Assembly: GCF_000521785.1 (NCBI RefSeq)
Contig: NZ_JALZ01000003.1
Coordinates: 1 to 64,000, forward strand
DNA from: Roseivivax halodurans JCM 10272
GTDB taxonomy: Bacteria; Pseudomonadota; Alphaproteobacteria; Rhodobacterales; Rhodobacteraceae
Length of the DNA: 64,000 bases
Direction of reading: 5' to 3'
How positions within the stretch are numbered: position 1 is the first letter of the stretch; the number at the start of each line of letters is the position of its first letter. The notes below the pieces were generated by a model. It was not told the DNA's origin and searched no databases. It was given only the letters and a program-made list of their open reading frames with translations. Position numbers and translations under genes: made by a program. This document shows, piece by piece, positions 1 through 64,000 of this stretch.

Positions 1-10
1 CGCGATTACG

Positions 11-925
11 CTAAGTGGTGTAGAGCACGCCGGCCTCGGACATCGGCCCCTCGATCTCGGGCGCCTCGACCGGCACGACCTCGGCTCCCGCGGCGCGCAG
101 CCGCTCGACCGCCTCGGCATAGGCTGCTGCGGGTTCGGGCCGGAGGTCGTCCATCACGATCGTGGTCAGAGCGCCGAAGCGGCGGCCCTTCAGGTCTCCC
201 ATCCCGCCGAGACCGCAGGGGCTGCCGCCCTCAAGCGCCGCTAGCATCAGAGCGGCGTCCTCGACATTGCGGCAAAGCGGGCCGATCGTGTCGAACTTCT
301 CCGCCAGCGGGACCACACCCGCCAGAGGCAGGCGGCCCGCGGTCGTCTTGAGCCCGACGAGGTCGTTCCAGGCGGCCGGCACTCGAACGGAGCCGCCGGT
401 ATCCGAGCCGACCGCCGCCGCGGCGAGACCGAACGCAACCGACGCGGCTGCGCCCGACGAGGACCCTCCCGACACCGCCCCGGCATCGTTCACGCAAGGC
501 GGCGTCGCTGTCATGGGATTGAGCCCGAGACCCGAAAACGCGAGCTCCGACATGTGTGTCTTGCCGAGCGAGACGAGCCCCAAGGCACTGGCCGTCTTCA
601 ACACGCGCGCGTCACGCTCGGGCACGCGCCCCTCCAGCAGCCGCGTTCCTGCCTCGGTGCCGACGCCCGCGCTGTCGAAGAGGTCCTTCCAACTCACCGG
701 AACGCCGTCCAGATCGGAGAGCCGGGCGCCCCGTCGCGCTCTATCCCGCGCGGCCTCCGCCTCTGCCCGGCCGCGCTCCGGCGTCAGGCGGGCATAGATG
801 CGGTCCTTGAGCTCATGCGTCTCGATGGCCGACAGGAAAGTCTCGAAAAGCTCGACCGGGTCGATGCGCCCCGCCGCGATACCGCGACCCAGATCGGCCG
901 CGCTCGTCCATCTCCATTCGTCCAT
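11..925 (-). CDS. Amidase-signature hydrolase, C-terminally truncated
   Basis: Amidase-signature family enzyme (hydrolysis of amide C-N bonds, substrate unknown). The whole catalytic triad is present: Lys80 in PVSWKDLF, the cis-Ser in GGSSSG (about 153-158) and the nucleophile Ser179 in GSDTGGS. I start at the ATG at 925, preceded by GGGAG six bases upstream, rather than at an in-frame TTG five codons earlier. The frame ends at a TAG after 304 residues, while this family usually has 430-480, so about a third of the C-terminal substrate-pocket region is missing. Either a nonsense/frameshift change near the window edge or a real short form; only ten bases beyond the stop are visible. It diverges from the monooxygenase gene. 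Confidence 0.8.
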   Translation of the reverse strand: MDEWRWTSAADLGRGIAAGRIDPVELFETFLSAIETHELKDRIYARLTPERGRAEAEAARDRARRGARLSDLDGVPVSWKDLFDSAGVGTEAGTRLLEGRVPERDARVLKTASALGLVSLGKTHMSELAFSGLGLNPMTATPPCVNDAGAVSGGSSSGAAASVAFGLAAAAVGSDTGGSVRVPAAWNDLVGLKTTAGRLPLAGVVPLAEKFDTIGPLCRNVEDAALMLAALEGGSPCGLGGMGDLKGRRFGALTTIVMDDLRPEPAAAYAEAVERLRAAGAEVVPVEAPEIEGPMSEAGVLYTT

Positions 926-979
926 CTCGCACTCCCGCAAATGCCACGCCGCTCCAGGGGGTAGCGGCGCGCTGCCCCA

Positions 980-1007
980 TGGACAATGGCGCGCGCCCGA
1001 CCATATT
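980..1007 (+). promoter_or_regulatory. Predicted promoter of the ubiH-like gene, giving a leaderless mRNA
   Basis: TGGACA (980-985), 16-base spacer, CATATT (1002-1007). Position +1 would fall at about 1014-1015, on the ATG at 1015. No Shine-Dalgarno sequence precedes that ATG. Confidence 0.5.
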
Positions 1008-1014
1008 CGCGGCC

Positions 1015-2229
1015 ATGAGCTTCGACACCGATATCGCCATCGTCGGCGGCGGCCTGAACGGCCTGTCGCTCGCCCTCGCCTTCGCGCGCGGCCCCCTGTC
1101 CGTGACCGTGATCGATACCGGAGATCCGGCCGCGCAGATCGCCGATGATTTCGACGGACGGTCCTACGCGCTGGCGAACGGATCGGTACGGATGCTGACC
1201 GCGCTCGGGCTCTGGGACGAGATCGGCGGCAACGCCCAACCGATCAACGAGATCAAGGTGAGCGACGGCCGGGTATCCGACGGCACGGCGCTGCTCGGTC
1301 TGCACTTCGCCTCGGCCGAGATCGAGGAAGGCCCGATGGGGCATCTCGTCGAGGACCGTTACCTGCGCAGGGCGTTGCTGAGCGCCGTCTCGGCGTCGGA
1401 CCGGATCGACCACCGCACCGGCGAGACCGTCGTGGCCCAGTCGATGACCGGCACGTGCGCAAGCCTCTCGCTCGCCGGCGGCGACACGCTTCGCGCGCGC
1501 CTGGTCATCGGTGCGGACGGGCGGCGGAGCGGCACCGCCTCCCGCGCCCGCATCAACCGCACCGGTTGGAGCTACCGCCAGACCGCGCTCGTCTGCGCTA
1601 TCAGCCACGAAAGGCCCCACGACGGGATCGCGCACCAGCTCTTCCTGCCGGCCGGGCCGCTGGCGATCCTGCCGCTGACTGGTAACCGCTCGTCCATCGT
1701 CTGGACCGAGAAGACAGGTCTCGCCGAGGAGATCAACGCGCTCGGCGACGACGATTACCTGACCGTACTGCGCCCGCGCTTCGGCGACTTCCTCGGCCAC
1801 ATCGGCCTTGCCGGCGCGCGCTACACCTACCCGCTGTCGCTCTCGCTCGCGCAATCCTACACTGCCGAACGCCTGGCGCTCGTGGGAGATGCCGCGCACG
1901 GGGTGCACCCGATCGCCGGCCAGGGCCTCAATGCAGGGCTGCGAGATGTCGCGGCGCTGGCCCAGGTGGTCGAGGACGCGCGGCGGCGGGGCGAGGATAT
2001 CGGTGCGGCGGACGTGCTCGAACGCTACGCGCGGTGGCGGCGCTTCGACACCGCGACGCTGGCCGGGGCGACGGACCTCTTCAACCGCCTCTTCTCGTCG
2101 GACAGTCCCGGTCTGCGCCTGCTGCGCGATGCCGGGATGCACGCCGTTCAGGCGATGCCCGGCCTCCGCCGCGCCTTCATCCGCGAGGCAGCCGGCCTGA
2201 CCGGCGACCTGCCCGAGCTGATGCGCTGA
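1015..2229 (+). CDS. UbiH/UbiF/VisC-family FAD-dependent monooxygenase
   Basis: Flavoprotein hydroxylase of the UbiH/UbiF/Coq6 family, likely acting on the aromatic ring of a ubiquinone precursor at the inner membrane. The 404-residue protein has the N-terminal dinucleotide-binding motif IVGGGLNG (about 8-15), the middle LVIGADGRRS motif that contacts FAD and NADPH, and the C-terminal GDAAHGVHPIAGQGLN motif binding the flavin ribityl chain; the length is normal. An upstream in-frame ATG at 979 would add twelve poorly fitting residues, and a good promoter sits just before the ATG at 1015. Which ring position it hydroxylates cannot be told from sequence alone. It converges on the DUF2125 gene. 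Confidence 0.85.
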   Translation: MSFDTDIAIVGGGLNGLSLALAFARGPLSVTVIDTGDPAAQIADDFDGRSYALANGSVRMLTALGLWDEIGGNAQPINEIKVSDGRVSDGTALLGLHFASAEIEEGPMGHLVEDRYLRRALLSAVSASDRIDHRTGETVVAQSMTGTCASLSLAGGDTLRARLVIGADGRRSGTASRARINRTGWSYRQTALVCAISHERPHDGIAHQLFLPAGPLAILPLTGNRSSIVWTEKTGLAEEINALGDDDYLTVLRPRFGDFLGHIGLAGARYTYPLSLSLAQSYTAERLALVGDAAHGVHPIAGQGLNAGLRDVAALAQVVEDARRRGEDIGAADVLERYARWRRFDTATLAGATDLFNRLFSSDSPGLRLLRDAGMHAVQAMPGLRRAFIREAAGLTGDLPELMR

Positions 2230-2244
2230 GCCCTTCGGTCAGCG
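2224..2244. terminator. Short hairpin spanning two convergent stop codons
   Basis: CGCTGA (2224-2229) and TCAGCG (2239-2244) are exact inverted repeats around a loop containing CTTCGG, which can form a stable cUUCGg cap. Each arm contains the stop codon of one convergent gene. There is no T-run; possible bidirectional 3' end. Confidence 0.35.
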
Positions 2245-3780
2245 GATGCGCTGACCGTTCGCCCGGATGTGACCGTCGTCGGTGATCTCGATCTTCGAGG
2301 TCAGAGTATCCTCGCCCGGCGCCGGGACCGAGAACATCGACAGCATCATCCGAGCGCCCATGGCATCGTTTTCGCCGATGAGGCCCATCGTCACGAGCGT
2401 ATCGATCACCGCTTCGGAGCCGCTCAGGGTCAGATCCAAAGACCCCGAGGGTGCAGGCATCCCGTCGAACGTCGACGTATCGGAATTGTCGAAGGTGAAG
2501 GCCCCGTCGCCCGTCAGTTTTGCCCCGAGCGCGCTCACGTTCAGCTCGTCGATCTCGACCGTGTTGATCTCGCCCGCCTGACCGCCGGATTGCTCGATCC
2601 GGGCCATGGCCTCGGGGTCGAGAAGCATCGCGTAGGGAGTGGCCGTGCCCGACAGGCGCAGCGCGAGTGTCGCCGGATCGCGCGGCAGAGCCTCCTGCGG
2701 GTCGATCATCGCCCAGATCGTGTCCGAAACCGCCAGATCCCGCAGCGCAAGCCCTATGGAGAACGGCTGGGGCTCTTCGGACTGCGCCACAGGGACCGAC
2801 AGGTCGAGCTTCAGTTCCCGCATCTCTGCGGTCACCGGAAACGGCAGATCCGGCAGCGTCGCGGCATAGGCGACATCCGACGCGCCGACTTCGTAGCCGA
2901 GGCTCTCGGGCGAGAGTTCGAGCGACAACACGCCCGAGGACGAGACCGCCTGCCCGGAGGCTTCGCCGTCCGGACCCGAGAAGGCAAATTCGGAGCGGCC
3001 GTCCTCGTATGCGATTTCGGCGGTCCCTCTCAGTCCGGCCTTGAGCATCTCCGGCATGTCACCGGTCTCCAGCCCCATCGGCAGCACGGAACTCCCGTCG
3101 ATCGTCAGTCCGTTCAGCTGCCCTGCGAGTTCGACCCGGCCGGCCCCCTCCTCCTCGGGAGCCTCGAAGGCCATGTCGTAGGTCAGGGTCGCCGCCTGCA
3201 GATTCTGGCCGATCTCCTGCGTATCCCCCGTCCCTGAGAACGCGTTCCGCCCCGTGACGTCCTCGATCCGCAGGGAGGCCGAGGCGTTCTCGCGCGAGAC
3301 CTGCGCGCCGTCCACCACGAGTTCGGCCAGCCGGACCGCGAGCGAATCGGCGGTGTAGTCGTAGACCATGTCCTCGGGCGTGCCGGACACGATCGTTTCG
3401 AGCCCCGCCGACATGGTCTCGATCCGTGCCGTGTTGGTCTCGCCGCCGCGCTCGGCGCCGGTCACCACGACAGGGACGGCCGTCGGAAAGACGATGCCCA
3501 CGGTACCGTCGCCACGATCCTCGAAGAGAAGTTCGTCCATCCGCACGACCAGCTCTCCGCTGGCGTCGGCATCGTCTTCGGCAAGGGCCATGGTCATCAC
3601 GACGTCGGTGAGCCGCAGGCCCTCGGAGGTTTCCTCCTCGGTCGCCTCCACCTCGTAGCCCGACGTCTCGGAATAGGCGAGCAGACGGCTCCAGACCTCG
3701 GCCGGGGTCACGTCGGCGGCGGCGGGAAGTCCCTGCCCGGCGAGCAGGGTCGCAACGAGGGCAGTTTGGCAACGGCGCAT
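2239..3780 (-). CDS. DUF2125-type exported protein
   Basis: A 513-residue exported protein resembling the DUF2125 family common in Rhodobacteraceae; function unknown. The ATG at 3780 is chosen because it opens a signal peptide (MRRCQTALVATLLAGQG...AAAD, cleavage near residue 22) and has AAAGGA upstream; the longer frame adds an Arg-rich stretch with no signal. The mature part is acidic and predicted beta-rich, with repeated phrases of the kind 'LSGSEAVIDTL' and 'LKLDLSVPV' suggesting a long beta-sheet protein of the periplasm or outer-membrane face. No catalytic motif is visible. The family assignment is from recall of composition and architecture. Confidence 0.7.
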   Translation of the reverse strand: MRRCQTALVATLLAGQGLPAAADVTPAEVWSRLLAYSETSGYEVEATEEETSEGLRLTDVVMTMALAEDDADASGELVVRMDELLFEDRGDGTVGIVFPTAVPVVVTGAERGGETNTARIETMSAGLETIVSGTPEDMVYDYTADSLAVRLAELVVDGAQVSRENASASLRIEDVTGRNAFSGTGDTQEIGQNLQAATLTYDMAFEAPEEEGAGRVELAGQLNGLTIDGSSVLPMGLETGDMPEMLKAGLRGTAEIAYEDGRSEFAFSGPDGEASGQAVSSSGVLSLELSPESLGYEVGASDVAYAATLPDLPFPVTAEMRELKLDLSVPVAQSEEPQPFSIGLALRDLAVSDTIWAMIDPQEALPRDPATLALRLSGTATPYAMLLDPEAMARIEQSGGQAGEINTVEIDELNVSALGAKLTGDGAFTFDNSDTSTFDGMPAPSGSLDLTLSGSEAVIDTLVTMGLIGENDAMGARMMLSMFSVPAPGEDTLTSKIEITDDGHIRANGQRIR

Positions 3781-3921
3781 GGGGGCGTCCTTTCGGGAAT
3801 GGGCGTGGCGCGAGGCTTTGAGCCCGAGCTTCAGACGCGAGACACGGGCGGTCAAGGGGCTGGACCGCCGCGCGGGGGGCGGTCTAAGCATGGCGCGACA
3901 CACAATAAGGAGAGCCCCGCC

Positions 3922-4674
3922 ATGGACATGACCGGCAAGGTGGTGATGGTCACAGGCGCCAGCCGCGGCATCGGCGCGGCGGCGGCAAAACGCTTCGCCG
4001 CGGCCGGGGCGAAAGTCGCACTCGTCGCCCGAAGCGCGGATGCCGTCGCCGACGTCGCGGGCGAGATCGGCAGGGACCAGGCCGTGGCCATTCCCTGCGA
4101 CATCTCACGGTACTGGGAGGTGGACCAGACCGTCCAGAACTGCATCGAGGCCTTCGGGCGGCTCGACGTTCTCGTCAACAATGCCGGCGTGATCGAGCCC
4201 ATTGCGCATCTGGCCGAAGCGGACCCGGAGGCCTGGGGCCAGGTCATCGACATCAATCTCAAGGGAGTCTTCCACGGCATGCGCGCCGCGCTGCCGCCGA
4301 TGATCGCACAAGGCTCGGGCACGATCCTGACGATCGGCTCGGGCGCGGCGCACGGACCGGTCGAGGCCTGGTCGCATTACTGCGCCTCGAAGGCGGGCGC
4401 GCTGATGCTGACGCGCATGGCCGACAAGGAGAACCGCGAGGCGGGCATCCGCGCGCTGTCGCTATCGCCGGGCACGGTCGCGACGCAGATGCAGAAGGAG
4501 ATCAAGGCCTCGGGCGTGAACCCGATCAGCCGCCTCGACTGGTCGGATCACATCCCGCCCGAATGGGTGGCCGAGGCGCTGCTCTGGATGTGCGGCCCCG
4601 ACGCCGACGATTACCTCGGCGACGAGATCTCCCTGCGCGATCCGGGCATCCGCTCGAAAGTCGGCGTCGCGTGA
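3922..4674 (+). CDS. Short-chain dehydrogenase/reductase
   Basis: Classical SDR of 250 residues. It has the TGASRGIG nucleotide-binding motif (about 10-17), NNAG in the central strand, a catalytic Ser in TIGSGAA, and the YCASK active-site motif. The ATG at 3922 has AAGGAGAG upstream; longer frames lack support. NAD(P)-dependent oxidoreduction of an alcohol or ketone is certain in type, but the substrate is not. The stop overlaps the GTG start of an enoyl-CoA hydratase, so the two are co-translated, which suggests a hydroxyacyl-CoA or related acyl substrate. An upstream TGGACC-N17-CTAAGC (about 3868-3896) is a possible promoter. Confidence 0.85.
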   Translation: MDMTGKVVMVTGASRGIGAAAAKRFAAAGAKVALVARSADAVADVAGEIGRDQAVAIPCDISRYWEVDQTVQNCIEAFGRLDVLVNNAGVIEPIAHLAEADPEAWGQVIDINLKGVFHGMRAALPPMIAQGSGTILTIGSGAAHGPVEAWSHYCASKAGALMLTRMADKENREAGIRALSLSPGTVATQMQKEIKASGVNPISRLDWSDHIPPEWVAEALLWMCGPDADDYLGDEISLRDPGIRSKVGVA

Positions 4675-5300
4675 TCCGGACCGAGGATCGGGGAGATCTG
4701 CGGATCGTCACGCTCGATCGGCCCGACAAGGCGAACGCGCTGACCGAGACGATGCTCGCGGCGCTGGCCGAAGCCGCCGAGGCCGCCCGGGACGAGGCGC
4801 AGGCGGGAACAGGCGCGCAGGCGCTCGTGCTGACGGGAACCGGCAAGGTGTTCTCGGCGGGCGCCGACATCGAGGCGGCTCGGGCGGGGCTGGCGACTTC
4901 GCCCCTGTGGGAGCGCCTCTCGGGCGCGCTCGTCGCGCATCCGGGCCTCACGATCGCGGCGCTCAACGGCTCCTGCGCCGGCGGGTCGATGGGCATGATG
5001 CTCGCCTGCGATCTGCGGATCTCGGTGCCGGGGGCAAAGCTCTTCTACCCGGTGATGAAGCTCGGCTTCCTGCCGCAACCGTCGGATCCTGGCCGGCTCC
5101 GGGCTCTGGTCGGCCCTGCGCGGGCGAAGCGCATCCTCATGGCGGGCGAGAAGATCACGGTCGAGGAGGCGGAGCGCTGGGGCCTCGTCGACCGCATCGT
5201 CCAGCCCGAGGCGTTGATCGAGACCGCGGCCGAGATGGCGGCGGACCTGATGGCCGCCGATCCCGCCCATGCCCGCGCGATCAAGGATCTGATCGGCTGA
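4671..5300 (+). CDS. Enoyl-CoA hydratase/isomerase family protein
   Basis: Crotonase-fold protein, 209 residues (typical members have 250-260). It starts at a GTG whose last two bases are the start of the upstream SDR's TGA. Features: the crotonase oxyanion-hole region SAGADIEAA (about 61-69) and SCAGGSMGMMLACDLRIS (about 101-118). The helical C-terminal segment is short, consistent with its reduced size. The general acid/base Glu positions of hydratases are not clearly visible, so it may be an isomerase, hydrolase or another crotonase activity. Pairing with the SDR suggests a two-step acyl-CoA conversion. Confidence 0.8.
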   Translation: MIRTEDRGDLRIVTLDRPDKANALTETMLAALAEAAEAARDEAQAGTGAQALVLTGTGKVFSAGADIEAARAGLATSPLWERLSGALVAHPGLTIAALNGSCAGGSMGMMLACDLRISVPGAKLFYPVMKLGFLPQPSDPGRLRALVGPARAKRILMAGEKITVEEAERWGLVDRIVQPEALIETAAEMAADLMAADPAHARAIKDLIG

Positions 5301-5311
5301 TCAGCATAAAA

Positions 5312-5341
5312 GAGCGCCGGACCACCTGTGCGGTCCGGCGC
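5312..5341 (-). terminator. Rho-independent terminator of the aldehyde dehydrogenase gene
   Basis: GCGCCGGACC (5314-5323) and GGTCCGGCGC (5332-5341) form a perfect 10-bp stem with an 8-base loop. Read on the minus strand the stem is followed by TCTTTTATG. It lies between two convergent genes and may also stop plus-strand transcripts. Confidence 0.75.
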
Positions 5342-5363
5342 ATCCATTCCGGCGGGTCTGGTC

Positions 5364-6743
5364 TTACGTCTGGTGGATGTAGACCGACTTGATGTTTACG
5401 AACTCTTTCATGCCGAAGCCGCCATGCTCGCGGCCGTATCCCGAATTCTTCACGCCGCCGAAGGGCATGTTGGGGATCGCCGCGTTGAAGCCGTTCACGC
5501 AGATCATGCCGGTGTCGAAGTGCTTCGACGCCAGCTCGCGCGCCTTTGCCTCGTCCTTCGAGAAGATGCCCCCGCCGAGCCCGTAGCGGCTGTCGTTGGC
5601 GATGCGCATCGCATCCTCGTCATCCTTGGCCTTGATGACCGAGGCAACCGGGCCGAAGAGCTCGTCGTCATAGGCCGGCTGCCCCGGAGCCACGTCGACG
5701 AGCACCGTCGCCGGATAGAAATAGCCCACTCCGTCTTTGGGCTCGCCGCCGACGAGAACCCGCGCGCCCTTGTCGACGCTTTCGGTCACCTGACGGTGGA
5801 GCGTGTCGCGCAGATCGCCGCGGGCGAGCGGTCCGAGCCGGGTGCCGTCCTCGGACGGATTGCCCATCGTCAGCTTGCCCATCTTCTCGGTGAACTTCTC
5901 GACGAAGGTATCGTAGTTCTTCTCGGTCACGACGAAGCGCTTGGCGGCGACGCAGGTCTGGCCGTTGTTGTAGGTCCGGCCAACCACGCACATCTGGACT
6001 GCGAGATCGATGTCGGCGTCGTCGAGCACGAGGAATGCGTCGTTCGAGCCGAGCTCGAGCACGGTCTTCTTGATCTGCTCGGCGGCCTTTTGCCCGATCT
6101 TGCGGCCCGCGACGTCCGAACCGGTCATGGTCACGCCGCGCACCAGCTTGTTCTCGATCACGCGGTCGGACTGATCGTGACTGATCAGCAGCACGGTGAA
6201 GAGGTTCTTCGGCAGGCCAGCCTTCTCCATCAGGTCGCGCAGGTAGAGGCCCGATCCGGTGGTGTTCTCGGCATGCTTGAGCAGAACACCGTTGCCGGCC
6301 ATGAGGTTGGCGATGGCGTAGCGCACCACCTGGTAGCAGGGGAAGTTCCACGGCTGGATGCCGTAGATCACGCCGATCGGCGCGTAGGAAACGACGCCCG
6401 TCCCCATGGGGATGTCGCGCTCCTCGTCGGCCAGCACGTTCGGCCCCTGCTCCGCGGAGAACTCGCAGATCTCGGCGCAGGCCTCGATCTCGTCACGGCT
6501 CGACTGCAAGAGCTTGCCCATCTCGTCGGTCATGAGCTGCGCGAATTCCTCTGTATTGTCGCGCAGCGCCTTGGCGATGGCCTTGAGGACCTCGCCGCGG
6601 TCCTCGAGCGATCTGAGGCGCCATTGGTCGTAGGCGGCGTGACAGGCTTCGATCGCCTCCGTCACCTCCGCATCGCTCATGTAGTCGTAAGAGGCGATCT
6701 CTTCCTCGGTCGCCGGGTTAATCGTGACGATATCTCGCGTCAT
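5364..6743 (-). CDS. NAD(P)-dependent aldehyde dehydrogenase, succinate-semialdehyde dehydrogenase type
   Basis: Aldehyde dehydrogenase superfamily enzyme of 459 residues oxidising an aldehyde to its acid in the cytosol. PWNFP (131-135) lines the active site, Glu230 in LELGSND is the general base and Cys264 in NNGQTCVAAKR is the nucleophile. The opening 'INPATEEEIASYDYMSDAEV' style and overall length match the short succinate-semialdehyde dehydrogenase group (GabD/Sad-like), so 4-aminobutyrate or related catabolism is plausible but not proven. It is transcribed alone, with AGAGG upstream of the ATG and its own terminator. A TCACGTGA palindrome (6805-6812) lies about 60 bases upstream. Confidence 0.85.
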   Translation of the reverse strand: MTRDIVTINPATEEEIASYDYMSDAEVTEAIEACHAAYDQWRLRSLEDRGEVLKAIAKALRDNTEEFAQLMTDEMGKLLQSSRDEIEACAEICEFSAEQGPNVLADEERDIPMGTGVVSYAPIGVIYGIQPWNFPCYQVVRYAIANLMAGNGVLLKHAENTTGSGLYLRDLMEKAGLPKNLFTVLLISHDQSDRVIENKLVRGVTMTGSDVAGRKIGQKAAEQIKKTVLELGSNDAFLVLDDADIDLAVQMCVVGRTYNNGQTCVAAKRFVVTEKNYDTFVEKFTEKMGKLTMGNPSEDGTRLGPLARGDLRDTLHRQVTESVDKGARVLVGGEPKDGVGYFYPATVLVDVAPGQPAYDDELFGPVASVIKAKDDEDAMRIANDSRYGLGGGIFSKDEAKARELASKHFDTGMICVNGFNAAIPNMPFGGVKNSGYGREHGGFGMKEFVNIKSVYIHQT

Positions 6744-6867
6744 TTGAGCCTCTTGTGTGATTGCCGTCGGGCGTCAGGAACGCCGGATCGCAGGGATGTT
6801 TCCATCACGTGAAAGTGCAGCGCTCTGTCGCCGTTGCAAGCGCTGACGCGGCCCCCGCGTAATCTGC

Positions 6868-6896
6868 TTGCAGACTCAGCTTCGGGGACTTATACG
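6868..6896 (+). promoter_or_regulatory. Predicted sigma70 promoter of the rimP-nusA-infB operon
   Basis: TTGCAG (6868-6873), exactly 17 bases, TATACG (6891-6896). Transcription would start near 6903, about 120 bases before rimP. The 6744-7023 stretch holds this promoter, the terminator-like hairpin at 6951-6972, and the aldehyde dehydrogenase upstream region; no tRNA is seen. Confidence 0.6.
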
Positions 6897-6950
6897 CCCC
6901 TCAACAGCGGCGCGTCGGGCTCTGGTCCGAAGCACCACCGGATACGTTCG

Positions 6951-6972
6951 ACGGGCCGCGCGCCCGTTTTTT
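6951..6972 (+). terminator. Intrinsic terminator/attenuator in the rimP leader
   Basis: ACGGGC (6951-6956), 5-base loop, GCCCGT (6962-6967), then a run of six T (6967-6972). It stands about 50 bases after the predicted start of transcription and 51 bases before the rimP ATG, so it would act as an attenuator for the operon. Confidence 0.6.
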
Positions 6973-7023
6973 CGTGCCCGGTCAAGGCCGGGCCTCCATG
7001 CACCCAGCAGCCGCGAGACAGTC

Positions 7024-7608
7024 ATGTCAGACCTCATCGCAAAGACCTCGATGGACCAGCGCCTTGCCGAGATCGTGCGGCCCACGATCGAGGACATGGG
7101 ATTCGAACTGGTCCGCATCCGCCTTCAGGGCGGCAAGACCCCGATGCTCCAGATCATGGCCGAACGTCCCGACGGCGGGATCGAGGTCGACGAATGCGCC
7201 GAGATCTCGACCGCGCTGTCGGCCGTGCTCGACGTCGAGGATCCGATCCTCGACACCTACACGCTCGAGGTGGGCTCGCCCGGCATCGACCGCCCGCTGA
7301 CGCGGCTCAAGGACTTCGACACGTTCGAGGGATACGAGGCCAAGATCGAGACCCACGAGCTCATCGACGGGCGCAAGCGCTTCAAGGGTGTGCTTGCCGG
7401 GATCGAGGGCTCAGAAGTCCTCGTCAATGTCGAGGAGGGCACCATCGGGCTTCAGTTCGACTGGCTGGCCGACGCCAAGCTCGTCCTGACCGACGAGCTC
7501 ATCAAGGAAATGCTGAAGGCCCGCAAGGCCGCTGGCACCGCCCCGAAGGATCTGGACGAGAGCCAGTTCGACGAGATCGCGGCCGACGACGCCGCGCAAG
7601 AGGAGTAA
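7024..7608 (+). CDS. rimP: Ribosome maturation factor RimP
   Basis: RimP, needed for maturation of the 30S ribosomal subunit. The 194-residue protein shows the N-terminal domain core ([15 protein letters not shown], about 23-37, and the VDECAEIS...LDVEDPI segment) and the diagnostic GSPGIDRPL motif (about 84-92), followed by a small C-terminal beta-barrel. An Ala/Asp/Glu-rich tail follows. The ATG at 7024 fits the family; a longer frame adds an Arg-rich stretch overlapping the leader terminator. First gene of rimP-nusA-ylxR-infB, with nusA starting seven bases after its stop, a conserved bacterial operon. Confidence 0.93.
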
Positions 7609-7614
7609 GACAAG

Positions 7615-9228
7615 ATGGCCATCACCTCCGCCAACCAGCTGGAGCTTCTGCAGACCGCCGAGGCGGTCGCGCGCGAGAAGATGATCGACCCCTCCCTGGT
7701 CGTCGAAGCCATGGAGGAGAGCCTCGCCCGTGCCGCCAAGAGCCGCTACGGCTCGGAGATGGACATCCGCGTGAAGATCGACCGCCGCACCGGCCGGGCC
7801 AACTTCACCCGCGTCCGCACCGTGGTCGAGGACGAGGAGCTCGAGAACTACCAGGCCGAGCTGACCGTCGAGCAGGCCAAGCAGTATCTCGAGGATCCCA
7901 AGGTCGGCGACCAGTACATCGAGGAAGTCCCTCCGGTTGAGATGGGCCGCATCGCCGCGCAATCGGCCAAGCAGGTGATCCTGCAGAAGGTCCGCGAGGC
8001 CGAGCGCGACCGCCAGTACGAGGAATTCAAGGACCGCGCGGGCACGATCATCAACGGCGTCGTCAAGCGCGAGGAATACGGCAACGTCATCGTCGACATC
8101 GGCCGTGGCGAGGGTATCCTACGCCGCAACGAGAAGATCGGCCGCGAGGCGTACCGCCCGAACGACCGCATCCGCTGCTACATCAAGGACGTCCGCCGCG
8201 AGGCGCGCGGCCCGCAGATCTTCCTCAGCCGCACCGCGCCCGAATTCATGGCCGAGCTCTTCAAGATGGAAGTGCCCGAGATCTACGACGGCATCATCGA
8301 GATCAAGGCGGTCGCCCGCGACCCCGGCAGCCGCGCCAAGATCGGCGTCATCTCCTATGACGGCTCCATCGACCCGGTCGGCGCCTGCGTCGGCATGCGC
8401 GGCTCCCGCGTCCAGGCCGTGGTGAACGAGCTTCAGGGCGAAAAGATCGACATCATCCCGTGGAACGAGGACATGCCGACCTTCCTCGTTAACGCGCTTC
8501 AGCCCGCCGAGGTCACCAAGGTGGTTCTCGACGAGGATGCCGAGCGGATCGAGGTCGTCGTGCCCGACGAGCAGCTCAGCCTCGCCATCGGCCGCCGTGG
8601 CCAGAACGTGCGTCTGGCCAGCCAGCTGACCGGCCTCGACATCGACATCATGACCGAGGAAGAGGAAAGCAAGCGCCGCCAGGCCGAGTTCGAGGAGCGC
8701 ACGAAGCTCTTCATGGACAATCTCGACCTCGACGAGTTCTTCGCGCAGCTTCTGGTCTCGGAGGGCTTCACCACCCTCGAGGAAGTCGCCTATGTTGAGA
8801 TCGACGAGCTGACCGTGATCGATGGCGTCGACGACGACACTGCCGAGGAACTGCAGGCCCGGGCCCGCGACGTGCTCGAGGCGCAGGCCAAGGCGGCGCT
8901 CGACAATGCCCGCGCGCTCGGCGCCGAGGACAGCCTCATTGACTTCGAAGGGCTCACTCCCCAGATGGTGGAGGCGCTCGCGAAGGACGACATCAAGACG
9001 CTCGAGGACTTCGCGACCTGCGCCGACTGGGAGCTTGCCGGCGGGTGGACCACAGTCGACGGCCAGCGCCACAAGGACGACGGCCTGCTCGAACCCTTCG
9101 ATGTCGGCCTCGAGGAAGCGCAGAACATGGTCATGACCGCGCGCGTCCTTCTCGGCTGGGTCGATCCGACCGAAATGGAGCCTGAGGCCGAAGACGACGG
9201 CGAGACCGAAGAGACCGAGGAGGCCTGA
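7615..9228 (+). CDS. nusA: Transcription termination/antitermination protein NusA
   Basis: NusA, the RNA polymerase elongation factor controlling pausing, termination and antitermination. In the 537 residues one sees the N-terminal polymerase-binding domain (1-130), the S1 RNA-binding domain (about 135-200), tandem KH domains ([14 protein letters not shown] near 257-270 and [14 protein letters not shown] near 324-337), two helix-hairpin-helix-like acidic repeats in the C-terminal third, and an acidic tail ending [12 protein letters not shown]. The C-terminal repeats are typical of proteobacterial NusA. GAGGAG lies ahead of the ATG. Operon neighbours are rimP and ylxR. Confidence 0.96.
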
Positions 9229-9238
9229 CCGGATATCC

Positions 9239-9874
9239 ATGACCCGTGGCGGACGCGACAAGGACAGGGCCGACGGCCCCGAGCGAAAATGCATCGCCAC
9301 GGGCGAGGTGCAGCCGTCGAGCGGCTTGATCCGCTTCGTCGTCGGGCCGGACGCGACCGTGGTGCCGGACATCGCGGGCAAGCTGCCCGGACGCGGGATC
9401 TGGGTCTCGGCGACGCGGGCGGCGCTCGACAAGGCTTCGAAGAAGAACCTCTTCTCGAAGTCCGCCAAGGCGAAGGTTCAGGTGCCTGAAGGTCTTACGG
9501 AGCTCGTCGAGCGCCAGATCGCGGACCGGGTGGTCAACCTGATCTCGCTGTCGCGCAAATCGGGCGACGCGGTCTCGGGCTACGAGAAGGTAAAGGACAT
9601 GCTCCAGAAGGAGGAGGCGCGTGTCCTGATCCAGGCCGAGGACGGATCGACCCGCGGCAAGTCGAAACTCTCGACGCCGCATTTCGGGACCTATATCGGA
9701 TGGCTTACTGCAGACGAGCTCGGGTTGGCCTTCGGACGTGAAACCGTGATACATGCCGCTCTCGGCGCTGGCGGACTCACGAATCGTATTGTAGACGAGG
9801 CCCAACGTCTGAAGGGCCTGCGCATCGGACCGACCGATGCCCAGCGCGGCGGTTCTATCCGCCGGGAAGGATAA
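9239..9874 (+). CDS. YlxR-family (DUF448) RNA-binding protein with a C-terminal L7Ae-like domain
   Basis: Protein of 211 residues sitting in the classical nusA-infB gap. The N-terminal DUF448/YlxR domain is shown by ERKCIATGE (about 15-23) and GRGIWVS (about 51-57). The second half (about 95-185) resembles the L7Ae/L30e ribosomal-protein fold, as in alphaproteobacterial members, with [19 protein letters not shown]. YlxR proteins bind RNA; in Bacillus the homologue affects RNase P. A direct role here is inferred only from conserved position. It starts ten bases after the nusA stop and is followed nine bases later by infB. Confidence 0.88.
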
Positions 9875-9882
9875 GAGACTTT

Positions 9883-12387
9883 ATGAGCGACCAAGACGGC
9901 AAGAAAACTCTGGGTGTACGTGGCGGCGGCGGCCCCCGTTCGGGGAACGTCAAGCAGAGCTTTAGCCACGGACGCACCAAGAACGTCGTGGTGGAGACCA
10001 AGCGCAAGCGCACCGTGCAGGCGCCGAAACCGGGCACCGGCTCGGGCTCTGGGAAGCAGAGCAACCTCGCGGCCGCGGCCGCCGGGGCGAAGCGTCCTGC
10101 GGGGATCTCCGACGCGGAGATGGAGCGTCGCCTGAAGGCGCTGCAGGCTGCCAAGGCGCGCGAGGCCGACGACGCAGCCAAGCGCGAGGCCGAGGAAAAG
10201 GCCCGCGCCGAAGAGCGCGACCGCATGCGCGCCGAAAAGGAGCAGAAAGAGCGCGAACAGCGCGAAGCGGAAGAGCGCGCCAAGGCCAAGGTCGAAGAGG
10301 AAGAGCGCAAGAAGCGCGAGGAAGCCGACGCCGCCAAGAAGGCCGCGGAAGCTCCGGCGCAGGCTGCGCAGCCCGAACCGGCACAGCAGCCGCGCGGCGG
10401 ACGCGCCGCTCCGAGCAAGCAGCAGGAAGTCCCGCGCAAGACCGAGCGTGAAGGCCGCGGCAAGAGCAAGGGCGACGGCAACCGCCGGACCGGCAAGCTC
10501 ACCGTGAGCCAGGCGCTCTCTGGCGGCGAAGGCGGTCGCCAGAAGTCCATGGCCGCGATGAAGCGCAAGCAGGAGCGTGCGCGCCAGAAAGCGATGGGCG
10601 GTCCCGTCCAGCGCGAGAAGGTGATGCGCGACGTCAGGCTGCCCGAGGCGATCACCGTCGCCGAGCTTGCCAACCGCATGACCGAGCGCGTCGGCGACGT
10701 CGTCAAGGCGCTGATGCAGAACGGCGTGATGGCGACGCAGAACCAGACGATCGACGCCGACACCGCCGAGCTCATCATCGAGGAATTCGGCCATACCGTC
10801 GTCCGTGTCTCGGACGCGGATGTCGAGGACGTCATCGCGACGATCGAGGACAAGGCCGAGGACCTCAAGCCGCGGGCCCCGATCATCACGATCATGGGCC
10901 ACGTCGACCACGGCAAGACCTCGCTGCTCGACGCGATCCGCAAGACCAAGGTTGTCTCGGGCGAGGCGGGCGGGATCACCCAGCATATCGGCGCCTACCA
11001 GGTGCCCGATCCCTCGACGGGTGCGACGCTGACTTTCCTCGACACCCCGGGCCACGCGGCCTTCACCTCGATGCGCTCGCGCGGTGCTCAGGTGACGGAC
11101 ATCGTGGTTCTGGTGGTCGCCGCGGACGATGCCGTCATGCCGCAGACGATCGAGGCGATCAATCACGCCAAGGCGGCGAAGGTCCCGATGATCGTCGCGA
11201 TCAACAAGTGCGACAAGCCCGAGGCGAACCCCACGAAGGTGCGCACCGATCTTCTCCAGCACGAGATCGTGGTCGAGGAAATGTCGGGCGACGTGCAGGA
11301 CATCGAGGTCTCCGCGCTCAGCGGCAAGGGTCTTCCCGACCTGCTCGAAGCCATCGCGCTGCAGGCCGAGATCCTTGAGCTCAAAGCCAACCCCGACCGT
11401 GCCGCCGAAGGCGCCGTGATCGAGGCCCAGCTCGACGTCGGCCGTGGCCCCGTCGCCACTGTCCTCGTTCAGAAGGGTACCCTGAAGCAGGGCGACATTT
11501 TCGTCGTCGGCGAGCAGTGGGGCAAGGTCCGCGCGATGGAGAACGATCAGGGTCAGCGCGTGAAGGAAGCCGGGCCCTCGGTTCCTGTCGAGGTGCTGGG
11601 TCTCAACGGCACGCCCGAGGCGGGCGACGTCCTGAACGTCGTATCGACCGAGGCACAGGCCCGCGAGATCGCCGAGTACCGCCAGCAGGCCGCCAAGGAC
11701 AAGCGTGCCGCGGCCGGTGCCGCGACGACGCTCGAAGCGTTGATGCAGAAGGCCAAGGAAGACGAGAACGTGGCGGAACTGCCGGTCCTCGTGAAGGCCG
11801 ACGTGCAGGGTTCCGCCGAAGCGATCGTCCAGGCGCTCGAAAAGGTCGGCAACGACGAGGTCCGCGTGCGTGTCCTGCACTACGGTGTGGGCGCCATCAC
11901 CGAGACCGACGTGGGCCTCGCGGAAGCGTCGAACGCGCCGATCCTCGGCTTCAACGTCCGTGCCAATGCCTCGGCCCGCAACAGCGCCAACCAGAAGGGC
12001 GTGGAGCTGCGCTACTACAGCGTGATCTACGACCTCGTGGACGACGTGAAGAAGGCGGCGTCGGGTCTCCTCTCGGCCGAGGTTCGCGAGAACTTCATCG
12101 GCTACGCCAAGATCCTCGAGACCTTCCGCGTCTCGGGCGTCGGCACCGTGGCGGGCTGCCTCGTCACCGAGGGTGTTGCACGCCGCTCCGCCGGGGTGCG
12201 CCTCCTGCGCGACGACGTGGTGATCCACGAAGGCACGCTGAAGACGCTCAAGCGCTTCAAGGACGAGGTGGCGGAAGTCATCTCCGGCCAGGAATGCGGC
12301 ATGGCGTTCGAGAACTACGACGATGTCCGCAAGGACGACGTCATCGAGATCTTCACCCGTCAGGAGATCGAGCGCACGCTCGAGTGA
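9883..12387 (+). CDS. infB: Translation initiation factor IF-2
   Basis: GTPase that places fMet-tRNA on the 30S subunit and promotes subunit joining. The 834-residue protein has a basic N-terminal tail, then a long charged helical stretch (about 80-160, rich in Lys/Arg/Glu/Ala; likely coiled coil), an IF2-N domain (about 245-310) and the G domain with GHVDHGKTS (about 339-347), DTPGHAA (about 386-392) and NKCD. Domains II, III and IV follow to the C-terminus. Length and order are normal for proteobacterial IF-2. Last gene of the operon, followed by a clear terminator. Confidence 0.97.
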
Positions 12388-12417
12388 TCCGACGTGGGTA
12401 AGACTTGATACGAGATC

Positions 12418-12446
12418 GGGGAGGCTGTCGCGGCCTCCCCTTGTTT
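12418..12446 (+). terminator. Rho-independent terminator after infB
   Basis: GGGGAGGC (12418-12425), 7-base loop, GCCTCCCC (12433-12440), then TTGTTT. The hairpin also lies downstream of the convergent small gene and could end its transcript. Confidence 0.85.
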
Positions 12447-12468
12447 ATGCGCCGTGGCGAGGCTCCGG

Positions 12469-12597
12469 TCAGGCGATCACGGATCTTCCGACGAAGAGTT
12501 TCTTGCCCACTCGGACCACCACGCGCCCATCGGGCAGGTTGCGTTCGAAGACGCCCTGGACCGAGCTGTAGGATCCCACGAGGATTGTCCTGAGCAT
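12469..12597 (-). CDS. Small protein of 42 residues, unrecognised
   Basis: A 42-codon frame read against infB, beginning MLRTILVGSYSSVQGVF and ending with ...VGRSVIA before TGA. Support that it is real: a near-perfect Shine-Dalgarno GGAGGAGA six bases before the ATG; a TTGGCC-N17-TAAGAT promoter giving a leader of about 27 bases; and a low-complexity-free, beta-prone composition (alternating hydrophobic and basic residues, RVVVRVGKKLFVG). No cysteine, signal peptide or membrane segment. I do not recognise a family with certainty; it resembles small conserved hypothetical proteins I associate with roseobacters. Function unknown. Confidence 0.65.
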   Translation of the reverse strand: MLRTILVGSYSSVQGVFERNLPDGRVVVRVGKKLFVGRSVIA

Positions 12598-12630
12598 CCG
12601 AAATCTCCTCCGATAGATGCCGACAACTGC

Positions 12631-12659
12631 ATCTTATCCGGAAACAATGCCCGGGCCAA
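12631..12659 (-). promoter_or_regulatory. Predicted promoter of the 42-residue small gene
   Basis: On the minus strand TTGGCC (12659-12654), 17 bases, TAAGAT (12636-12631). Transcription would begin near 12624, 27 bases before the ATG. The rest of 12598-12690 shows only the 3' end of mutT's downstream region. Confidence 0.5.
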
Positions 12660-12690
12660 TTGTCTCAAGGTCCCATGCTGGCGACCGAGG

Positions 12691-13089
12691 TCAGAGCCAG
12701 TCGCGCAGGATCGGTACAAGCGGAATGTCCGCTTCGGGCATGGGATAGCTGGAGAGGTCCCGCGCATGCACCCATTTGAGCGCCTGCCCCTCGCGGCTCT
12801 GGGGAATGCCCTCCCACTTGCGACAGGCGTAAAGCGGCATGAGCAAGTGGAAATTCTCGTAGGAATGCGAGGCGAAGGTCAGCGGCGCAAGGCAGCTCTG
12901 CCACGTACCGATCCCGAGTTCCTCGTGCAGTTCGCGGATGAGCGCGGCTTCGGGCGTCTCGTCGGTCTCGACCTTGCCTCCGGGGAATTCCCAGAGGCCC
13001 GCCATCGACTTGCCTTCCGGCCGCTGAGCGAGAAGCACGCGGCCATCGACGTCGATCAGGGCCACGGCAGACACGAGAACAGTCTTCAT
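12691..13089 (-). CDS. mutT: (Deoxy)nucleoside triphosphate pyrophosphohydrolase, MutT family
   Basis: Nudix hydrolase, probably 8-oxo-dGTP diphosphatase that cleans oxidised nucleotides. The 132-residue protein has the Nudix box at 37-59 (GG...ET..EAALIRELHEELGI), and the WEFPGGK lead-in and REL-EELG helix typical of MutT. The conserved C-terminal 'ALKWVHARDLSSYPMPEAD...' matches the MutT pattern in which Asn/Asp residues recognise the purine. The ATG at 13089 opens the first beta strand; an in-frame extension of 13 residues lacks similarity. It is downstream of argJ on the same strand with a GC-rich hairpin (13104-13126) between them. Confidence 0.88.
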   Translation of the reverse strand: MKTVLVSAVALIDVDGRVLLAQRPEGKSMAGLWEFPGGKVETDETPEAALIRELHEELGIGTWQSCLAPLTFASHSYENFHLLMPLYACRKWEGIPQSREGQALKWVHARDLSSYPMPEADIPLVPILRDWL

Positions 13090-13156
13090 CGAGTCCCATG
13101 CGCGGGGCACGCGCCACGCGCGCCCCACCCTTCTTTCGCGGGTCCGAAATGTCCCG

Positions 13157-14386
13157 TCACGAGCGGTAATCGGCGTTGATGGCGATGTAGCCGTGCGTCA
13201 GATCGCAGGTCCAGACCGTCGCCCGGCCCTCGCCGAGGCCAAGATCGACGCCGATGGTGATCTCTGGCTTCTGCATCTGCGCTGCGCCCATCTCTTCGCG
13301 GTAGCTTTCCGCGACCCAGCCGTGCTCGGCGACCGGCACGTCGCCGAACCGGATCGACAGGCGGTCCCGATCGGCCGCGGCCCCGGACTTTCCGATCGCC
13401 ATGACGATCCGGCCCCAGTTCGGGTCCTCGCCGGCGATCGCGGTCTTCACCAGCGGCGAATTTGCGATGGCCATGGCGTGGGTCCGCGCATCATCGTCCG
13501 ATTCGGCTCCGGTCACCTCCACGGTCACGAACTTGGTCGCGCCCTCGCCGTCCTTGACCACCTGATGCGCCAGATCGCGGAAGACCTCCTCGAGCGCGCC
13601 CGCAAACGCTGTATCTTCCGCGGTGACCTCCACGCCCGATGCGCCCGTCGCTCCCATCAGGAGCGTGTCCGAGGTCGAGGTGTCGCTGTCGACGGTGATG
13701 CAGTTGAAGGTCCTGTCCGCCGCCGCGCTCACCAGCGACTGGAGGTCGTCGCGGCGCATGGCGGCATCGGTGAAGACGTAGACAAGCATCGTCGCCATGT
13801 CCGGCGCGACCATGCCCGACCCCTTGGCAATGCCCGCGATGGTGACGTCGCCGCCGTTCACGTGCACCTTGGCCGACGCTCCCTTGGGGAAGGTATCGGT
13901 GGTCATGATCGCATGGGCCGCGTCCGCGATGCCGCCCTCGTCGAGAGCCCCGGTGAGTTCCTCGACCTTGGCGACGATGCGCGCATGGGGCAGCCGTTCG
14001 CCGATCACTCCGGTCGACGACGTGAAGACCCGCTCGGAGGGCAGATCCATCGCCGCTGCCACTGCCTCGGTGACCGCGGTCACCGATTCGTCTCCGGCGC
14101 GCCCGGTAAAGGCGTTGGCGTTGCCCGAATTGACGAGGATCGCCGCGCCGTCATCGCTCTCCATCGCGATCTTGCGCTGGCAGTCGAGGACGGGGGCGGC
14201 ACGGGTGGTGGAGCGCGTGAAGACGCCCGCCACGACGGAACCCGGCGCCAGCTGGGCCAGCATGACGTCGGTGCGCCCGGCGTAGCGCACGCCTGCCGCC
14301 GCGGTGGCGAAGCGGACCCCCCGGATCACGGGCAGGTCCGGGAAACGCTCCGGCGCGAGCGGCGAGCGCTCGGTGATCTTGGCCAA
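13157..14386 (-). CDS. argJ: Bifunctional glutamate N-acetyltransferase / amino-acid acetyltransferase ArgJ
   Basis: ArgJ transfers acetyl from N-acetylornithine to glutamate (cyclic arginine pathway) and may also use acetyl-CoA. The 409-residue precursor self-cleaves at the ATML motif: Ala198-Thr199, where Thr199 becomes the N-terminal nucleophile of the beta chain. KGSGMVAPDMATML surrounds the site, and the oxyanion-hole Thr pair is in 'FTSSTGVIGE' (121-130). Length is normal. It begins two bases after the parvulin gene ends, so both share a transcript. Confidence 0.95.
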   Translation of the reverse strand: MAKITERSPLAPERFPDLPVIRGVRFATAAAGVRYAGRTDVMLAQLAPGSVVAGVFTRSTTRAAPVLDCQRKIAMESDDGAAILVNSGNANAFTGRAGDESVTAVTEAVAAAMDLPSERVFTSSTGVIGERLPHARIVAKVEELTGALDEGGIADAAHAIMTTDTFPKGASAKVHVNGGDVTIAGIAKGSGMVAPDMATMLVYVFTDAAMRRDDLQSLVSAAADRTFNCITVDSDTSTSDTLLMGATGASGVEVTAEDTAFAGALEEVFRDLAHQVVKDGEGATKFVTVEVTGAESDDDARTHAMAIANSPLVKTAIAGEDPNWGRIVMAIGKSGAAADRDRLSIRFGDVPVAEHGWVAESYREEMGAAQMQKPEITIGVDLGLGEGRATVWTCDLTHGYIAINADYRS

Positions 14387-14388
14387 GA

Positions 14389-15315
14389 TCAGTTCTCCAG
14401 AAGGTCGGTGCGCGACAGGGCGGCGGGGTCGGCGCCTTCGGTCTTCTGCACCTCGGCCGCTTCGACCAGCTCCTGGATGCGGGTCTGCATCGCCTGGGTT
14501 TGCAGCTCCTGCTCGATCTGGGGACGGACCTCCTCGAGAGCGGGCGCCTCCTTCTGGCGGGTCTCGTTGAGCTGGATCACGTGCCAGCCGAACTGGGTCT
14601 GCACCGGATCGGAGATCTCGCCGGCTTCAAGCCCGGCCACCGCCTCTTCGAAGGGCGCGACCATCTGGCCTGCCGAGAACCAGCCGAGCGCACCGCCGTT
14701 CGGACCGGACGGCCCGGTCGAGCGCTCCTGCGCGAGCGTGGCGAAATCGGCGCCGCCCTCCAACTCCGACACGATCTCCTGCGCCTCTTCCTCGGTTTCG
14801 ACGAGGATGTGGGCGGCGTTGTATTCCTCGCCCTGGCCGCCTTCGGCGTATTGCGCGTCGTAGGCCGCCTGCACGTCCTCCTCGGAGACGAGCTCCGCGC
14901 CCATCGCATTGACGGCCTCGGATGCGACCAGAGCACGGCGTTCGTTGTCTAGGGCGAGCGTGACGCGCTCGGTCTCTTCGGCCATGTCGGACTGGGCCAG
15001 CACTTCCTGCTGGATCAGCTGGTCGAGAATGCCTTCGTAGAGAACGTTTTCCGGAAGCTGGCGGTACTGCTCGGGCAGGCCGCCGCGCACCATCAGCATG
15101 TGCCCGAGGGTGATCTCCGTCCCATTGACGGTCGCGACGACGGTGTCGAGGCTGGCATCGGGCGCGGCCTCGGTGGCGGACTGCTCGGTGCTTTCGGTCG
15201 CGGTGGAGGCCTGCCCCTCGGCGGCCTCGTCCTGCGCCAGCGCGGGGCCGGCAAGAAGCGCGGCGATCACGGGCGTCGCGAGGCGGAGGGCGGGACGGAT
15301 GGCGCGGTCGGTCAT
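14389..15315 (-). CDS. Periplasmic parvulin-type peptidyl-prolyl isomerase
   Basis: Exported foldase of 308 residues. A signal peptide (about 1-28, ...LLAGPALAQ) is followed by an Ala/Thr/Ser/Glu-rich linker, an N-terminal helical SurA/PrsA-like segment (about 55-150), and one parvulin domain (about 165-250) with AAHILVETEEEA, GGALGWFSAGQMVAPFEEA and FGWHVIQL. It should catalyse proline cis-trans isomerisation and help fold envelope proteins. GGAG precedes the start. It is divergent from secA, an apt neighbour for an export-linked foldase, and is followed by argJ. Confidence 0.9.
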   Translation of the reverse strand: MTDRAIRPALRLATPVIAALLAGPALAQDEAAEGQASTATESTEQSATEAAPDASLDTVVATVNGTEITLGHMLMVRGGLPEQYRQLPENVLYEGILDQLIQQEVLAQSDMAEETERVTLALDNERRALVASEAVNAMGAELVSEEDVQAAYDAQYAEGGQGEEYNAAHILVETEEEAQEIVSELEGGADFATLAQERSTGPSGPNGGALGWFSAGQMVAPFEEAVAGLEAGEISDPVQTQFGWHVIQLNETRQKEAPALEEVRPQIEQELQTQAMQTRIQELVEAAEVQKTEGADPAALSRTDLLEN

Positions 15316-15353
15316 GCGGTCGGTCTCCTCGTGCCGCCCCTCCCGAGGCGGCG

Positions 15354-15382
15354 TTGACTATTGAAGAAGCGGCCCTTATCTC
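15354..15382 (+). promoter_or_regulatory. Predicted sigma70 promoter of secA
   Basis: TTGACT (15354-15359), 17 bases, TATCTC (15377-15382). It gives a leader of about 98 bases for secA. Confidence 0.6.
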
Positions 15383-15486
15383 CGCGGATGGCGGCGCGAG
15401 CCGGTCGTTCCCCCGTGTGATATGGGCTGTGTGCGAGACGGGCAAGCCGATGCCGCACACGAAGTTGCAAGAGGCAGAGAGGCCCA

Positions 15487-18219
<2,733 letters not shown>

Positions 18220-18269
18220 CGGCGCGGTCGACCGTCCTCCGCGTATCGCCCTGCCGCGCCGGGATGCCG

Positions 18270-18310
18270 CGACCGACGATCGGGTGTTGAAAAACCCGGT
18301 CGGACTACGG
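18270..18310 (+). terminator. Hairpin between secA and the PstS-like/OmpA gene
   Basis: CCGAC and CGGGT pair with ACCCG and GTCGG around a GTTGAAAA loop, with a small bulge. There is no following T-run, so termination is uncertain. Confidence 0.35.
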
Positions 18311-18351
18311 AAGATCCGGGCGGATCGGGACGAGGCCAGCGAGATCGACAC

Positions 18352-19914
18352 ATGAGACAGATACGTGCGGCGATCCTCGCCGCACTTTTTCTTTCGGTGC
18401 AGGGGGCCGGACCCGTGGCGGCGCAGGAGGTCACCCTTACCTCGCGCGACGGGGCGGTGTCGCTGTCAGGTGAGCTTCTGGGTTTCGACGGCCAGTTCTA
18501 CCGGCTGCGCACAATCTACGGCGAGCTCACGGTCGACGGTACGAAGGTGCTCTGCGAGGGGGACAGCTGCCCCTCGATCGACGAGTTCGTCGCCGAACTC
18601 ACGGTCTCCGGCTCGACCTCCGCGAATCAGGTCCTGATGCCTGCCCTTCTTAAGGCCTTCGCCCTGCGGCGCGGGTTCGACGTGAGCGAGACAAGTCTCG
18701 ACGAGCGCAGTGTCCTGTTCGAGTTGACAGATCCCGGCGAGGACCGCGTCGTCGGTCGCTTCACCTTCCGAGCAGGCAGTACCGACGAAGGATTTGCCGA
18801 TCTGCTGGCCTCGGAAGCCGACATCGTCCTCGCCCGGCGGGAGATCCGAGAGGACGAGATCGACCGCGGCCGCGCCGCGGGGCTCGGAGTGCTGGACGAG
18901 GCCAATCGCAGCCGCATGCTCGCGCTCGACGCCTTAGTGCCGGTGGTCGCGCCCGCGAACGCCGTGTCCGGGGTCTCCTTGCGCGACCTCGCCGGGATCC
19001 TCGGTGGCGATGTCACGTCGTGGGAGGAGCTGGGCGGCCCGGCGGCTCCGATCGCTCTGCACGTTCTCGATGACGACTCCGGCCTCACGCAGGGCCTCGT
19101 CGACCGGCTCCTCGGGCCGAGCGGAGGCGTGCTGCCGCCGATGGCTGTCCGGCACCCGACGAACGCCTCGCTCGCCGGTGCGGTGGCATCCGATCCCTTC
19201 GCGCTCGGCATCGCGAGCTATTCCGGCACCGGCAATACCCGGATGCTTCCCGTGTCCGGCCCCTGCGGGTTCGTGCTCACCGCGACGCGGCGCAGCGTGA
19301 AGACGGAGGATTATCCGCTCACCGCGCCGATCTTCCTCTACCTCCCTGCCCGCCGGCTTCCTGAGCTCGCCCGTGAATTCCTCGCCTTCACCCGTTCGGA
19401 GCCCGCACAGATCGTCATCCGCCGCGCCGGCTTCGTCGACCAGGCGCCGGAGGAGGTGCCGATCGACCGTCAGGGCGACCGTTTCGCGAATGCGATCTCC
19501 GTGGCACCGGGCGAGGCGGGACTGCGCGAGCTGAAGCGCATGGTGGCGACGCTGAGGCCGATGCAGCGGCTCTCCACGTCGTTCCGTTTCGAGCCGGGAT
19601 CGGCGCGCCTCGATGCGCAGTCGCGCTCGAACGTCTACCAGCTCGCCCATGCGATCGAGACGGGCCTTTACGATGCGCGCCGGCTCGTCTTCGTCGGATT
19701 TTCCGACGGGGTCGGCTCCGCGGCCGCGAATCTCGACATTGCGCGCGAGAGAGCGGCGGCGGTAATGGGCGCGGTGATCCGCGCGGCGGAAACGGCGGAT
19801 CTCGCGCGGGTCACGATCTCGTCCGAGGCCTTCGGTGAGGCCATGCCAATGGCCTGTGACGCGACCGAATGGGGCCGCGGTGTGAACCGCCGCGTCGAGG
19901 TCTGGGTCCGCTGA
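18352..19914 (+). CDS. Fusion of a PstS-like substrate-binding domain and an OmpA-like peptidoglycan-binding domain
   Basis: Exported protein of 520 residues. Signal peptide 1-24 (...GAGPVAAQ). Residues about 60-350 look like a phosphate-binding-protein (PBP_like_2) fold: 'TVSGSTSANQVLMPALLKAFALRRG' type opening, 'DALVPVVAPANAVSGVSLRDLAGILGG', 'HPTNASLAGAVASDPFALGIASYS'. The C-terminal 120 residues form an OmpA/MotB-type domain (FRFEPGSARLDAQSRSNV, then AMPMACDATEWGRGVNRRVEVWV), which would hold it on peptidoglycan. It might present a bound anion at the cell wall. No pst transporter genes are adjacent. A cysteine pair near residues 64 and 69 could form a disulfide. Confidence 0.8.
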   Translation: MRQIRAAILAALFLSVQGAGPVAAQEVTLTSRDGAVSLSGELLGFDGQFYRLRTIYGELTVDGTKVLCEGDSCPSIDEFVAELTVSGSTSANQVLMPALLKAFALRRGFDVSETSLDERSVLFELTDPGEDRVVGRFTFRAGSTDEGFADLLASEADIVLARREIREDEIDRGRAAGLGVLDEANRSRMLALDALVPVVAPANAVSGVSLRDLAGILGGDVTSWEELGGPAAPIALHVLDDDSGLTQGLVDRLLGPSGGVLPPMAVRHPTNASLAGAVASDPFALGIASYSGTGNTRMLPVSGPCGFVLTATRRSVKTEDYPLTAPIFLYLPARRLPELAREFLAFTRSEPAQIVIRRAGFVDQAPEEVPIDRQGDRFANAISVAPGEAGLRELKRMVATLRPMQRLSTSFRFEPGSARLDAQSRSNVYQLAHAIETGLYDARRLVFVGFSDGVGSAAANLDIARERAAAVMGAVIRAAETADLARVTISSEAFGEAMPMACDATEWGRGVNRRVEVWVR

Positions 19915-19932
19915 GCTGCCCTTCGGGCTCAG
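19911..19932. terminator. Hairpin spanning convergent stop codons with UUCG loop
   Basis: CTGAGC (19911-19916) pairs with GCTCAG (19927-19932), with a CCTTCGG core in the loop. Each arm includes the TGA of one of the two convergent genes. No T-run. Confidence 0.4.
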
Positions 19933-20681
19933 AGAAGTCCTTCGCTCCGGAAACTGATCTCGCGCGCTCGGCCAATCACCAGGTGATCGTGGACGGTGAG
20001 GCCGAGCGCCTCCGCGGCGCGGGCGATCTTGGCCGTCATCTCGATATCCGCGCGCGACGGCGTCGGGTCTCCAGATGGGTGGTTGTGCACGAGGATGAGC
20101 GCGCTCGCGTTGAGCTCGAGCGCGCGCTTCACCACTTCCCGGGGATAGACGGGGACGTGATCGACCGTTCCCCGCGCTTGCGCCTCGTCAGCGATGAGGA
20201 CGTTCTTGCGGTCGAGATAGAGAACGCGGAACTGCTCGACGTCGCGATGCGACATCGCCGTGCGGCAATAATCGAGCAGCGCCTCCCAGCTCGAAACGAT
20301 CGAGCGCTGCATGACCCGCGCGCGTGAGAGCCGATGGGCCGCAGCCTCGATCACCTTCAGCTGGCACAGGACCGACTCGCCTACCCCCTGCACCTCGCGC
20401 AGCCGCGCAACCGGCGCCGACAGCACTTCGTTGAAATCGCCGAACGTGTCGAGAAGGCGTCGCGCAAGCGGCTTCATATCTTGGCGCTGCACCGCCCCGA
20501 AGAGAACGAGCTCCAGCATCTCGTAATCGGGCAGCGCGTCTGCCCCGCCTGAGAGGAACCGCTCGCGCAAACGGGCCCGATGGTCGCGGATGTACGACGG
20601 AAGCTTGCCCTGAGGGACAGGAATGGCCGGCCCTTCGAAAAGCAGGCCCTGGGCGTCATCAAACTGGTTCGAGTCTGTCAT
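19929..20681 (-). CDS. radC: RadC-family JAB/MPN protein
   Basis: RadC family member, 250 residues. An N-terminal helix-hairpin-helix-like region (about 80-115, REVQGVGESVLCQLKV) precedes the MPN/JAMM domain (about 125-250) with a metal-binding pattern E-x-HNHPSGDPTPS-x-D (VYPREVVKRALEL, then LVHNHPSGDPTPSRAD). RadC was once linked to DNA repair but its biochemical role is not established. Length and motifs are normal. It stands alone and converges on the OmpA-fusion gene. Confidence 0.9.
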   Translation of the reverse strand: MTDSNQFDDAQGLLFEGPAIPVPQGKLPSYIRDHRARLRERFLSGGADALPDYEMLELVLFGAVQRQDMKPLARRLLDTFGDFNEVLSAPVARLREVQGVGESVLCQLKVIEAAAHRLSRARVMQRSIVSSWEALLDYCRTAMSHRDVEQFRVLYLDRKNVLIADEAQARGTVDHVPVYPREVVKRALELNASALILVHNHPSGDPTPSRADIEMTAKIARAAEALGLTVHDHLVIGRAREISFRSEGLL

Positions 20682-20753
20682 GCCCTATGAAGGCCGCATA
20701 AGCGGTTAGTATCGGGTAAATAAATGGTCGAGGCGCGACCCGATCACGTCACG

Positions 20754-20788
20754 GTCCGGCAGAGCGCCTCGTGGACGCTCTGCCGGAC
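20754..20788 (-). terminator. Strong hairpin at the end of msrBA
   Basis: GTCCGGCAGAGCG (20754-20766) and CGCTCTGCCGGAC (20776-20788) form a perfect 13-bp stem with a 9-base loop, three bases after the msrA stop. There is no T-run on either strand, so it may be a transcript-stabilising 3' end as much as a terminator. Confidence 0.6.
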
Positions 20789-20791
20789 AGC

Positions 20792-21298
20792 TCATTCTGC
20801 GGCGTCGCGCCGGGGCAGGACCCAGTCGGGACGCGGGAAATGACAGGTGTAGCCGTTCGGAATGCGCTCGAGGTAATCCTGATGCTCCGGCTCGGCCTCC
20901 CAGAAGTCGCCAACGGGCTCGACCTCGGTTACAACCTTGCCGGGCCAGAGGCCCGACGCCTCCACGTCCTTGATCGTCTCGAGAGCCGTCTCGCGTTGCG
21001 CGTCCGACGTGTAGTAGATCGCGGACCGGTAGCTCATTCCAATGTCGTTGCCTTGCCGGTTCAGCGTCGTCGGGTCGTGGATCTGGAAGAAATATTCGAG
21101 GATCCGGCGGTACGAGATCACCTCGGGATCGAACACGATTTCGATCCCCTCGGCATGGGTGCCGTGGTTGCGGTAGGTCGCGTTCGGCACGTCGCCGCCG
21201 GTATAGCCGACGCGGGTGCCTTGGACCCCGGGCATCCTGCGGATCAGGTCCTGCATGCCCCAGAAACAGCCTCCGGCCAGAACAGCACGTTCGCTCAT
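20792..21298 (-). CDS. msrA: Peptide-methionine (S)-S-oxide reductase MsrA
   Basis: Repairs the S-epimer of methionine sulfoxide in proteins, using thioredoxin. The 168-residue protein has the catalytic GCFWG at 10-14 (Cys11) and [17 protein letters not shown] and the FFQIHDPTT motifs. The start is the ATG at 21298, which overlaps the TGA of msrB by four bases (ATGA). Downstream Cys in GYTCHF may be the resolving residue. Expressed with msrB as a methionine-sulfoxide repair pair. Confidence 0.95.
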
Positions 21299-21744
21299 GC
21301 CACGTCCTCCACTTGGTTCAGGTATGCGCCATAGCCCTCGGCTTCCATGTCGTCGCGGTGGACGAAGCGAAGGCTGGCGGAATTGATGCAGTAGCGCAGA
21401 CCGCCCCTGTCCGCGGGACCGTCCGGAAAGACGTGCCCGAGATGGCTGTCGCCGTGCGCCGAGCGGACCTCGGTCCGGATCATGCCGTGGGTCGTGTCGC
21501 GAAGTTCCGACACGTGCGCGGGCTCGATCGGCTTTGTGAAGCTCGGCCAGCCGCATCCCGATTCGTACTTGTCGGCAGAGGCGAAGAGTGGCTCGCCCGA
21601 CACGATGTCCACGTAGATCCCCGGCTCCTTGTTGCCGAGGTATTCGCCGGTTCCGGGGCGTTCGGTCCCGCTCTGCTGCGTGACGCGGTACTGCTCGGGC
21701 GTCAGCCGCGAGATCGCGTCTTCGTCCTTGGTCCAGTTGGCCAT
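21295..21744 (-). CDS. msrB: Peptide-methionine (R)-S-oxide reductase MsrB, zinc-less type
   Basis: Repairs the R-epimer of methionine sulfoxide. The 149-residue protein keeps the catalytic Cys in [11 protein letters not shown] and a second Cys in ESGCGWPSF that can serve recycling. The two CxxC pairs that bind structural zinc in many MsrB proteins are replaced (YVDIVSGEP and [14 protein letters not shown] have none), placing it in the metal-free group. Overlaps msrA by ATGA, upstream gene of the pair. Confidence 0.93.
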
Positions 21745-21809
21745 CGGATCTATCCTCTCAAATCGCCTCGGTCATGATGTGGGAGCGCGGACGCGGAATC
21801 AAAGGCCCC

Positions 21810-22214
21810 TCACGGGTCCGTGGGCCGCGCCTCGATCACGACGAAGGCCTGCGCCCAGGGGTGATCGTCGGTGAGCGTGACGTGGATGATCGCCTCGTGA
21901 CCCGCAGGCGTCATCTCGGCAAGCCTGTCCTTTGCCCAGCCCGTCACCTGCATGACCGGCTGGCCGGTGCGCAGGTTGGTCACAGCCATGTCCTTCCAGG
22001 CTATGCCCATGCGCAGGCCGGTGCCGAGCGCCTTTGAGCAGGCCTCCTTCGCGGCCCAGCGTTTGGCGTATGTTCCCGCGATGTCGGCCCGCCGCTCCGC
22101 CTTGCGCTGTTCGATTTCCGTGAAGACCCGGTTGCGGAAGCGATCGCCGAACCGGTCGAGCGTGCCCTGGATGCGCTCGATGTTGCACAGATCGGTGCCC
22201 ACGCCGAGGATCAC
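21810..22214 (-). CDS. acpS: Holo-[acyl-carrier-protein] synthase AcpS
   Basis: Transfers phosphopantetheine from CoA to the serine of acyl-carrier protein. The 134-residue protein has the two metal/CoA-binding motifs: [12 protein letters not shown] (about 4-15, Asp8) and the Glu in [14 protein letters not shown] (about 51-64). The start is the GTG at 22214, whose GTGA overlaps the stop of the deaminase gene. The usual family length is 120-135. Normally next to pdxJ; here a deaminase gene sits between them. Confidence 0.93.
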
Positions 22215-22678
22215 CGGCCGCCCTCGTAGATATGCGCCACGCGGTCCGCGCCGATCCCGCCGGCCCAGGAAAAATCGCCGCCCGAGGCGCGGTGGAAATC
22301 GGCGATGCCGAGATCCGGGAACTGGAAGAACTTCGGTGCGCGCTCCTGCGTCTCGGCAAAGACGAGCCGGTCGATGCCGGCCCACCTCATCGCCGCGAGG
22401 CACATCTCGCAGGGCTGCATGGACGCTACTAAAGTGGCCCCCGAGAGGTCCGCCCGGCCGAGCGCCATTGCCGCCTCCGAGATCGCCACCACTTCGGCAT
22501 GGCGGGACGGATCGCAGGTTTCGGACACCTGATTCCCCGACAGGGCGATAACTTCGCCGTCGATCACGACAGCCGCGGCGAAGACCGGAAGCGCCTTCTG
22601 CTCGGCCAGAGCGCAGGCGTGGTCGATCACTCGGGTCAACGCCTCACGCTCGACCTCCGTGGGCTGCAGATCGTTCAT
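22211..22678 (-). CDS. Nucleoside/cytidine-type deaminase
   Basis: Zinc-dependent deaminase of the cytidine/deoxycytidylate superfamily, 155 residues. The zinc site is seen as HAE ([10 protein letters not shown], about 70-79) and PCEMC (about 94-98). The overall pattern (HAE then PCxxC, about 25 residues apart) is shared by guanine deaminase, TadA and similar enzymes; tRNA adenosine deaminase-specific signatures are not clear, so the substrate is undecided. Its ATG overlaps the pdxJ stop and its stop overlaps acpS, so it is embedded in that operon. Confidence 0.8.
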
Positions 22679-23427
22679 CCCCGCGCCTCGTCCATCAGGC
22701 GGCGCATTTCACGGATTGCACCTTCGAGGCCGCGGAACACCGACTCTCCGATCAGGAAATGACCGATGTTGAGTTCCACGATCTGCCGGATCGCCGCGAC
22801 GGGACCGACGGTCTCGTAGGTCAGACCGTGGCCCGCATGGACCTCGAGGCCGAGATCGGATGCCAATGCCGCCATGCGGCGAAGGCGTTCGAGATCGGCG
22901 TCGCGATCCTCGAGTCGGCCCTCGGCGTGGAAGTCGCAATAGGCGCCGGTGTGGAGCTCGATCACGTCGGCGCCGACGCGGGCGGCGGCCTCGACCTGGG
23001 CCTCGTCGGCCGCGATGAAGAGCGACACCCGCGCGCCCGCATCCTTCAGCGGCGCCAGGAAGTGGCGCAGCCGGTTCTGGTCCCCGGCCACCTCGAGCCC
23101 GCCCTCGGTCGTACGCTCCTCGCGCTTTTCGGGAACGATGCACACTGCATGCGGGCGGTGCTTGAGCGCGATCGCCTGCATTTCGTCGGTCGCGGCCATC
23201 TCGAAGTTGAGCGGCACGTCCAGCATGGAGGCGAGCGCGGCAATGTCCTCGTCGCGAATGTGCCGCCGATCCTCACGCAGATGCGCGGTGATCCCGTCGC
23301 AGCCCGCTTTCTGCGCCAGCTCGGCCGCACGCAGCGGATCGGGATAGGCACCGCCGCGGGCGTTCCGAAGGGTGGCGACGTGGTCGATGTTGACGCCGAG
23401 GCGCAAGGGGGCCCGGGACTGGCTCAT
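22675..23427 (-). CDS. pdxJ: Pyridoxine 5'-phosphate synthase PdxJ
   Basis: Condenses 1-deoxyxylulose 5-phosphate with 3-amino-2-oxopropyl phosphate to pyridoxine 5'-phosphate. The 250-residue TIM-barrel protein has the hallmark [16 protein letters not shown] at the N-terminus, [12 protein letters not shown] (about 45-56) and [10 protein letters not shown], all phosphate or active-site loops. GGAG stands upstream of the ATG. It overlaps the following deaminase by four bases. Confidence 0.96.
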
Positions 23428-23479
23428 GTCTGTCTCCGTTGACGTGCCGGTGGCAAGCTAGTGCACCGCCCGGCCGCCG

Positions 23480-24130
23480 TCAGCCCGCATCTTCGCCTTT
23501 TCGCGCGGCATTCTTGGCCTTGAGCGCCGTGAGCTTGGCCTTCAGGATGCCCCTGCGCCGGTTCTGGTAGGCGCGGATGAGTGGAACCGCGATCCAGTAG
23601 GCGATCAGGCCGGCGACGATGCCGGGGACGATGCCGCCCACGAGGTACGGATAGAAGACCTCGTTCCAGAAAAGCGCAAGCCCGCTCCAATGCGCCTCCG
23701 CGGGCGAGAACATGGCGATAAAATTGTCCCAGAGGTCGTCGCTCGCCGCGACGAACTTCTCGCCGAGCGATCGGTGCTGCTCGGGGTCCGTCTCGATTCC
23801 GAGCATCCAGTAGCCGGTCGTCATCGAGATGACACCGATGGGCAGGTAGGTCAGGGGGTTGCCGAAGAAGGTCGCGAACAGCGCTGCGAGAATGTTGCCC
23901 CGCATCACGTAGGCGAGAAACGCCGAGATGAAGAAATGCAGTCCGTAGAAGGGTGTGAACGTCGTGAAGACCCCGGCGAAAATCCCGCGGGCGATCTTCT
24001 CGGGCGGATCGGGAAGCCGGTTCAGCCGATGCTGGACGTACCGGGCCGCTCGAGCCCAGCCTCCCTTGGGCCAGAGCGCGTGCCCGGCAATCTGCCACCA
24101 TGGCCGCCTGTCGCGGCGCTTGAAGACCAC
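23480..24130 (-). CDS. DUF2062 inner-membrane protein
   Basis: A 216-residue protein with the DUF2062 pattern: a basic N-terminus (MVFKRRDRRPWWQ), then 'ARGIFAGVFTTFTPFYGLHFFISA' and two or three hydrophobic helices (about 55-80, 95-120, 160-190), ending in a long basic tail KAKLTALKAKNAARKG. Function unknown; the family is membrane-bound and frequent beside rel in alphaproteobacteria. Start is a GTG at 24130 with AGGGAAA upstream. Located 38 bases after rel on the same strand. Confidence 0.85.
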   Translation of the reverse strand: MVFKRRDRRPWWQIAGHALWPKGGWARAARYVQHRLNRLPDPPEKIARGIFAGVFTTFTPFYGLHFFISAFLAYVMRGNILAALFATFFGNPLTYLPIGVISMTTGYWMLGIETDPEQHRSLGEKFVAASDDLWDNFIAMFSPAEAHWSGLALFWNEVFYPYLVGGIVPGIVAGLIAYWIAVPLIRAYQNRRRGILKAKLTALKAKNAARKGEDAG

Positions 24131-24168
24131 GTCGTTTCCCTTCGCGTTCGCTCGGACGTCGCGCGCCG

Positions 24169-26307
24169 TTACTCCGCGGCTTCGGCCCGCGTCGCAAGCC
24201 CCATGTCGCGCCGCCGCTCCACCGTGGCCACGTCCGGCTCGGCGTCGAGAGCCGAGACGACCGAGTGCAGATGCTCCGCGTCGCGCAGGTCTATGTCGAT
24301 CAGGAGCCTGTAGAAGTCCGGCTTGCGGTCCATGAACCTGAGATCGGAGATATTGGCTCTTCGCTCCCCGATCAATGTGCAAATCCGTCCCAGGACCCCG
24401 GCATCGTTGCCGATCGTGGCATCGAGGGTGACGGTGTAGACCGGCGGGTGATTTCCGCTCGCCCAATGCAGGTCGAGCCACCGCGCGGGTTCGTCCTCGA
24501 CCTCCGCGAGCGCGGCACAGTCGATGGCATGGATCGTGACGCCCCGGCCCTGGCTGGCGATGCCGACGATGCGCTCGCCGGGCAGAGGCTGGCAGCAGGG
24601 CGCGCGGGTGAACCCCTGATCCGCTTCGAGACCGATGACCGCATGGCTTGCCTCGATCGTGCCGCTCTCCTTGGGCCGGAGATCCGGATAGACCGCGCGC
24701 ACCACGTCCCGGGCGCTCAGCTCGGCCGAGCCGAGCCGGGCGAGCAGCGTCTCGGCGTCCGGCACCCGCAGCGTCTCGGCAGCGCGCTCCAGCGCCTTCT
24801 GCGTGCAGGTCTTGCCCATGCTCTCGAAGGCGGACCGCGCAAGCTCCCGCCCGAGGCGGATGTAGCGTTCGCGCCCCGCCTCGCGCAGGGACCGGCGGAT
24901 CGCGCTCTTGGCCTTGCCGGTCGCCGCGATGTCGAGCCAGGTGGCCTGCGGGGTCTGTCCCTGAGCGGTGATGATCTCGACCGATTGGCCGTTCTTGAGC
25001 CGCGTCCAGAGCGGCACGCGGATGCCGTCCACCTTGGCGCCGACGCAAGCCGCGCCGATGCGGGTGTGGATCGCGTAACCGAAATCGAGGGGCGTCGCCC
25101 CCTTGGGCAGTTTCACCACGTCGCCCTTCGGGGTGAAGCAGAACACCTGGTCGGTGTACATCTCGAGCTTCACCGCCTCGAGGAACTCGTCGTGATCGTC
25201 CTCGCCGTCGAATTGCTCGGTCAGCGAGGCGATCCACTTGGCGGGATCGACGGCGAAGGGGTTCTCGGCCCGTTGCCCGTCGCGATAGGCCCAGTGCGCG
25301 GCGACGCCCGTCTCGGCGACCTCGTGCATCTGGCGGGTGCGGATCTGGACCTCGACCCGCTTGCCGTCCCGGCCCGACACCGTCGTGTGGATCGACCGGT
25401 AGCCGTTCGACTTGGGCTGGCTGATATAGTCCTTGAACCGCCCCGGCACCGCCCGCCAGCGCTGATGGATCGCCCCGAGCGCGGCATAGCAATCCTCGTC
25501 CGAGCGGGTGATGATGCGGAAGCCGTAGATGTCCGAGAGGCGCGAGAAGCCCATCTCCTTTTCCTGCATCTTGCGCCAGATCGAATAGGGCTTCTTGGCA
25601 CGGCCGAAGACCTCCGCATCGATCCCGACCTTGTCGAGCTCTGTACGCATGTCCGACGTGATGCGGTGGATGACGTCGCCGGTTTCCTTCTGAAGGTTGA
25701 TGAAGCGACGGATGATCGAAGCGCGCGCCTCGGGCTGCAGGACGCGGAAGGCAAGGTCCTCGAGCTCCTCGCGCATCCACTGCATGCCCATCCGCCCCGC
25801 GAGCGGCGCGTAGATGTCCATCGTCTCGCGCGCCTTCTGCACCTGCTTCTCGGGGCGCATGGCGCGGATCGTGCGCATGTTGTGCAGGCGGTCCGCCAGC
25901 TTGACGAGGATCACCCGCAGATCCTTCGACATCGCGATAAAGAGCTTGCGGAAGTTCTCGGCCTGCTTGGTGTGCGACGAGGAAAGCTGCAGGTTCGTGA
26001 GCTTCGTCACGCCGTCGACCAGGGTCGCGATGTCGCCCCCGAAGGTGACCGCGATCTCCTGATAGGTGGACTTGGTGTCCTCGATCGTGTCGTGCAGCAG
26101 CGCGGTGATGATCGTCGCGTCGTCGAGCTGCTGCTCGGTCAGGATCGCCGCGACGGCCACGGGATGCGTGAAATAGGGCTCACCCGATTGACGGGTCTGC
26201 CCGTCATGCATCCGGGCGCCGTAATCGTAGGCAGCCCGGATCAGATCGGCATTGGTGCGCGGATTGTAGTTGTGAACGAGGGCGATGAGGTCTTCGGCCG
26301 CGATCAT
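24169..26307 (-). CDS. Bifunctional (p)ppGpp synthetase/hydrolase Rel/SpoT (RSH)
   Basis: Controls the stringent response by making and breaking (p)ppGpp. The 712 residues hold an N-terminal HD hydrolase domain (about 20-190) with the HDTIED signature, the synthetase domain (about 240-360) including GFRIIT and an RFKD sequence typical of bifunctional enzymes, a TGS domain (about 390-450; LPKGATPLDFGYAIHTRIG), a conserved Cys region (APCCQPLPGE), and a C-terminal ACT domain. Both active sites look complete, so it should be bifunctional. It follows rpoZ by 35 bases. Confidence 0.96.
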   Translation of the reverse strand: MIAAEDLIALVHNYNPRTNADLIRAAYDYGARMHDGQTRQSGEPYFTHPVAVAAILTEQQLDDATIITALLHDTIEDTKSTYQEIAVTFGGDIATLVDGVTKLTNLQLSSSHTKQAENFRKLFIAMSKDLRVILVKLADRLHNMRTIRAMRPEKQVQKARETMDIYAPLAGRMGMQWMREELEDLAFRVLQPEARASIIRRFINLQKETGDVIHRITSDMRTELDKVGIDAEVFGRAKKPYSIWRKMQEKEMGFSRLSDIYGFRIITRSDEDCYAALGAIHQRWRAVPGRFKDYISQPKSNGYRSIHTTVSGRDGKRVEVQIRTRQMHEVAETGVAAHWAYRDGQRAENPFAVDPAKWIASLTEQFDGEDDHDEFLEAVKLEMYTDQVFCFTPKGDVVKLPKGATPLDFGYAIHTRIGAACVGAKVDGIRVPLWTRLKNGQSVEIITAQGQTPQATWLDIAATGKAKSAIRRSLREAGRERYIRLGRELARSAFESMGKTCTQKALERAAETLRVPDAETLLARLGSAELSARDVVRAVYPDLRPKESGTIEASHAVIGLEADQGFTRAPCCQPLPGERIVGIASQGRGVTIHAIDCAALAEVEDEPARWLDLHWASGNHPPVYTVTLDATIGNDAGVLGRICTLIGERRANISDLRFMDRKPDFYRLLIDIDLRDAEHLHSVVSALDAEPDVATVERRRDMGLATRAEAAE

Positions 26308-26342
26308 GGCCCTGTCTTCCTATCTCCGCGCAACTCGGGGCC

Positions 26343-26699
26343 TCAGCCCTGGCCTTGCGCCTCCATCAGAGCGCGCAGGAGCTTTTCTTCGGACATGTCG
26401 TCGTCCTGCGGCTTGTCGGGCTCCGCCCCGCCCATCAGGAGCGCCATGGCGTCGTCCTCGGGCTCGTCGACCTCGATCTGGGTCTGGTTCGATTCGATCA
26501 TGCGCTCGCGCAGCTCGTCGGCCGACTGAGTCTCCTCAGCGACTTCACGGAGCGCGACGACGGGGTTCTTGTCATTGTCGCGATCGACGGTGAGCGGCGC
26601 TCCCGACGAAATTTCACGCGCACGATGCGCTGCGAGCAGAACGAGATCGAACCGGTTCGGAACCTTGTCGACGCAATCTTCCACGGTGACGCGGGCCAT
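26343..26699 (-). CDS. rpoZ: DNA-directed RNA polymerase omega subunit
   Basis: Omega stabilises RNA polymerase assembly and is part of a ppGpp site in proteobacteria, fitting its place before rel. The 118-residue protein starts [28 protein letters not shown], the family signature, and carries an extended acidic tail ([11 protein letters not shown]..., [11 protein letters not shown]) common in alphaproteobacteria. GGAGG is upstream. A good promoter and a 12-bp palindrome precede it. Confidence 0.95.
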
Positions 26700-26718
26700 G
26701 GTGCCTCCAGGCTAAGTC

Positions 26719-26730
26719 AGGACATGTCCT
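26719..26730. promoter_or_regulatory. 12-bp palindrome in the rpoZ leader
   Basis: AGGACATGTCCT is its own reverse complement and lies between the predicted -10 box and the rpoZ Shine-Dalgarno sequence. It may be an operator or an RNA hairpin; chance cannot be excluded. Confidence 0.3.
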
Positions 26731-26741
26731 AGGAAGGGGAC

Positions 26742-26770
26742 CGTCTAACGCGAATGTACAGGCTTGACAA
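26742..26770 (-). promoter_or_regulatory. Predicted promoter of rpoZ-rel
   Basis: On the minus strand TTGTCA (26770-26765), 17 bases, TAGACG (26747-26742), with a start near 26735. The -35 overlaps the region before the convergent end of folK. Confidence 0.5.
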
Positions 26771-26782
26771 GGGGGCCGCCAT

Positions 26783-27367
26783 TCATATCGGCACAACTTC
26801 GGTGCGCGCGTCCCTCGGCAGCGCAGCGCACATTTCGGAGACCGTAGCGCCGATCGTCGGATGCCGCCATCCCGGCGCGATGTCGAGAAGAGGAACGAGG
26901 ACGAAGGCCCGCTCCTGCATGCGGGGATGCGGCAGGACCAGCTCGCGCGGCGCCTCTTGCATCTGCCTCTCGAGCGGCAATCGGCGCCAGTTCGCCTGTT
27001 CGGCAAGGTCCGGCAACACGATTTCGCCAACGGCGAGGAGGTCGAGGTCGAGCGCGCGACCGCCCCAGCGCTCTTCGCGCACCCGCCCGAACCGCGCCTC
27101 GACGCTGTGGAGGCGCCGCAGGACCTCCTCCGGATCGACACCCCCGGGGCCTGGGGCAAGCGCCGCCGCCGCGTTCACGTAGTCGGGGCCATTCCCCTTC
27201 GGAAAACAGGGGTTTGCAAAGAAACGACTGACCCTGCGGACGGCAAGTCCGGCCTCTGCAAGCGCGCCCAACGCGGCGCGCAGGGTCGCTTCGGGGGGAC
27301 CCGCATCGCTTGGCCAATTCCCACCAAGCGCCACCAGTGTATCTTGCTCCGCGCAGTCGATGTGCAT
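26783..27367 (-). CDS. folK: 2-amino-4-hydroxy-6-hydroxymethyldihydropteridine pyrophosphokinase (HPPK)
   Basis: HPPK transfers pyrophosphate from ATP to hydroxymethyl-dihydropterin in folate synthesis. The 194-residue protein shows VALGGNWPSD (about 11-20), VSRFFANPCFPKGNGPDYVNAAA and the diagnostic RWGGRALDLDLL (about 100-111) with catalytic Asp pair, then LPHPRMQERAFVLVPL. The chain is longer than E. coli FolK (159) because of an extra C-terminal extension. The ATG at 27367 has no obvious Shine-Dalgarno. It is divergent from the NYN gene. Confidence 0.92.
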   Translation of the reverse strand: MHIDCAEQDTLVALGGNWPSDAGPPEATLRAALGALAEAGLAVRRVSRFFANPCFPKGNGPDYVNAAAALAPGPGGVDPEEVLRRLHSVEARFGRVREERWGGRALDLDLLAVGEIVLPDLAEQANWRRLPLERQMQEAPRELVLPHPRMQERAFVLVPLLDIAPGWRHPTIGATVSEMCAALPRDARTEVVPI

Positions 27368-27386
27368 ATCTTAAAGGTAATTTCCT

Positions 27387-27403
27387 GCCGGGTTGAACCC
27401 GGC
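27387..27403. promoter_or_regulatory. Palindromic element overlapping the NYN-gene -35 box
   Basis: GCCGGGT (27387-27393), TGA, ACCCGGC (27397-27403). The TTGAAC -35 hexamer begins inside it. Candidate operator or hairpin between folK and the NYN gene. Confidence 0.35.
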
Positions 27404-27420
27404 GCCAACGCAGTTATTTT
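27393..27420 (+). promoter_or_regulatory. Predicted promoter of the NYN-domain gene
   Basis: TTGAAC (27393-27398), 16 bases, TATTTT (27415-27420), about 70 bases upstream of the ATG at 27494. Confidence 0.4.
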
Positions 27421-27493
27421 TTGCTCGCGGGGCGCGGCCTTTTATTTCACTCACGGCTCTACCGGCGCCGCCGCTTTACCGAAAGGACTTTTG

Positions 27494-28063
27494 ATGTTTT
27501 ACAAGGACGAACGGCTGGCGCTGTTCATCGATGGGTCGAACCTTTATGCGGCCGCGAAGGCCCTCGGGTTCGACATCGACTACAAGCTTCTGCGCCAGGA
27601 ATTCGTACGTCGCGGCAAGATGCTCCGAGCATTCTATTATACCGCGCTCCTGGAAAACGACGATTACTCGCCGATCCGTCCCCTCGTCGACTGGCTGCAC
27701 TACAACGGCTTCACCATGGTGACCAAGCCTGCCAAGGAATACACCGACAGCCAGGGTCGCCGGAAGGTCAAGGGCAACATGGACATCGAGCTCACCGTCG
27801 ATGCCATGGAGCTTGCCCCGCGGGTGGACCATATCGTGCTGTTTTCCGGTGATGGCGACTTCCGTCCGCTCGTGGAGAGCCTCCAGCGGCAGGGCATACG
27901 GGTTTCTGTCGTCTCCACGATCCGCAGCCAGCCGCCGATGATCGCCGACGAGCTGCGCCGGCAGGCCGATAATTTCATCGAGCTCGACGAGCTCCGCGAA
28001 GTGATCGGTCGTCCGCCCCGCCATGGCTCGAACGACGGCAATGCCGAGGCGGTCAACGGCTGA
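27494..28063 (+). CDS. NYN-domain (LabA/DUF88-family) putative ribonuclease
   Basis: A 189-residue NYN (N4BP1/YacP-like) PIN-fold protein. The Mg-binding acidic residues are visible in LFIDGSNLY (about 10-18), in KGNMDIELTVDAM (about 96-108) and in LFSGDGDFRPLVE (about 117-129), ending near 140 in VSVVSTI. This pattern predicts an RNase with a four-acid site like LabA-type proteins; substrate unknown. AAAGGA precedes the ATG; the short tail is Ser/Asn/Gly-rich. Followed nine bases later by a DedA/YqaA-like gene, then ispH. Confidence 0.85.
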   Translation: MFYKDERLALFIDGSNLYAAAKALGFDIDYKLLRQEFVRRGKMLRAFYYTALLENDDYSPIRPLVDWLHYNGFTMVTKPAKEYTDSQGRRKVKGNMDIELTVDAMELAPRVDHIVLFSGDGDFRPLVESLQRQGIRVSVVSTIRSQPPMIADELRRQADNFIELDELREVIGRPPRHGSNDGNAEAVNG

Positions 28064-28071
28064 ACGGAGGC

Positions 28072-28509
28072 GTGACCGAGACGTTCGCGGCACTGACCGG
28101 GCTCTTTGTCGCTGCGTTTGGCGCAGCGACGATCCTGCCCTTCCAGTCCGAGGTCGTCTTTGTCGCGCTTCAGCTTCGCGAGACGGTGAGTTTGGGGTTG
28201 CTCGTCGTCGTCGCAAGCATCGGCAACGTGCTTGGCGCGGTCGTGAATTACGTGCTCGGCCGCGGCGCAGAGCGTTTCCGCGACGCCCGATGGTTCCCGG
28301 CGACGGACCGCCAGCTTGATCGCGCGCAGGGCTGGTGGTCGCGATGGGGCGTCTGGACGCTCCTGCTCAGCTGGGCGCCCTTCGGCGACGCCTTCACCGT
28401 GATTGCCGGAATCATGCGGACACGGCTCTGGGTATTCCTTGGCCTCGTCGCCGTCGCGAAGACCGCGCGTTACGCGATCCTCGCCTGGGGCACCGCGGCC
28501 GCGATGTGA
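28072..28509 (+). CDS. YqaA-family membrane protein
   Basis: Inner-membrane protein of 145 residues, resembling the YqaA/SNARE-associated (DedA-like) group. There are hydrophobic segments near 5-25, 40-60, 95-115 and 120-142. The pattern '[19 protein letters not shown]' and the re-entrant-like [16 protein letters not shown] are typical. It starts with a GTG and is probably co-transcribed with the upstream NYN gene (9-base gap). Function is not known; the DedA family relates to membrane-lipid flipping. Confidence 0.75.
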
Positions 28510-28570
28510 TGCCCCGCCTCTGGACCCGTGCCGCCCGATCCCTTACGTCTCGCGCGAAAGGAGGTGCTCC

Positions 28571-29521
28571 ATGACCAAGCCGCCCCTCACGCTTTACCTT
28601 GCCGCTCCGCGCGGCTTCTGCGCCGGCGTCGACCGCGCGATCAAGATCGTCGAGATGGCGCTCGAGAAATGGGGCGCCCCGGTCTATGTGCGCCACGAGA
28701 TCGTGCACAACAAGTACGTCGTCGATGGTTTGCGGGACAAGGGCGCGGTCTTCGTGGAGGAACTCGACGAGTGCCCGCCGGACCGGCCGGTGATCTTCTC
28801 GGCCCACGGCGTCCCGAAGGCGGTGCCGGAGAAGGCGGCGGCACGCGAGATGGTCTTCGTCGACGCGACCTGCCCGCTGGTGTCGAAGGTCCATATCGAG
28901 GCCGCGCGCCACTCCGAGAACGGCCTCCAGATGATCATGATCGGACATGCGGGCCACCCCGAGACGATCGGCACGATGGGCCAGCTCCCCGAGGGCGAGG
29001 TTCTTCTGGTCGAGACCCCCGAGGACGTCGCGACAGTCGAGGTGCGCGACCCTGAAAAGCTCGCCTTCGTGACGCAGACCACCCTGTCGCTCGACGACAC
29101 CGCAGAGATCGTGGCGGCGCTGAAGGCGCGCTTCCCTGCGATCGTCGGCCCGCACAAGGAAGACATCTGCTACGCGACCACCAACCGGCAGGAGGCGGTC
29201 AAGGCGATGGCCCCGGACTGCGACGCCCTTCTGGTCGTGGGTGCGCCCAACTCCTCGAATTCGAAGCGCCTCGTCGAAGTCGGCGCGCGGTCCGGCTGCC
29301 GCTATTCCCAGCTCGTCCAGCGCGCCGCCGACATCGACTGGCGGTCGCTCGAGGGTATCGCCTCCATCGGTCTGACGGCGGGCGCCTCTGCCCCGGACGT
29401 CCTGATCGAGGAGGTCATCGACGCCTTTCGCGACCGCTATGACGTCAGTGTCGAGACAGTGACCACCGCCGAGGAAGACGTCGAGTTCAAGGTGCCCCGC
29501 GTCCTTCGTCAACCGGCTTAA
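28571..29521 (+). CDS. ispH: 4-hydroxy-3-methylbut-2-enyl diphosphate reductase IspH
   Basis: Last enzyme of the MEP pathway, reducing HMBPP to IPP and DMAPP with an oxygen-sensitive Fe-S cluster. The 316-residue protein has its cluster cysteines in [12 protein letters not shown] (about 8-19), [13 protein letters not shown] and [11 protein letters not shown], plus the GSxNSSNSxRL motif ([11 protein letters not shown]), and the catalytic Glu in an AHGVP-VDATC context. A strong SD (AAAGGAGGTG) precedes the ATG at 28571. Normal length. Confidence 0.96.
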
Positions 29522-29541
29522 GCCCGGGGCCGCCAGTACCC

Positions 29542-29597
29542 GCGCAGAGCGCCGCCGTTCGGCGCATCGCGGATCGCCTTCGAGGAAAACTCTGCGC
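29542..29597 (+). promoter_or_regulatory. Nested hairpins at the DUF3429 translation start
   Basis: GCGCAGAG (29542-29549) pairs with CTCTGCGC (29590-29597), which ends on the base before the ATG. Inside, GCGCCG (29549-29554) can pair with CGGCGC (29560-29565). Either ispH 3' structure or a translation-control fold. Confidence 0.35.
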
Positions 29598-30050
29598 ATG
29601 AGACAGATCCCCCGCTCCGCCCTGGTCCTCGGCCTCGCCGGCGTGATCCCTTTTGCCTGGGGCGCCGCCACCCTGCTCTCGGACGGTCTCGCCGCCTGGG
29701 GCCAGGCCAATCTCGGACCGCGGTTCATCGGGCCGTACGTGCAGCTCTATTACGGCGCCATCATCCTGTCGTTCATGTCGGGCGTTCTCTGGGGCTTCGC
29801 GGCGAAGGCGGGCGACAACCGCGGCGCAACGGGCTACGCCCTGTCAGTCATCCCCGCGCTCTGGGCCTTCTTCATGACCGGGGGCGGACCGACCTCGGCT
29901 GGGCTCAACCTCATCTTCGGGTTCCTGGGCCTGCTCGTCCTCGATGCCGCCTTCTGGTTCTGGGGCCTCGCTCCGCGCTGGTGGATGCAGCTGCGCCTCC
30001 TGCTGACTGCGCTCGTGGTCCTCTGCCTCGCCGTTGGCCCGCTGATCTGA
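29598..30050 (+). CDS. DUF3429 membrane protein
   Basis: Inner-membrane protein of 150 residues. It shows four or five hydrophobic helices (about 8-28, 45-65, 78-93, 105-120 and 125-148), and the family features 'YGAIILSFMSGVLWGFA' and 'GLAPRWWMQLRL'. Function unknown; members are common in proteobacteria. The leader contains nested inverted repeats next to the ATG. Not obviously coupled to rnhA downstream, which has its own promoter. Confidence 0.85.
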   Translation: MRQIPRSALVLGLAGVIPFAWGAATLLSDGLAAWGQANLGPRFIGPYVQLYYGAIILSFMSGVLWGFAAKAGDNRGATGYALSVIPALWAFFMTGGGPTSAGLNLIFGFLGLLVLDAAFWFWGLAPRWWMQLRLLLTALVVLCLAVGPLI

Positions 30051-30114
30051 CCTATTTTCTCTTGGCGCAATATTCCGGAAGCGCGAGGGCGGCGCCCTCG
30101 CACCTCGCCGCCCC

Positions 30115-30143
30115 TTGACCCCGGCCCGGTGCCGCGCCAAGAG
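30115..30143 (+). promoter_or_regulatory. Predicted promoter of rnhA, leaderless arrangement
   Basis: TTGACC (30115-30120), 17 bases, CAAGAG (30138-30143). The ATG at 30150 begins at about +1. GCCGCGC (30131-30137) and GCGCGGC (30143-30149) form an inverted repeat around the -10. Confidence 0.5.
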
Positions 30144-30149
30144 CGCGGC

Positions 30150-30614
30150 ATGCCCGATCTCTACGCCTTCACCGACGGAGCCTGCTCCGGCAATCCCGGC
30201 CCCGGAGGCTGGGGTGTTCTCATGCTGGCCAAGGACGGCGACACCGTCGTCAAGGAGCGCACGCTGAACGGCGGCGAGGGCGCGACCACCAACAACCGAA
30301 TGGAACTTCTGGCTGCGATCTCGGCGCTCGAGGCGCTGAGGCAGCCGTCGCGCATCACCATCGTCACCGACAGTGTCTACGTGAAGAACGGCGTGACGGG
30401 CTGGATCCACGGCTGGAAGAAGAACGGCTGGAAGACCGCCGCGAAGAAGCCGGTGAAGAACGAAGAGCTTTGGAAGCGTCTCGACGCCGCGCAGAAGACC
30501 CACGAGGTCCGCTGGGAATGGGTCAAGGGTCATGCCGGCCACCCCGAGAACGAGCGCGCCGACGAGCTTGCGCGCGAGGGAATGGCGCCGTTCAAGGGCA
30601 GCAAGGGCAAGTGA
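30150..30614 (+). CDS. rnhA: Ribonuclease HI
   Basis: Cleaves RNA in RNA-DNA hybrids. The 154-residue protein has the four acidic catalytic residues in [13 protein letters not shown] (Asp8), [13 protein letters not shown] (Glu near 47), [10 protein letters not shown] (Asp near 70) and [15 protein letters not shown] (Asp near 134), and the basic handle '[24 protein letters not shown]' in pieces. Start at ATG 30150; the earlier in-frame ATG at 30129 sits inside the promoter. Its stop codon overlaps the GTG of the TRIC gene. Confidence 0.95.
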
Positions 30615-31234
30615 ACGTGCTCGTCCTTCTGGACTATGCCGCGGTTCTGATCTTCGCCCTGACAGGCGCTCTGGTGGCCAGCCGTGCTCAGCTCGACATC
30701 GTCGGTTTCGCGTTTCTCGCCTGCCTCACGGGCGTGGGTGGCGGTACGGTCCGCGACGTCCTGCTGGACCGTCCGGTCTTCTGGATCGCCGACCCGACCT
30801 ATCTCGGCGTCGGCTGCGCCGCGGCGGTGGCGGTCTTCTTCACGGCGCACCGTCTCGAATCGCGTTACGTCGCTCTGCGCTGGCTCGATGCGGGTGCGCT
30901 TGCGGTGGCGGTCGCGGCCGGGGCGGGGATCGCCGCCCGCGAGGGCGCTCCGATGCCGATCGTCGTCGTCATGGGCATGATCACCGGCTGCATGGGCGGT
31001 CTCGCTCGCGACGTGGTGGCCAACGAGGTGCCGCTCGTCCTGCGGCAGGGCGAACTCTACGTGACCTGCGCCTTCACCGGGGCGGCGGCACTCGCGCTCT
31101 TGCGCCTTATCGGCGTCGGCGAGGCGCCTGCGGTCCTGACCTGCGCCGCGCTCACCGCCGCCCTGCGCGCCGGGTCGATCCGTTTCGGCTGGGCCCTACC
31201 GCTCTACAAGCCGCACCCGAAGCGCACCCGCTGA
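30611..31234 (+). CDS. TRIC cation-channel family protein (UPF0126)
   Basis: Membrane protein of 207 residues with seven hydrophobic segments, matching the prokaryotic trimeric intracellular cation (TRIC) channel family. The two internally repeated glycine motifs are visible: [13 protein letters not shown] (about 37-49) and [13 protein letters not shown] (about 124-136), which kink the pore helices. It starts at a GTG overlapping the rnhA TGA by three bases. K+-conducting function is known for some homologues; the physiological role here is not. Confidence 0.88.
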
Positions 31235-31237
31235 CCG

Positions 31238-32416
31238 CTATTGCAGATCGGCGAAGGCGCTCTGAAGCCGGCGCCCGGCCTCCTCGACGCGCGCACGCGG
31301 CGTCGCGAAGTTGAAGCGTAGGAAGGTTTCGCCGCCCAGTCCGAAGGTCTCGCCGTGATTGACCGCGAGCTTCGCCTCCGCCTCGACCCGGCGCCGGAAT
31401 TCGGCAGGCTCCATCCCGGTGCCCGAGAAATCGACCCAGGCCAGATAGGTCGCCTCCATCGGCATCGAGCGCACCCCCGGAATGGCATTCACCATCTCGT
31501 CGAGGAGCCGGCGGTTCCCGTCGAGATACTCAGAGAGCTCGTCGACCCACGCCGCCCCCTCGGCCGAATACGCCGCCGTCGCCATGTGTATCCCGAAGGC
31601 GTTCGGGCCGGTCCCGAGCGCGGCCATCCGCTGCGCATAGGCCTTGCGCAGGCCCGCGTCGGGGATGATGACGTTGCCGGTATGGCAACCGGCGATGTTG
31701 AAGGTCTTGGTGGTCGCCGTCATCATCACCAGCTGATCCTCGATCTCGGGCGCGGCGAGCGTCATCGGGACATGGGTCTGACCGGGCATGACGAGATCGT
31801 GGTGGATTTCGTCCGAGACGAGGATCAGATCGTGTCGTTTCGCGAACGCGGCGACGCCCTGCAACTCATCGCGCGTCCATACCCGGCCGCCGGGATTGTG
31901 CGGCGAGCAGAGCACGACCATCTTCTCGCGTCCGGTCATCACCGCGTCGTAGGCGTCGAAATCGTAGGTGTAGACGCCGTCCCGGATTGCCAGCGGGCAT
32001 TCGACCACCTCGCGGCCCGCGGAGCGGATCACCCGGCCGAAGGCGTGGTAGACCGGCGTGAAGAGCACGACGCCGTCACCCGGTTCGGTCCAGGTGTCCA
32101 CGGCGAGCCCGACGCCGTTGACGAGGCCGTTTGTGGTCAGGATCGAGGCGGGATCGGGCTCCCAGCCGTGCCGTTCGCACATCCACCAGCAGATCGCCTC
32201 GCGGTACGGCGCGTCATTGCCGAAATAGCCGTAGACCCCGTGATCGGCCATTGCCTGCACCGCCCGCTGAACACAATCGGGCGGCCGGAAATCCATGTCC
32301 GCGACCCACATGGCGATGCCGTCCTCGGGCGAGACGCCGTAGATCGTCTCCATCATGTCCCATTTCGCGCTGTGGGTCCCCACGCGCGCGATCTCTTCGT
32401 CGAAACGGCTGCTCAT
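31238..32416 (-). CDS. MalY/PatB-type PLP-dependent C-S lyase or aminotransferase
   Basis: Fold-type I PLP enzyme of 392 residues in the MalY/PatB group (cystathionine beta-lyase-like). The Schiff-base Lys is in TATTKTFNIAG (about 233-243), the PLP-phosphate and ring contacts include SPHNPGGRVW (about 168-177) and VSDEIHHDLV, and the start 'MSSRFDEEIARVGTHSAKWDMM' style and WVADMDF are typical of this family. Whether it cleaves cystathionine in methionine synthesis or another C-S compound is not resolved. Convergent with the TRIC gene. Confidence 0.88.
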   Translation of the reverse strand: MSSRFDEEIARVGTHSAKWDMMETIYGVSPEDGIAMWVADMDFRPPDCVQRAVQAMADHGVYGYFGNDAPYREAICWWMCERHGWEPDPASILTTNGLVNGVGLAVDTWTEPGDGVVLFTPVYHAFGRVIRSAGREVVECPLAIRDGVYTYDFDAYDAVMTGREKMVVLCSPHNPGGRVWTRDELQGVAAFAKRHDLILVSDEIHHDLVMPGQTHVPMTLAAPEIEDQLVMMTATTKTFNIAGCHTGNVIIPDAGLRKAYAQRMAALGTGPNAFGIHMATAAYSAEGAAWVDELSEYLDGNRRLLDEMVNAIPGVRSMPMEATYLAWVDFSGTGMEPAEFRRRVEAEAKLAVNHGETFGLGGETFLRFNFATPRARVEEAGRRLQSAFADLQ

Positions 32417-32492
32417 GTCGTCGTTTGTCCTTTCCGGCCCTCGGGCCGAACCCTAGCGCCGGGATCGCTGGCCGCAAGCACCGCCCGAGGCG

Positions 32493-32520
32493 TTGCGCGG
32501 CCGCGGCGCTTCGCCTAAAT
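32493..32520 (+). promoter_or_regulatory. Predicted promoter of the deformylase operon, leaderless arrangement
   Basis: TTGCGC (32493-32498), 16 bases, CTAAAT (32515-32520). The def1 ATG at 32529 is at about +1 to +3. No Shine-Dalgarno precedes it. Confidence 0.5.
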
Positions 32521-32528
32521 GCCAGCGC

Positions 32529-33047
32529 ATGAAGCGACCGATCCTCATCCATCCCGACCCGCGTCTCAAGAAGGTCGTCCCGCCCGTGGACGATCTTTCG
32601 GACGAGTTGCGCCAATTGGCGGACGACATGCTCGAGACGATGTACGACGCGCCCGGCATCGGCCTCGCCGCGCCCCAGGTCGGGGTGATGTCGCGCCTGA
32701 TCGTGCTCGATTGCGTCAAGGAGGACGACGCCGATCCCCGTCCGCTCGTCATGTTCAATCCCGAGGTCGTCGGCGCCTCGAGCGAGCGCAAGATCTACGA
32801 GGAAGGGTGCCTGTCGATCCCCGATCAATATGCCGACGTAGAGCGCCCCGATGCGGTGAAAGTCCGCTGGCTCGACCGCGACGGCAATCTGCAGGAAGAG
32901 GATTTCGACGGACTCTGGTCAGTCTGCGTCCAGCACGAGATCGACCATCTCGATGGCAAGCTCTTCATCGACTACCTGAGCCCGATGAAACGGCAGATGA
33001 TCACCCGAAAGATGCAGAAGCTGAAACGCGAGCAGGCCCGCGCGTGA
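32529..33047 (+). CDS. def: Peptide deformylase (first copy)
   Basis: Removes the N-formyl group from new proteins. The 172-residue enzyme has all three metal/active-site motifs: GIGLAAPQ (about 44-51), EGCLSIP (about 93-99) and HEIDHLDG (about 136-143), with the catalytic Glu and metal-binding Cys and two His intact. Length is normal. It begins a four-gene run (def1, a hypothetical gene, def2, def3) with overlapping stops and starts. The 32529 ATG is chosen over an upstream in-frame ATG at 32493 that lies in the promoter. Confidence 0.94.
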   Translation: MKRPILIHPDPRLKKVVPPVDDLSDELRQLADDMLETMYDAPGIGLAAPQVGVMSRLIVLDCVKEDDADPRPLVMFNPEVVGASSERKIYEEGCLSIPDQYADVERPDAVKVRWLDRDGNLQEEDFDGLWSVCVQHEIDHLDGKLFIDYLSPMKRQMITRKMQKLKREQARA

Positions 33048-33496
33048 CCACCCTGCCTCCGACCTACGCGCCGCGCCCCTTGCGCACGCTGGCCTCTTGG
33101 CAGGTCGGCGCGCTCGCCGTGAAGGTCTACCACATCGGCGCGGCGGCCCCTTCGGAGGACCTCCTGCAGGCCGCCCGCAACGAGGCTGCCCGCATGGACC
33201 AGGCGGCGATGACCGAGGCTGATGCGCACGGGCTCGGCTTCGTCGTAATCCACGAGGGCGAAGCGGGCACGTGGCTGCTGATGGATTGGTGGGCGCATGG
33301 CGACATCCTCTGCCAGCGGCTCAGCCTTGCGCGCGGCGCGGAATTCGAGGCGATGGACGACCGGCCGCTCGCCGCCTGCGTGTGGGAGCTGGCCGTGATC
33401 GGTCACGAACGGGATGCCTGGCTGCGGCACATGATGACAGGGGGCCCGGATCCCGAAGGTTACCTGTCCGACCGGCTCGCGGCGGAGGCGGTCTGA
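33044..33496 (+). CDS. Conserved-looking hypothetical protein between deformylase genes
   Basis: A 150-residue protein I do not recognise. It starts at a GTG overlapping the def1 TGA (GTGA) and ends in a TGA overlapping the def2 ATG. It is Ala-rich and soluble in appearance, with aromatic-rich segments (TWLLMDWWAHGDILCQRL, about 75-92; CVWELAVIGHERDAWLRHMM, about 108-127, too long to give in full) and no signal peptide or metal motif. Tight coupling to two deformylases suggests a link to N-terminal processing or its regulation, but this is only context. Confidence 0.7.
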   Translation: MTTLPPTYAPRPLRTLASWQVGALAVKVYHIGAAAPSEDLLQAARNEAARMDQAAMTEADAHGLGFVVIHEGEAGTWLLMDWWAHGDILCQRLSLARGAEFEAMDDRPLAACVWELAVIGHERDAWLRHMMTGGPDPEGYLSDRLAAEAV

Positions 33497-33990
33497 TGGC
33501 TCTCCGCGACATCCTTCGCTGGCCGGACCCGCGCCTCTCCCGCAAATGCGTGAAGGTCGGCGACACCGACGTGGGCGATCTCGTGCGCGACCTCTTCGAG
33601 ACGATGTACGACGCGCCCGGTCGCGGCCTTGCCGCACCGCAGATCGGCGTGCTGGTGCGCGTCTTCGTGATGGATGCGGGGTGGAAGGACGGCGAGATGG
33701 CGCCCCGCGCCTGCATCGACCCGGAGATCGTCGCCGCGTCTGAGACCTCCGAGACCCGCGACGAAGGCTGCCTCTCGATCCCCGGCGTGACCGCGCGCGT
33801 CACTCGCCCCGACTGGATCGTCTTGCGCTATCGCGGCCTCGACGGCGCGGTGCACGAGGAACGGCTCGAGGGGATGGAGGCGACCTGCGCCCAGCACGAG
33901 CTGGACCATCTCGACGGGATCGTGACCTTCGACCGAGTCGCCCCCGAGGCCCGACGCGACCTTGAAACCGAATACGAGGCCCTGTTGTGA
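33496..33990 (+). CDS. def: Peptide deformylase (second copy)
   Basis: Paralogue of 164 residues, with GRGLAAPQ (about 43-50), EGCLSIP (about 90-96) and HELDHLDG (about 132-139), so the Cys/His/His metal site and catalytic Glu are present. Divergent from def1 outside the motifs. Its stop overlaps the GTG of def3. A retained second active deformylase is possible; role in a different substrate range is inference. Confidence 0.9.
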   Translation: MALRDILRWPDPRLSRKCVKVGDTDVGDLVRDLFETMYDAPGRGLAAPQIGVLVRVFVMDAGWKDGEMAPRACIDPEIVAASETSETRDEGCLSIPGVTARVTRPDWIVLRYRGLDGAVHEERLEGMEATCAQHELDHLDGIVTFDRVAPEARRDLETEYEALL

Positions 33991-34484
33991 CCGTCCGCCC
34001 AATCCTGCGCTGGCCCGACCCGCGCCTGCGCAAAGCAGCAGAACCTGTCGAGGACGTCACCGACGAGATCCGCGCGCACTGGCAGGACATGATCGACACG
34101 ATGGAGGCGATGCCGGGCGTCGGTCTCGCCGCTCCGCAGATCGGGGTCATGCTGCGGCTCGCCGTGGTGGACGCGTCGAACGAACGCGGTGAGGTGGTAC
34201 GGATGGCCAACCCGGAGATCCTCCATGCCAGCGTGCAGGATCGCGAACATGACGAGGCCAGCCCCTGCCTTCCCGGCGTTCACGCCACGATCTCGCGGCC
34301 CCGCGCGGTGACAGTCCGTTTCCTCAACGCGGCGGGAGAGACCGAGGAGCGCGATTTCGTTCATCTCTGGGCCACGAGCGTCCAGCATCAGATCGACCAC
34401 CTGAACGGCATGCTCTTCGTGGACCGTCTTTCGAAGACCAAGCGCGACATGCTGATCCGGCGCGCCCGCAAGGTCGCACGCTAG
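33987..34484 (+). CDS. Peptide deformylase-like protein, catalytic Glu replaced by Gln
   Basis: Third paralogue, 165 residues. GVGLAAPQ (about 44-51) is intact and a Cys remains in SPCLPG (motif 2, normally EGCLSIP), but motif 3 reads HQIDHLNG (about 133-140) instead of HExxH, so the general acid/base Glu is Gln. The two His and the Cys that bind metal remain. This predicts loss or strong reduction of deformylase activity and perhaps a regulatory or binding role. GTGA overlap with def2. Confidence 0.85.
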   Translation: MTVRPILRWPDPRLRKAAEPVEDVTDEIRAHWQDMIDTMEAMPGVGLAAPQIGVMLRLAVVDASNERGEVVRMANPEILHASVQDREHDEASPCLPGVHATISRPRAVTVRFLNAAGETEERDFVHLWATSVQHQIDHLNGMLFVDRLSKTKRDMLIRRARKVAR

Positions 34485-34494
34485 GGCGCTCGCC

Positions 34495-34523
34495 TTGACT
34501 TCGCCCCGCCTCGCCCGCAAGAA
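34495..34523 (+). promoter_or_regulatory. Predicted promoter of lepB
   Basis: TTGACT (34495-34500), 17 bases, CAAGAA (34518-34523). The leader of about 30 bases carries an AAAAGG Shine-Dalgarno-like sequence. The short gap after def3 shows no terminator. Confidence 0.45.
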
Positions 34524-34559
34524 GCGCCTCGCGGCAGAGCAGGTGAAAAGGCGGTCGAG

Positions 34560-35402
34560 ATGGCGAGTGGCAAGCAGAAGAAATCCGGCGGCGGATTTCT
34601 CGAGACCGTCAAGACGATCGTCTACGCGCTCCTGATCGCGGGCATCTTCCGCACGCTCTTCTTCCAGCCGTTCTGGATCCCCTCGGGATCGATGAAGGAC
34701 ACGCTGCTGATCGGCGACTTCCTCTTCGTCAACAAGATGACCTACGGCTATTCCTACGCCTCCTGCCCCTCGCTCTACCTGCCGGGCCTCGGCATCGACA
34801 TTGATGCGTCCGACATCTGCGGCTTTCTCGACGGCGACAACACGCGCCTCTTCGGCGACGCTCCCGAACGCGGGGACGTCGTTGTGTTCCGCCATCCGGT
34901 GTCGGGCCGCGACTTCATCAAGCGCGTGATCGGCCTGCCGGGCGAGCGGATCCAGGTCCGCGACGGCGTGCTGCACATCAACGACGAGCCGGCCGAGGTT
35001 CAGGAGGACGGCACCTTCGTCGAGGTGGCGGAGCCGCAGGGGCCCCAACGCCTCCGGCCGCGCTGCGGCAACGGCCCGGTCGGCGACGGGGGACGCTGCG
35101 AGAAGGAGAAGTTCGTCGAGACGCTTCCCAACGGCGTTGCGCATTCCGTGCTCAACATCGGCAAGCAGGGCTCCGACAACACGCCCGTCTACCAGGTGCC
35201 CGAAGGTCATTACTTCATGATGGGCGACAACCGCGACAATTCGTCGGACAGCCGCGTGCCGGCCGTTGCGGGCGGCGTCGGGTTCGTGCCCTTCGAGAAC
35301 ATCGTCGGCAAGGCGAGCCGGGTGATCTTCTCCTCCGCGGGATCCTCGATGCTCTATTTCTGGACGTGGCGCGGAGACCGCTTCTTCGAGAGGATCGAGT
35401 GA
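34560..35402 (+). CDS. lepB: Signal peptidase I
   Basis: Cleaves Sec signal peptides at the periplasmic face. The 280-residue enzyme has an N-terminal membrane segment (about 12-32, [19 protein letters not shown]), the catalytic Ser in [10 protein letters not shown] (about 42-51) and catalytic Lys in [15 protein letters not shown], then [12 protein letters not shown], the box D motif, and a C-terminal tail. A longer insert between boxes C and D is typical of alphaproteobacteria. It opens the lepB-rnc-DMT-era-DUF1491 run. Confidence 0.96.
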
Positions 35403-36085
35403 AGCGCTCGGCCGCTCTGAAGGATCTCGAGGGCCGTCTCGGCCACCGTTTCGACCGGCCCGAGCTTCTGACGCGCGCGCTGACGCACGGCTCGATGTCC
35501 GGGCCGACGCGCGAAGACAACCAGCGCCTCGAATTCCTCGGCGACCGCGTGCTTGGCCTCGTGATGGCCGAGGCGCTGCTCGAACGCGATCCCGATGCCG
35601 CGGAAGGCCAGCTCGCCCCCCGCTACAATGCGCTGGTGCGCAAGGAGACCTGCGCCGAGGTCGCGCGCGACTGCGCCATCGGCGACGCGATGAAGCTCGG
35701 CCGGTCGGAGCGCCTTTCCGGCGGACGGCGCAAGATGGCGCTTCTCGGCGACGCTATGGAGGCGGTGATCGCCGCGGTCTATGTCGATGCGGGCTTCGAG
35801 GTTGCCAAGGACATGATCCTGCGGCTCTGGGGCGACCGGGTCGACCGCGTCGAGGAAGACGCCCGCGACGCCAAGACGGCCCTGCAGGAATGGGCGCAGG
35901 CCCGCGGTCTGCCGCCCCCGTCCTATACCGAAACGGGCCGCGAGGGTCCCGATCACCAGCCCGTCTTCACCATCGAGGTGCGGATCAGGACCGGCGAGAG
36001 CGACAGCGCCCAAGCGCCCTCCAAGCGGCAGGCCGAACAGGCGGCGGCGAGCGCCCTTCTGGGGCGGCTCGAGGGCGGGGCGTGA
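35399..36085 (+). CDS. rnc: Ribonuclease III
   Basis: Cleaves double-stranded RNA in rRNA processing and regulation. The 228-residue protein starts at GTG 35399 (GTGA overlap with lepB). It has the signature [14 protein letters not shown] (about 41-54) and the acidic pair [14 protein letters not shown] (about 115-128), and a C-terminal dsRNA-binding domain (about 155-225). Length is normal. Overlaps the downstream permease gene. Confidence 0.95.
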
Positions 36086-37002
36086 GCGCCAACCTCCGCG
36101 GCGCCATCCTCATGGTTCTGGCGATGGTGGGCTTCGCCGTCGAGGATGCGCTCTTCAAGAGCGCCACGTCCACCGTCTCACCCGGCCTCGGAACGCTGAT
36201 CTTCGGCCTCTGCGGCTTCGCCCTCTACGCCGCTTTGGTGCGCCGTGCGGGTCTGCCGGTCTGGACCGCGGAGTACCTCTCGAGGACCATGATCGTGCGC
36301 ACGGCCTTCGAGGTCACGGGCCGGCTCTTCTTTGCCCTCGCGCTCGCCTTCGCGCCGCTCTCGGTCACCTCCGCGATCCTTCAGGCTGCGCCGCTCGTCG
36401 TGACGCTCGGCGCGGCGCTTGTGCTCGGCGAACGGGTCGGTCCCCGGCGCTGGATCGCCATGGGCATCGGGTTTCTCGGCGTGCTTCTGATCCTGCGGCC
36501 CGGCCCGGACGGCATCGAACTCTCGGCACTCTTTGCCGTCATCGCGATGATCGGCTTCGCGGGGCGCGACGTGGCAACGCGCGCAAGCCCCCCGTCGATC
36601 TCCGCCACACAGCTCGGCATCCCGGGCTTTGCCAGCGTGACCCTCGCCGGCCTCCTGATCCTGGCGTTCGAGACCGGCGCGCGCGAGGTGCCCGACGCCC
36701 GTGCGATCCTTCTCCTCCTCGCCACCGCATTGGCCGGTGTCGCCGCCTATTCCGGTCTCACACAGGCCATGCGCACGGGCGAAGTGTCGGTTGTCGCCCC
36801 CTTTCGCTACGCCCGCCTCCTCGCGGCCCTGATCCTCGCCTATATCGTGTTCGGAGAGCGCCCCGACGCGCTCATGTTCGCCGGCGCGGCCCTGATCGTG
36901 GGTTCGGGCCTCTACACCCTCTGGCGAAGTGGCCGACCCTCTGGCCAAGCGCCTCGTGCTGCGGTACCCGCACGGCCCGACCACAAGGATCACGCCCCAT
37001 GA
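36082..37002 (+). CDS. EamA/DMT-family transporter
   Basis: Drug/metabolite transporter of 306 residues with ten predicted transmembrane helices in two EamA repeats. Repeat 1 covers about 5-135, repeat 2 about 150-285; '[23 protein letters not shown]' is the usual helix-3/4 sequence. The substrate cannot be told. It begins at a GTG overlapping rnc and its stop overlaps era's ATG, so it is embedded between rnc and era, which are usually adjacent. Tail Ala/Pro/Arg-rich. Confidence 0.85.
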
Positions 37003-37907
37003 CCACCCGCGCCGGATTCGTCGCCCTGATCGGAGAGCCCAACGCGGGCAAATCCACGCTGCTGAACCGCATGGTCGGTGCGAAGGTGTCGATCGTCACC
37101 CACAAGGTGCAGACGACCCGGTCCCGCATCCGCGGGGTCGCAATCGAAAGCGACAGCCAACTGGTCTTCGTGGACACCCCCGGCCTCTTCAAGCCGCGGC
37201 GCAGGCTCGACCGCGCCATGGTGGCCGCCGCGTGGGGCGGGGCCAGCGATGCCGACGTGGTGGTTCTTCTGATCGAGGCGCATCGCGGGCTGACCGAGGG
37301 CGTCGAAGCGATCCTCGAGCGGCTGCGCGAGATCGGCGAGGGGCGCCGCGTCGCGCTCGCCATCAACAAGATCGACCGGGTGAAGGCCGAAACTCTGCTC
37401 TCGCTCAGCCAGAGCCTCAACGAGGCCTATCCCTTCGAGGAGACCTTCATGATCTCCGCCGAGAAGGGCTACGGCGTCAAAGAGCTGCGGACGTTCCTCG
37501 CCAGCGCACTTCCCGAGGGTCCGTGGCTCTATCCCGAGGACCAGATCGCCGATCTGCCGATGCGCATGATCGCCGCCGAGATGACCCGCGAGAAGCTGAC
37601 GCTCCGCCTGCATCAGGAGCTGCCCTACCAGCTCACCGTGGAGACCGAGACCTGGGAAGAGCGCAAGGACGGCTCGGCGCGCATCGACCAGATCGTCTAT
37701 GTCAGCCGCACCGGTCACAAGGGAATCGTGCTTGGCAACAAGGGCGAGACGATCAAGGCAGTCGGCCAGGCCGCCCGCGTCGAGATCGAGGAATTCCTCG
37801 GCCGCAGGGTGCACCTCTTCCTGCAGGTGAAGGTCCGCGAGGGCTGGCTCGACGAGAGCGAGCGCTATTCCGAGATGGGCCTCGACTTCCGCGACGGCGA
37901 TGGCTGA
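36999..37907 (+). CDS. era: GTPase Era
   Basis: Ribosome-assembly GTPase that binds 16S rRNA. The 302 residues show G1 GEPNAGKST (about 10-18), G3 DTPGLF, G4 NKIDRV (about 120-125), G5 SAEKGYGV and a C-terminal KH domain with GxKGxxIK (VLGNKGETIKAVG). The helix alpha2 Arg-rich region and 'RLHQELPY' are typical of Era. ATGA overlap with the permease; its stop overlaps DUF1491. Normal length. Confidence 0.97.
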   Translation: MTTRAGFVALIGEPNAGKSTLLNRMVGAKVSIVTHKVQTTRSRIRGVAIESDSQLVFVDTPGLFKPRRRLDRAMVAAAWGGASDADVVVLLIEAHRGLTEGVEAILERLREIGEGRRVALAINKIDRVKAETLLSLSQSLNEAYPFEETFMISAEKGYGVKELRTFLASALPEGPWLYPEDQIADLPMRMIAAEMTREKLTLRLHQELPYQLTVETETWEERKDGSARIDQIVYVSRTGHKGIVLGNKGETIKAVGQAARVEIEEFLGRRVHLFLQVKVREGWLDESERYSEMGLDFRDGDG

Positions 37908-38235
37908 ACCGCGCCTCGCGACCGCCCTCTGGGTCTCGGCCTACCGCAAGCGCCTCGACCTCGCCGGCATTCCCGCCTTCGTCACCTCGCGCGGCGACGA
38001 GACGGCGGGCGCGGTGCTGGTGAAGGTGGCGCAGCTCGACGGCACGGCCCGTCTCCTAACCCGCCGCTACGATTTCATGGCCGACAGCACGCGCTGGGAA
38101 GTCATGGCCGACGGTCCAGAGCGTGAGGTGGACGAGGTCGTCTCGCGCGAGCGCCGCAGCGATCCCGATCTCTGGGTGATCGAGGTCGAAGATCGCGCCG
38201 GCCGCCATATGCTCGGAGAAGACGGCCTGCTGTAA
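37900..38235 (+). CDS. DUF1491 family protein
   Basis: Small protein of 111 residues, soluble, with the DUF1491 pattern: LATALWVSAYRKRLDLAGIPAFV near the N-terminus (in pieces), then RGDETAGAVLVKV and RRSDPDLWVIEVEDRAGRHML. Function unknown; in alphaproteobacteria it commonly lies between era and recO. It overlaps era by eight bases. Ends 120 bases before recO. Confidence 0.88.
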   Translation: MAEPRLATALWVSAYRKRLDLAGIPAFVTSRGDETAGAVLVKVAQLDGTARLLTRRYDFMADSTRWEVMADGPEREVDEVVSRERRSDPDLWVIEVEDRAGRHMLGEDGLL

Positions 38236-38320
38236 CCGGCCGACGGGCTTCTTTAGCCCCGAACTCCGCCGCCGACGATCCCGGCCCGCCTTGCCGTGTC
38301 AGGCGACGAGCCGCCGGCCC

Positions 38321-38349
38321 TTGGCATCGGACCCGCCAGCGGCGATCCT
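38321..38349 (+). promoter_or_regulatory. Predicted promoter of recO, leaderless arrangement
   Basis: TTGGCA (38321-38326), 17 bases, GATCCT (38344-38349); the recO ATG at 38356 is +7 from the -10, i.e. at about +1. No Shine-Dalgarno before the ATG. Confidence 0.4.
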
Positions 38350-38355
38350 GCTCTT

Positions 38356-39126
38356 ATGGATTGGCGCGACACCGGAATTCTGCTGACCGTGCGGCGGCAC
38401 GGCGAGACCTCGGCGATCCTCGAGGTCTTCACCGAAACGCGCGGGCGGCACGCGGGCGTCCTGCGCGGCGCATCGTCGCGCAAGGCCGCCTCGATCCTCC
38501 AGCCCGGCTCCGAACTCGACGTCACCTGGCGCGCCCGGCTCGAGGATCATATCGGCACCTTCACTGCAGAGCCGCGCCGCTCCCGCTCCGCGCAGGCCAT
38601 GGCCGATCCGCTCTCGCTGGCGGGGCTCAACGCAGTCACCGCACTCCTCGCTTTCACCCTGCCAGAGCGCGAGGCGCATCCGGGTCTCTACCGCGCGAGC
38701 GGGCTGCTGCTCGACGCGCTCGCCATGCCGCGCGACTTTCCCTTCTACTATCTTCGCTGGGAGATGATGCTGCTCGAAGAGATGGGTTTCGGTCTCGACC
38801 TGACGCGCTGCGCGGTCACCGGAGCGACGGACGGCTTGCGCTACGTCTCGCCGCGCACCGGCCGGGCGGTCACGGTCGAGGGAGCCGGCGCATGGGCCGA
38901 CCGCCTCCTGCCGCTGCCGCCGGCGCTATTCGGCGAGGGCAACCGCGGCGACGACGAAATCCTGACCGCGCTCGGGACGACCGGTCACTTCCTCGAGACC
39001 CGCCTCTCCCCCGCTCTTGGCGATCGCCGCCTGCCCGCCGCCCGCGCGCTCTTCGTCGAACGCCTGCGCCGTCGTGCGACCCGTCATGACCCGGAAGCGG
39101 ACCCGCGCGCGCCCGGCCCGCGTTGA
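38356..39126 (+). CDS. recO: DNA repair protein RecO
   Basis: RecFOR pathway mediator that anneals ssDNA and loads RecA. The 256-residue protein has the N-terminal OB fold (about 1-80; [30 protein letters not shown]) and a helical C-terminal domain. Most alphaproteobacterial RecO lack one of the zinc cysteines; here only one Cys is seen ([16 protein letters not shown]), so no zinc ribbon. An upstream in-frame ATG at 38296 is inside the predicted -35 region. Confidence 0.92.
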
Positions 39127-39182
39127 AGTCTTGTGACCCTGACATCTTCCGCCGCACAGACATCCGGGATAGGAACACACCC

Positions 39183-39848
39183 ATGAAGTGGAACCTGCCC
39201 AACGCCCTCACCGTCCTGCGTCTTTTGGCCGCCCCCGGCCTGGCCGTGATGTTTCTCTATTTCAACCGGCCGTTTGCGGATTGGCTGGCGCTCGTGCTCT
39301 TCGTCGGCGCCGCGGTGACCGACTGGATCGACGGCCATATCGCGCGCAGCTGGAAGCAGGAGAGCAAGCTCGGCGCCATGCTGGATCCGATCGCCGACAA
39401 GGCCATGGTGGTCATCGCGCTGATGGTAATCGTCGGCTATTCCTCGATGTCCCCATGGCTCGTTCTGCCCGCGACCTTCATCCTCTTCCGCGAGGTTTTC
39501 GTCTCGGGCCTGCGCGAATATCTCGGCGACACGGCCGGAACGCTAAAGGTGACGAACCTCGCCAAGTGGAAGACGACGCTGCAGATGGTCGCCATTGCCG
39601 TGCTCTTCGCGCAGGGTGTCTGGGAGCATTACCTCGGCGTCGCCTCGTGGAACATGGATCAGGCCACCATCGCGCAGGTGCTCGAGCGCCGCGCCGCGGA
39701 AGTGCACGGGCTCGACTGGAAGCTCACGGGGATGGTCTGGACCGGCCATGCCGGCATCTTCCTGCTCTGGGTGGCCGCCGCCCTTACGGTGATCACCGGC
39801 TGGGACTATTTCCGCAAGGCCACACCCTTCCTCAAGGAGGATCGCTGA
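39183..39848 (+). CDS. pgsA: CDP-diacylglycerol-glycerol-3-phosphate 3-phosphatidyltransferase
   Basis: Makes phosphatidylglycerophosphate, the precursor of phosphatidylglycerol and cardiolipin. The 221-residue inner-membrane protein carries the CDP-alcohol phosphotransferase motif DG-AR-G-D-D (DWIDGHIARSWKQESKLGAML in part, then LDPIADK, about 46-73). Five or six transmembrane helices. A long loop (about 155-185) between helices is larger than in E. coli. The TGA overlaps moaD's ATG by one base. Confidence 0.95.
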   Translation: MKWNLPNALTVLRLLAAPGLAVMFLYFNRPFADWLALVLFVGAAVTDWIDGHIARSWKQESKLGAMLDPIADKAMVVIALMVIVGYSSMSPWLVLPATFILFREVFVSGLREYLGDTAGTLKVTNLAKWKTTLQMVAIAVLFAQGVWEHYLGVASWNMDQATIAQVLERRAAEVHGLDWKLTGMVWTGHAGIFLLWVAAALTVITGWDYFRKATPFLKEDR

Positions 39849-40093
39849 TGGATGTTCTCTACTTCGCCTGGGTCCGCGAGCGGATCGGTCTGCCGAAGGA
39901 ACGGATCGAAACCTCGGCCACGACCGTATCGGACCTCGTCGCGGAACTGAGGGCGCGCGAGGAGCGCTACGACGCGGCCTTCGCCGATCTCACGGCGCTG
40001 CGGGTCGCGGTCGATCAGGAACTGACCGATTTCGACGCTCCTCTCGCCGGTGCGCGCGAGGTCGCGTTCTTTCCGCCGATGACCGGTGGCTGA
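39848..40093 (+). CDS. moaD: Molybdopterin synthase small subunit MoaD
   Basis: Sulfur carrier for molybdopterin synthesis. The 81-residue ubiquitin-like protein ends in ...FFPPMTGG, the diagnostic Gly-Gly C-terminus that is thiocarboxylated. Begins directly after pgsA (TGATG-type overlap of one base) and is followed by moaE, its catalytic partner. The gene pair is standard; association with pgsA is common in alphaproteobacteria. Confidence 0.95.
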   Translation: MDVLYFAWVRERIGLPKERIETSATTVSDLVAELRAREERYDAAFADLTALRVAVDQELTDFDAPLAGAREVAFFPPMTGG

Positions 40094-40097
40094 CAGG

Positions 40098-40538
40098 ATG
40101 CCTGTGAGCGTGCAGGACGCGCCCTTCGACTACGGTGCGGAATGCGAGCGCTTCGCGTCCGGCCGTGCCGACATGGGAGCGGTGGTGACCTTCGCGGGGA
40201 TCGTGCGCGGCGACGGCGATCTCGCGAGGATGGAGATCGAGCATTATCCCGGAATGACGGAGAAGGCGCTCGGCGAGATCGCCGAGAAGGCCCGCAGGCG
40301 ATGGTCCCTCGGCGACGTGCTCGTCATCCACCGCTACGGCATGCTGACCCCGGGCGAGCGCATAATGATGGTTGCGACTGCCGCCCCCCACCGCCGCAAT
40401 GCGTTCGAGGCCGCGGACTTCCTCATGGATTACCTCAAGTCCCGCGCGCCGTTCTGGAAAAAGGAACACATGGCGGACAGGGGCGAGGCCTGGGTCGCTG
40501 CCAAGGATGAGGACGAGGACGCTCTGTCCCGCTGGTGA
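40098..40538 (+). CDS. moaE: Molybdopterin synthase catalytic subunit MoaE
   Basis: Converts cyclic pyranopterin monophosphate to molybdopterin with MoaD. The 146-residue protein has the family motifs GAVVTFAGIVRG (about 28-39), EHYPGMTEKAL, and the C-terminal KSRAPFWKKEH with active-site Lys residues. Start taken at ATG 40098 (VQDAPFDYGAE follows); a GTG at 40086 inside moaD is an alternative adding four residues. Confidence 0.93.
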   Translation: MPVSVQDAPFDYGAECERFASGRADMGAVVTFAGIVRGDGDLARMEIEHYPGMTEKALGEIAEKARRRWSLGDVLVIHRYGMLTPGERIMMVATAAPHRRNAFEAADFLMDYLKSRAPFWKKEHMADRGEAWVAAKDEDEDALSRW

Positions 40539-40709
40539 TGCCCGGCGCATCGGACCGGCTGATCGAAGAGCCAGGCCCAGCGAAGTTGAACCGCAACAGA
40601 TATCGACGTCGGAGCGATGGACAGGTGCCAGACGGATGCACCCATCCGAGACGGGGCGGCGCCAGCCGCACCGGCGAGATGACCGGCGCGGCAAAGCCGC
40701 TCCGCGTGA

Positions 40710-42107
40710 TCAGGCCGCCGCGGCCCGCAGAAGACCCTGCCTTTCGGCCTCGTCCATCGCCTCGTCCAGCGATTTCCGCGCCCGCTCGATCAGCAGGTCG
40801 ATCTCATCGGTCGAGATCACCAGCGGCGGAGAGACGATCATCCGGTCGCCGACATGACGCATCACCAGATCGTTCGCGAAGCAGCGCTCCCGCGTCAGGT
40901 ATCCGAGCGCGCCGCCATCCTCGAACTTCGCCCGGCTCGCCTTGTCGGGCGTGAGCGCGATCGACCCCATCATCCCGACGATCTTCGCCTCGCCCACGAG
41001 CGGGTGATCGGCGAGGCTCTCGAACTTCTTCTTGAGATACGGTGCGGTCTCCTCGCGGACGCGCGTCACGATCCCCTCCTCGTCGAGAATGCGCAGGTTC
41101 TCGAGCGCTACCGCGCAGGCCACGGGGTGACCCGAATAGGTGTAGCCGTGGTTGAACTCGTCGCCGCCGATCACCTCGGCGATCTCGTCCGACACGATCG
41201 ACCCGCCGATCGGCTGGTATCCGGAGGACAGCCCCTTGGCGATCGTCATGATGTCCGGACGGATCCCCATCGTCTCGGAGCCGAACCAGTTGCCCGTGCG
41301 CCCGAAGCCGCAGATCACCTCGTCGGCAATTAGGAGAATGTCGTATTTATCGAGGATCCGGTTCACTTCCGGCCAGTAGCTGTCCGGCGGCACGATGACC
41401 CCGCCCGCGCCCTGCACCGGCTCGGCGATGAAGGCGGCGACGTTGTCCTCCCCGAGCTCGAGGATCTTCTCCTCGAGCTGCCGGGCACGCTCGCGGCCGA
41501 ATTCCTCTGGTGTGAGATCCCCGCCCTCGGACCACCAGTCCGGCTGGTCGATGTGGTGGATGTCGGGGATCGGCATGCCGCCCTGCGCATGCATGCCCTT
41601 CATGCCTCCGAGCGATCCCGATCCCACCGAGGAGCCGTGATAGGCATTCCAGCGCGAGATGATCGCCTTCTTCTGCGGCGCGCCCTTCATCTCCCAATAG
41701 GTGCGGACCAGGCGGATGTTGGTGTCGTTCGCCTCGGATCCCGAGCCCGCGAAGAAGACGTGGTTGAGGTGCTCCGGCGCTAGCCCGGCGAGGCGCTCGG
41801 CCAGACGGATCGCGGGCACGTGGGAGGTCTGGAAGAACGTGTTGTAGAACGGCAGCTCCGCCATCTGCGCCGCCGCAGCCTCGACCAGTTCGCGCCGCCC
41901 GTATCCGACATTGACACACCACAGCCCCGCCATCGCATCGAGGATCCGGTGCCCTTCGCTGTCCTGAAGCCACACGCCGTCCGCGCGGGTGATGATGCGC
42001 GCGCCCTTGTCCTTCAGCCCGGCGGCATGGGTGAAGGGGTGCAGATGGTGCGCTGCGTCGAGAGCCTGCAATTCGGCGGTCGGGGCGGTATTGGTCAGGT
42101 GAGCCAC
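40710..42107 (-). CDS. Class III aminotransferase, polyamine/omega-amino-acid type
   Basis: PLP-dependent omega-aminotransferase of 465 residues. The motif GSEANDTNIRL (PLP phosphate), LLIADEVICGFGRTG (Asp for pyridine N) and TIAKGLSSGYQPIG with the Schiff-base Lys (about 286) are all present. Closest in feel to putrescine/spermidine:pyruvate aminotransferases (SpuC-like). Starts at GTG 42107 with GGAGG seven bases upstream. Adjacent GntR regulator and a divergent gamma-glutamylputrescine-oxidase-like gene support a polyamine role. Confidence 0.88.
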   Translation of the reverse strand: MAHLTNTAPTAELQALDAAHHLHPFTHAAGLKDKGARIITRADGVWLQDSEGHRILDAMAGLWCVNVGYGRRELVEAAAAQMAELPFYNTFFQTSHVPAIRLAERLAGLAPEHLNHVFFAGSGSEANDTNIRLVRTYWEMKGAPQKKAIISRWNAYHGSSVGSGSLGGMKGMHAQGGMPIPDIHHIDQPDWWSEGGDLTPEEFGRERARQLEEKILELGEDNVAAFIAEPVQGAGGVIVPPDSYWPEVNRILDKYDILLIADEVICGFGRTGNWFGSETMGIRPDIMTIAKGLSSGYQPIGGSIVSDEIAEVIGGDEFNHGYTYSGHPVACAVALENLRILDEEGIVTRVREETAPYLKKKFESLADHPLVGEAKIVGMMGSIALTPDKASRAKFEDGGALGYLTRERCFANDLVMRHVGDRMIVSPPLVISTDEIDLLIERARKSLDEAMDEAERQGLLRAAAA

Positions 42108-42145
42108 GAGGGGGCCTCCGGTGCTGTCGGGATTGTTGACCGAAA

Positions 42146-42159
42146 AATATGATCAAATT
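42146..42159. promoter_or_regulatory. Candidate operator upstream of the aminotransferase gene
   Basis: AATATGATCAAATT is an imperfect 14-bp palindrome around TGATCA, with one mismatched pair. It lies in the 74-base gap between the GntR gene and the aminotransferase GTG, 40 bases upstream of the start. Candidate site for the GntR protein; inference only. Confidence 0.35.
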
Positions 42160-42181
42160 CCGAAGAGTCAATCCGTCGCGG

Positions 42182-42865
42182 TCAGATCCCTCCCGCAAGC
42201 CGTTCCGCGATCCTCGCCATGCCCTGCCTGACATCGTCCGCCATCGCTTGCCGCACGGCCGCATCGTCACGTGCCGACAATCCCGCCAGCATGTCCTTGT
42301 GGCGGTCGGGAAGGCCAAGCTGCCCGCCCCCTTCGCAGACCACACGCAGCGACGGGCCGAAACGCAGCCAGAGCCCCTCGACCATGCCCTGAAGGATCGG
42401 CGCACCGGCAAGCGCGTATATCCCGGCATGGAACCGGTGGTTCTCGCGGAGATAGCCTGCAATGTCCCCCGCAAGGATGGCCCGGTCGATGCGGGCATCA
42501 GTCGCCTGCAACGTCGCAACGGCGGGCTCGACAGCCACCCGCGCAGCGCGCCGCGCAAGTTCCGGCTCGAGCGCCAGCCTCGCGCAGGTCAACTCCTCGA
42601 GCGCCCGGGCATCGAGTACGGGAACCGTGATCCGCCGGTTGCCGCGGAACTCGAGCGCGCCTTCCGCCGTCAGCCGGCGCAGCGCCTCCCGCACCGGCGT
42701 CATTCCGACCCCGAGCCGTTCCGTGAGGCCCTGGATGGTCACGGGCTGGCCGGGCTCGAACTCGCCAAAAAGCACGCCCTCGCGCAGGCGCCTGTAGACC
42801 TGCTCGTGCGCGGGCAATCCGGCCCGGGCGCCCGTTTCGGTTCTGGTGTCTTCAGTTGCGTCCAT
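42182..42865 (-). CDS. GntR-family transcriptional regulator (FCD type)
   Basis: Regulator of 227 residues. The N-terminal winged helix-turn-helix (about 20-85: 'EQVYRRLREGVLFGEF', 'LTERLGVGMTPVREALRRL') is followed by an FCD effector domain (about 95-220) with His and Asp residues that bind metal (LRENHRFHAGIYALAG). The ATG at 42865 starts the known family pattern. Upstream of the aminotransferase on the same strand and divergent from the FAD oxidase, so it probably controls polyamine genes in response to a metabolite. Confidence 0.9.
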   Translation of the reverse strand: MDATEDTRTETGARAGLPAHEQVYRRLREGVLFGEFEPGQPVTIQGLTERLGVGMTPVREALRRLTAEGALEFRGNRRITVPVLDARALEELTCARLALEPELARRAARVAVEPAVATLQATDARIDRAILAGDIAGYLRENHRFHAGIYALAGAPILQGMVEGLWLRFGPSLRVVCEGGGQLGLPDRHKDMLAGLSARDDAAVRQAMADDVRQGMARIAERLAGGI

Positions 42866-42997
42866 GCGTATGTCCTGCGCCGGGTCTCCGGATCCGGCGA
42901 TCCTGCCATGCCCAGCACGCCCGCGAAACCGCCCGCGCATCTGGACGGGCACGGGCGAGCGGCGTAGCTCTTCGAGACGAACTACAAGGACCGGCCG

Positions 42998-44317
42998 ATG
43001 CACCGCCTCTACGAAGCCTCCGCCTACGCACCACCCAAAGGCCGTTTCTGGGCTCGCACCCCCGCACCCGACTGGACGCCCCTCTCTGCCGACCTGCGGA
43101 CCGACGTGGCGATCGTCGGCGGCGGCTACACCGGCGTCTCGACCGCGTTGCACCTAGCCGAAGCCGGCGTCGAGGCGACCCTGCTCGAGGCGGATGACGC
43201 GGGTTTCGGCGCCTCCGGCCGAAACGGCGGCTTCTGCTGTCTCGGTGGCGCCAAGGCGACCGACGCGATGCTCCGCCGCCGGCACGGAGAGCAGGGCCGG
43301 CGCGACTGGCGGCGGACCGAACGCGCGGCAGTCGATACCGTGGCGCGAATTCTCGACATCCATGGCATCGATGCCGACACGCACAGCCGGGGCGAGACGC
43401 AACTCGCGCATTCGCCGAGAGCCATGCAGGCGCTGCGCGCCGCGCTGCCAGACATCCGCGCGTCCTACGGCGTCGAGCCCAACCTGATCGACAAAGCCGG
43501 CCTCCGGCAGGCCGGTCTCGGAGGCCCTTTCCACGGCGCGCTGACGATCCCGATCGGCTTCGCCCTCGACCCGGCCCGCTATCATGCCGGCCTCTCCCGC
43601 GCGGCTGAGAAGGCCGGCGCCGCGCTTCACGCGCAGAGCCCGGTCACCGCCATCACGCATGCCGACGGTCTCTGGCGACTCTCGACCCCAGACGGAACCG
43701 TCTCGGCGAAGCGCGTCGTCATCGCCACCAACGGATATGGCGCCGAGGACGTGCCCGCCTGGTTGCGCGGCCGCACCCTGCCGGTCCTCTCGACCGTGAT
43801 CGTGACCCGCCCCCTCACCCTCGCGGAGCGCGAGGCGCAGGGATGGACCTCCCGGCAGATGTCCTTCGACACGCGCCAGCTCCTCCATTATTTCCGGCTC
43901 CTGCCAGACGACCGCTTCCTGTTCGGCATGCGCGGGGGCCTCTCCGCCCGGCCCCGGGAAACCCGCGCCACAGCCCGCCGCATCCGCCGCGACTTCCACG
44001 CGATGTTCCCGGCCTGGCGCGACGTCGAGATCGAGCACGACTGGTCCGGCCTCGTCTGCCTGACCCGGACCCTTACACCGTTCGTCGGGCCGGTGCCGGA
44101 CATGCCGGGCGTCTTCGCGGGCTTCGGCTACCACGGCAACGGCGTTGCGATGGCGACGCATGCGGGCCGCGTCCTCGCATCCCTTGTGCGAGGAGCCGCT
44201 CCGGATGCCGACTATCCCGACGCGATCAGGATCCCCCCGCCGCGCTTCCCCCTCGGCCGCTTCCGCCGCTCGCTCCTGCGTCCCGCATATCTCGCCGCCG
44301 AAACCTTCGATCTGTGA
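42998..44317 (+). CDS. FAD-dependent amine oxidoreductase, gamma-glutamylputrescine oxidase-like
   Basis: DAO-family flavoenzyme of 439 residues. It has the Rossmann motif VAIVGGGYTGVSTALHLAEAG in its parts (GGGYTG, about 40-46), the FGASGRNGGFC segment that in PuuB-like enzymes follows, and the C-terminal TPFVGPVPDMPGVFAGFGYHGNGVAM motif in parts. These match gamma-glutamylputrescine oxidoreductase (PuuB) and allied oxidases that liberate aldehyde, ammonia and H2O2. Single divergent gene next to the GntR regulator. AAGGACC lies before the ATG. Confidence 0.85.
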   Translation: MHRLYEASAYAPPKGRFWARTPAPDWTPLSADLRTDVAIVGGGYTGVSTALHLAEAGVEATLLEADDAGFGASGRNGGFCCLGGAKATDAMLRRRHGEQGRRDWRRTERAAVDTVARILDIHGIDADTHSRGETQLAHSPRAMQALRAALPDIRASYGVEPNLIDKAGLRQAGLGGPFHGALTIPIGFALDPARYHAGLSRAAEKAGAALHAQSPVTAITHADGLWRLSTPDGTVSAKRVVIATNGYGAEDVPAWLRGRTLPVLSTVIVTRPLTLAEREAQGWTSRQMSFDTRQLLHYFRLLPDDRFLFGMRGGLSARPRETRATARRIRRDFHAMFPAWRDVEIEHDWSGLVCLTRTLTPFVGPVPDMPGVFAGFGYHGNGVAMATHAGRVLASLVRGAAPDADYPDAIRIPPPRFPLGRFRRSLLRPAYLAAETFDL

Positions 44318-44345
44318 GCGCGCCACTCGCGTCGCGATCCGGGGC

Positions 44346-45260
44346 TCAGCCCTGCGGCGCCATCCCGGACCGCGCGCGACCCCGCTTCAGGCCGAGCTGG
44401 CGCTCGCGCCAAATGATGGCGACGCCCGAGGCGATGACGAGGCTCGCCCCCGCCAACATCCATGTTGTCGGAACATCCCCGAACACGACATAGCCGATCA
44501 CCAGGGCGAACAGCATCGCAGCGTAGTCGAAGGGCGCAAGCAGACCCGCCTCGGCGTGGCGGTAGGCGGAGGTGATCAGGATCTGCGCGATCCCCCCGAT
44601 GAGCCCCGCCGAGACAAGCAATGCCGCGGTGTTCGGGCTCGGCACGACCCACCCGAACGGAACGGTCAGAAGCGACAGCAGCGTCGACATCAACGAGAAG
44701 TAGAAGACGATCGCGGCGGTGTCCTCGTGGGCCACCAGTCGACGGATCTGGATCTGCGCCAGGGCGCGGAAGACGCACGACAGGAGTACGAGCCCCGCCC
44801 CGAGCGCCGCCCCGCTCTGCGCGTTGTCGAGCGTCAGGCGCGGCCAGACGATGATCGTGACGCCGACGAGGCCCACGGAAACTGCGCTCATCCGGAAGAG
44901 ACGGATCCGCTCTCCAAGGAGGAGCGCCCCGAAGACCACCGTCAGGATCGGCGCGGCGAAGCCGATCGCGGTGACTTCAGGCAGGGGCAACATGCCGAGG
45001 CCGGCAAAGGTGCAGCCCATGGCCGACACCCCGATCAGCCCGCGCCAGAGATGGCCGAGCGGGTTCGTCGTCTTCAGTCCCGTCGTCAGCTGCCGCCGCG
45101 CGGCGAGCCATACGACGATGACCGGAAGGGCGAGAAACGAGCGGAAGAACACGGCCTCTCCCGGCGGGACATCCGCCGACGCCGCCTTGATCAACGCCGA
45201 CATGACGACGAAGAGCACGACGGAGCCAAGCTTGAGGAGGATGCCGCTGAGGGCGCTCAT
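44346..45260 (-). CDS. EamA/RhaT-family DMT transporter
   Basis: DMT-superfamily permease of 304 residues with ten predicted helices, two EamA repeats (about 5-140 and 150-290). It has 'AVSVGLVGVTIIVWPRL' at the middle and 'EAGLLAPFDYAAMLFALVIGYVVFGD' in parts, the repeat-2 hallmark. The substrate is unknown; roles in amino-acid or metabolite export are typical. Convergent with the polyamine oxidase gene. Different from the EamA protein at 36 kb. Confidence 0.85.
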   Translation of the reverse strand: MSALSGILLKLGSVVLFVVMSALIKAASADVPPGEAVFFRSFLALPVIVVWLAARRQLTTGLKTTNPLGHLWRGLIGVSAMGCTFAGLGMLPLPEVTAIGFAAPILTVVFGALLLGERIRLFRMSAVSVGLVGVTIIVWPRLTLDNAQSGAALGAGLVLLSCVFRALAQIQIRRLVAHEDTAAIVFYFSLMSTLLSLLTVPFGWVVPSPNTAALLVSAGLIGGIAQILITSAYRHAEAGLLAPFDYAAMLFALVIGYVVFGDVPTTWMLAGASLVIASGVAIIWRERQLGLKRGRARSGMAPQG

Positions 45261-45355
45261 GGGAGAAGTCCGCTACGAAATACCGCGCGACCCTCCGTCC
45301 GGCCGCTTGGAAGGTCAAGGCGATGGCGGCCTTGCGCCGGTGCTCGCGATCCGGC

Positions 45356-46003
45356 CTATCCGCGCCCTGCACCCGGGCTAGCGCTGCGGATCACATCGCG
45401 GACATCGCCGAGAAAGGCCAGCCCGCGGTCGCCGGCAAGCTCCGAGCCCTCGGGCGCATAGAGCGCCAGCGAGATGATCCGCTGGCCCTGAAGGAAGGCT
45501 CCGCGCCAGTATCTTTCGTCGCCGCCGGCGAGGACGGTCGAGCCGCCCCGCTGCATTTGCGCTGTCACCAGCCCGCCGCGTTCGGGAAAGGCGCGAGCCG
45601 GCCCCCCGGCAAGCCGCGCGAGCGCCTCGGGATCGGGCAGGAGAGGTGCGGGCTCTTCCGCCCCCACGGTCACGGTCACGATGACCGGCGCGACCTCGGG
45701 CCCCGCCCCGGCGATGATCCGGCAACTCGCGATCATGGCGAAGCCGCTCGTGCCGTTGGTCTCGACGGTCGCGGGATCGACGCAGTAGCCGCGCGGTCCA
45801 CCCACCACCACCGCGCCGCCGGCGAGCGCGACACGGCGCACCGGCTCGGCGTCCCGGTCGGGCGAGGCGAGAGCGCCGCGCCCGCTGGCGCTTCCTGTTT
45901 CCCCGCCGGGAAGGAAACCGCGCACCTCGCCGTTCTCGTCCACCTCGCAGGCGGCCAAGGCGAGCATCGCAAGACAGGCAAACGCGCGGCGCGGCATCGT
46001 CAC
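45356..46003 (-). CDS. Putative lipoprotein, function unknown
   Basis: A 215-residue protein beginning with an apparent lipobox: [19 protein letters not shown] with Cys19. The rest is Gly/Ala-rich with conserved-looking phrases such as [13 protein letters not shown] and [12 protein letters not shown], and two further Cys (in GYCVD and SCRIIAG) that could be paired. Not recognised. The start is either the GTG at 46003 (GTGA overlap with ilvD's stop) or the ATG two codons on. It follows ilvD and is probably co-transcribed. Confidence 0.65.
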
Positions 46004-47763
46004 TGATCCATGTAGACGTGCGTCTCGGCGACGGCGCCGGGATGGGTGACGGCGCCCTTGTAGGTGGGGCCGACGAGCTGTGCGAACTTCCAGAGCGCGC
46101 CGGCGGCGTAGTTCGTCGGACGCGCGCCCGGCCAGGCCTGCCTGCGGGCGTCCATCTCCTCGTCCGAGACGTCCACGTTGATCTCGCCCTTGATCGCGTC
46201 GATCGTGATCATGTCGCCGGTCTTGAGGAACGCGATCGGTCCGCCCTGCGCCGCCTCCGGGCCGACATGGCCGACACAGAAGCCGCGCGTCGCGCCGGAG
46301 AAGCGCCCGTCGGTGATGAGCGCGACCTTCTTGCCCATGCCCTGCCCCGAGAGAGCGGCAGTCGTCGCCAGCATCTCGCGCATGCCGGGCCCGCCCGCCG
46401 GGCCCTCGTTGCGGATGACGATCACGTCGCCTTCCTCATATCCACGGGACTTGACCGCCTCGAACGCCTCTTCCTCGCTCTCGAAGACGCGGGCGGGACC
46501 GGTGAAGACCTGGTTCTCGGGCGCGATGCCCGCGACCTTCACGATTGCCCCCTCGGGCGCGAGGTTGCCCTTGAGCCCGACGACGCCACCCGTCTTGGTG
46601 ATGGGGTTCTCAATCGAGTGGATGACCTTGCCGTCGGCGTTTCGGTCGATCAGCTCTAGTTCCTCGCCGATGGAGCGGCCGGAGGCAGTGATGCAATCCT
46701 CGTGGATGAGGCCCGCCTTGCGCAGCTCCTTCATCACCACCGGGATGCCGCCCGCGTCGAAGAGGTCCTTCGCCACATACGCGCCGCCCGGCTTGAGGTC
46801 GACGAAATAGGGCGTGTCGCGGAAGATCTCGCAGACATCTTCGAGATAGAACTCGATGCCCGCCTCATGCGCGATGGCCGGCAAGTGCAGGCCCGCATTG
46901 GTCGACCCGCCGGTGCATGCGACGACCCGCGCGGCGTTCTCGAGGCTCTTGCGCGTGACCACGTCGCGGGCACGGATGTTGTTCTCGAGAAGGTCCATCA
47001 CCGCCTGCCCCGAAGCCTCGCCATAGGCGTCGCGGCTTTCGTAGGGCGCGGGCATGCCCGAGGAGTTCATCAGCGCGAGGCCGATCGCTTCGGAGACGCA
47101 GGCCATGGTATTTGCGGTGAACTGACCGCCGCAGGCGCCGGCCGAGGGACAGGCCACCCGCTCGAGCATGGCGAGTGCGGCGTCCGACAATTCGTTGTTC
47201 TGGTGGCGCCCGACCGCCTCGAACATATCCTGCACGGTCAGATCGCGGGTGCGGAAATCCTCGGGGATCTCGTCCACCTGCGGCGCCTTGCCCGGCAGGA
47301 TCGAGCCGCCGTAGATGAAGACCGAGGGCACGTTCAGACGCACCATGGCCATCATCATGCCCGGCAGCGACTTGTCGCAGCCCGCAAGACCCACGAGCGC
47401 GTCGTAGCAATGCCCGCGCATGGTCAGCTCGACCGTGTCCGCGATCGCCTCGCGCGAGGCGAGCGAGGAGCGCATGCCCTCGTGGCCCATCGCGATGCCG
47501 TCGGTCACGGTGATCGTGGTGAACTCGCGCGGGGTGCCGAAACCCTGCTTGACGCCCATCTTCACCGCCTGCGCCTGCCGGCTGAGCGCGATGTTGCAGG
47601 GCGCGGCCTCGTTCCAGCAGGTCGCGACGCCGACGAAGGGCTGGTGGATCTCGTCCTCGGTCATGCCCATCGCGTAATAGTACGAACGGTGCGGCGCGCG
47701 GGCCGGTCCCTCGGTCACATGGCGGCTGGGAAGCTTCGTTTTGTCGAACGGGCGCTTGAGCAT
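46000..47763 (-). CDS. ilvD: Dihydroxy-acid dehydratase IlvD
   Basis: Dehydrates dihydroxyisovalerate and dihydroxymethylvalerate in branched-chain amino-acid synthesis. The 587-residue enzyme shows the Fe-S cysteines in CWNEAAPC (about 50-57), [15 protein letters not shown] (about 122-136) and [16 protein letters not shown] (about 195-210), the Mg-binding Asp/Glu region, and the C-terminal [19 protein letters not shown] motif in parts. Starts at ATG 47763 with GGAAGGA upstream. The lipoprotein gene overlaps its end. Confidence 0.96.
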
Positions 47764-47894
47764 CTCGGCTGATCCTTCCAGGCTGTCTTGGCGATTGGCA
47801 TACCTTTCGCCCTTGCGCCGCACAAGGACGCGCGCCGGACAGAAAAGAACCAACGCGGGATTCCCAGCGAAATATCGCGAAGTTTCTTGGCCGC

Positions 47895-49949
47895 TCAGCC
47901 CTCTTGCAGCACTTCGAGGAACGCCGCCCCGAACCGCTCGGCCCGGCGCTCGCCCAGGAGACGCTCGAGCGTATCGACATCCGAGGGCCGCAATTCGGCG
48001 ATCTTCGCCAGTTGCGAGGCCGAGCAGGAGAGCGGCTTGTCGGTTCCATGCGCGCCGCGCGCGAGTTTCGCCTGCGCCGCAAGGAGCCGGTCGTAGAGCG
48101 CCCCCGAGGATTTCCCGGCGAGCTTGCGGCGCGTCGGGTGCATCGCCTCGGCCTCGCTCGCGACGACCGACAGGAATTCCGACCCGTAGCGTTCGAGCTT
48201 CTTGGCGCCGATGCCCGAAATGCCCGCCATTTCGTCGAGGTTGCGGGGGCGTCGTTCCGCGATCTCGATCAGCGTGCGGTCGGGAAAGATGACGTAGGCC
48301 GGGACCCGCTGCGCCTCTGCCAGAGCGCGCCGCTTGGCCTTGAGGGCCGACAGGAGCGGTGCGTCCTCCTCCGAGACCAGCGTGCGCGCCACCGGGCGCG
48401 AGGCCTTGGCCCGGTCGATCGTGTCGCGGCGGAGCGTGACGCTCTCCTCGCCGCGCAGGATCGGGCGCGCGCCTTCGGTCATCCAGAGCGCACCGTGGCG
48501 CTCTGGGTCGGGGCGCATCAGGTCGCGCCCCATGATCTGCCGGAAGACGGCCTGCCATTGCGAGCGCGAGAGGTCCTTGCCGACGCCGAAGGTCGGCAGG
48601 CTTTCGTGGCCGCGCTGGCGCACTTTGTCGGTCTCGTTGCCGATCAGGATGTCGATCAGATGCCCCGAGCCAAAGCTTTCGCCGGTCCGCAGCGCCGCCG
48701 AGAGCGCCTTGCGCACTGCCTCGGTGCCGTCGAAGGTGTCGGGCGGACTGTCACAGAGGTCGCAGGCGCCGCAATTGCCGCCATGCTCCTCGCCGAAATA
48801 GCGCAGAAGCGTCTTCCGGCGGCACTCGAACGCCTCGGCCAGCCCCAGTAGCGCGTTGAGCCGCCCGTGATCCGCCGCGCGCCTCTCGGGCGGCGCGTTG
48901 CCCTCGTCGATCTGGGAGCGGCGCAGGCGGATGTCGTCCGGCCCGAAGAGGGTCAGGGTCTCGGCCGGGGCCCCGTCGCGGCCCGCCCGCCCGATTTCCT
49001 GGTAATAGGCCTCGATGGATTTCGGCAGATCCGCATGCGCGACCCAGCGGATGTCGGGCTTGTCGACGCCCATGCCGAAGGCGACGGTGGCCACGACGAT
49101 GAGCTCGTCCTCGGTCGCGAAACGCTCCTCCACGTGGCGGCGGGCGTCGGGCTCCATCCCGCCGTGATACGAAAGCGCGGCGTGCCCGTCCTCGCGCAAA
49201 GCCTGCGCGATGCTCTCGGTCTTGGCGCGGGTGCCGCAATAGACGATCCCAGACTGCCCCTTGCGGGCGGCGGCGAAGGCCAGGATCTGCTTGCGCGGGC
49301 TGTCCTTGGGCTGGAAGGCGAGGTGCAGGTTCGGCCGGTCGAAGCCTCGCAGGAAGGTCTGCGGCTGCGCCCCGTCGAAGAGCCGGGTGACGATCTCGCC
49401 CTGCGTCTCGGCATCCGCCGTCGCGGTGAACGCGGCGAGCGGAACGCCGAGCGTGCGCCGCAGCTCTCCGATCCGCAGATAATCCGGGCGGAAATCGTGC
49501 CCCCACTGGCTGACGCAATGCGCTTCGTCGACGGCGATCAGCGACACGCCCGCCTGCGCCAGCATCCGCTGTGTTCCGCCGGAGGCGAGCCGCTCGGGCG
49601 CGAGATAGAGCAGCTTCAGCGAGCCGTCATGCAGCGCGTCGAAGACGGCATCGGTCTCTTCCGGAGTATTGCCCGAAGTCAGCGCGCCCGCCGCGACGCC
49701 CGCCTCGCGGAGGCCGCGGACCTGGTCGCGCATCAGCGCGATCAGGGGCGAGACGACGACCGTCACACCGGGCCGCACGAGCGCGGGAAGCTGGAAGCAG
49801 AGCGACTTGCCCCCGCCCGTGGGCATGATCGCAAGCACGTTCTCACCGGCCGTCACCGCATCCACGATTTCTCCCTGTCCGGGACGGAAATCGTCGAATC
49901 CGAAGACGTCGCGCAGAAGCGCGGAGGCGGGACCCATGTCACGGGGCAT
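47895..49949 (-). CDS. recQ: ATP-dependent DNA helicase RecQ
   Basis: 3'-5' helicase for recombination repair. The 684 residues contain Walker A MPTGGGKS (about 41-48), [15 protein letters not shown] (Walker B and aromatic loop), the [13 protein letters not shown] and GRAGRDG motifs, a zinc-binding set (CRRKTLL...GNCGACDLC, about 378-403), a winged-helix RQC domain and a C-terminal HRDC domain (about 610-680). All functional parts are present. The gene is divergent from the dehydrogenase gene. Confidence 0.96.
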
Positions 49950-50093
49950 GTCGGCGGGAGACCTGCAGGTTTTTATGTCGAACTGCTCTTACTCCAACAG
50001 TCGCATACCAAGATTCGGTGAACAAGTCCGGAGGTCGCGACGTTTGGGCCGCAGCATTGGATCGCACGCGACACTTGCAAAAGGACGAGAGTG

Positions 50094-50972
50094 ATGAAGA
50101 TCGCATTTCTGGGCCTCGGCGCGATGGGCTCGCGCATGGCCATGACAATCGTGAAGGCCGGCCATGAAGTGGCGGTCTGGAACCGGACCCCCGGCAAGGC
50201 GGACGCGCTGACGGGCGCGGGCGCCAGCGAAGCGCAAAGCCCGCGCGAGGCAGCTGACGGCGCATCCATCGTCGTTTCGATGGTGATGGACGATGCCGCC
50301 TCGCGCAGCGTCTGGACCGATGAGAGCACCGGCGCGCTCTCCGCGATGAGAGGCGATGCCGTTGCCGTCGAATGCTCCACGATCTCGCCCGGCTGGTGCC
50401 TCGAACTGGCGCGCCACGCGACCGAAGCGGGGGTGCCGTTCCTCGACGCTCCGGTCGCGGGGACCTTGCCCCCGGCGGAAAGCGGAGAGCTCGTCATCAT
50501 CGCCGGCGGCGACCAGATCGCCATCGAACGCGCCGAGCCCGCGCTCGCTGCCATGGGCAAGGCGACCTACCGCGCGGGCCCGAACGGCGCCGGGATCGCG
50601 ACGAAGCTCCTCGTCAACGGGATGCTGGCCGCTCAGGAAGCCGCGCTTGCGGAACTTCTCGCGATGGTCCGCGCCATGGGACACGATCACCGGCGGGCCT
50701 TCGAGATCCTGTGCGAGACGCCGGTCGCGAGCCCGATGCTGAAAACCTACGGCAGGATGATGATCGAGGGTACCGACACGGTGATGTTCCCGGTGGACGG
50801 CATCCTCAAGGATCTCGGCATCATAACGCAGGCCGCCGAAAGCGTCCGGCAGGACGTCCCGGTGACCCAGGGCGCGACCGCCGGCTTCAAGCTCGCCCAC
50901 GGCGCGGGTCTCGGCCAGCGCAACCAGACCGAGATCCTGCGCGCCTATGAAGGCAAGTCGAGCTCTCAGTAG
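50094..50972 (+). CDS. Beta-hydroxyacid dehydrogenase family protein (3-hydroxyisobutyrate dehydrogenase-like)
   Basis: NAD(P)-dependent dehydrogenase of 292 residues of the HIBADH/tartronate-semialdehyde-reductase family. FLGLGAMGSRMA (about 4-15) is the Rossmann motif, DAPVAGTLPPAESGEL (about 118-133) is the substrate loop equivalent to DAPVSGG, and Lys in NGAGIATKLLVNG (about 165-177) is the catalytic residue. The substrate could be 3-hydroxyisobutyrate, tartronate semialdehyde or succinate-semialdehyde-type; not resolved. ATG 50094 is preferred to the adjacent GTG 50091. Convergent with YggT. Confidence 0.85.
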   Translation: MKIAFLGLGAMGSRMAMTIVKAGHEVAVWNRTPGKADALTGAGASEAQSPREAADGASIVVSMVMDDAASRSVWTDESTGALSAMRGDAVAVECSTISPGWCLELARHATEAGVPFLDAPVAGTLPPAESGELVIIAGGDQIAIERAEPALAAMGKATYRAGPNGAGIATKLLVNGMLAAQEAALAELLAMVRAMGHDHRRAFEILCETPVASPMLKTYGRMMIEGTDTVMFPVDGILKDLGIITQAAESVRQDVPVTQGATAGFKLAHGAGLGQRNQTEILRAYEGKSSSQ

Positions 50973-51262
50973 GCGCCGTAGAAGGCCCCGGCATTGTTGG
51001 CGAGGATGATGCGGAGCGCGTAGACACCGATCAGCGCCAGCAGCGGCGCGAGATCGAGCCCGCCCATCGGCGGCAGGATCCGGCGGATCCGCCCGTAGAT
51101 CGGCTCGAGCAGGCGGCTGAGGCCGTCCCAGATCTGCGCCACGAGCGGCTGGCGCAGGTTGAGGACCTGGAAATTGATCAGCCAGCTCATGATGACGTGG
51201 GCGATGATGATGAACCACATCACGTCGAGGATCAGCATCAGGATCTGGAAAAGCGATTGCAT
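50966..51262 (-). CDS. YggT family membrane protein
   Basis: Small inner-membrane protein of 98 residues with two hydrophobic helices (about 5-30 and 70-92) and the family sequence LLEPIYGRIRRILPPMGGLDLAP in parts (about 50-72). YggT proteins may be linked to cell division or turgor, but no function is established. Start at ATG 51262. Its last codons overlap the dehydrogenase gene by seven bases on the opposite strand. Confidence 0.9.
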   Translation of the reverse strand: MQSLFQILMLILDVMWFIIIAHVIMSWLINFQVLNLRQPLVAQIWDGLSRLLEPIYGRIRRILPPMGGLDLAPLLALIGVYALRIILANNAGAFYGAY

Positions 51263-51399
51263 GTGGCGGGTGTCCCTCGTCTTGCGTGAAGCGCCCAAGT
51301 GGTAAGGGGCTCGAAAGCGGAGGGCAAGAGCGCCGCAACGTTCAGGGTTGACGCTGCACCCCGGCGCGGCCACCCGGGCTGCAAACCGGAGACGCGCCC

Positions 51400-51966
51400 A
51401 TGTACCCATTCATCCGCCTCGCCAAGGAAAGCTGGAAGTTCCGGAACGCCGGCCCCCTCGGCGTCGGCGAGACGCATGTCTCGCACCACGTCTGCTGGCC
51501 CTGGGACCTCGATCTCTGGGCGGAGCTGAACAACGGACGGACGCTGACGATCTACGACCTCGGCCGCATCCCGATGGCCCAGCGTGCGGGGCTGATCGGC
51601 GTGATGCGCGAGAAGGGCTGGGGTCTGACCATCGCGGGCTCCTCGGTGCGCTACCGGCGCCGCGTACGCATGATGCAGCGGATCGAGATGCGCTCCCGGG
51701 TGGTCTGCTGGGACAACCGCTTCGTCTACCTCGAACAATCAATGTGGACGCGGAACGGCGACTGCGCCAGCCACGCGCTCTTCCGCTCGGCGGTGACCCG
51801 CGAGACCGGGATCGTGCCGCCCGAGGACGTGATCGCCGCCATGGGCCTTGCCATCCCGTCGCCGGAGATCCCGCAGTGGATCCGGGCTTGGATCGATGCG
51901 GAGGCGACGCGACCGTGGCCCCCGATGCAGGACGCATTGCCCGAGACGACGCGGCTCCCGGCCTGA
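51400..51966 (+). CDS. 4HBT-type acyl-CoA thioesterase (DSCD75/THEM6-like)
   Basis: Hotdog-fold thioesterase family protein of 188 residues. It has the family sequence VSHHVCWPWDLDLWAELNNGR in parts (about 27-47), equivalent to the nucleophile/acid region, then IYDLGRIPM and a beta-rich half with RRRVRMMQRIEMRSRVV in parts. Cytosolic, probably acting on acyl-CoA; substrate not known. GGAGA precedes the ATG at 51400. Transcribed alone, or with the following transporter. Confidence 0.8.
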   Translation: MYPFIRLAKESWKFRNAGPLGVGETHVSHHVCWPWDLDLWAELNNGRTLTIYDLGRIPMAQRAGLIGVMREKGWGLTIAGSSVRYRRRVRMMQRIEMRSRVVCWDNRFVYLEQSMWTRNGDCASHALFRSAVTRETGIVPPEDVIAAMGLAIPSPEIPQWIRAWIDAEATRPWPPMQDALPETTRLPA

Positions 51967-52092
51967 GCTACCGCGGCGCGCGTCGCGGCTCTTCCATGCC
52001 CCCGACGCGGCGCAGACCGGCCGAGACCGGAACCCTTGCGGATCGCCCCGCCGCCCTGTTCAGTGCAGCGGCGGCAGACAGGGGCAAACGAG

Positions 52093-53430
52093 ATGGACGA
52101 GAGCGCCAAGCGGCGGCGGATCTGGGGCTGGTTCTTCTTCGACTGGGCCAGTCAGCCCTATAACACCCTGCTCCTGACCTTCATCTTCGCGCCTTACGTT
52201 AAGGAACTGCTCGGCGACGGCACTACGGCGCAGACCGCCTGGGCGACCGGTATTGCGCTCGCCGGATTCGTGATCGCGATCCTGGCACCCATCCTGGGCG
52301 CGCTTGCCGACACTGGCGGCAACCGGATGCGATGGATCTGGGGGTTCTCGGTGCTCTACGTGGTCGGCGCTGCAATGCTCTGGTTCGCGCAGCCCGCCGA
52401 CTTCGATCTCTGGCTCACGCTCCTGTTCTTCGCGCTCGGCCTGATCGGCATGGAGTTCGCCACGATATTCACCAACGCGATGCTTCCCGATCTCGGCAAG
52501 CGCCAGGAGATCGGGCGCATCTCGGGCAACGGCTGGGCATTCGGCTATCTCGGCGGACTCGTCAGCCTCGTCATCATGCTCGTCTTCTTCGCCGAAAGCA
52601 GCGAAACCGGCACGACCCTGATCGGCATCCCTCCCGCCCTCGGGCTCGACCCGGAGGCGCGCGAGGGAACACGGTTCGTCGGTCCACTTGCCGCGCTCTG
52701 GTACGTCGTGTTCATGGTGCCCTTCTTCCTCTGGGTGCGCGACCCGAAGGCCGCTTCGGCCCCGCAAGGCGCGGTGCGACGTGCGCTTCGCGACCTCGGA
52801 GCCACGCTTCGCCACCTTCCGCGCGCGCCCTCGCTCTTCGCCTACCTCGCCTCGTCGATGTTCTACCGGGATGCCCTCAACGGGATGTATGCCTTCGGCG
52901 GGATCTACGCGGCCGGGGTGCTCGGATGGTCCGTGGTCGACACGGGCATCTTCGGCATCCTCGCCATCATTTCGGGAGCACTCTTTGCCTGGCTCGGCGG
53001 AAAGGCCGATGCCCGCTTCGGCCCGAAGCCGGTGATCGCCGCCTGCATCCTCGCCCTGCTCCTCGTTGCGATCTCCATCGTTCTAGTGAACCGGGAAAGC
53101 GTCTTTTTCGTGTCGATCCCCGAAGGCTCTGCCGCGCCCGACATCGCATTCTACGTGTTCGGCGCCACGATCGGGGCGGCCGGCGGCGTGCTGCAGGCGA
53201 CCTCGCGCACGATGATGGTCCGGCAGGCGAGACCCGAGCGGATGACCGAGGCGTTCGGCCTCTACGCTCTTGCCGGCAAAGCCACCTCGTTCCTCGCCCC
53301 GTCGCTCATCGCGCTGACCACCTGGGCGTCCGGATCGCAACAGGTCGGGGTCTCTCCCCTCATTCTCCTTTTCGCCATAGGGTTGTTGCTGCTAGCCTGG
53401 GTCAAACCGGACGGAGATCGAGCTGCATGA
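52093..53430 (+). CDS. MFS transporter, UMF1/Atg22-like
   Basis: Major-facilitator permease of 445 residues with about 12 helices. The N-terminal 'WGWFFFDWASQPYNTLLLTFIFAPY' is diagnostic of the UMF1 family, whose eukaryotic members include Atg22 vacuolar effluxers; bacterial members are not characterised in detail. A large loop (about 175-205) sits mid-protein. The TGA overlaps the mepA ATG, so the two genes are coupled. Substrate unknown. Confidence 0.85.
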   Translation: MDESAKRRRIWGWFFFDWASQPYNTLLLTFIFAPYVKELLGDGTTAQTAWATGIALAGFVIAILAPILGALADTGGNRMRWIWGFSVLYVVGAAMLWFAQPADFDLWLTLLFFALGLIGMEFATIFTNAMLPDLGKRQEIGRISGNGWAFGYLGGLVSLVIMLVFFAESSETGTTLIGIPPALGLDPEAREGTRFVGPLAALWYVVFMVPFFLWVRDPKAASAPQGAVRRALRDLGATLRHLPRAPSLFAYLASSMFYRDALNGMYAFGGIYAAGVLGWSVVDTGIFGILAIISGALFAWLGGKADARFGPKPVIAACILALLLVAISIVLVNRESVFFVSIPEGSAAPDIAFYVFGATIGAAGGVLQATSRTMMVRQARPERMTEAFGLYALAGKATSFLAPSLIALTTWASGSQQVGVSPLILLFAIGLLLLAWVKPDGDRAA

Positions 53431-54365
53431 TCCGCAGGACCCTGACCGCCCTTCTCGCACTGGCGCTTGCCGGCTGCGGTGGAGAGAACGCCTCCTCCAA
53501 CCTCGACAGCGCGCGCAGCGCGATGCCCCTAGCCGAGGCCGTTCCGGTCTCTCCCGTCATTTCCTCGCAGAGCGCCAAGCAGCTCTTCGGGACCGAGCCC
53601 GCGGCCTCGAGCCAACGCCCCGAACCGATCGGGTTTTATTCCGAGGGGTGCGCGGCGGGGAACGTGCAGATGCCCGAGACCGGATCGACCTGGCAGGCGA
53701 TGCGGCTCTCGCGCAACCGCAACTGGGGACATCCCGACACGATCGACCTTCTGCAGAGGGTCAGCCGCGTCGCGGCGCAGCAGCCGGGCGGCGCGGGCAT
53801 CTATGTGGGCGACATCAGCCAGCCCAAGGGCGGGCCGATGCTGACGGGCCATGCCAGCCACCAGATTGGTCTCGACGCGGACATCTGGCTCATGCAGGCG
53901 CCGCGCCTCGACCTTACCCGGACCGAACGCGAGAACCTCTCGGCGGTGTCCTTCCGCCGTGCGGAAGGCGCGTTCACCAACGACCGCTGGAGCCGCGCGC
54001 AGCACGAGGTCGTGAAGGCCGCCGCACAGGACCCCCGCACTGCACGGATCTTCATCTTCCCAGGCGCCAAGGTCCGGATGTGCAATGACGAGACGGGTGA
54101 CCGGTCTTGGCTTCGGAAGGTGCGCCCCTATTACGGGCATCACTACCACTTCCACGTCCGGCTGAGCTGCCCTCCCGGTGCCGCGAACTGCCGAAATCAG
54201 GATCCTCCTCCTCCCGGCGACGGTTGCGCCGAAGCGCAGGACTGGGTGAACAACATCCTCAACCCGCCCCCGCCGGATCCCGACTACGTTGCGCCTCCTC
54301 CGAAGAAGGAGCTGACGCTCGCGGACCTTCCGGCGCAATGCTCGGGCGTGCTCGCCGCCAACTGA
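53427..54365 (+). CDS. mepA: Penicillin-insensitive murein DD-endopeptidase MepA
   Basis: Peptidoglycan endopeptidase of 312 residues. The N-terminal signal ends in a lipobox-like LALAGC (Cys17), so it may be a lipoprotein, unlike soluble E. coli MepA. LAS-family metal motif: GHASHQIGLDADIW (about 146-159; His and Asp), and GHHYHFHVRLSCPPGA (about 233-248; His-x-His). Several Cys in the C-terminal half match MepA disulfides. A Pro-rich tail. ATGA overlap with the MFS gene. Confidence 0.92.
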   Translation: MIRRTLTALLALALAGCGGENASSNLDSARSAMPLAEAVPVSPVISSQSAKQLFGTEPAASSQRPEPIGFYSEGCAAGNVQMPETGSTWQAMRLSRNRNWGHPDTIDLLQRVSRVAAQQPGGAGIYVGDISQPKGGPMLTGHASHQIGLDADIWLMQAPRLDLTRTERENLSAVSFRRAEGAFTNDRWSRAQHEVVKAAAQDPRTARIFIFPGAKVRMCNDETGDRSWLRKVRPYYGHHYHFHVRLSCPPGAANCRNQDPPPPGDGCAEAQDWVNNILNPPPPDPDYVAPPPKKELTLADLPAQCSGVLAAN

Positions 54366-54383
54366 GCCGCCCCCGTTTGACCC

Positions 54384-54411
54384 TTGCGGGCGCGCGCGCC
54401 TCACGCTAAGG
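54384..54411 (+). promoter_or_regulatory. Predicted promoter of yhhQ
   Basis: TTGCGG (54384-54389), 16 bases, CTAAGG (54406-54411). An inverted repeat GCGCGCGCC / GGCGCGCGC (54392-54400 and 54410-54418) with a 9-base loop overlaps the -10 and could be an operator or the mepA 3' hairpin. Confidence 0.4.
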
Positions 54412-54476
54412 CGCGCGCTGTTCCGGGACCGCCCGGAGCCAAGTCCCCGCAACCTTGCTCAAAACGGGAAGTCATC

Positions 54477-55106
54477 ATGACCCGCGCGCATATTCCCGGC
54501 ATTCTTGCCATGGCGGCCGTCGTCGTCGCCTCGAACATCCTCGTCCAGTTCCTGCTTGGCCAATGGCTAACTTGGGGGGCGTTCACCTACCCCGTCGCCT
54601 TCCTTGTCACCGACGTCATGAACCGCGTCTATGGCCCGGGCCCGGCCCGCAAGGTCGTGATCATCGGCTTCGCCGTCGGCGTGATCTGCTCGCTGATCGG
54701 CACGCAGATCCAGGGGGAATTCGGCCCGCTTGTGACCTGGCGCATCGCCCTCGGCTCCGGCCTCGCCTTCCTGACGGCACAGCTTCTCGACGTCGCGATC
54801 TTCGACCGGCTGCGCGAGGGGCGGTGGTGGCGCGCGCCTCTCGCCTCCACGCTGGTGGGCTCGTCGACCGACACGGCGATCTTCTTCACCGTCGCCTTCG
54901 CGGGGTTCCTGACCTTCATCGAACCCGGAAACGACGTCTCTTGGGCGGGCGAGACGCTGCCGCTTCTCGGAGTCGGCCCGGCGGTGCCCCTCTGGGTGTC
55001 GCTCGCGGTGGCGGACTGGCTGGTGAAGCTCGCGCTCGCGCTGATTGCGCTCGTCCCGTTCCGGGTGATCGTTTCGTGGGCACAGTCCCATCGCGCGGTG
55101 GCCTGA
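54477..55106 (+). CDS. Queuosine precursor transporter YhhQ
   Basis: VUT-family membrane protein of 209 residues with six or seven helices; the family imports queuosine precursors (preQ0/preQ1) for tRNA modification. Motifs: AFTYPVAFLVTDVMNRVYG (about 35-53), 'LTAQLLDVAIFDRLR' and VGSSTDTAIFFTVAF (about 130-144), which match YhhQ. No riboswitch could be identified in the 110-base leader. GGGAAG is upstream of the ATG at 54477. Confidence 0.88.
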   Translation: MTRAHIPGILAMAAVVVASNILVQFLLGQWLTWGAFTYPVAFLVTDVMNRVYGPGPARKVVIIGFAVGVICSLIGTQIQGEFGPLVTWRIALGSGLAFLTAQLLDVAIFDRLREGRWWRAPLASTLVGSSTDTAIFFTVAFAGFLTFIEPGNDVSWAGETLPLLGVGPAVPLWVSLAVADWLVKLALALIALVPFRVIVSWAQSHRAVA

Positions 55107-55170
55107 ACCGTCAGAATTCATTTGACCGCAAGGAATTCCGTGCCACCCTCCGGGGTAGGTTTTCAACATC

Positions 55171-55188
55171 AGAAAGGAGGTGATCCAG
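55171..55188 (+). promoter_or_regulatory. 18-nt extended Shine-Dalgarno complementary to the 16S rRNA 3' end
   Basis: AGAAAGGAGGTGATCCAG is an exact complement of the conserved tail of bacterial 16S rRNA (CTGGATCACCTCCTTTCT), much longer than a normal 4-7-base Shine-Dalgarno. It immediately precedes a GTG that opens an 18-codon frame. Confidence 0.7.
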
Positions 55189-55244
55189 TGTCGAGAGAAG
55201 CATTGGAGAGAGGTGTCGGAACAGTGCGGAGGATCGCCGGCTAG
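55188..55244 (+). CDS. 18-codon leader ORF behind the extended Shine-Dalgarno
   Basis: Frame GTG...TAG encoding VSREALERGVGTVRRIAG, 18 residues, overlapping the last base of the extended Shine-Dalgarno. The peptide is basic and has no hydrophobic stretch. It could be a leader peptide whose translation controls the downstream hairpins. I have no independent proof of translation; the evidence is the unusually perfect ribosome-binding sequence at the right place. Confidence 0.45.
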   Translation: MSREALERGVGTVRRIAG

Positions 55245-55343
55245 GGCAGCCCCTTGTCGGACGGTGGTCCGTATTGGCGACGGTCCTAACCGACCCCGCC
55301 TCCTAGTTCTCGAAGGGTCGCCCACGCTCCGGGCGGCCCTTTT
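55245..55343 (+). ncRNA. Structured leader/sRNA segment ending in a terminator before arfB
   Basis: Between the leader ORF and arfB are possible hairpins CGGAC-GGTG-GTCCG (about 55259-55272) and GGTC-CTAACC-GACC, then an intrinsic terminator. Together with the extended Shine-Dalgarno and leader ORF this looks like a small transcript of 150-200 nt. Not recognised as tmRNA, SRP RNA or RNase P RNA. Promoter unclear: two GAATTC sites flank a TTGACC near 55122. Confidence 0.4.
55315..55343 (+). terminator. Intrinsic terminator 30 bases before arfB
   Basis: GGGTCGCCC (55315-55323), 7-base loop, GGGCGGCCC (55331-55339), 9-bp stem with one G-U, then TTTT (55340-55343). It would end the leader transcript and attenuate arfB. 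Confidence 0.75.
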
Positions 55344-55373
55344 AGTTTGCCGCGACTATTGTAAGACGGGTCC

Positions 55374-55793
55374 ATGCTTCAGGTCAGCAACCGCATCGCT
55401 ATCGAAGACTGGGAGATCACGGAACAGTTCGTGCGGGCCTCCGGGCCCGGCGGGCAGAACGTCAACAAGGTCTCGACCGCCGTGGAGTTGCGGTTCGAGG
55501 CCGAGCGCTCGCCCAATCTGCCCGGCCCGGTGAAGGCGCGCCTGCGCCGCCTCGCGGGGCGGAAATGGACCAAGGACGGCGCGCTGATCATCCAGGTGGA
55601 CGAAACCCGCAGCCAGAGCCGCAACCGCGAGATCGCCCGCGAGCGGTTGGCCGATCTGATCGCCAAGGCCCTCGAAACGCCAAAGCGGCGCATTCCGACG
55701 AAGCCGTCCAAGACCCAGAAGCGCAAGCGGGTCGAGGCCAAGAAGGCCCGCGGGGAGAAGAAGGCCCTTCGCGGCAGGGTCGATCCGACCTGA
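55374..55793 (+). CDS. arfB: Alternative ribosome-rescue factor ArfB (YaeJ/ICT1-like)
   Basis: Peptidyl-tRNA hydrolase that frees stalled ribosomes. The 139-residue protein has the catalytic GGQ in ASGPGGQNVNKVSTAVEL (about 22-39) and the long basic C-terminal tail (about 100-139) that enters the empty mRNA channel. The ATG at 55374 lies 30 bases after an intrinsic terminator and has no Shine-Dalgarno; TAAGAC (55362-55367) six bases upstream could be a -10 for a leaderless transcript, with -35 CTTTTA (55339-55344) in the terminator's T-tract. Otherwise it depends on read-through from the leader. Confidence 0.92.
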   Translation: MLQVSNRIAIEDWEITEQFVRASGPGGQNVNKVSTAVELRFEAERSPNLPGPVKARLRRLAGRKWTKDGALIIQVDETRSQSRNREIARERLADLIAKALETPKRRIPTKPSKTQKRKRVEAKKARGEKKALRGRVDPT

Positions 55794-55802
55794 CCGCGCG
55801 GG

Positions 55803-56300
55803 TCAGCCCTCCGCGCCCGGATAGACCTTCATGAGGAGATCTTGGAGGCTGGATCTCTCGCTGGCCGAGAGGCGAGCAAAGACCCTGTCCTCGTGTGCCC
55901 TGACGGCCTGCGAAGCCTTTGCGGCCAAAGCCTCTCCGGCCGCGGTCGGCGTCAGCGCATAGGCGCGCCGATCCGTCGGAACGCGGGTGCGCTCGACCAG
56001 CTTGCGGTCCTCGAGCTCGTCCAGGATCGACACGAGGTTCGGGCGCTCGATCTGCAGGGCGTCGGCCAGCTGCGACTGGCGCAGACCGCGGTGCTCGACG
56101 ATCACGGTGAGGACGGACATGGTGATCATGCGCAGGTCGACATCCTTGAGACTGCGCGCCAGGTCCGATTGCACGAAATTCGATGCGCGCCGAAGGTGAT
56201 GCCCGAGGAAGCGACGCAACACGGCGTCGTCCACCGCCTCGCCGATGTCTTGGTCTGCTGTTCTGTTCATCTTGGAATCGTCGGTCTCGACTTGGGCCAT
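55803..56300 (-). CDS. MarR-family transcriptional regulator
   Basis: Winged-helix regulator of 165 residues. DNA-binding region about 65-125: RQSQLADALQIERPNLVSILDEL and then ERTRVPTDRRAYALTPTAAG, with the wing Asp-Arg-Arg. MarR dimers usually sense small phenolic or lipid ligands. It ends the likely dctPQM-SDR-marR run. The start could be ATG 56300 or 56270 (MNRTADQD); neither has a strong Shine-Dalgarno. Confidence 0.9.
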   Translation of the reverse strand: MAQVETDDSKMNRTADQDIGEAVDDAVLRRFLGHHLRRASNFVQSDLARSLKDVDLRMITMSVLTVIVEHRGLRQSQLADALQIERPNLVSILDELEDRKLVERTRVPTDRRAYALTPTAAGEALAAKASQAVRAHEDRVFARLSASERSSLQDLLMKVYPGAEG

Positions 56301-56368
56301 TGTAAATTGCCAGCTTCGGGATGACGGCGGACGACGCTGCTTCGCGTCAGCTGTCCAGCGCCTGGGAT

Positions 56369-57133
56369 CTATTTCGGGGGCAAACGGACCGCTCCGTCAA
56401 GGCGGATGACGGTGCCGTTCAGATAAGGATTTCGAACTATGTCAGCGACAAGACGGGCATATTCCGCCGGGTCGCCCAATCTTTGCGGGAACGGGATGTT
56501 GGCGGCGATCGCTTCGGTCGTCTCGGGCGGCAGGCCCTCCATCATCGGCGTGTGGAAAAGGCCGGGCGCGATCGTCATCACGCGGACGCCGTGTCGCGCA
56601 AGTTCCCGCGCCGCCGGAAGGCACATACCCGCGACACCGCCCTTCGAGGCGGCATAGGCGCTCTGCCCGATCTGACCCTCTTCGAAGGCGATCGACGCGG
56701 TGTTGACGATCACGCCCCTCTCGCCACTGTCGAGCGCGTCGAGCTCGCTCATGACCTTGGCCACATGGCTCATGACGGCGTAGGTGCCCAGTAGGTTGAC
56801 CCGTACGACCTGCTCGAAGACGTCGAGCGACAATGCGCCTTCGCGGCCGACGATGCGTTTTGCCGGCGCGATCCCGGCGCAATTCACCGCGATCCGAAGC
56901 GCGACACCGAGCTCTTCCGCAGCCGTCGCCACCGCCCGGCCGACCGCATCGCCGTCGGTCACGTCGGCAGAGACCGCGACGCCTCCGATCTCGTCGGCGA
57001 GCGCCTGCGCGGCATCGGCCTCCCTGTCCAGCACCGCGACGCGCGCGCCCTCGCCGGCGAGGTGGCGCGCCGTCGCTGCTCCGAGGCCGCTCGCCCCGCC
57101 GCTGACAATGGCGCCCAGTCCCATGATCTCCAT
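56369..57133 (-). CDS. SDR-family 3-hydroxyacyl-CoA/17-beta-hydroxysteroid dehydrogenase-like protein
   Basis: Short-chain dehydrogenase of 254 residues. GGASGLGAA (about 12-20) binds NAD(P), and NCAG, the catalytic Ser (NTASIAF, about 154-160) and YAASK (about 168-172) complete the active site. The C-terminal LNGTVIRLDGAVRLPPK and overall pattern resemble HSD10-like 3-hydroxyacyl-CoA dehydrogenases. Start at ATG 57133 with a GGAGGAG site seven bases upstream. It lies between a TRAP transporter and the MarR gene. Confidence 0.87.
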   Translation of the reverse strand: MEIMGLGAIVSGGASGLGAATARHLAGEGARVAVLDREADAAQALADEIGGVAVSADVTDGDAVGRAVATAAEELGVALRIAVNCAGIAPAKRIVGREGALSLDVFEQVVRVNLLGTYAVMSHVAKVMSELDALDSGERGVIVNTASIAFEEGQIGQSAYAASKGGVAGMCLPAARELARHGVRVMTIAPGLFHTPMMEGLPPETTEAIAANIPFPQRLGDPAEYARLVADIVRNPYLNGTVIRLDGAVRLPPK

Positions 57134-57182
57134 CGCGCCCGCTCCTCCCGCGATGCCGTACAAACGACATCCATTTCCGGCA

Positions 57183-57199
57183 TATGATGATACACCATA
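57183..57199. promoter_or_regulatory. Imperfect palindrome upstream of the SDR gene
   Basis: TATGATGATACACCATA has matching outer arms (TATG and TG against CA and CATA) around a mismatched centre. It sits 50 bases upstream of the SDR ATG. Candidate operator for the MarR protein; unproven. Confidence 0.3.
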
Positions 57200-57245
57200 C
57201 CGAAACCCGAGAGTTCCGCACGTCCCCTTTGCCGCAACGGCGGGC

Positions 57246-58559
57246 TTACTCCAGCAGGAAGAGCGTGATCGAGGGAAAGAGCACGAGGATCACGACCCGG
57301 GCGATGTCGGATCCGACGAACCACATCACCGCCTTGTAGGTGTCTCCCATGGGCGTGGCCCGGTCCATCGAGTTGATGATGAAGAGGTTCATGCCCACCG
57401 GGGGCGTGATGAGGCCCACCTCGACGACGATCAGAACGAGGATGCCGAACCAGATCGCCATGTGTTCGGGGCTCATGCCGAAATCTAGGACCGAGATCAC
57501 CGGGAAGAAGATCGGGATCGTCAGCAGGATCATCGATAGGCTGTCCATGAGGCAGCCGAAGGCGAGGTAGAAGACCAGGATCAGCGTCAGCACGGTCCAC
57601 GGCGAGAAACCCTGGCTCACCACCCAGTTCGACAGCTCCTGCGGCACCTGACTGAGCGCGAGGAACGAGTTGTAGAACGCGGCTCCGAGCACGATGAAGA
57701 AGATCATCGCGGTCGATGTCGCCGTGGCGATGATGCTCTCCTTGAACACGGCCCAGTTGAGATTGCCCGACAGCAGCGCCGCGATCCCGGTGCCCGCCGC
57801 GCCCACCGCCGCACCCTCGGTCGGGGTGAACCAGCCGAGATAGATGCCACCGACGACCAGGAGGAACACGATCAGAACAGGCCAGACATTGGCGAGCGCG
57901 CGCCAGCGCTCCGCGTAGGGCTGCGGCTCGCGGGTGCCAGCCCGTTCGGGATGGAGCCGAACGTAGATCGAAATCACGATAATGTAGCCGATCGCTGCCA
58001 GAACACCCGGGATGAAGGCCGCGAGAAAGAGCTTGGCGATGTTCTGCTCGGTCAGGATCGCGTAGATGACGAGGATCACGGATGGCGGAATGAGGATGCC
58101 GAGCGTGCCCCCCGCCGCCAGAGTCGCCGTCGAGAAGCCACCGTCGTAGCCGTAGCGCTTGAGCTCGGGCAGCGCGACGCGGCTCATCGTGGCGGCGGTC
58201 GCGAGCGAGGAGCCGCAGATGGCGCCGAAGCCAGCGCAGGCTCCGACCGCCGCCATGGCGACGCCCCCCTTGCGATGCCCGAGCCAGGCCTCCGCGGCTT
58301 TGAAAAGCGAGGTCGACATCCCCGACAGCGTCGCGAACTGCCCCATCAGAAGGAACATCGGAATGATCGTCAGCGAGTAGCTCGAGAAGGTCGTGTAGGT
58401 CTCGGACTTGAGCTTGGAGAGAAACATCGCCGGCGTGCCGATCGCGAGCCAGAGCCCGCCCATCCCGCAGAGCAGCATCGCAAGGCCGATCGGAGCCCGC
58501 AGAAATATCATCAGTAGCAGGACAGGGAAGGAGGCGTAGCCGAGCTCGAGCGCGCTCAA
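57246..58559 (-). CDS. TRAP transporter large permease (DctM-like)
   Basis: Large membrane subunit (437 residues, about 12 helices) of a TRAP dicarboxylate-type transporter. It has 'SGMSTSLFKAAEAWLGHRKGGVAMAAVGACAGFGAICGSSLATAATM' in part, the TRAP-C domain hallmark, and 'GTLGILIPPSVILVIYAILT'. The start is TTG 58559, which overlaps the dctQ TGA (TTGA); no ATG fits upstream. Works with the DctQ and DctP genes. Sodium-coupled uptake. Confidence 0.88.
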   Translation of the reverse strand: MSALELGYASFPVLLLMIFLRAPIGLAMLLCGMGGLWLAIGTPAMFLSKLKSETYTTFSSYSLTIIPMFLLMGQFATLSGMSTSLFKAAEAWLGHRKGGVAMAAVGACAGFGAICGSSLATAATMSRVALPELKRYGYDGGFSTATLAAGGTLGILIPPSVILVIYAILTEQNIAKLFLAAFIPGVLAAIGYIIVISIYVRLHPERAGTREPQPYAERWRALANVWPVLIVFLLVVGGIYLGWFTPTEGAAVGAAGTGIAALLSGNLNWAVFKESIIATATSTAMIFFIVLGAAFYNSFLALSQVPQELSNWVVSQGFSPWTVLTLILVFYLAFGCLMDSLSMILLTIPIFFPVISVLDFGMSPEHMAIWFGILVLIVVEVGLITPPVGMNLFIINSMDRATPMGDTYKAVMWFVGSDIARVVILVLFPSITLFLLE

Positions 58560-59140
58560 TGGTCCGCTCCCACTTCGCCGGGTAGCGGTGCGTGGCCCGT
58601 CCGGACCCCGATGACCCGCGCGAACGCGCAATAGACGGCGACGATGGAGGCAGCGAGGGCACCCGCGAAGCTGGCCGCGTAGGCCCACCAGATCGGGAAT
58701 TGCAGCAGGAACGTCGTCTCGCCGTAGCGCATCTTGTCGGTCATTCCGAACCAGAGACGGCAAGTGATGAGGATGATCGCGCCGGCGAGCGCGATCTCCC
58801 AGAAGGCCACGAGGGTCCGCTGGGCGGGCCCCGGCATCCGCGAGGTGAAGATGTCCACCGTCGCATGCGCGCCATAGAGTTGCGCGACCGGCAGGAAAGC
58901 AAAGATCGCGAATGCGATCCCGGCCTCGACCAGCTCGAAATCGCCGGTGATCGGCCCCACGCCGGATGCAATCAACGCCTCGCCGAGCCCGGGCAGCGTG
59001 GCCGTCATCCACTCCGAGTGGCCGAGCGTGTTGAGCCCCCGCCCGATCACGCTCGCGCAAGTCAGCACGACGAGGCCGGTCAGGACCAGCCCGCCGATCA
59101 GAGCCATGAGGCGGGCCAGCGAGGTCACGAGTGTCAGCAT
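58556..59140 (-). CDS. TRAP transporter small permease (DctQ-like)
   Basis: Four-helix membrane subunit of 194 residues. Hydrophobic segments near 10-30, 65-85, 105-125 and 140-160. The ATG at 59140 has AGGA upstream. It lies after dctP with an intercistronic hairpin and overlaps dctM. The helix 3-4 region 'TFLLQFPIWWAYAASF' is typical of DctQ. Confidence 0.88.
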   Translation of the reverse strand: MLTLVTSLARLMALIGGLVLTGLVVLTCASVIGRGLNTLGHSEWMTATLPGLGEALIASGVGPITGDFELVEAGIAFAIFAFLPVAQLYGAHATVDIFTSRMPGPAQRTLVAFWEIALAGAIILITCRLWFGMTDKMRYGETTFLLQFPIWWAYAASFAGALAASIVAVYCAFARVIGVRTGHAPLPGEVGADH

Positions 59141-59159
59141 GAAGGATCCTGCGGTCTTG

Positions 59160-59180
59160 GGGGCCGGCTTTCCCGGCCCC
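59160..59180 (-). promoter_or_regulatory. Hairpin between dctP and dctQ
   Basis: GGGGCCGG (59160-59167), 5-base loop, CCGGCCCC (59173-59180), no T-run. It lies in the 46-base gap after dctP and probably stabilises the dctP mRNA 3' end or partly stops transcription, so that the periplasmic protein is made in excess. Confidence 0.5.
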
Positions 59181-59186
59181 GCCTTG

Positions 59187-60218
59187 TCACTCGGCCGAGT
59201 GCTTCTCGATCAGCTCGCGCGCCCGGTCGTAGAGACCCTGTCCGTCGAGCCCGCGGCCGTCCATCTCCTCGATCCAGGCATCGATGGTGGGCGCGGCGGC
59301 CTCCTTCCACTCTGCCACCTGCTCTTCCGAGAGCGTGATGATGTTGTTGCCCGCCTCGACCGCCGCCTCGCGCGCAGGCTCGTCATAGGCCTGTTGCGTC
59401 TTGCCGGCAAAGCCCGAGAATTCGAGGCCGGAATTGTCGTCGATCACCTGCTTCAGATCGCCGGGCAGTGAATCGTAGGTGTTCTGGTTAATCGCGAAGA
59501 TGAACGAGGTCGTGTAGAGCATCTCGGGCCCGAACTCGGTGTGGTTCTGCACGAGCTCGGGGATGCGCAGCGCGCTCGTCACCTCCCACGGGATCACGGC
59601 GCCGTCCACGACGCCCTTCGACAGGGCCTCGGGAATAGCGGGCACCGGCATGCCGACCGGCGTCGCGCCAAGACGTTCCAGCATCATGTTCGTCGTGCGG
59701 GTCGGCGCGCGCAGCTTCATGCCGTTGAGATCCTCGACCGTCTCGATCGGCTCATTCGAATGGATGACGCCCGGACCGTGCACCCAGGTGCCGAGCAGTT
59801 TGAAATCGCTGAAATCCTCGTCGACCATCGTTTCCTGGGCGAGCTCCCAATACGCTTTCGAGGCGGGCTCCGCGTCCGTCAGGATGAAGGGAAGCTCGAA
59901 CACCTCGGCGCGTGGGAAACGCCCGGGGGTGTAGCCGGCCACGGTCCAGATCACGTCCGCGACGCCGTCGATCACTTGGTCGACGAGCTGCGGAGGGGTG
60001 CCGCCGAGCTGCATCGACGGATAGTGCTGTACCGCGATGCGTCCGTCCGATTGCTCCTCGATGCGCTGCTTCCAGACCTCGAGGATGTGCGTCGGCACGT
60101 TGGCCTGCAGCGGCAGGAACTGGTGCATCCGGAGCGTCACCTCCTGCGCGGACACGGCCGTCCCCGCCAGTCCGAGCGCAATTACCGCGCCCGCAAGCGT
60201 TCTGCGAGTGATTGTCAT
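59187..60218 (-). CDS. TRAP transporter substrate-binding protein (DctP-like)
   Basis: Periplasmic substrate-binding protein of 343 residues. Signal peptide about 1-24 (ends ...TAVSAQEV). The TRAP-P fold is shown by the early VTLRMHQFLPL, the Arg in MKLRAPTRTTN (about 173-183) that binds substrate carboxylates and EALSKGVVDGAVIPWEV (about 200-216). 'GGTPPQLVDQVIDGVADVIW' is a TRAP/DctP region. Ligand is likely a carboxylic acid. GGGGAGG precedes the ATG. Confidence 0.9.
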   Translation of the reverse strand: MTITRRTLAGAVIALGLAGTAVSAQEVTLRMHQFLPLQANVPTHILEVWKQRIEEQSDGRIAVQHYPSMQLGGTPPQLVDQVIDGVADVIWTVAGYTPGRFPRAEVFELPFILTDAEPASKAYWELAQETMVDEDFSDFKLLGTWVHGPGVIHSNEPIETVEDLNGMKLRAPTRTTNMMLERLGATPVGMPVPAIPEALSKGVVDGAVIPWEVTSALRIPELVQNHTEFGPEMLYTTSFIFAINQNTYDSLPGDLKQVIDDNSGLEFSGFAGKTQQAYDEPAREAAVEAGNNIITLSEEQVAEWKEAAAPTIDAWIEEMDGRGLDGQGLYDRARELIEKHSAE

Positions 60219-60339
60219 GTGATCCTCCCCTGTGCCGCGCGCTCGCGGCGTTGCGCCGGTCTCCCCCGGTCACGTGCGGCGCCAGACTGCGCCGTTCTCC
60301 GGGGAAATGCATGCAAATTCGAGCGCCGGATGCAAGGCA

Positions 60340-60367
60340 AATTCGCCGACCGGCCGGTCGGCGAATT
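60340..60367. repeat. 28-bp perfect palindrome between TIGR02302 and dctP
   Basis: Half-site AATTCGCCGACCGG is followed by its exact reverse complement, so 28 bases are perfectly self-complementary. GCAAATTCG occurs twice, at 60313-60321 and 60337-60345, 24 bases apart. It lies 120 bases upstream of the dctP ATG and 72 bases from the TIGR02302 stop. The gap 60219-60439 otherwise holds nothing visible. Confidence 0.8.
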
Positions 60368-60439
60368 ACGTCAGGAGTGGCGAAATCAGCGTATCAGACT
60401 GCGGCCGGAAACCGAGCGCTTCGTTACGCAAGTTTGGAT

Positions 60440-63058
60440 TCAGAACCGGTCGAGAAGCCGTTCGAGGTACTCGAGTTCCTCCTCGGGACGCTCACCCTCG
60501 CCGGACCGGCGTCGGATCTCGTCCAGCAGCTCTCGCGCACGTCGATAGACGTCCTCGCCCTGCAACATGGACTCGGCCGTGCCGGTCTGTCCGTTGGAGC
60601 CGGTGTCGCGGCCCAGAGGGTCGCGCTGCTGACCGGGATCCTGCCCCTCGGCCATACCCTGCTGGCCCTGCTGCCCGGGCTGCTGTCCCTGCTCCCCGGC
60701 CATCGCTTCGCCGAGATTGCGCATGCCCTCGCGCAGCGCTTCCATCGCCTCGGACTGCCGGTCGATCGCTCCGGCGAGGTCGTTCTCCCGCAGCGCGTCC
60801 TCGGCGCCATCCATCGCGCCCTCGGCCCGGTCGAGAGCTTCGGCAGCGCGGTCACCTGCCTCAGAACCGCCGCCGGGGAGATTCTGACGCTGCCGATTCA
60901 GCTCCTGACGCAGAGCGCCCTGCCGGTTGGCAAGGCTGTCCTCGAGGGACTGCTCGCCGGCTTGTCCTCCGGGCTGCTGCCCCTGACCCGGCTGATTACC
61001 CTGGCCCTGTCCTTGACCCTGCTGCTGCCCGGGCTGCTGACCCTGCCCCTGCTGCTGGCCTTGCTGACCCTGTTGTCCCTGGTTGAACTGCTCCTGCAGG
61101 TCGCGGAACGCCTGGTCGGACAATCCCTGCTGTTCGCGAAGCGTCTCGGCGAGATCGTCCATCGCCTGTTCGCCCGGGCTCTGCTGACCCTGACCCTGGC
61201 CTTGGGTGACGCGCATGTTCTCCATCATGCGCTGAAGCTCCTCTAGCGCCTGCTGGGCCTCGGCCATGCGGCCCTGCTCCATAAGCTCCTGAATCTTGTC
61301 CATCATCTCCTGCAGGTCGCTCTGCGACATCTGCATCATGTTCTCTGCGGGGTTCTGCGGCATGTCGGGATTCTGCTCGCTGTCCCGCTGCGCCTGCTGG
61401 GCGAGCTGGCGCATGTAATCGTCGGTCGCTTGCCGAAGCTCCTGCATCAGCTCGGCGATCTCCTGCTCCGAGGCGCCGTTCTTCATCGCCTCGTTAAGAC
61501 GTTCCTGCGCCCGGGCAAGACGCTCGCGCGCGTCGTCGATATCGCCGTCCTCGAGCAGAACCGCAAAATCCCAGAGCGCCTGCGCAAGCTCGTCGCGTTC
61601 CTCGAGGGTGAGCCCGTTCTCCGACTGGCGCTCGAGATTGGTGCGGATCGTCCGCATGCGCAGGAAGTGCTTGGCCTCGCGGAAGACGTCGTCGGGTTCG
61701 TGGCTGATCGCACGCAGGATCATGGCGACATCGCCCGCATTCTCGCGCGTCCAGAGAAGCGCGCGCCGCTGCTCGATCACGGCGGCCGCCATCGGGTCGA
61801 AGAAGCGGCGGCCGGGCAGAGTCACAACCTCGGTCTCGGACGTTCCGGTCTGGCCTGCGTCATCCGTCACCTGAAACGTGATCTCGACCGGCAGGTTTGC
61901 CCAGGCGTGCCGCGAGAAATTATCGACGAGTGCCTCCTCAAACTCCGTTCGGTCCCCGGCGATCGGCATCGGGAGCGGCACCTCGATCGCGGGGCGCTCC
62001 TCGGGATCGGCCTCGAGCAGGAAGCTCCGGTCCACCTCGTCGAGCGCAAGCGAGATCCGCGCAGTTCCTGCCGCGACCCCGTAATCGTCCGTCGCCTGGA
62101 ACGGCAGGGACGCCTCGCCGTCCCAAGTTGTCTCGAAGGCTCCCGCCCGGGCCACTCCGGGGGCGGCATCGGCGGTCATCATCACGTCCCAGGCCCGGCC
62201 GCCGGGACCGTCGACCGCGATCCGGCCCGACCGCGCGATGTCGAAGGCCTGTGCGGTTTCCTGCGCCTGCGCGTCCGATTGCTCGAAGGGGCGTCCCGAC
62301 ACGGTCTCGGCCACGGAAAGCGCGCCCGCCTCGCCGTACATACGGAGCGTCACGCGGCTGCCCTCGGGCACGGAGACGGACTCCGCGTTTATGTCGTTGA
62401 GATAGAGCGCTGGCTTGCGGGTATAGGCGGGTGGTTCGATCCAGCCCTCCCAAGTGGGGCCCGTCGCGAGCTCGCTGCCGCCTCCCGGCCCCATGCCCGT
62501 CACGGACTGTACCCGCAGGACCGAACCGAAGAGCAGCGCGACGCAGAGCGCGAGAAGCGCGACGTAGCGCAGCGCATAGGGATCGGCGTCGGCCACACGA
62601 AGATCGGGGCGGACGCCGCGCGCCTCGCCAAGCCGCGCCCGCATCCGGCTTTGGTGGGCGGCCCAGAGCGCCGAGGACGCCGCGTCCCTGTCCCCGATTG
62701 CCTGCCGATCGAGCGATGCGCGAATGGGATGACCGCGCATGGTCGCATCGAGCCGGGCGAGAGCACCCTCGCGGCTCGGCCATGCGAATCGCCGCACGCC
62801 GCGGATCAGCGCCCAGAGGGTCGTCACGCCTGCGATTGCCGCGACCGCCCAAACGACCCAGAGCGCCACCATGTCCTGAAGTCCGAGCATCAGGGCGGCG
62901 AGCACCGCAAAGAGCACCGACCAGAGCGGCCAGAAGGCGCGCACGATGCGTTCCGCGACCATGCCCGCGCGAGTAAGGGCGAGCGGGCGCGCAACGGATC
63001 TGAGGATGTCGGCGGGGGTGGAGCGGTGGTTAGTGCTTTCGGTGGTGCTGTCGGCCAT
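60440..63058 (-). CDS. TIGR02302/DUF4175 large membrane protein with Gln-rich segment
   Basis: Protein of 872 residues with TIGR02302 architecture: two membrane helices near 45-85 and one near 165-185, a central beta-rich exported region (about 200-410), then long helices (about 420-560) and a very Gln/Gly-rich low-complexity stretch (about 655-710 and 800-815, repeated QGQQGQ) followed by a charged helical C-terminus. Function unknown; the family is conserved in alphaproteobacteria. It starts 52 bases after the lysA stop, on the same strand, so could share its transcript. The repeated CTG/CCTG codons make it prone to slippage. Confidence 0.85.
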   Translation of the reverse strand: MADSTTESTNHRSTPADILRSVARPLALTRAGMVAERIVRAFWPLWSVLFAVLAALMLGLQDMVALWVVWAVAAIAGVTTLWALIRGVRRFAWPSREGALARLDATMRGHPIRASLDRQAIGDRDAASSALWAAHQSRMRARLGEARGVRPDLRVADADPYALRYVALLALCVALLFGSVLRVQSVTGMGPGGGSELATGPTWEGWIEPPAYTRKPALYLNDINAESVSVPEGSRVTLRMYGEAGALSVAETVSGRPFEQSDAQAQETAQAFDIARSGRIAVDGPGGRAWDVMMTADAAPGVARAGAFETTWDGEASLPFQATDDYGVAAGTARISLALDEVDRSFLLEADPEERPAIEVPLPMPIAGDRTEFEEALVDNFSRHAWANLPVEITFQVTDDAGQTGTSETEVVTLPGRRFFDPMAAAVIEQRRALLWTRENAGDVAMILRAISHEPDDVFREAKHFLRMRTIRTNLERQSENGLTLEERDELAQALWDFAVLLEDGDIDDARERLARAQERLNEAMKNGASEQEIAELMQELRQATDDYMRQLAQQAQRDSEQNPDMPQNPAENMMQMSQSDLQEMMDKIQELMEQGRMAEAQQALEELQRMMENMRVTQGQGQGQQSPGEQAMDDLAETLREQQGLSDQAFRDLQEQFNQGQQGQQGQQQGQGQQPGQQQGQGQGQGNQPGQGQQPGGQAGEQSLEDSLANRQGALRQELNRQRQNLPGGGSEAGDRAAEALDRAEGAMDGAEDALRENDLAGAIDRQSEAMEALREGMRNLGEAMAGEQGQQPGQQGQQGMAEGQDPGQQRDPLGRDTGSNGQTGTAESMLQGEDVYRRARELLDEIRRRSGEGERPEEELEYLERLLDRF
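60660..60697 (-). repeat. First Gln/Gly low-complexity codon run in the TIGR02302 gene
   Basis: Short tandem-like repetition of CAG/GGC/CAA codons encoding QGQQPGQQGQQG. Lower-copy version of the repeat at 60945-61095. Confidence 0.5.
60945..61095 (-). repeat. Long Gln/Gly low-complexity codon run in the TIGR02302 gene
   Basis: Imperfect repeat of Gln and Gly codons (QGQQ, QGQG, PGQ units) over about 50 residues. Likely flexible, length-variable among related strains. Confidence 0.6.
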
Positions 63059-63111
63059 GCGATCTCCCGGTCCGGGGAAGCCGCGCTTCCCTCAGGGGCA
63101 AGGCCGCGCGG

Positions 63112-64000
63112 TCAGTCCTCGCGCAACCATTGCGGAATGGTATCGCGCGAAATCATCTCGTCAAAGGTCGGCCGCTCGCGAATGACGGCATGGTGATCGC
63201 CCTTCACCAGAACCTCCGGCACCAGCGGCCGCGTGTTGTACTCGCTCGCCATCACCGCGCCATACGCGCCCGCAGAGCGGAAGGCGACAAGATCGCCCGC
63301 GGCAAGCTCCGGCATCTCGCGAGATTTTGCGAAAGTGTCCCCGCTTTCGCAGACCGGTCCTACGATATCGTAAACCGCGCGTTCGGCGCCCGGCTCGGGC
63401 TCGGCCACCGGCACTATGTCGTGCCAGGCATCGTACATCGCCGGGCGGATGAGGTCGTTCATTGCCGCGTCGAGGATCAGGAACCTTCGTCCCTCGCCCT
63501 CCTTTACGTAGATCACGCGGGCAAGCAGGATGCCCGCGTTCCCCGCGATCAGACGTCCGGGCTCGATCTCGATCTCGCAGCCGAGATGGCCCACCGTGCG
63601 CCGGATCAGCGCGCCGTAATCAAATGGCAGCGGCGGCTTCTCGTTGGTGTTCTGGTAGGGGATCCCGAGGCCACCGCCGAGGTCGAGCCGGTCGATCCGG
63701 TGCCCGTCAGCGCGCAGCTGCTCGGTCAGCTCGGCGACCTTGGTAAAGGCGCCCTCGAAGGGCGCAAGCTCGGTCAGTTGCGAGCCGATATGCACGTCGA
63801 TGCCCACGACCTCGATCCCCGGCAGGCGGGCGGCCTCGGCATAGACGTCGCGGGCGCGGGAGATCGGCACGCCGAACTTGTTCTCCGACTTGCCGGTCGA
63901 GATCTTGGCATGGGTCTTCGCGTCGACGTCCGGGTTCACGCGGATCGTCACCGGCGCGGTCAGGCCGAGCCCCCGCGCCACCTCAGAAATGAGTGCAAGC
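63112..64000 (-). CDS. lysA: Diaminopimelate decarboxylase, 3' part only
   Basis: PLP enzyme (alanine-racemase fold) that turns meso-diaminopimelate into lysine. Visible: substrate-binding VNPDVDAKTHAKISTG (about residues 15-31 of the visible part), HIGSQL, GGGLGIPY (PLP phosphate), EPGRLIAGNAGILLARV, and the C-terminal CESGD with the catalytic Cys from the partner chain and YN(T)RPL. About 130 N-terminal residues, including the PLP Lys, lie beyond the window. The stop is 52 bases before TIGR02302. Confidence 0.95.
   Translation of the reverse strand, partial: LALISEVARGLGLTAPVTIRVNPDVDAKTHAKISTGKSENKFGVPISRARDVYAEAARLPGIEVVGIDVHIGSQLTELAPFEGAFTKVAELTEQLRADGHRIDRLDLGGGLGIPYQNTNEKPPLPFDYGALIRRTVGHLGCEIEIEPGRLIAGNAGILLARVIYVKEGEGRRFLILDAAMNDLIRPAMYDAWHDIVPVAEPEPGAERAVYDIVGPVCESGDTFAKSREMPELAAGDLVAFRSAGAYGAVMASEYNTRPLVPEVLVKGDHHAVIRERPTFDEMISRDTIPQWLRED

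Follow-up and report, generated by a model that had tools for sequence, protein, structure and literature searches.

A conserved complement of the 16S rRNA 3' tail followed by a short open reading frame suggests a ribosome-gated RNA gene in Alphaproteobacteria

In Roseivivax halodurans JCM 10272 an exact complement of the 16S rRNA tail, an 18-codon open reading frame (ORF) and a terminator lie directly in front of the ribosome-rescue gene arfB, and the question raised by this locus is whether the segment serves arfB or is a gene in its own right. It was analyzed within a window of 64,000 nucleotides (contig NZ_JALZ01000003.1, positions 1 to 64,000). An earlier note had read the segment as a regulatory unit of arfB that senses ribosome availability or stalling, and had offered an independent small-RNA or leader-ORF transcript as the alternative. 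The parts that it described were all found. The 18-nt complement is present and exact when compared with the 16S 3' ends of relatives, the GTG ORF follows directly, hairpins come after the ORF in the fold of 55160-55345, and the U-run of an intrinsic terminator ends at 55343, leaving a gap of 30 bases before the arfB ATG at 55374. The features of the locus are as follows.

54477..55106, + strand: Vut_1 transporter (PF02592, E 8e-30), upstream neighbour, outside the unit
55122..55127, + strand: -35-like TTGACC of the element's putative own promoter, from the enrichment of TTG[AC] in relatives
about 55145-55150, + strand: candidate -10 of this promoter, weak and placed by spacing
55158..55343, + strand: inferred transcript of about 185 nt, from the promoter, the terminator and the Rfam CC2171 alignment (55164-55340)
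55171..55188, + strand: 18-nt exact complement of the 16S rRNA 3' tail, AGAAAGGAGGTGATCCAG
55172-55186, + strand: class-wide conserved core GAAAGGAGGTGATCC, inside the 18-nt site
55184..55207, + strand: start-codon hairpin in the predicted fold, TCCAGTG (55184-55190) with CATTGGA (55201-55207)
55188..55244, + strand: 18-codon GTG ORF VSREALERGVGTVRRIAG, with GTG at 55188-55190 and the stop TAG at 55242-55244
55243..55254, + strand: stop-codon hairpin AGGG-CAGC-CCCT, with the last two bases of the stop codon in the stem
55296..55303, + strand: internal anti-Shine-Dalgarno CCGCCTCC, predicted to pair with the 16S complement (minimum free energy fold; columns 22-27/163-168 of alignment A1)
55312..55342, + strand: intrinsic terminator hairpin, then TAG (-22.3 kcal/mol; two-sided stem changes)
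55374..55793, + strand: arfB (RF-1 domain, PF00472, E 5.3e-22), downstream neighbour, judged to lie outside the unit

The 5' end of the putative transcript (55158) is an estimate from the promoter position, and the 3' end is placed at the terminator. The terminator was detected by a dedicated script and was not listed by a generic terminator scan, probably because its U-run pairs into the stem.

A search for the 16S tail in the window's own assembly found none, and the site was therefore compared with 16S 3' ends from four relatives (L179-L182), three of them congeners and the fourth from the same family. Their 16S genes terminate in ...GGCTGGATCACCTCCTTTCTAAGGAT, and the 3' ends read CTGGATCACCTCCTTTCTAAGGAT, the exact 18-nt complement of the window site. 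In the window's genome AAAGGAGGTGATCCAG occurs once and its reversed control not at all. Pairing of the site with the 16S tail was computed as -28.0 kcal/mol over 15 nt and -32.6 kcal/mol over 18 nt, against -8.7 kcal/mol for GGAGG alone. The core corresponds to the part of the 16S tail that is free, from helix 45 to the mature end.

A search of 190 class genomes for the 15-nt core, made without regard to a start codon, returned 58 copies, of which 31 look like 16S genes and the other 27 are elements. An ATG, GTG or TTG stands at nt 17-19 in 26 of these 27, and the remaining one has an ATG one base earlier. As a counter-case, a perfect 15-nt core in G390 (C126:6468-6488) has no start codon there. 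Judged from these sequences, the association of site and start codon is more than chance. By hand tally, G-U pairing with 16S is kept by 19 of 23 family-level transitions at core positions 2-14, where 6 of 13 possible transitions would be expected to keep it (p 4e-4); 12 of the 19 fall at nt 12 and five at nt 2, and the wobble argument for the core seems to lean mainly on the one position, nt 12. The core transversions, A to T at nt 2 in one family and A to C at nt 12 in the window's family, do not keep the pair. A further one, A to C at nt 7, belongs to a single chance-like sequence, in which the pair with 16S is lost.

Of 149 genomes sampled from the window's order, all of them rows of its family, 122 (58 of 73 genera) contain the pattern of site, start codon and TC with up to two mismatches. 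In the class the pattern was found in 103 of 372 genomes, 269 having no match. In a phylum sample it was present in 26 of 44 alphaproteobacteria versus 2 of 116 others, and both of the latter matches are chance-like, with two mismatches inside the core each; the reversed control pattern gave one match in the same sample (G647). A few chance-looking matches are also included in the counts, among them a second match in the window's genome and that in G387. When at most one mismatch was allowed and TC was not required, 83 of 385 class genomes matched. A scan of 84,980 species genomes returned at least 117 stretches, the 80 listed titles being alphaproteobacterial or unresolved proteobacterial bins. 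The collection comprises 172 unique elements, of which 168 were used in group counts; four with less than 200 nt of sequence were left out. As a rule a genome has a single copy of the gene. Two element types, one CC2171-like (L004) and one Sphingomonadales-like (L031), occur together in G036, so paralogous subtypes may exist; G585 and G578 have two matches each.

By sequence comparison, the window element is one of a kind of putative short transcript that is widespread in Alphaproteobacteria. The elements have in common the site, an adjacent start codon, a short ORF, a predicted folded body and mostly an intrinsic terminator, which the terminator finder missed in 22 of 168 elements.

The start codon is GTG in 93 and ATG in 79 of the 172 unique elements, the search having required TG. 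In the window the ORF frame is also open upstream to a TTG at 55122, and the conserved start is the codon adjacent to the site. Element groups were sorted by peptide pattern and not by taxonomy, so the fixed length of the ORF is partly conditional. All 39 Rhodobacteraceae-type elements have 18 codons (stops TAG 22, TGA 12, TAA 5; L152 is probably misfiled among these rows), as do 31 of 33 Sphingomonadales-type elements; the length is 14 codons in 7 of 7 of the Bradyrhizobium type and mostly 19-26 codons in the two Rhizobiales-type groups. Each group uses all three stop codons. The length was also checked by organism name, and was 18 codons in all 14 named Rhodobacteraceae elements and in all 19 elements from named Sphingomonadales that are complete (L074 is truncated where its stretch ends, and L106 duplicates L010). 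Two exceptions occur in the window's family. The ORF of L030 has 26 codons; L023, which is outside the 172, has a shortened site (GAAAGGAGGTGGCCA before GTG), and by eye its rearranged ORF (L023:1480-1680, - strand) still has 18 codons and the stop hairpin.

The stop codon is built into structure in most of the window's group. In a predicted hairpin with a CAGC-like loop the stop bases are paired in 27 of the 39 Rhodobacteraceae-type elements and unpaired in 12. Stop and partner are exchanged together (TAG with CT, TGA with TC or TT, TAA with TT), and the hairpin columns 92/103 and 93/102 of alignment A1 have eight two-sided changes each; the alignments took in 36 of 39, 22 of 33 and 24 of 38 rows. 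The reading frame is also kept open. Internal stops are absent from frame 0 of 38 distinct Rhodobacteraceae-type ORFs and present in 13 and 15 of them in frames 1 and 2, and the numbers for frames 0, 1 and 2 of 29 Sphingomonadales ORFs are 0, 8 and 3. The Bradyrhizobium ORFs were uninformative in this test, since they have no stops in any frame. No third-position excess was detected in the Rhodobacteraceae-type and Sphingomonadales ORFs; the peptide is therefore not what is conserved in these two groups, and a conserved protein product was rejected. The start and stop of the ORF are conserved and its peptide is not, which is how an ORF kept for the placement of ribosome start and stop would look.

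These results bear on a reading in which the element is a small mRNA with the peptide as its product, the long Shine-Dalgarno (SD) sequence merely giving strong translation. An open frame with fixed ends is what such an mRNA would have, and in five elements (L035, L038, L135, L056 and L057) the ORF has 54-59 codons and, by eye, begins like a secreted protein, with a signal-peptide-like start; in those lineages the peptide itself may matter. Against a peptide product stand the missing third-position excess in both groups tested, the differences between the peptides of different groups, and the coincidence of several conserved stretches of the Rhodobacteraceae ORFs with predicted paired bases. 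We consider this reading unlikely.

The proposed role in arfB expression was judged from gene neighbourhoods. Of the 172 loci in the collection, 34 have arfB downstream in the orientation of the element, namely 33 of 39 Rhodobacteraceae-type loci and L028, which comes from a genome of the same family. Its distance from the site is mostly 180-320 nt and in five loci 740-1135 nt. Of 123 loci of the remaining groups whose downstream sequence reaches 700 nt or more, 1 has arfB there, again from the window's family. Once, in a Hyphomonadaceae contig, arfB lies divergently upstream of the element. Outside the Rhodobacteraceae type, 60 of 125 loci have their next gene on the element's strand (16/38, 10/26, 19/32, 1/7 and 14/22), and no neighbour cluster, as defined by crude gene calls from the longest ORF, is common to all groups, small overlaps aside (cluster 7 comprises five Rhodobacteraceae-type loci, one Sphingomonadales-type locus and one other). 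The Vut_1 transporter upstream is likewise syntenic, with a cluster in 20 loci.

If the element were a cis-acting leader or attenuator, ribosome availability or stalling on the leader ORF would decide read-through into arfB. The regular position of arfB in Rhodobacteraceae-type loci and a terminator about 30 nt before the gene are in keeping with such a role, and the pairing of a candidate leader-arfB antiterminator is stronger than with shuffled arms (z -1.39). This candidate, drawn from the stop hairpin, is weaker than the terminator (-23.6 kcal/mol) and shows no co-variation (native -13.4, swapped -13.6 kcal/mol), and it was not upheld. A regulated same-strand gene directly downstream and conserved together with the leader, as expected of an attenuator, was not found, the next gene in the other groups often being on the opposite strand, and the five distant arfB genes also count against this arrangement. 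Regulation of arfB by the element is accordingly rated as quite improbable. The position of arfB looks like inherited gene order (synteny) in one family, and arfB becomes an unlikely target of the element.

A -35-like TTG[AC] lying between -60 and -38 of the conserved G suggests a promoter of the element's own. Of the 39 Rhodobacteraceae-type loci 34 have it, where 6.2 would be expected, and all but one of the 35 occurrences with listed positions lie at -47 to -51. Most Rhodobacteraceae-type elements can thus be credited, on sequence comparison, with their own -35-like box. With the motif chosen separately for each group, such a box was found in 24 of 27 Rhizobiales-2 loci (5.7 expected), 17 of 38 Rhizobiales-1 loci (5.7), 4 of 7 Bradyrhizobium loci (0.7) and, weakest, 15 of 33 Sphingomonadales loci (8.0). 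The earlier note had also placed a leaderless promoter in front of arfB. In 8 of 32 loci a TAnnnT begins 12-14 nt upstream of the arfB start codon, which lends that proposal slight support; the window is not among these loci, and its own TAAGAC does not fit. What survives of the earlier interpretation is the independent small-RNA or leader-ORF transcript, and what falls is the regulatory unit of arfB.

The element resembles a described RNA family. Rfam family RF01867 (CC2171) aligns over its full model to 55164-55340 at a relaxed threshold (E 1.3e-6), and the score of 37.3 bits does not reach the gathering score of 75 bits. The GAAAGGAGGUGAUCCAGUGUC block, the overall length and the 3' terminator hairpin align, and the window element has both the conserved GAAAGGAGGUGAUCC-start-UC block and the terminator hairpin of the family. 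It differs in lacking the helix that, in the family, joins CAUUGUC of the early ORF to GACAAUG ahead of the terminator; in the window this helix would contain non-standard pairs, and the site pairs instead with CCGCCTCC. Helix tests covered 128 elements. Pairing of ORF codons 2-5 with the pre-terminator segment gave z below -1.5 in 24 of 25 Sphingomonadales and 17 of 31 Rhizobiales-1 elements, in 4 of 31 Rhodobacteraceae-type elements (z -0.39, versus -1.58 and 17 of 31 for the CC2171-like group) and in 1 of 6 Bradyrhizobium elements (z 0.13). For a longer ORF stretch the counts were 17/25, 17/31, 3/31 and 1/6 in the same order of groups; the control windows score no worse in Rhodobacteraceae and Bradyrhizobium, and in Bradyrhizobium they score better. 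A universal helix between ORF and pre-terminator segment was rejected, being weak in Rhodobacteraceae and absent in Bradyrhizobium.

In 41 relatives RF01867 matched 29 at E <= 0.001, one of them above the threshold, and among 14 named control genomes it matched in Caulobacter vibrioides only. Four of 18 further loci passed the threshold (Methylobacterium, Bosea, Brevundimonas and Falsiroseomonas), and no other Rfam family was found on the elements in those 18 loci. Relaxed Rfam matches in the window to ctRNA_p42d, BjrC80 and Xoo8 were far below threshold and were dismissed. The threshold pattern indicates that the curated RF01867 covers one branch and that the window element would be a divergent relative, not a formal member; descent of all element groups from a single gene is only a possibility. 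Landt reportedly gave the first description of Caulobacter sRNAs in 2008. CC2171/RF01867 is mentioned in the accessible text on Rfam 15 (PMC11701678) and stands in a Mesorhizobium prediction table (PMC5596092, as far as accessible). Our literature search, mostly without full texts, found no paper on the present feature.

This relationship could be taken to mean that the element is simply a CC2171-family sRNA, non-coding and acting in trans, with an incidental ORF. The full-model match to a family described as an sRNA points that way, CCGCCTCC could pair with SD sites of mRNAs, and ncRNA regions of Caulobacter are reported as untranslated in the accessible part of a ribosome profiling study, which does not name CC2171 there (PMC4117421). 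An incidental ORF would, however, hardly have a start codon at 26 of 27 unbiased matches or a fixed stop for which all three codons are used, and we regard this explanation as very improbable.

The folding of the element was examined with regard to access to the site. The fold of 55160-55345 has a predicted energy of -88.6 kcal/mol (z -4.2), and 0 of 200 shuffles were as good. In the window the core is predicted to pair with CCGCCTCC, which lies close to the terminator; the start codon is inside a hairpin that occupies the mostly invariant columns 30-37/46-53 of alignment A1. The mean unpaired probability of the core in the predicted ensembles of Rhodobacteraceae-type elements is 0.01. Opening the window site was computed to cost 10.7 kcal/mol, leaving -17.3 kcal/mol for 16S binding; the median cost is 10.2 kcal/mol and the median net energy with 16S is -16.8 kcal/mol. 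Masking in cis has a z of -1.97 in the Rhodobacteraceae type, -1.82 in the Bradyrhizobium type and -1.49 in Rhizobiales-2. With -0.21 in the Sphingomonadales type and -0.64 in the Rhizobiales-1 type it is not beyond chance there, and universal cis-masking of the site was not upheld. Masking and helix thus differ by group, and the groups appear to share the site, the ORF and mostly the terminator, not one fold. Many Rhizobiales-1 ORFs (L002, L085 and L112 among them) contain a CTGGATCnTCGCCTC-like stretch, a partial copy of the 16S tail that could pair with the site, and Bradyrhizobium ORFs (L105 and L115) contain TCACCTC.

A site of this strength might act as a trap for 30S subunits, in which pairing with the whole tail holds idle subunits in a non-initiating complex and the ORF is hardly used. 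Pairing, at -28.0 to -32.6 kcal/mol, can take in all of the single-stranded tail and reach as far as the start codon, and in Rhodobacteraceae the start codon lies in a predicted stem. A stop codon that is fixed and exchanged with compensation points instead to real translation, and a single gene copy per genome makes stoichiometric trapping of most subunits unlikely. We think a trap improbable.

The reading that we favour, with slightly better than even confidence, is that the element is an autonomous, ribosome-gated RNA gene of about 185 nt whose output is the act of translation and not the peptide, arfB being next to it by synteny. The site would recruit 30S subunits through the complete 16S tail. 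In Rhodobacteraceae, where the same RNA is predicted to mask the site at an opening cost of about 10 kcal/mol, 30S pairing would compete with the mask, so that only a subunit with a free tail, which can offer up to -28 kcal/mol of pairing, would open it. Initiation and passage of the ribosome through the ORF may then unfold the 5' half of the RNA, and the ribosome would halt at the structured stop codon with that half opened. Unfolding could in turn change what becomes of the 3' half or what it pairs with, with changed stability, pairing via CCGCCTCC or release of the 3' part as candidate outcomes.

Our best guess as to the purpose of such a gene is that it senses ribosome availability. A more specific proposal, which we put forward only tentatively, is that many alphaproteobacteria have a dedicated RNA that senses free-tailed 30S subunits, whether idle, immature or without bS21. 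Its complement of the whole tail would be offset in some groups by a mask within the RNA itself, and the ORF would convert capture into a change of structure. To our knowledge there is no report of Alphaproteobacteria hiding the 16S tail in the manner involving bS21. On the favoured reading, an orphan sRNA family named from Caulobacter gains relatives across much of a bacterial class, and the CC2171-related RNAs would be mRNA-like, with an unusually long conserved SD sequence and an ORF in which start and stop, not the peptide, are what is kept.

Three known systems invite comparison. In Staphylococcus aureus, SD pairing is extended in the direction of the start codon, as at the present site, and bS21 is named as a hindrance to such extended pairing in Escherichia coli, according to the accessible text (PMC13009471). 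The S. aureus extended SD occurs in many mRNAs, unlike the one conserved RNA described here. Closer to hand among Alphaproteobacteria is rnTrpL-peTrpL, a dual-function, attenuator-derived sRNA that likewise combines a short ORF with a structured RNA (PMC10117765, accessible part). rnTrpL itself derives from the trp attenuator and lacks a leader as an mRNA, whereas the element carries a complement of the 16S tail and its groups have no downstream gene in common.

The nearest precedent in working, in our assessment, is rpsU of Flavobacterium. In F. johnsoniae rpsU, which encodes bS21, has an extended SD and is preferentially translated by ribosomes lacking bS21, according to the accessible text of that study (PMC9976891). 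The likeness lies in the gene number, as a rule one per genome, in an SD that is extended and exceptionally strong, and in long pairing with the 16S tail (PMC9976891, same limitation). The difference is that the ORF of the element encodes neither bS21 nor a conserved protein; it is an ORF of 18 codons, not one for a ribosomal protein that frees or hides the 16S tail. If the sensor proposal is true, the element would be the counterpart, without a ribosomal protein product, of the Bacteroidota rpsU sensor. Monitoring of the state of free 30S subunits by an RNA becomes a question that can be tested directly in common laboratory alphaproteobacteria.
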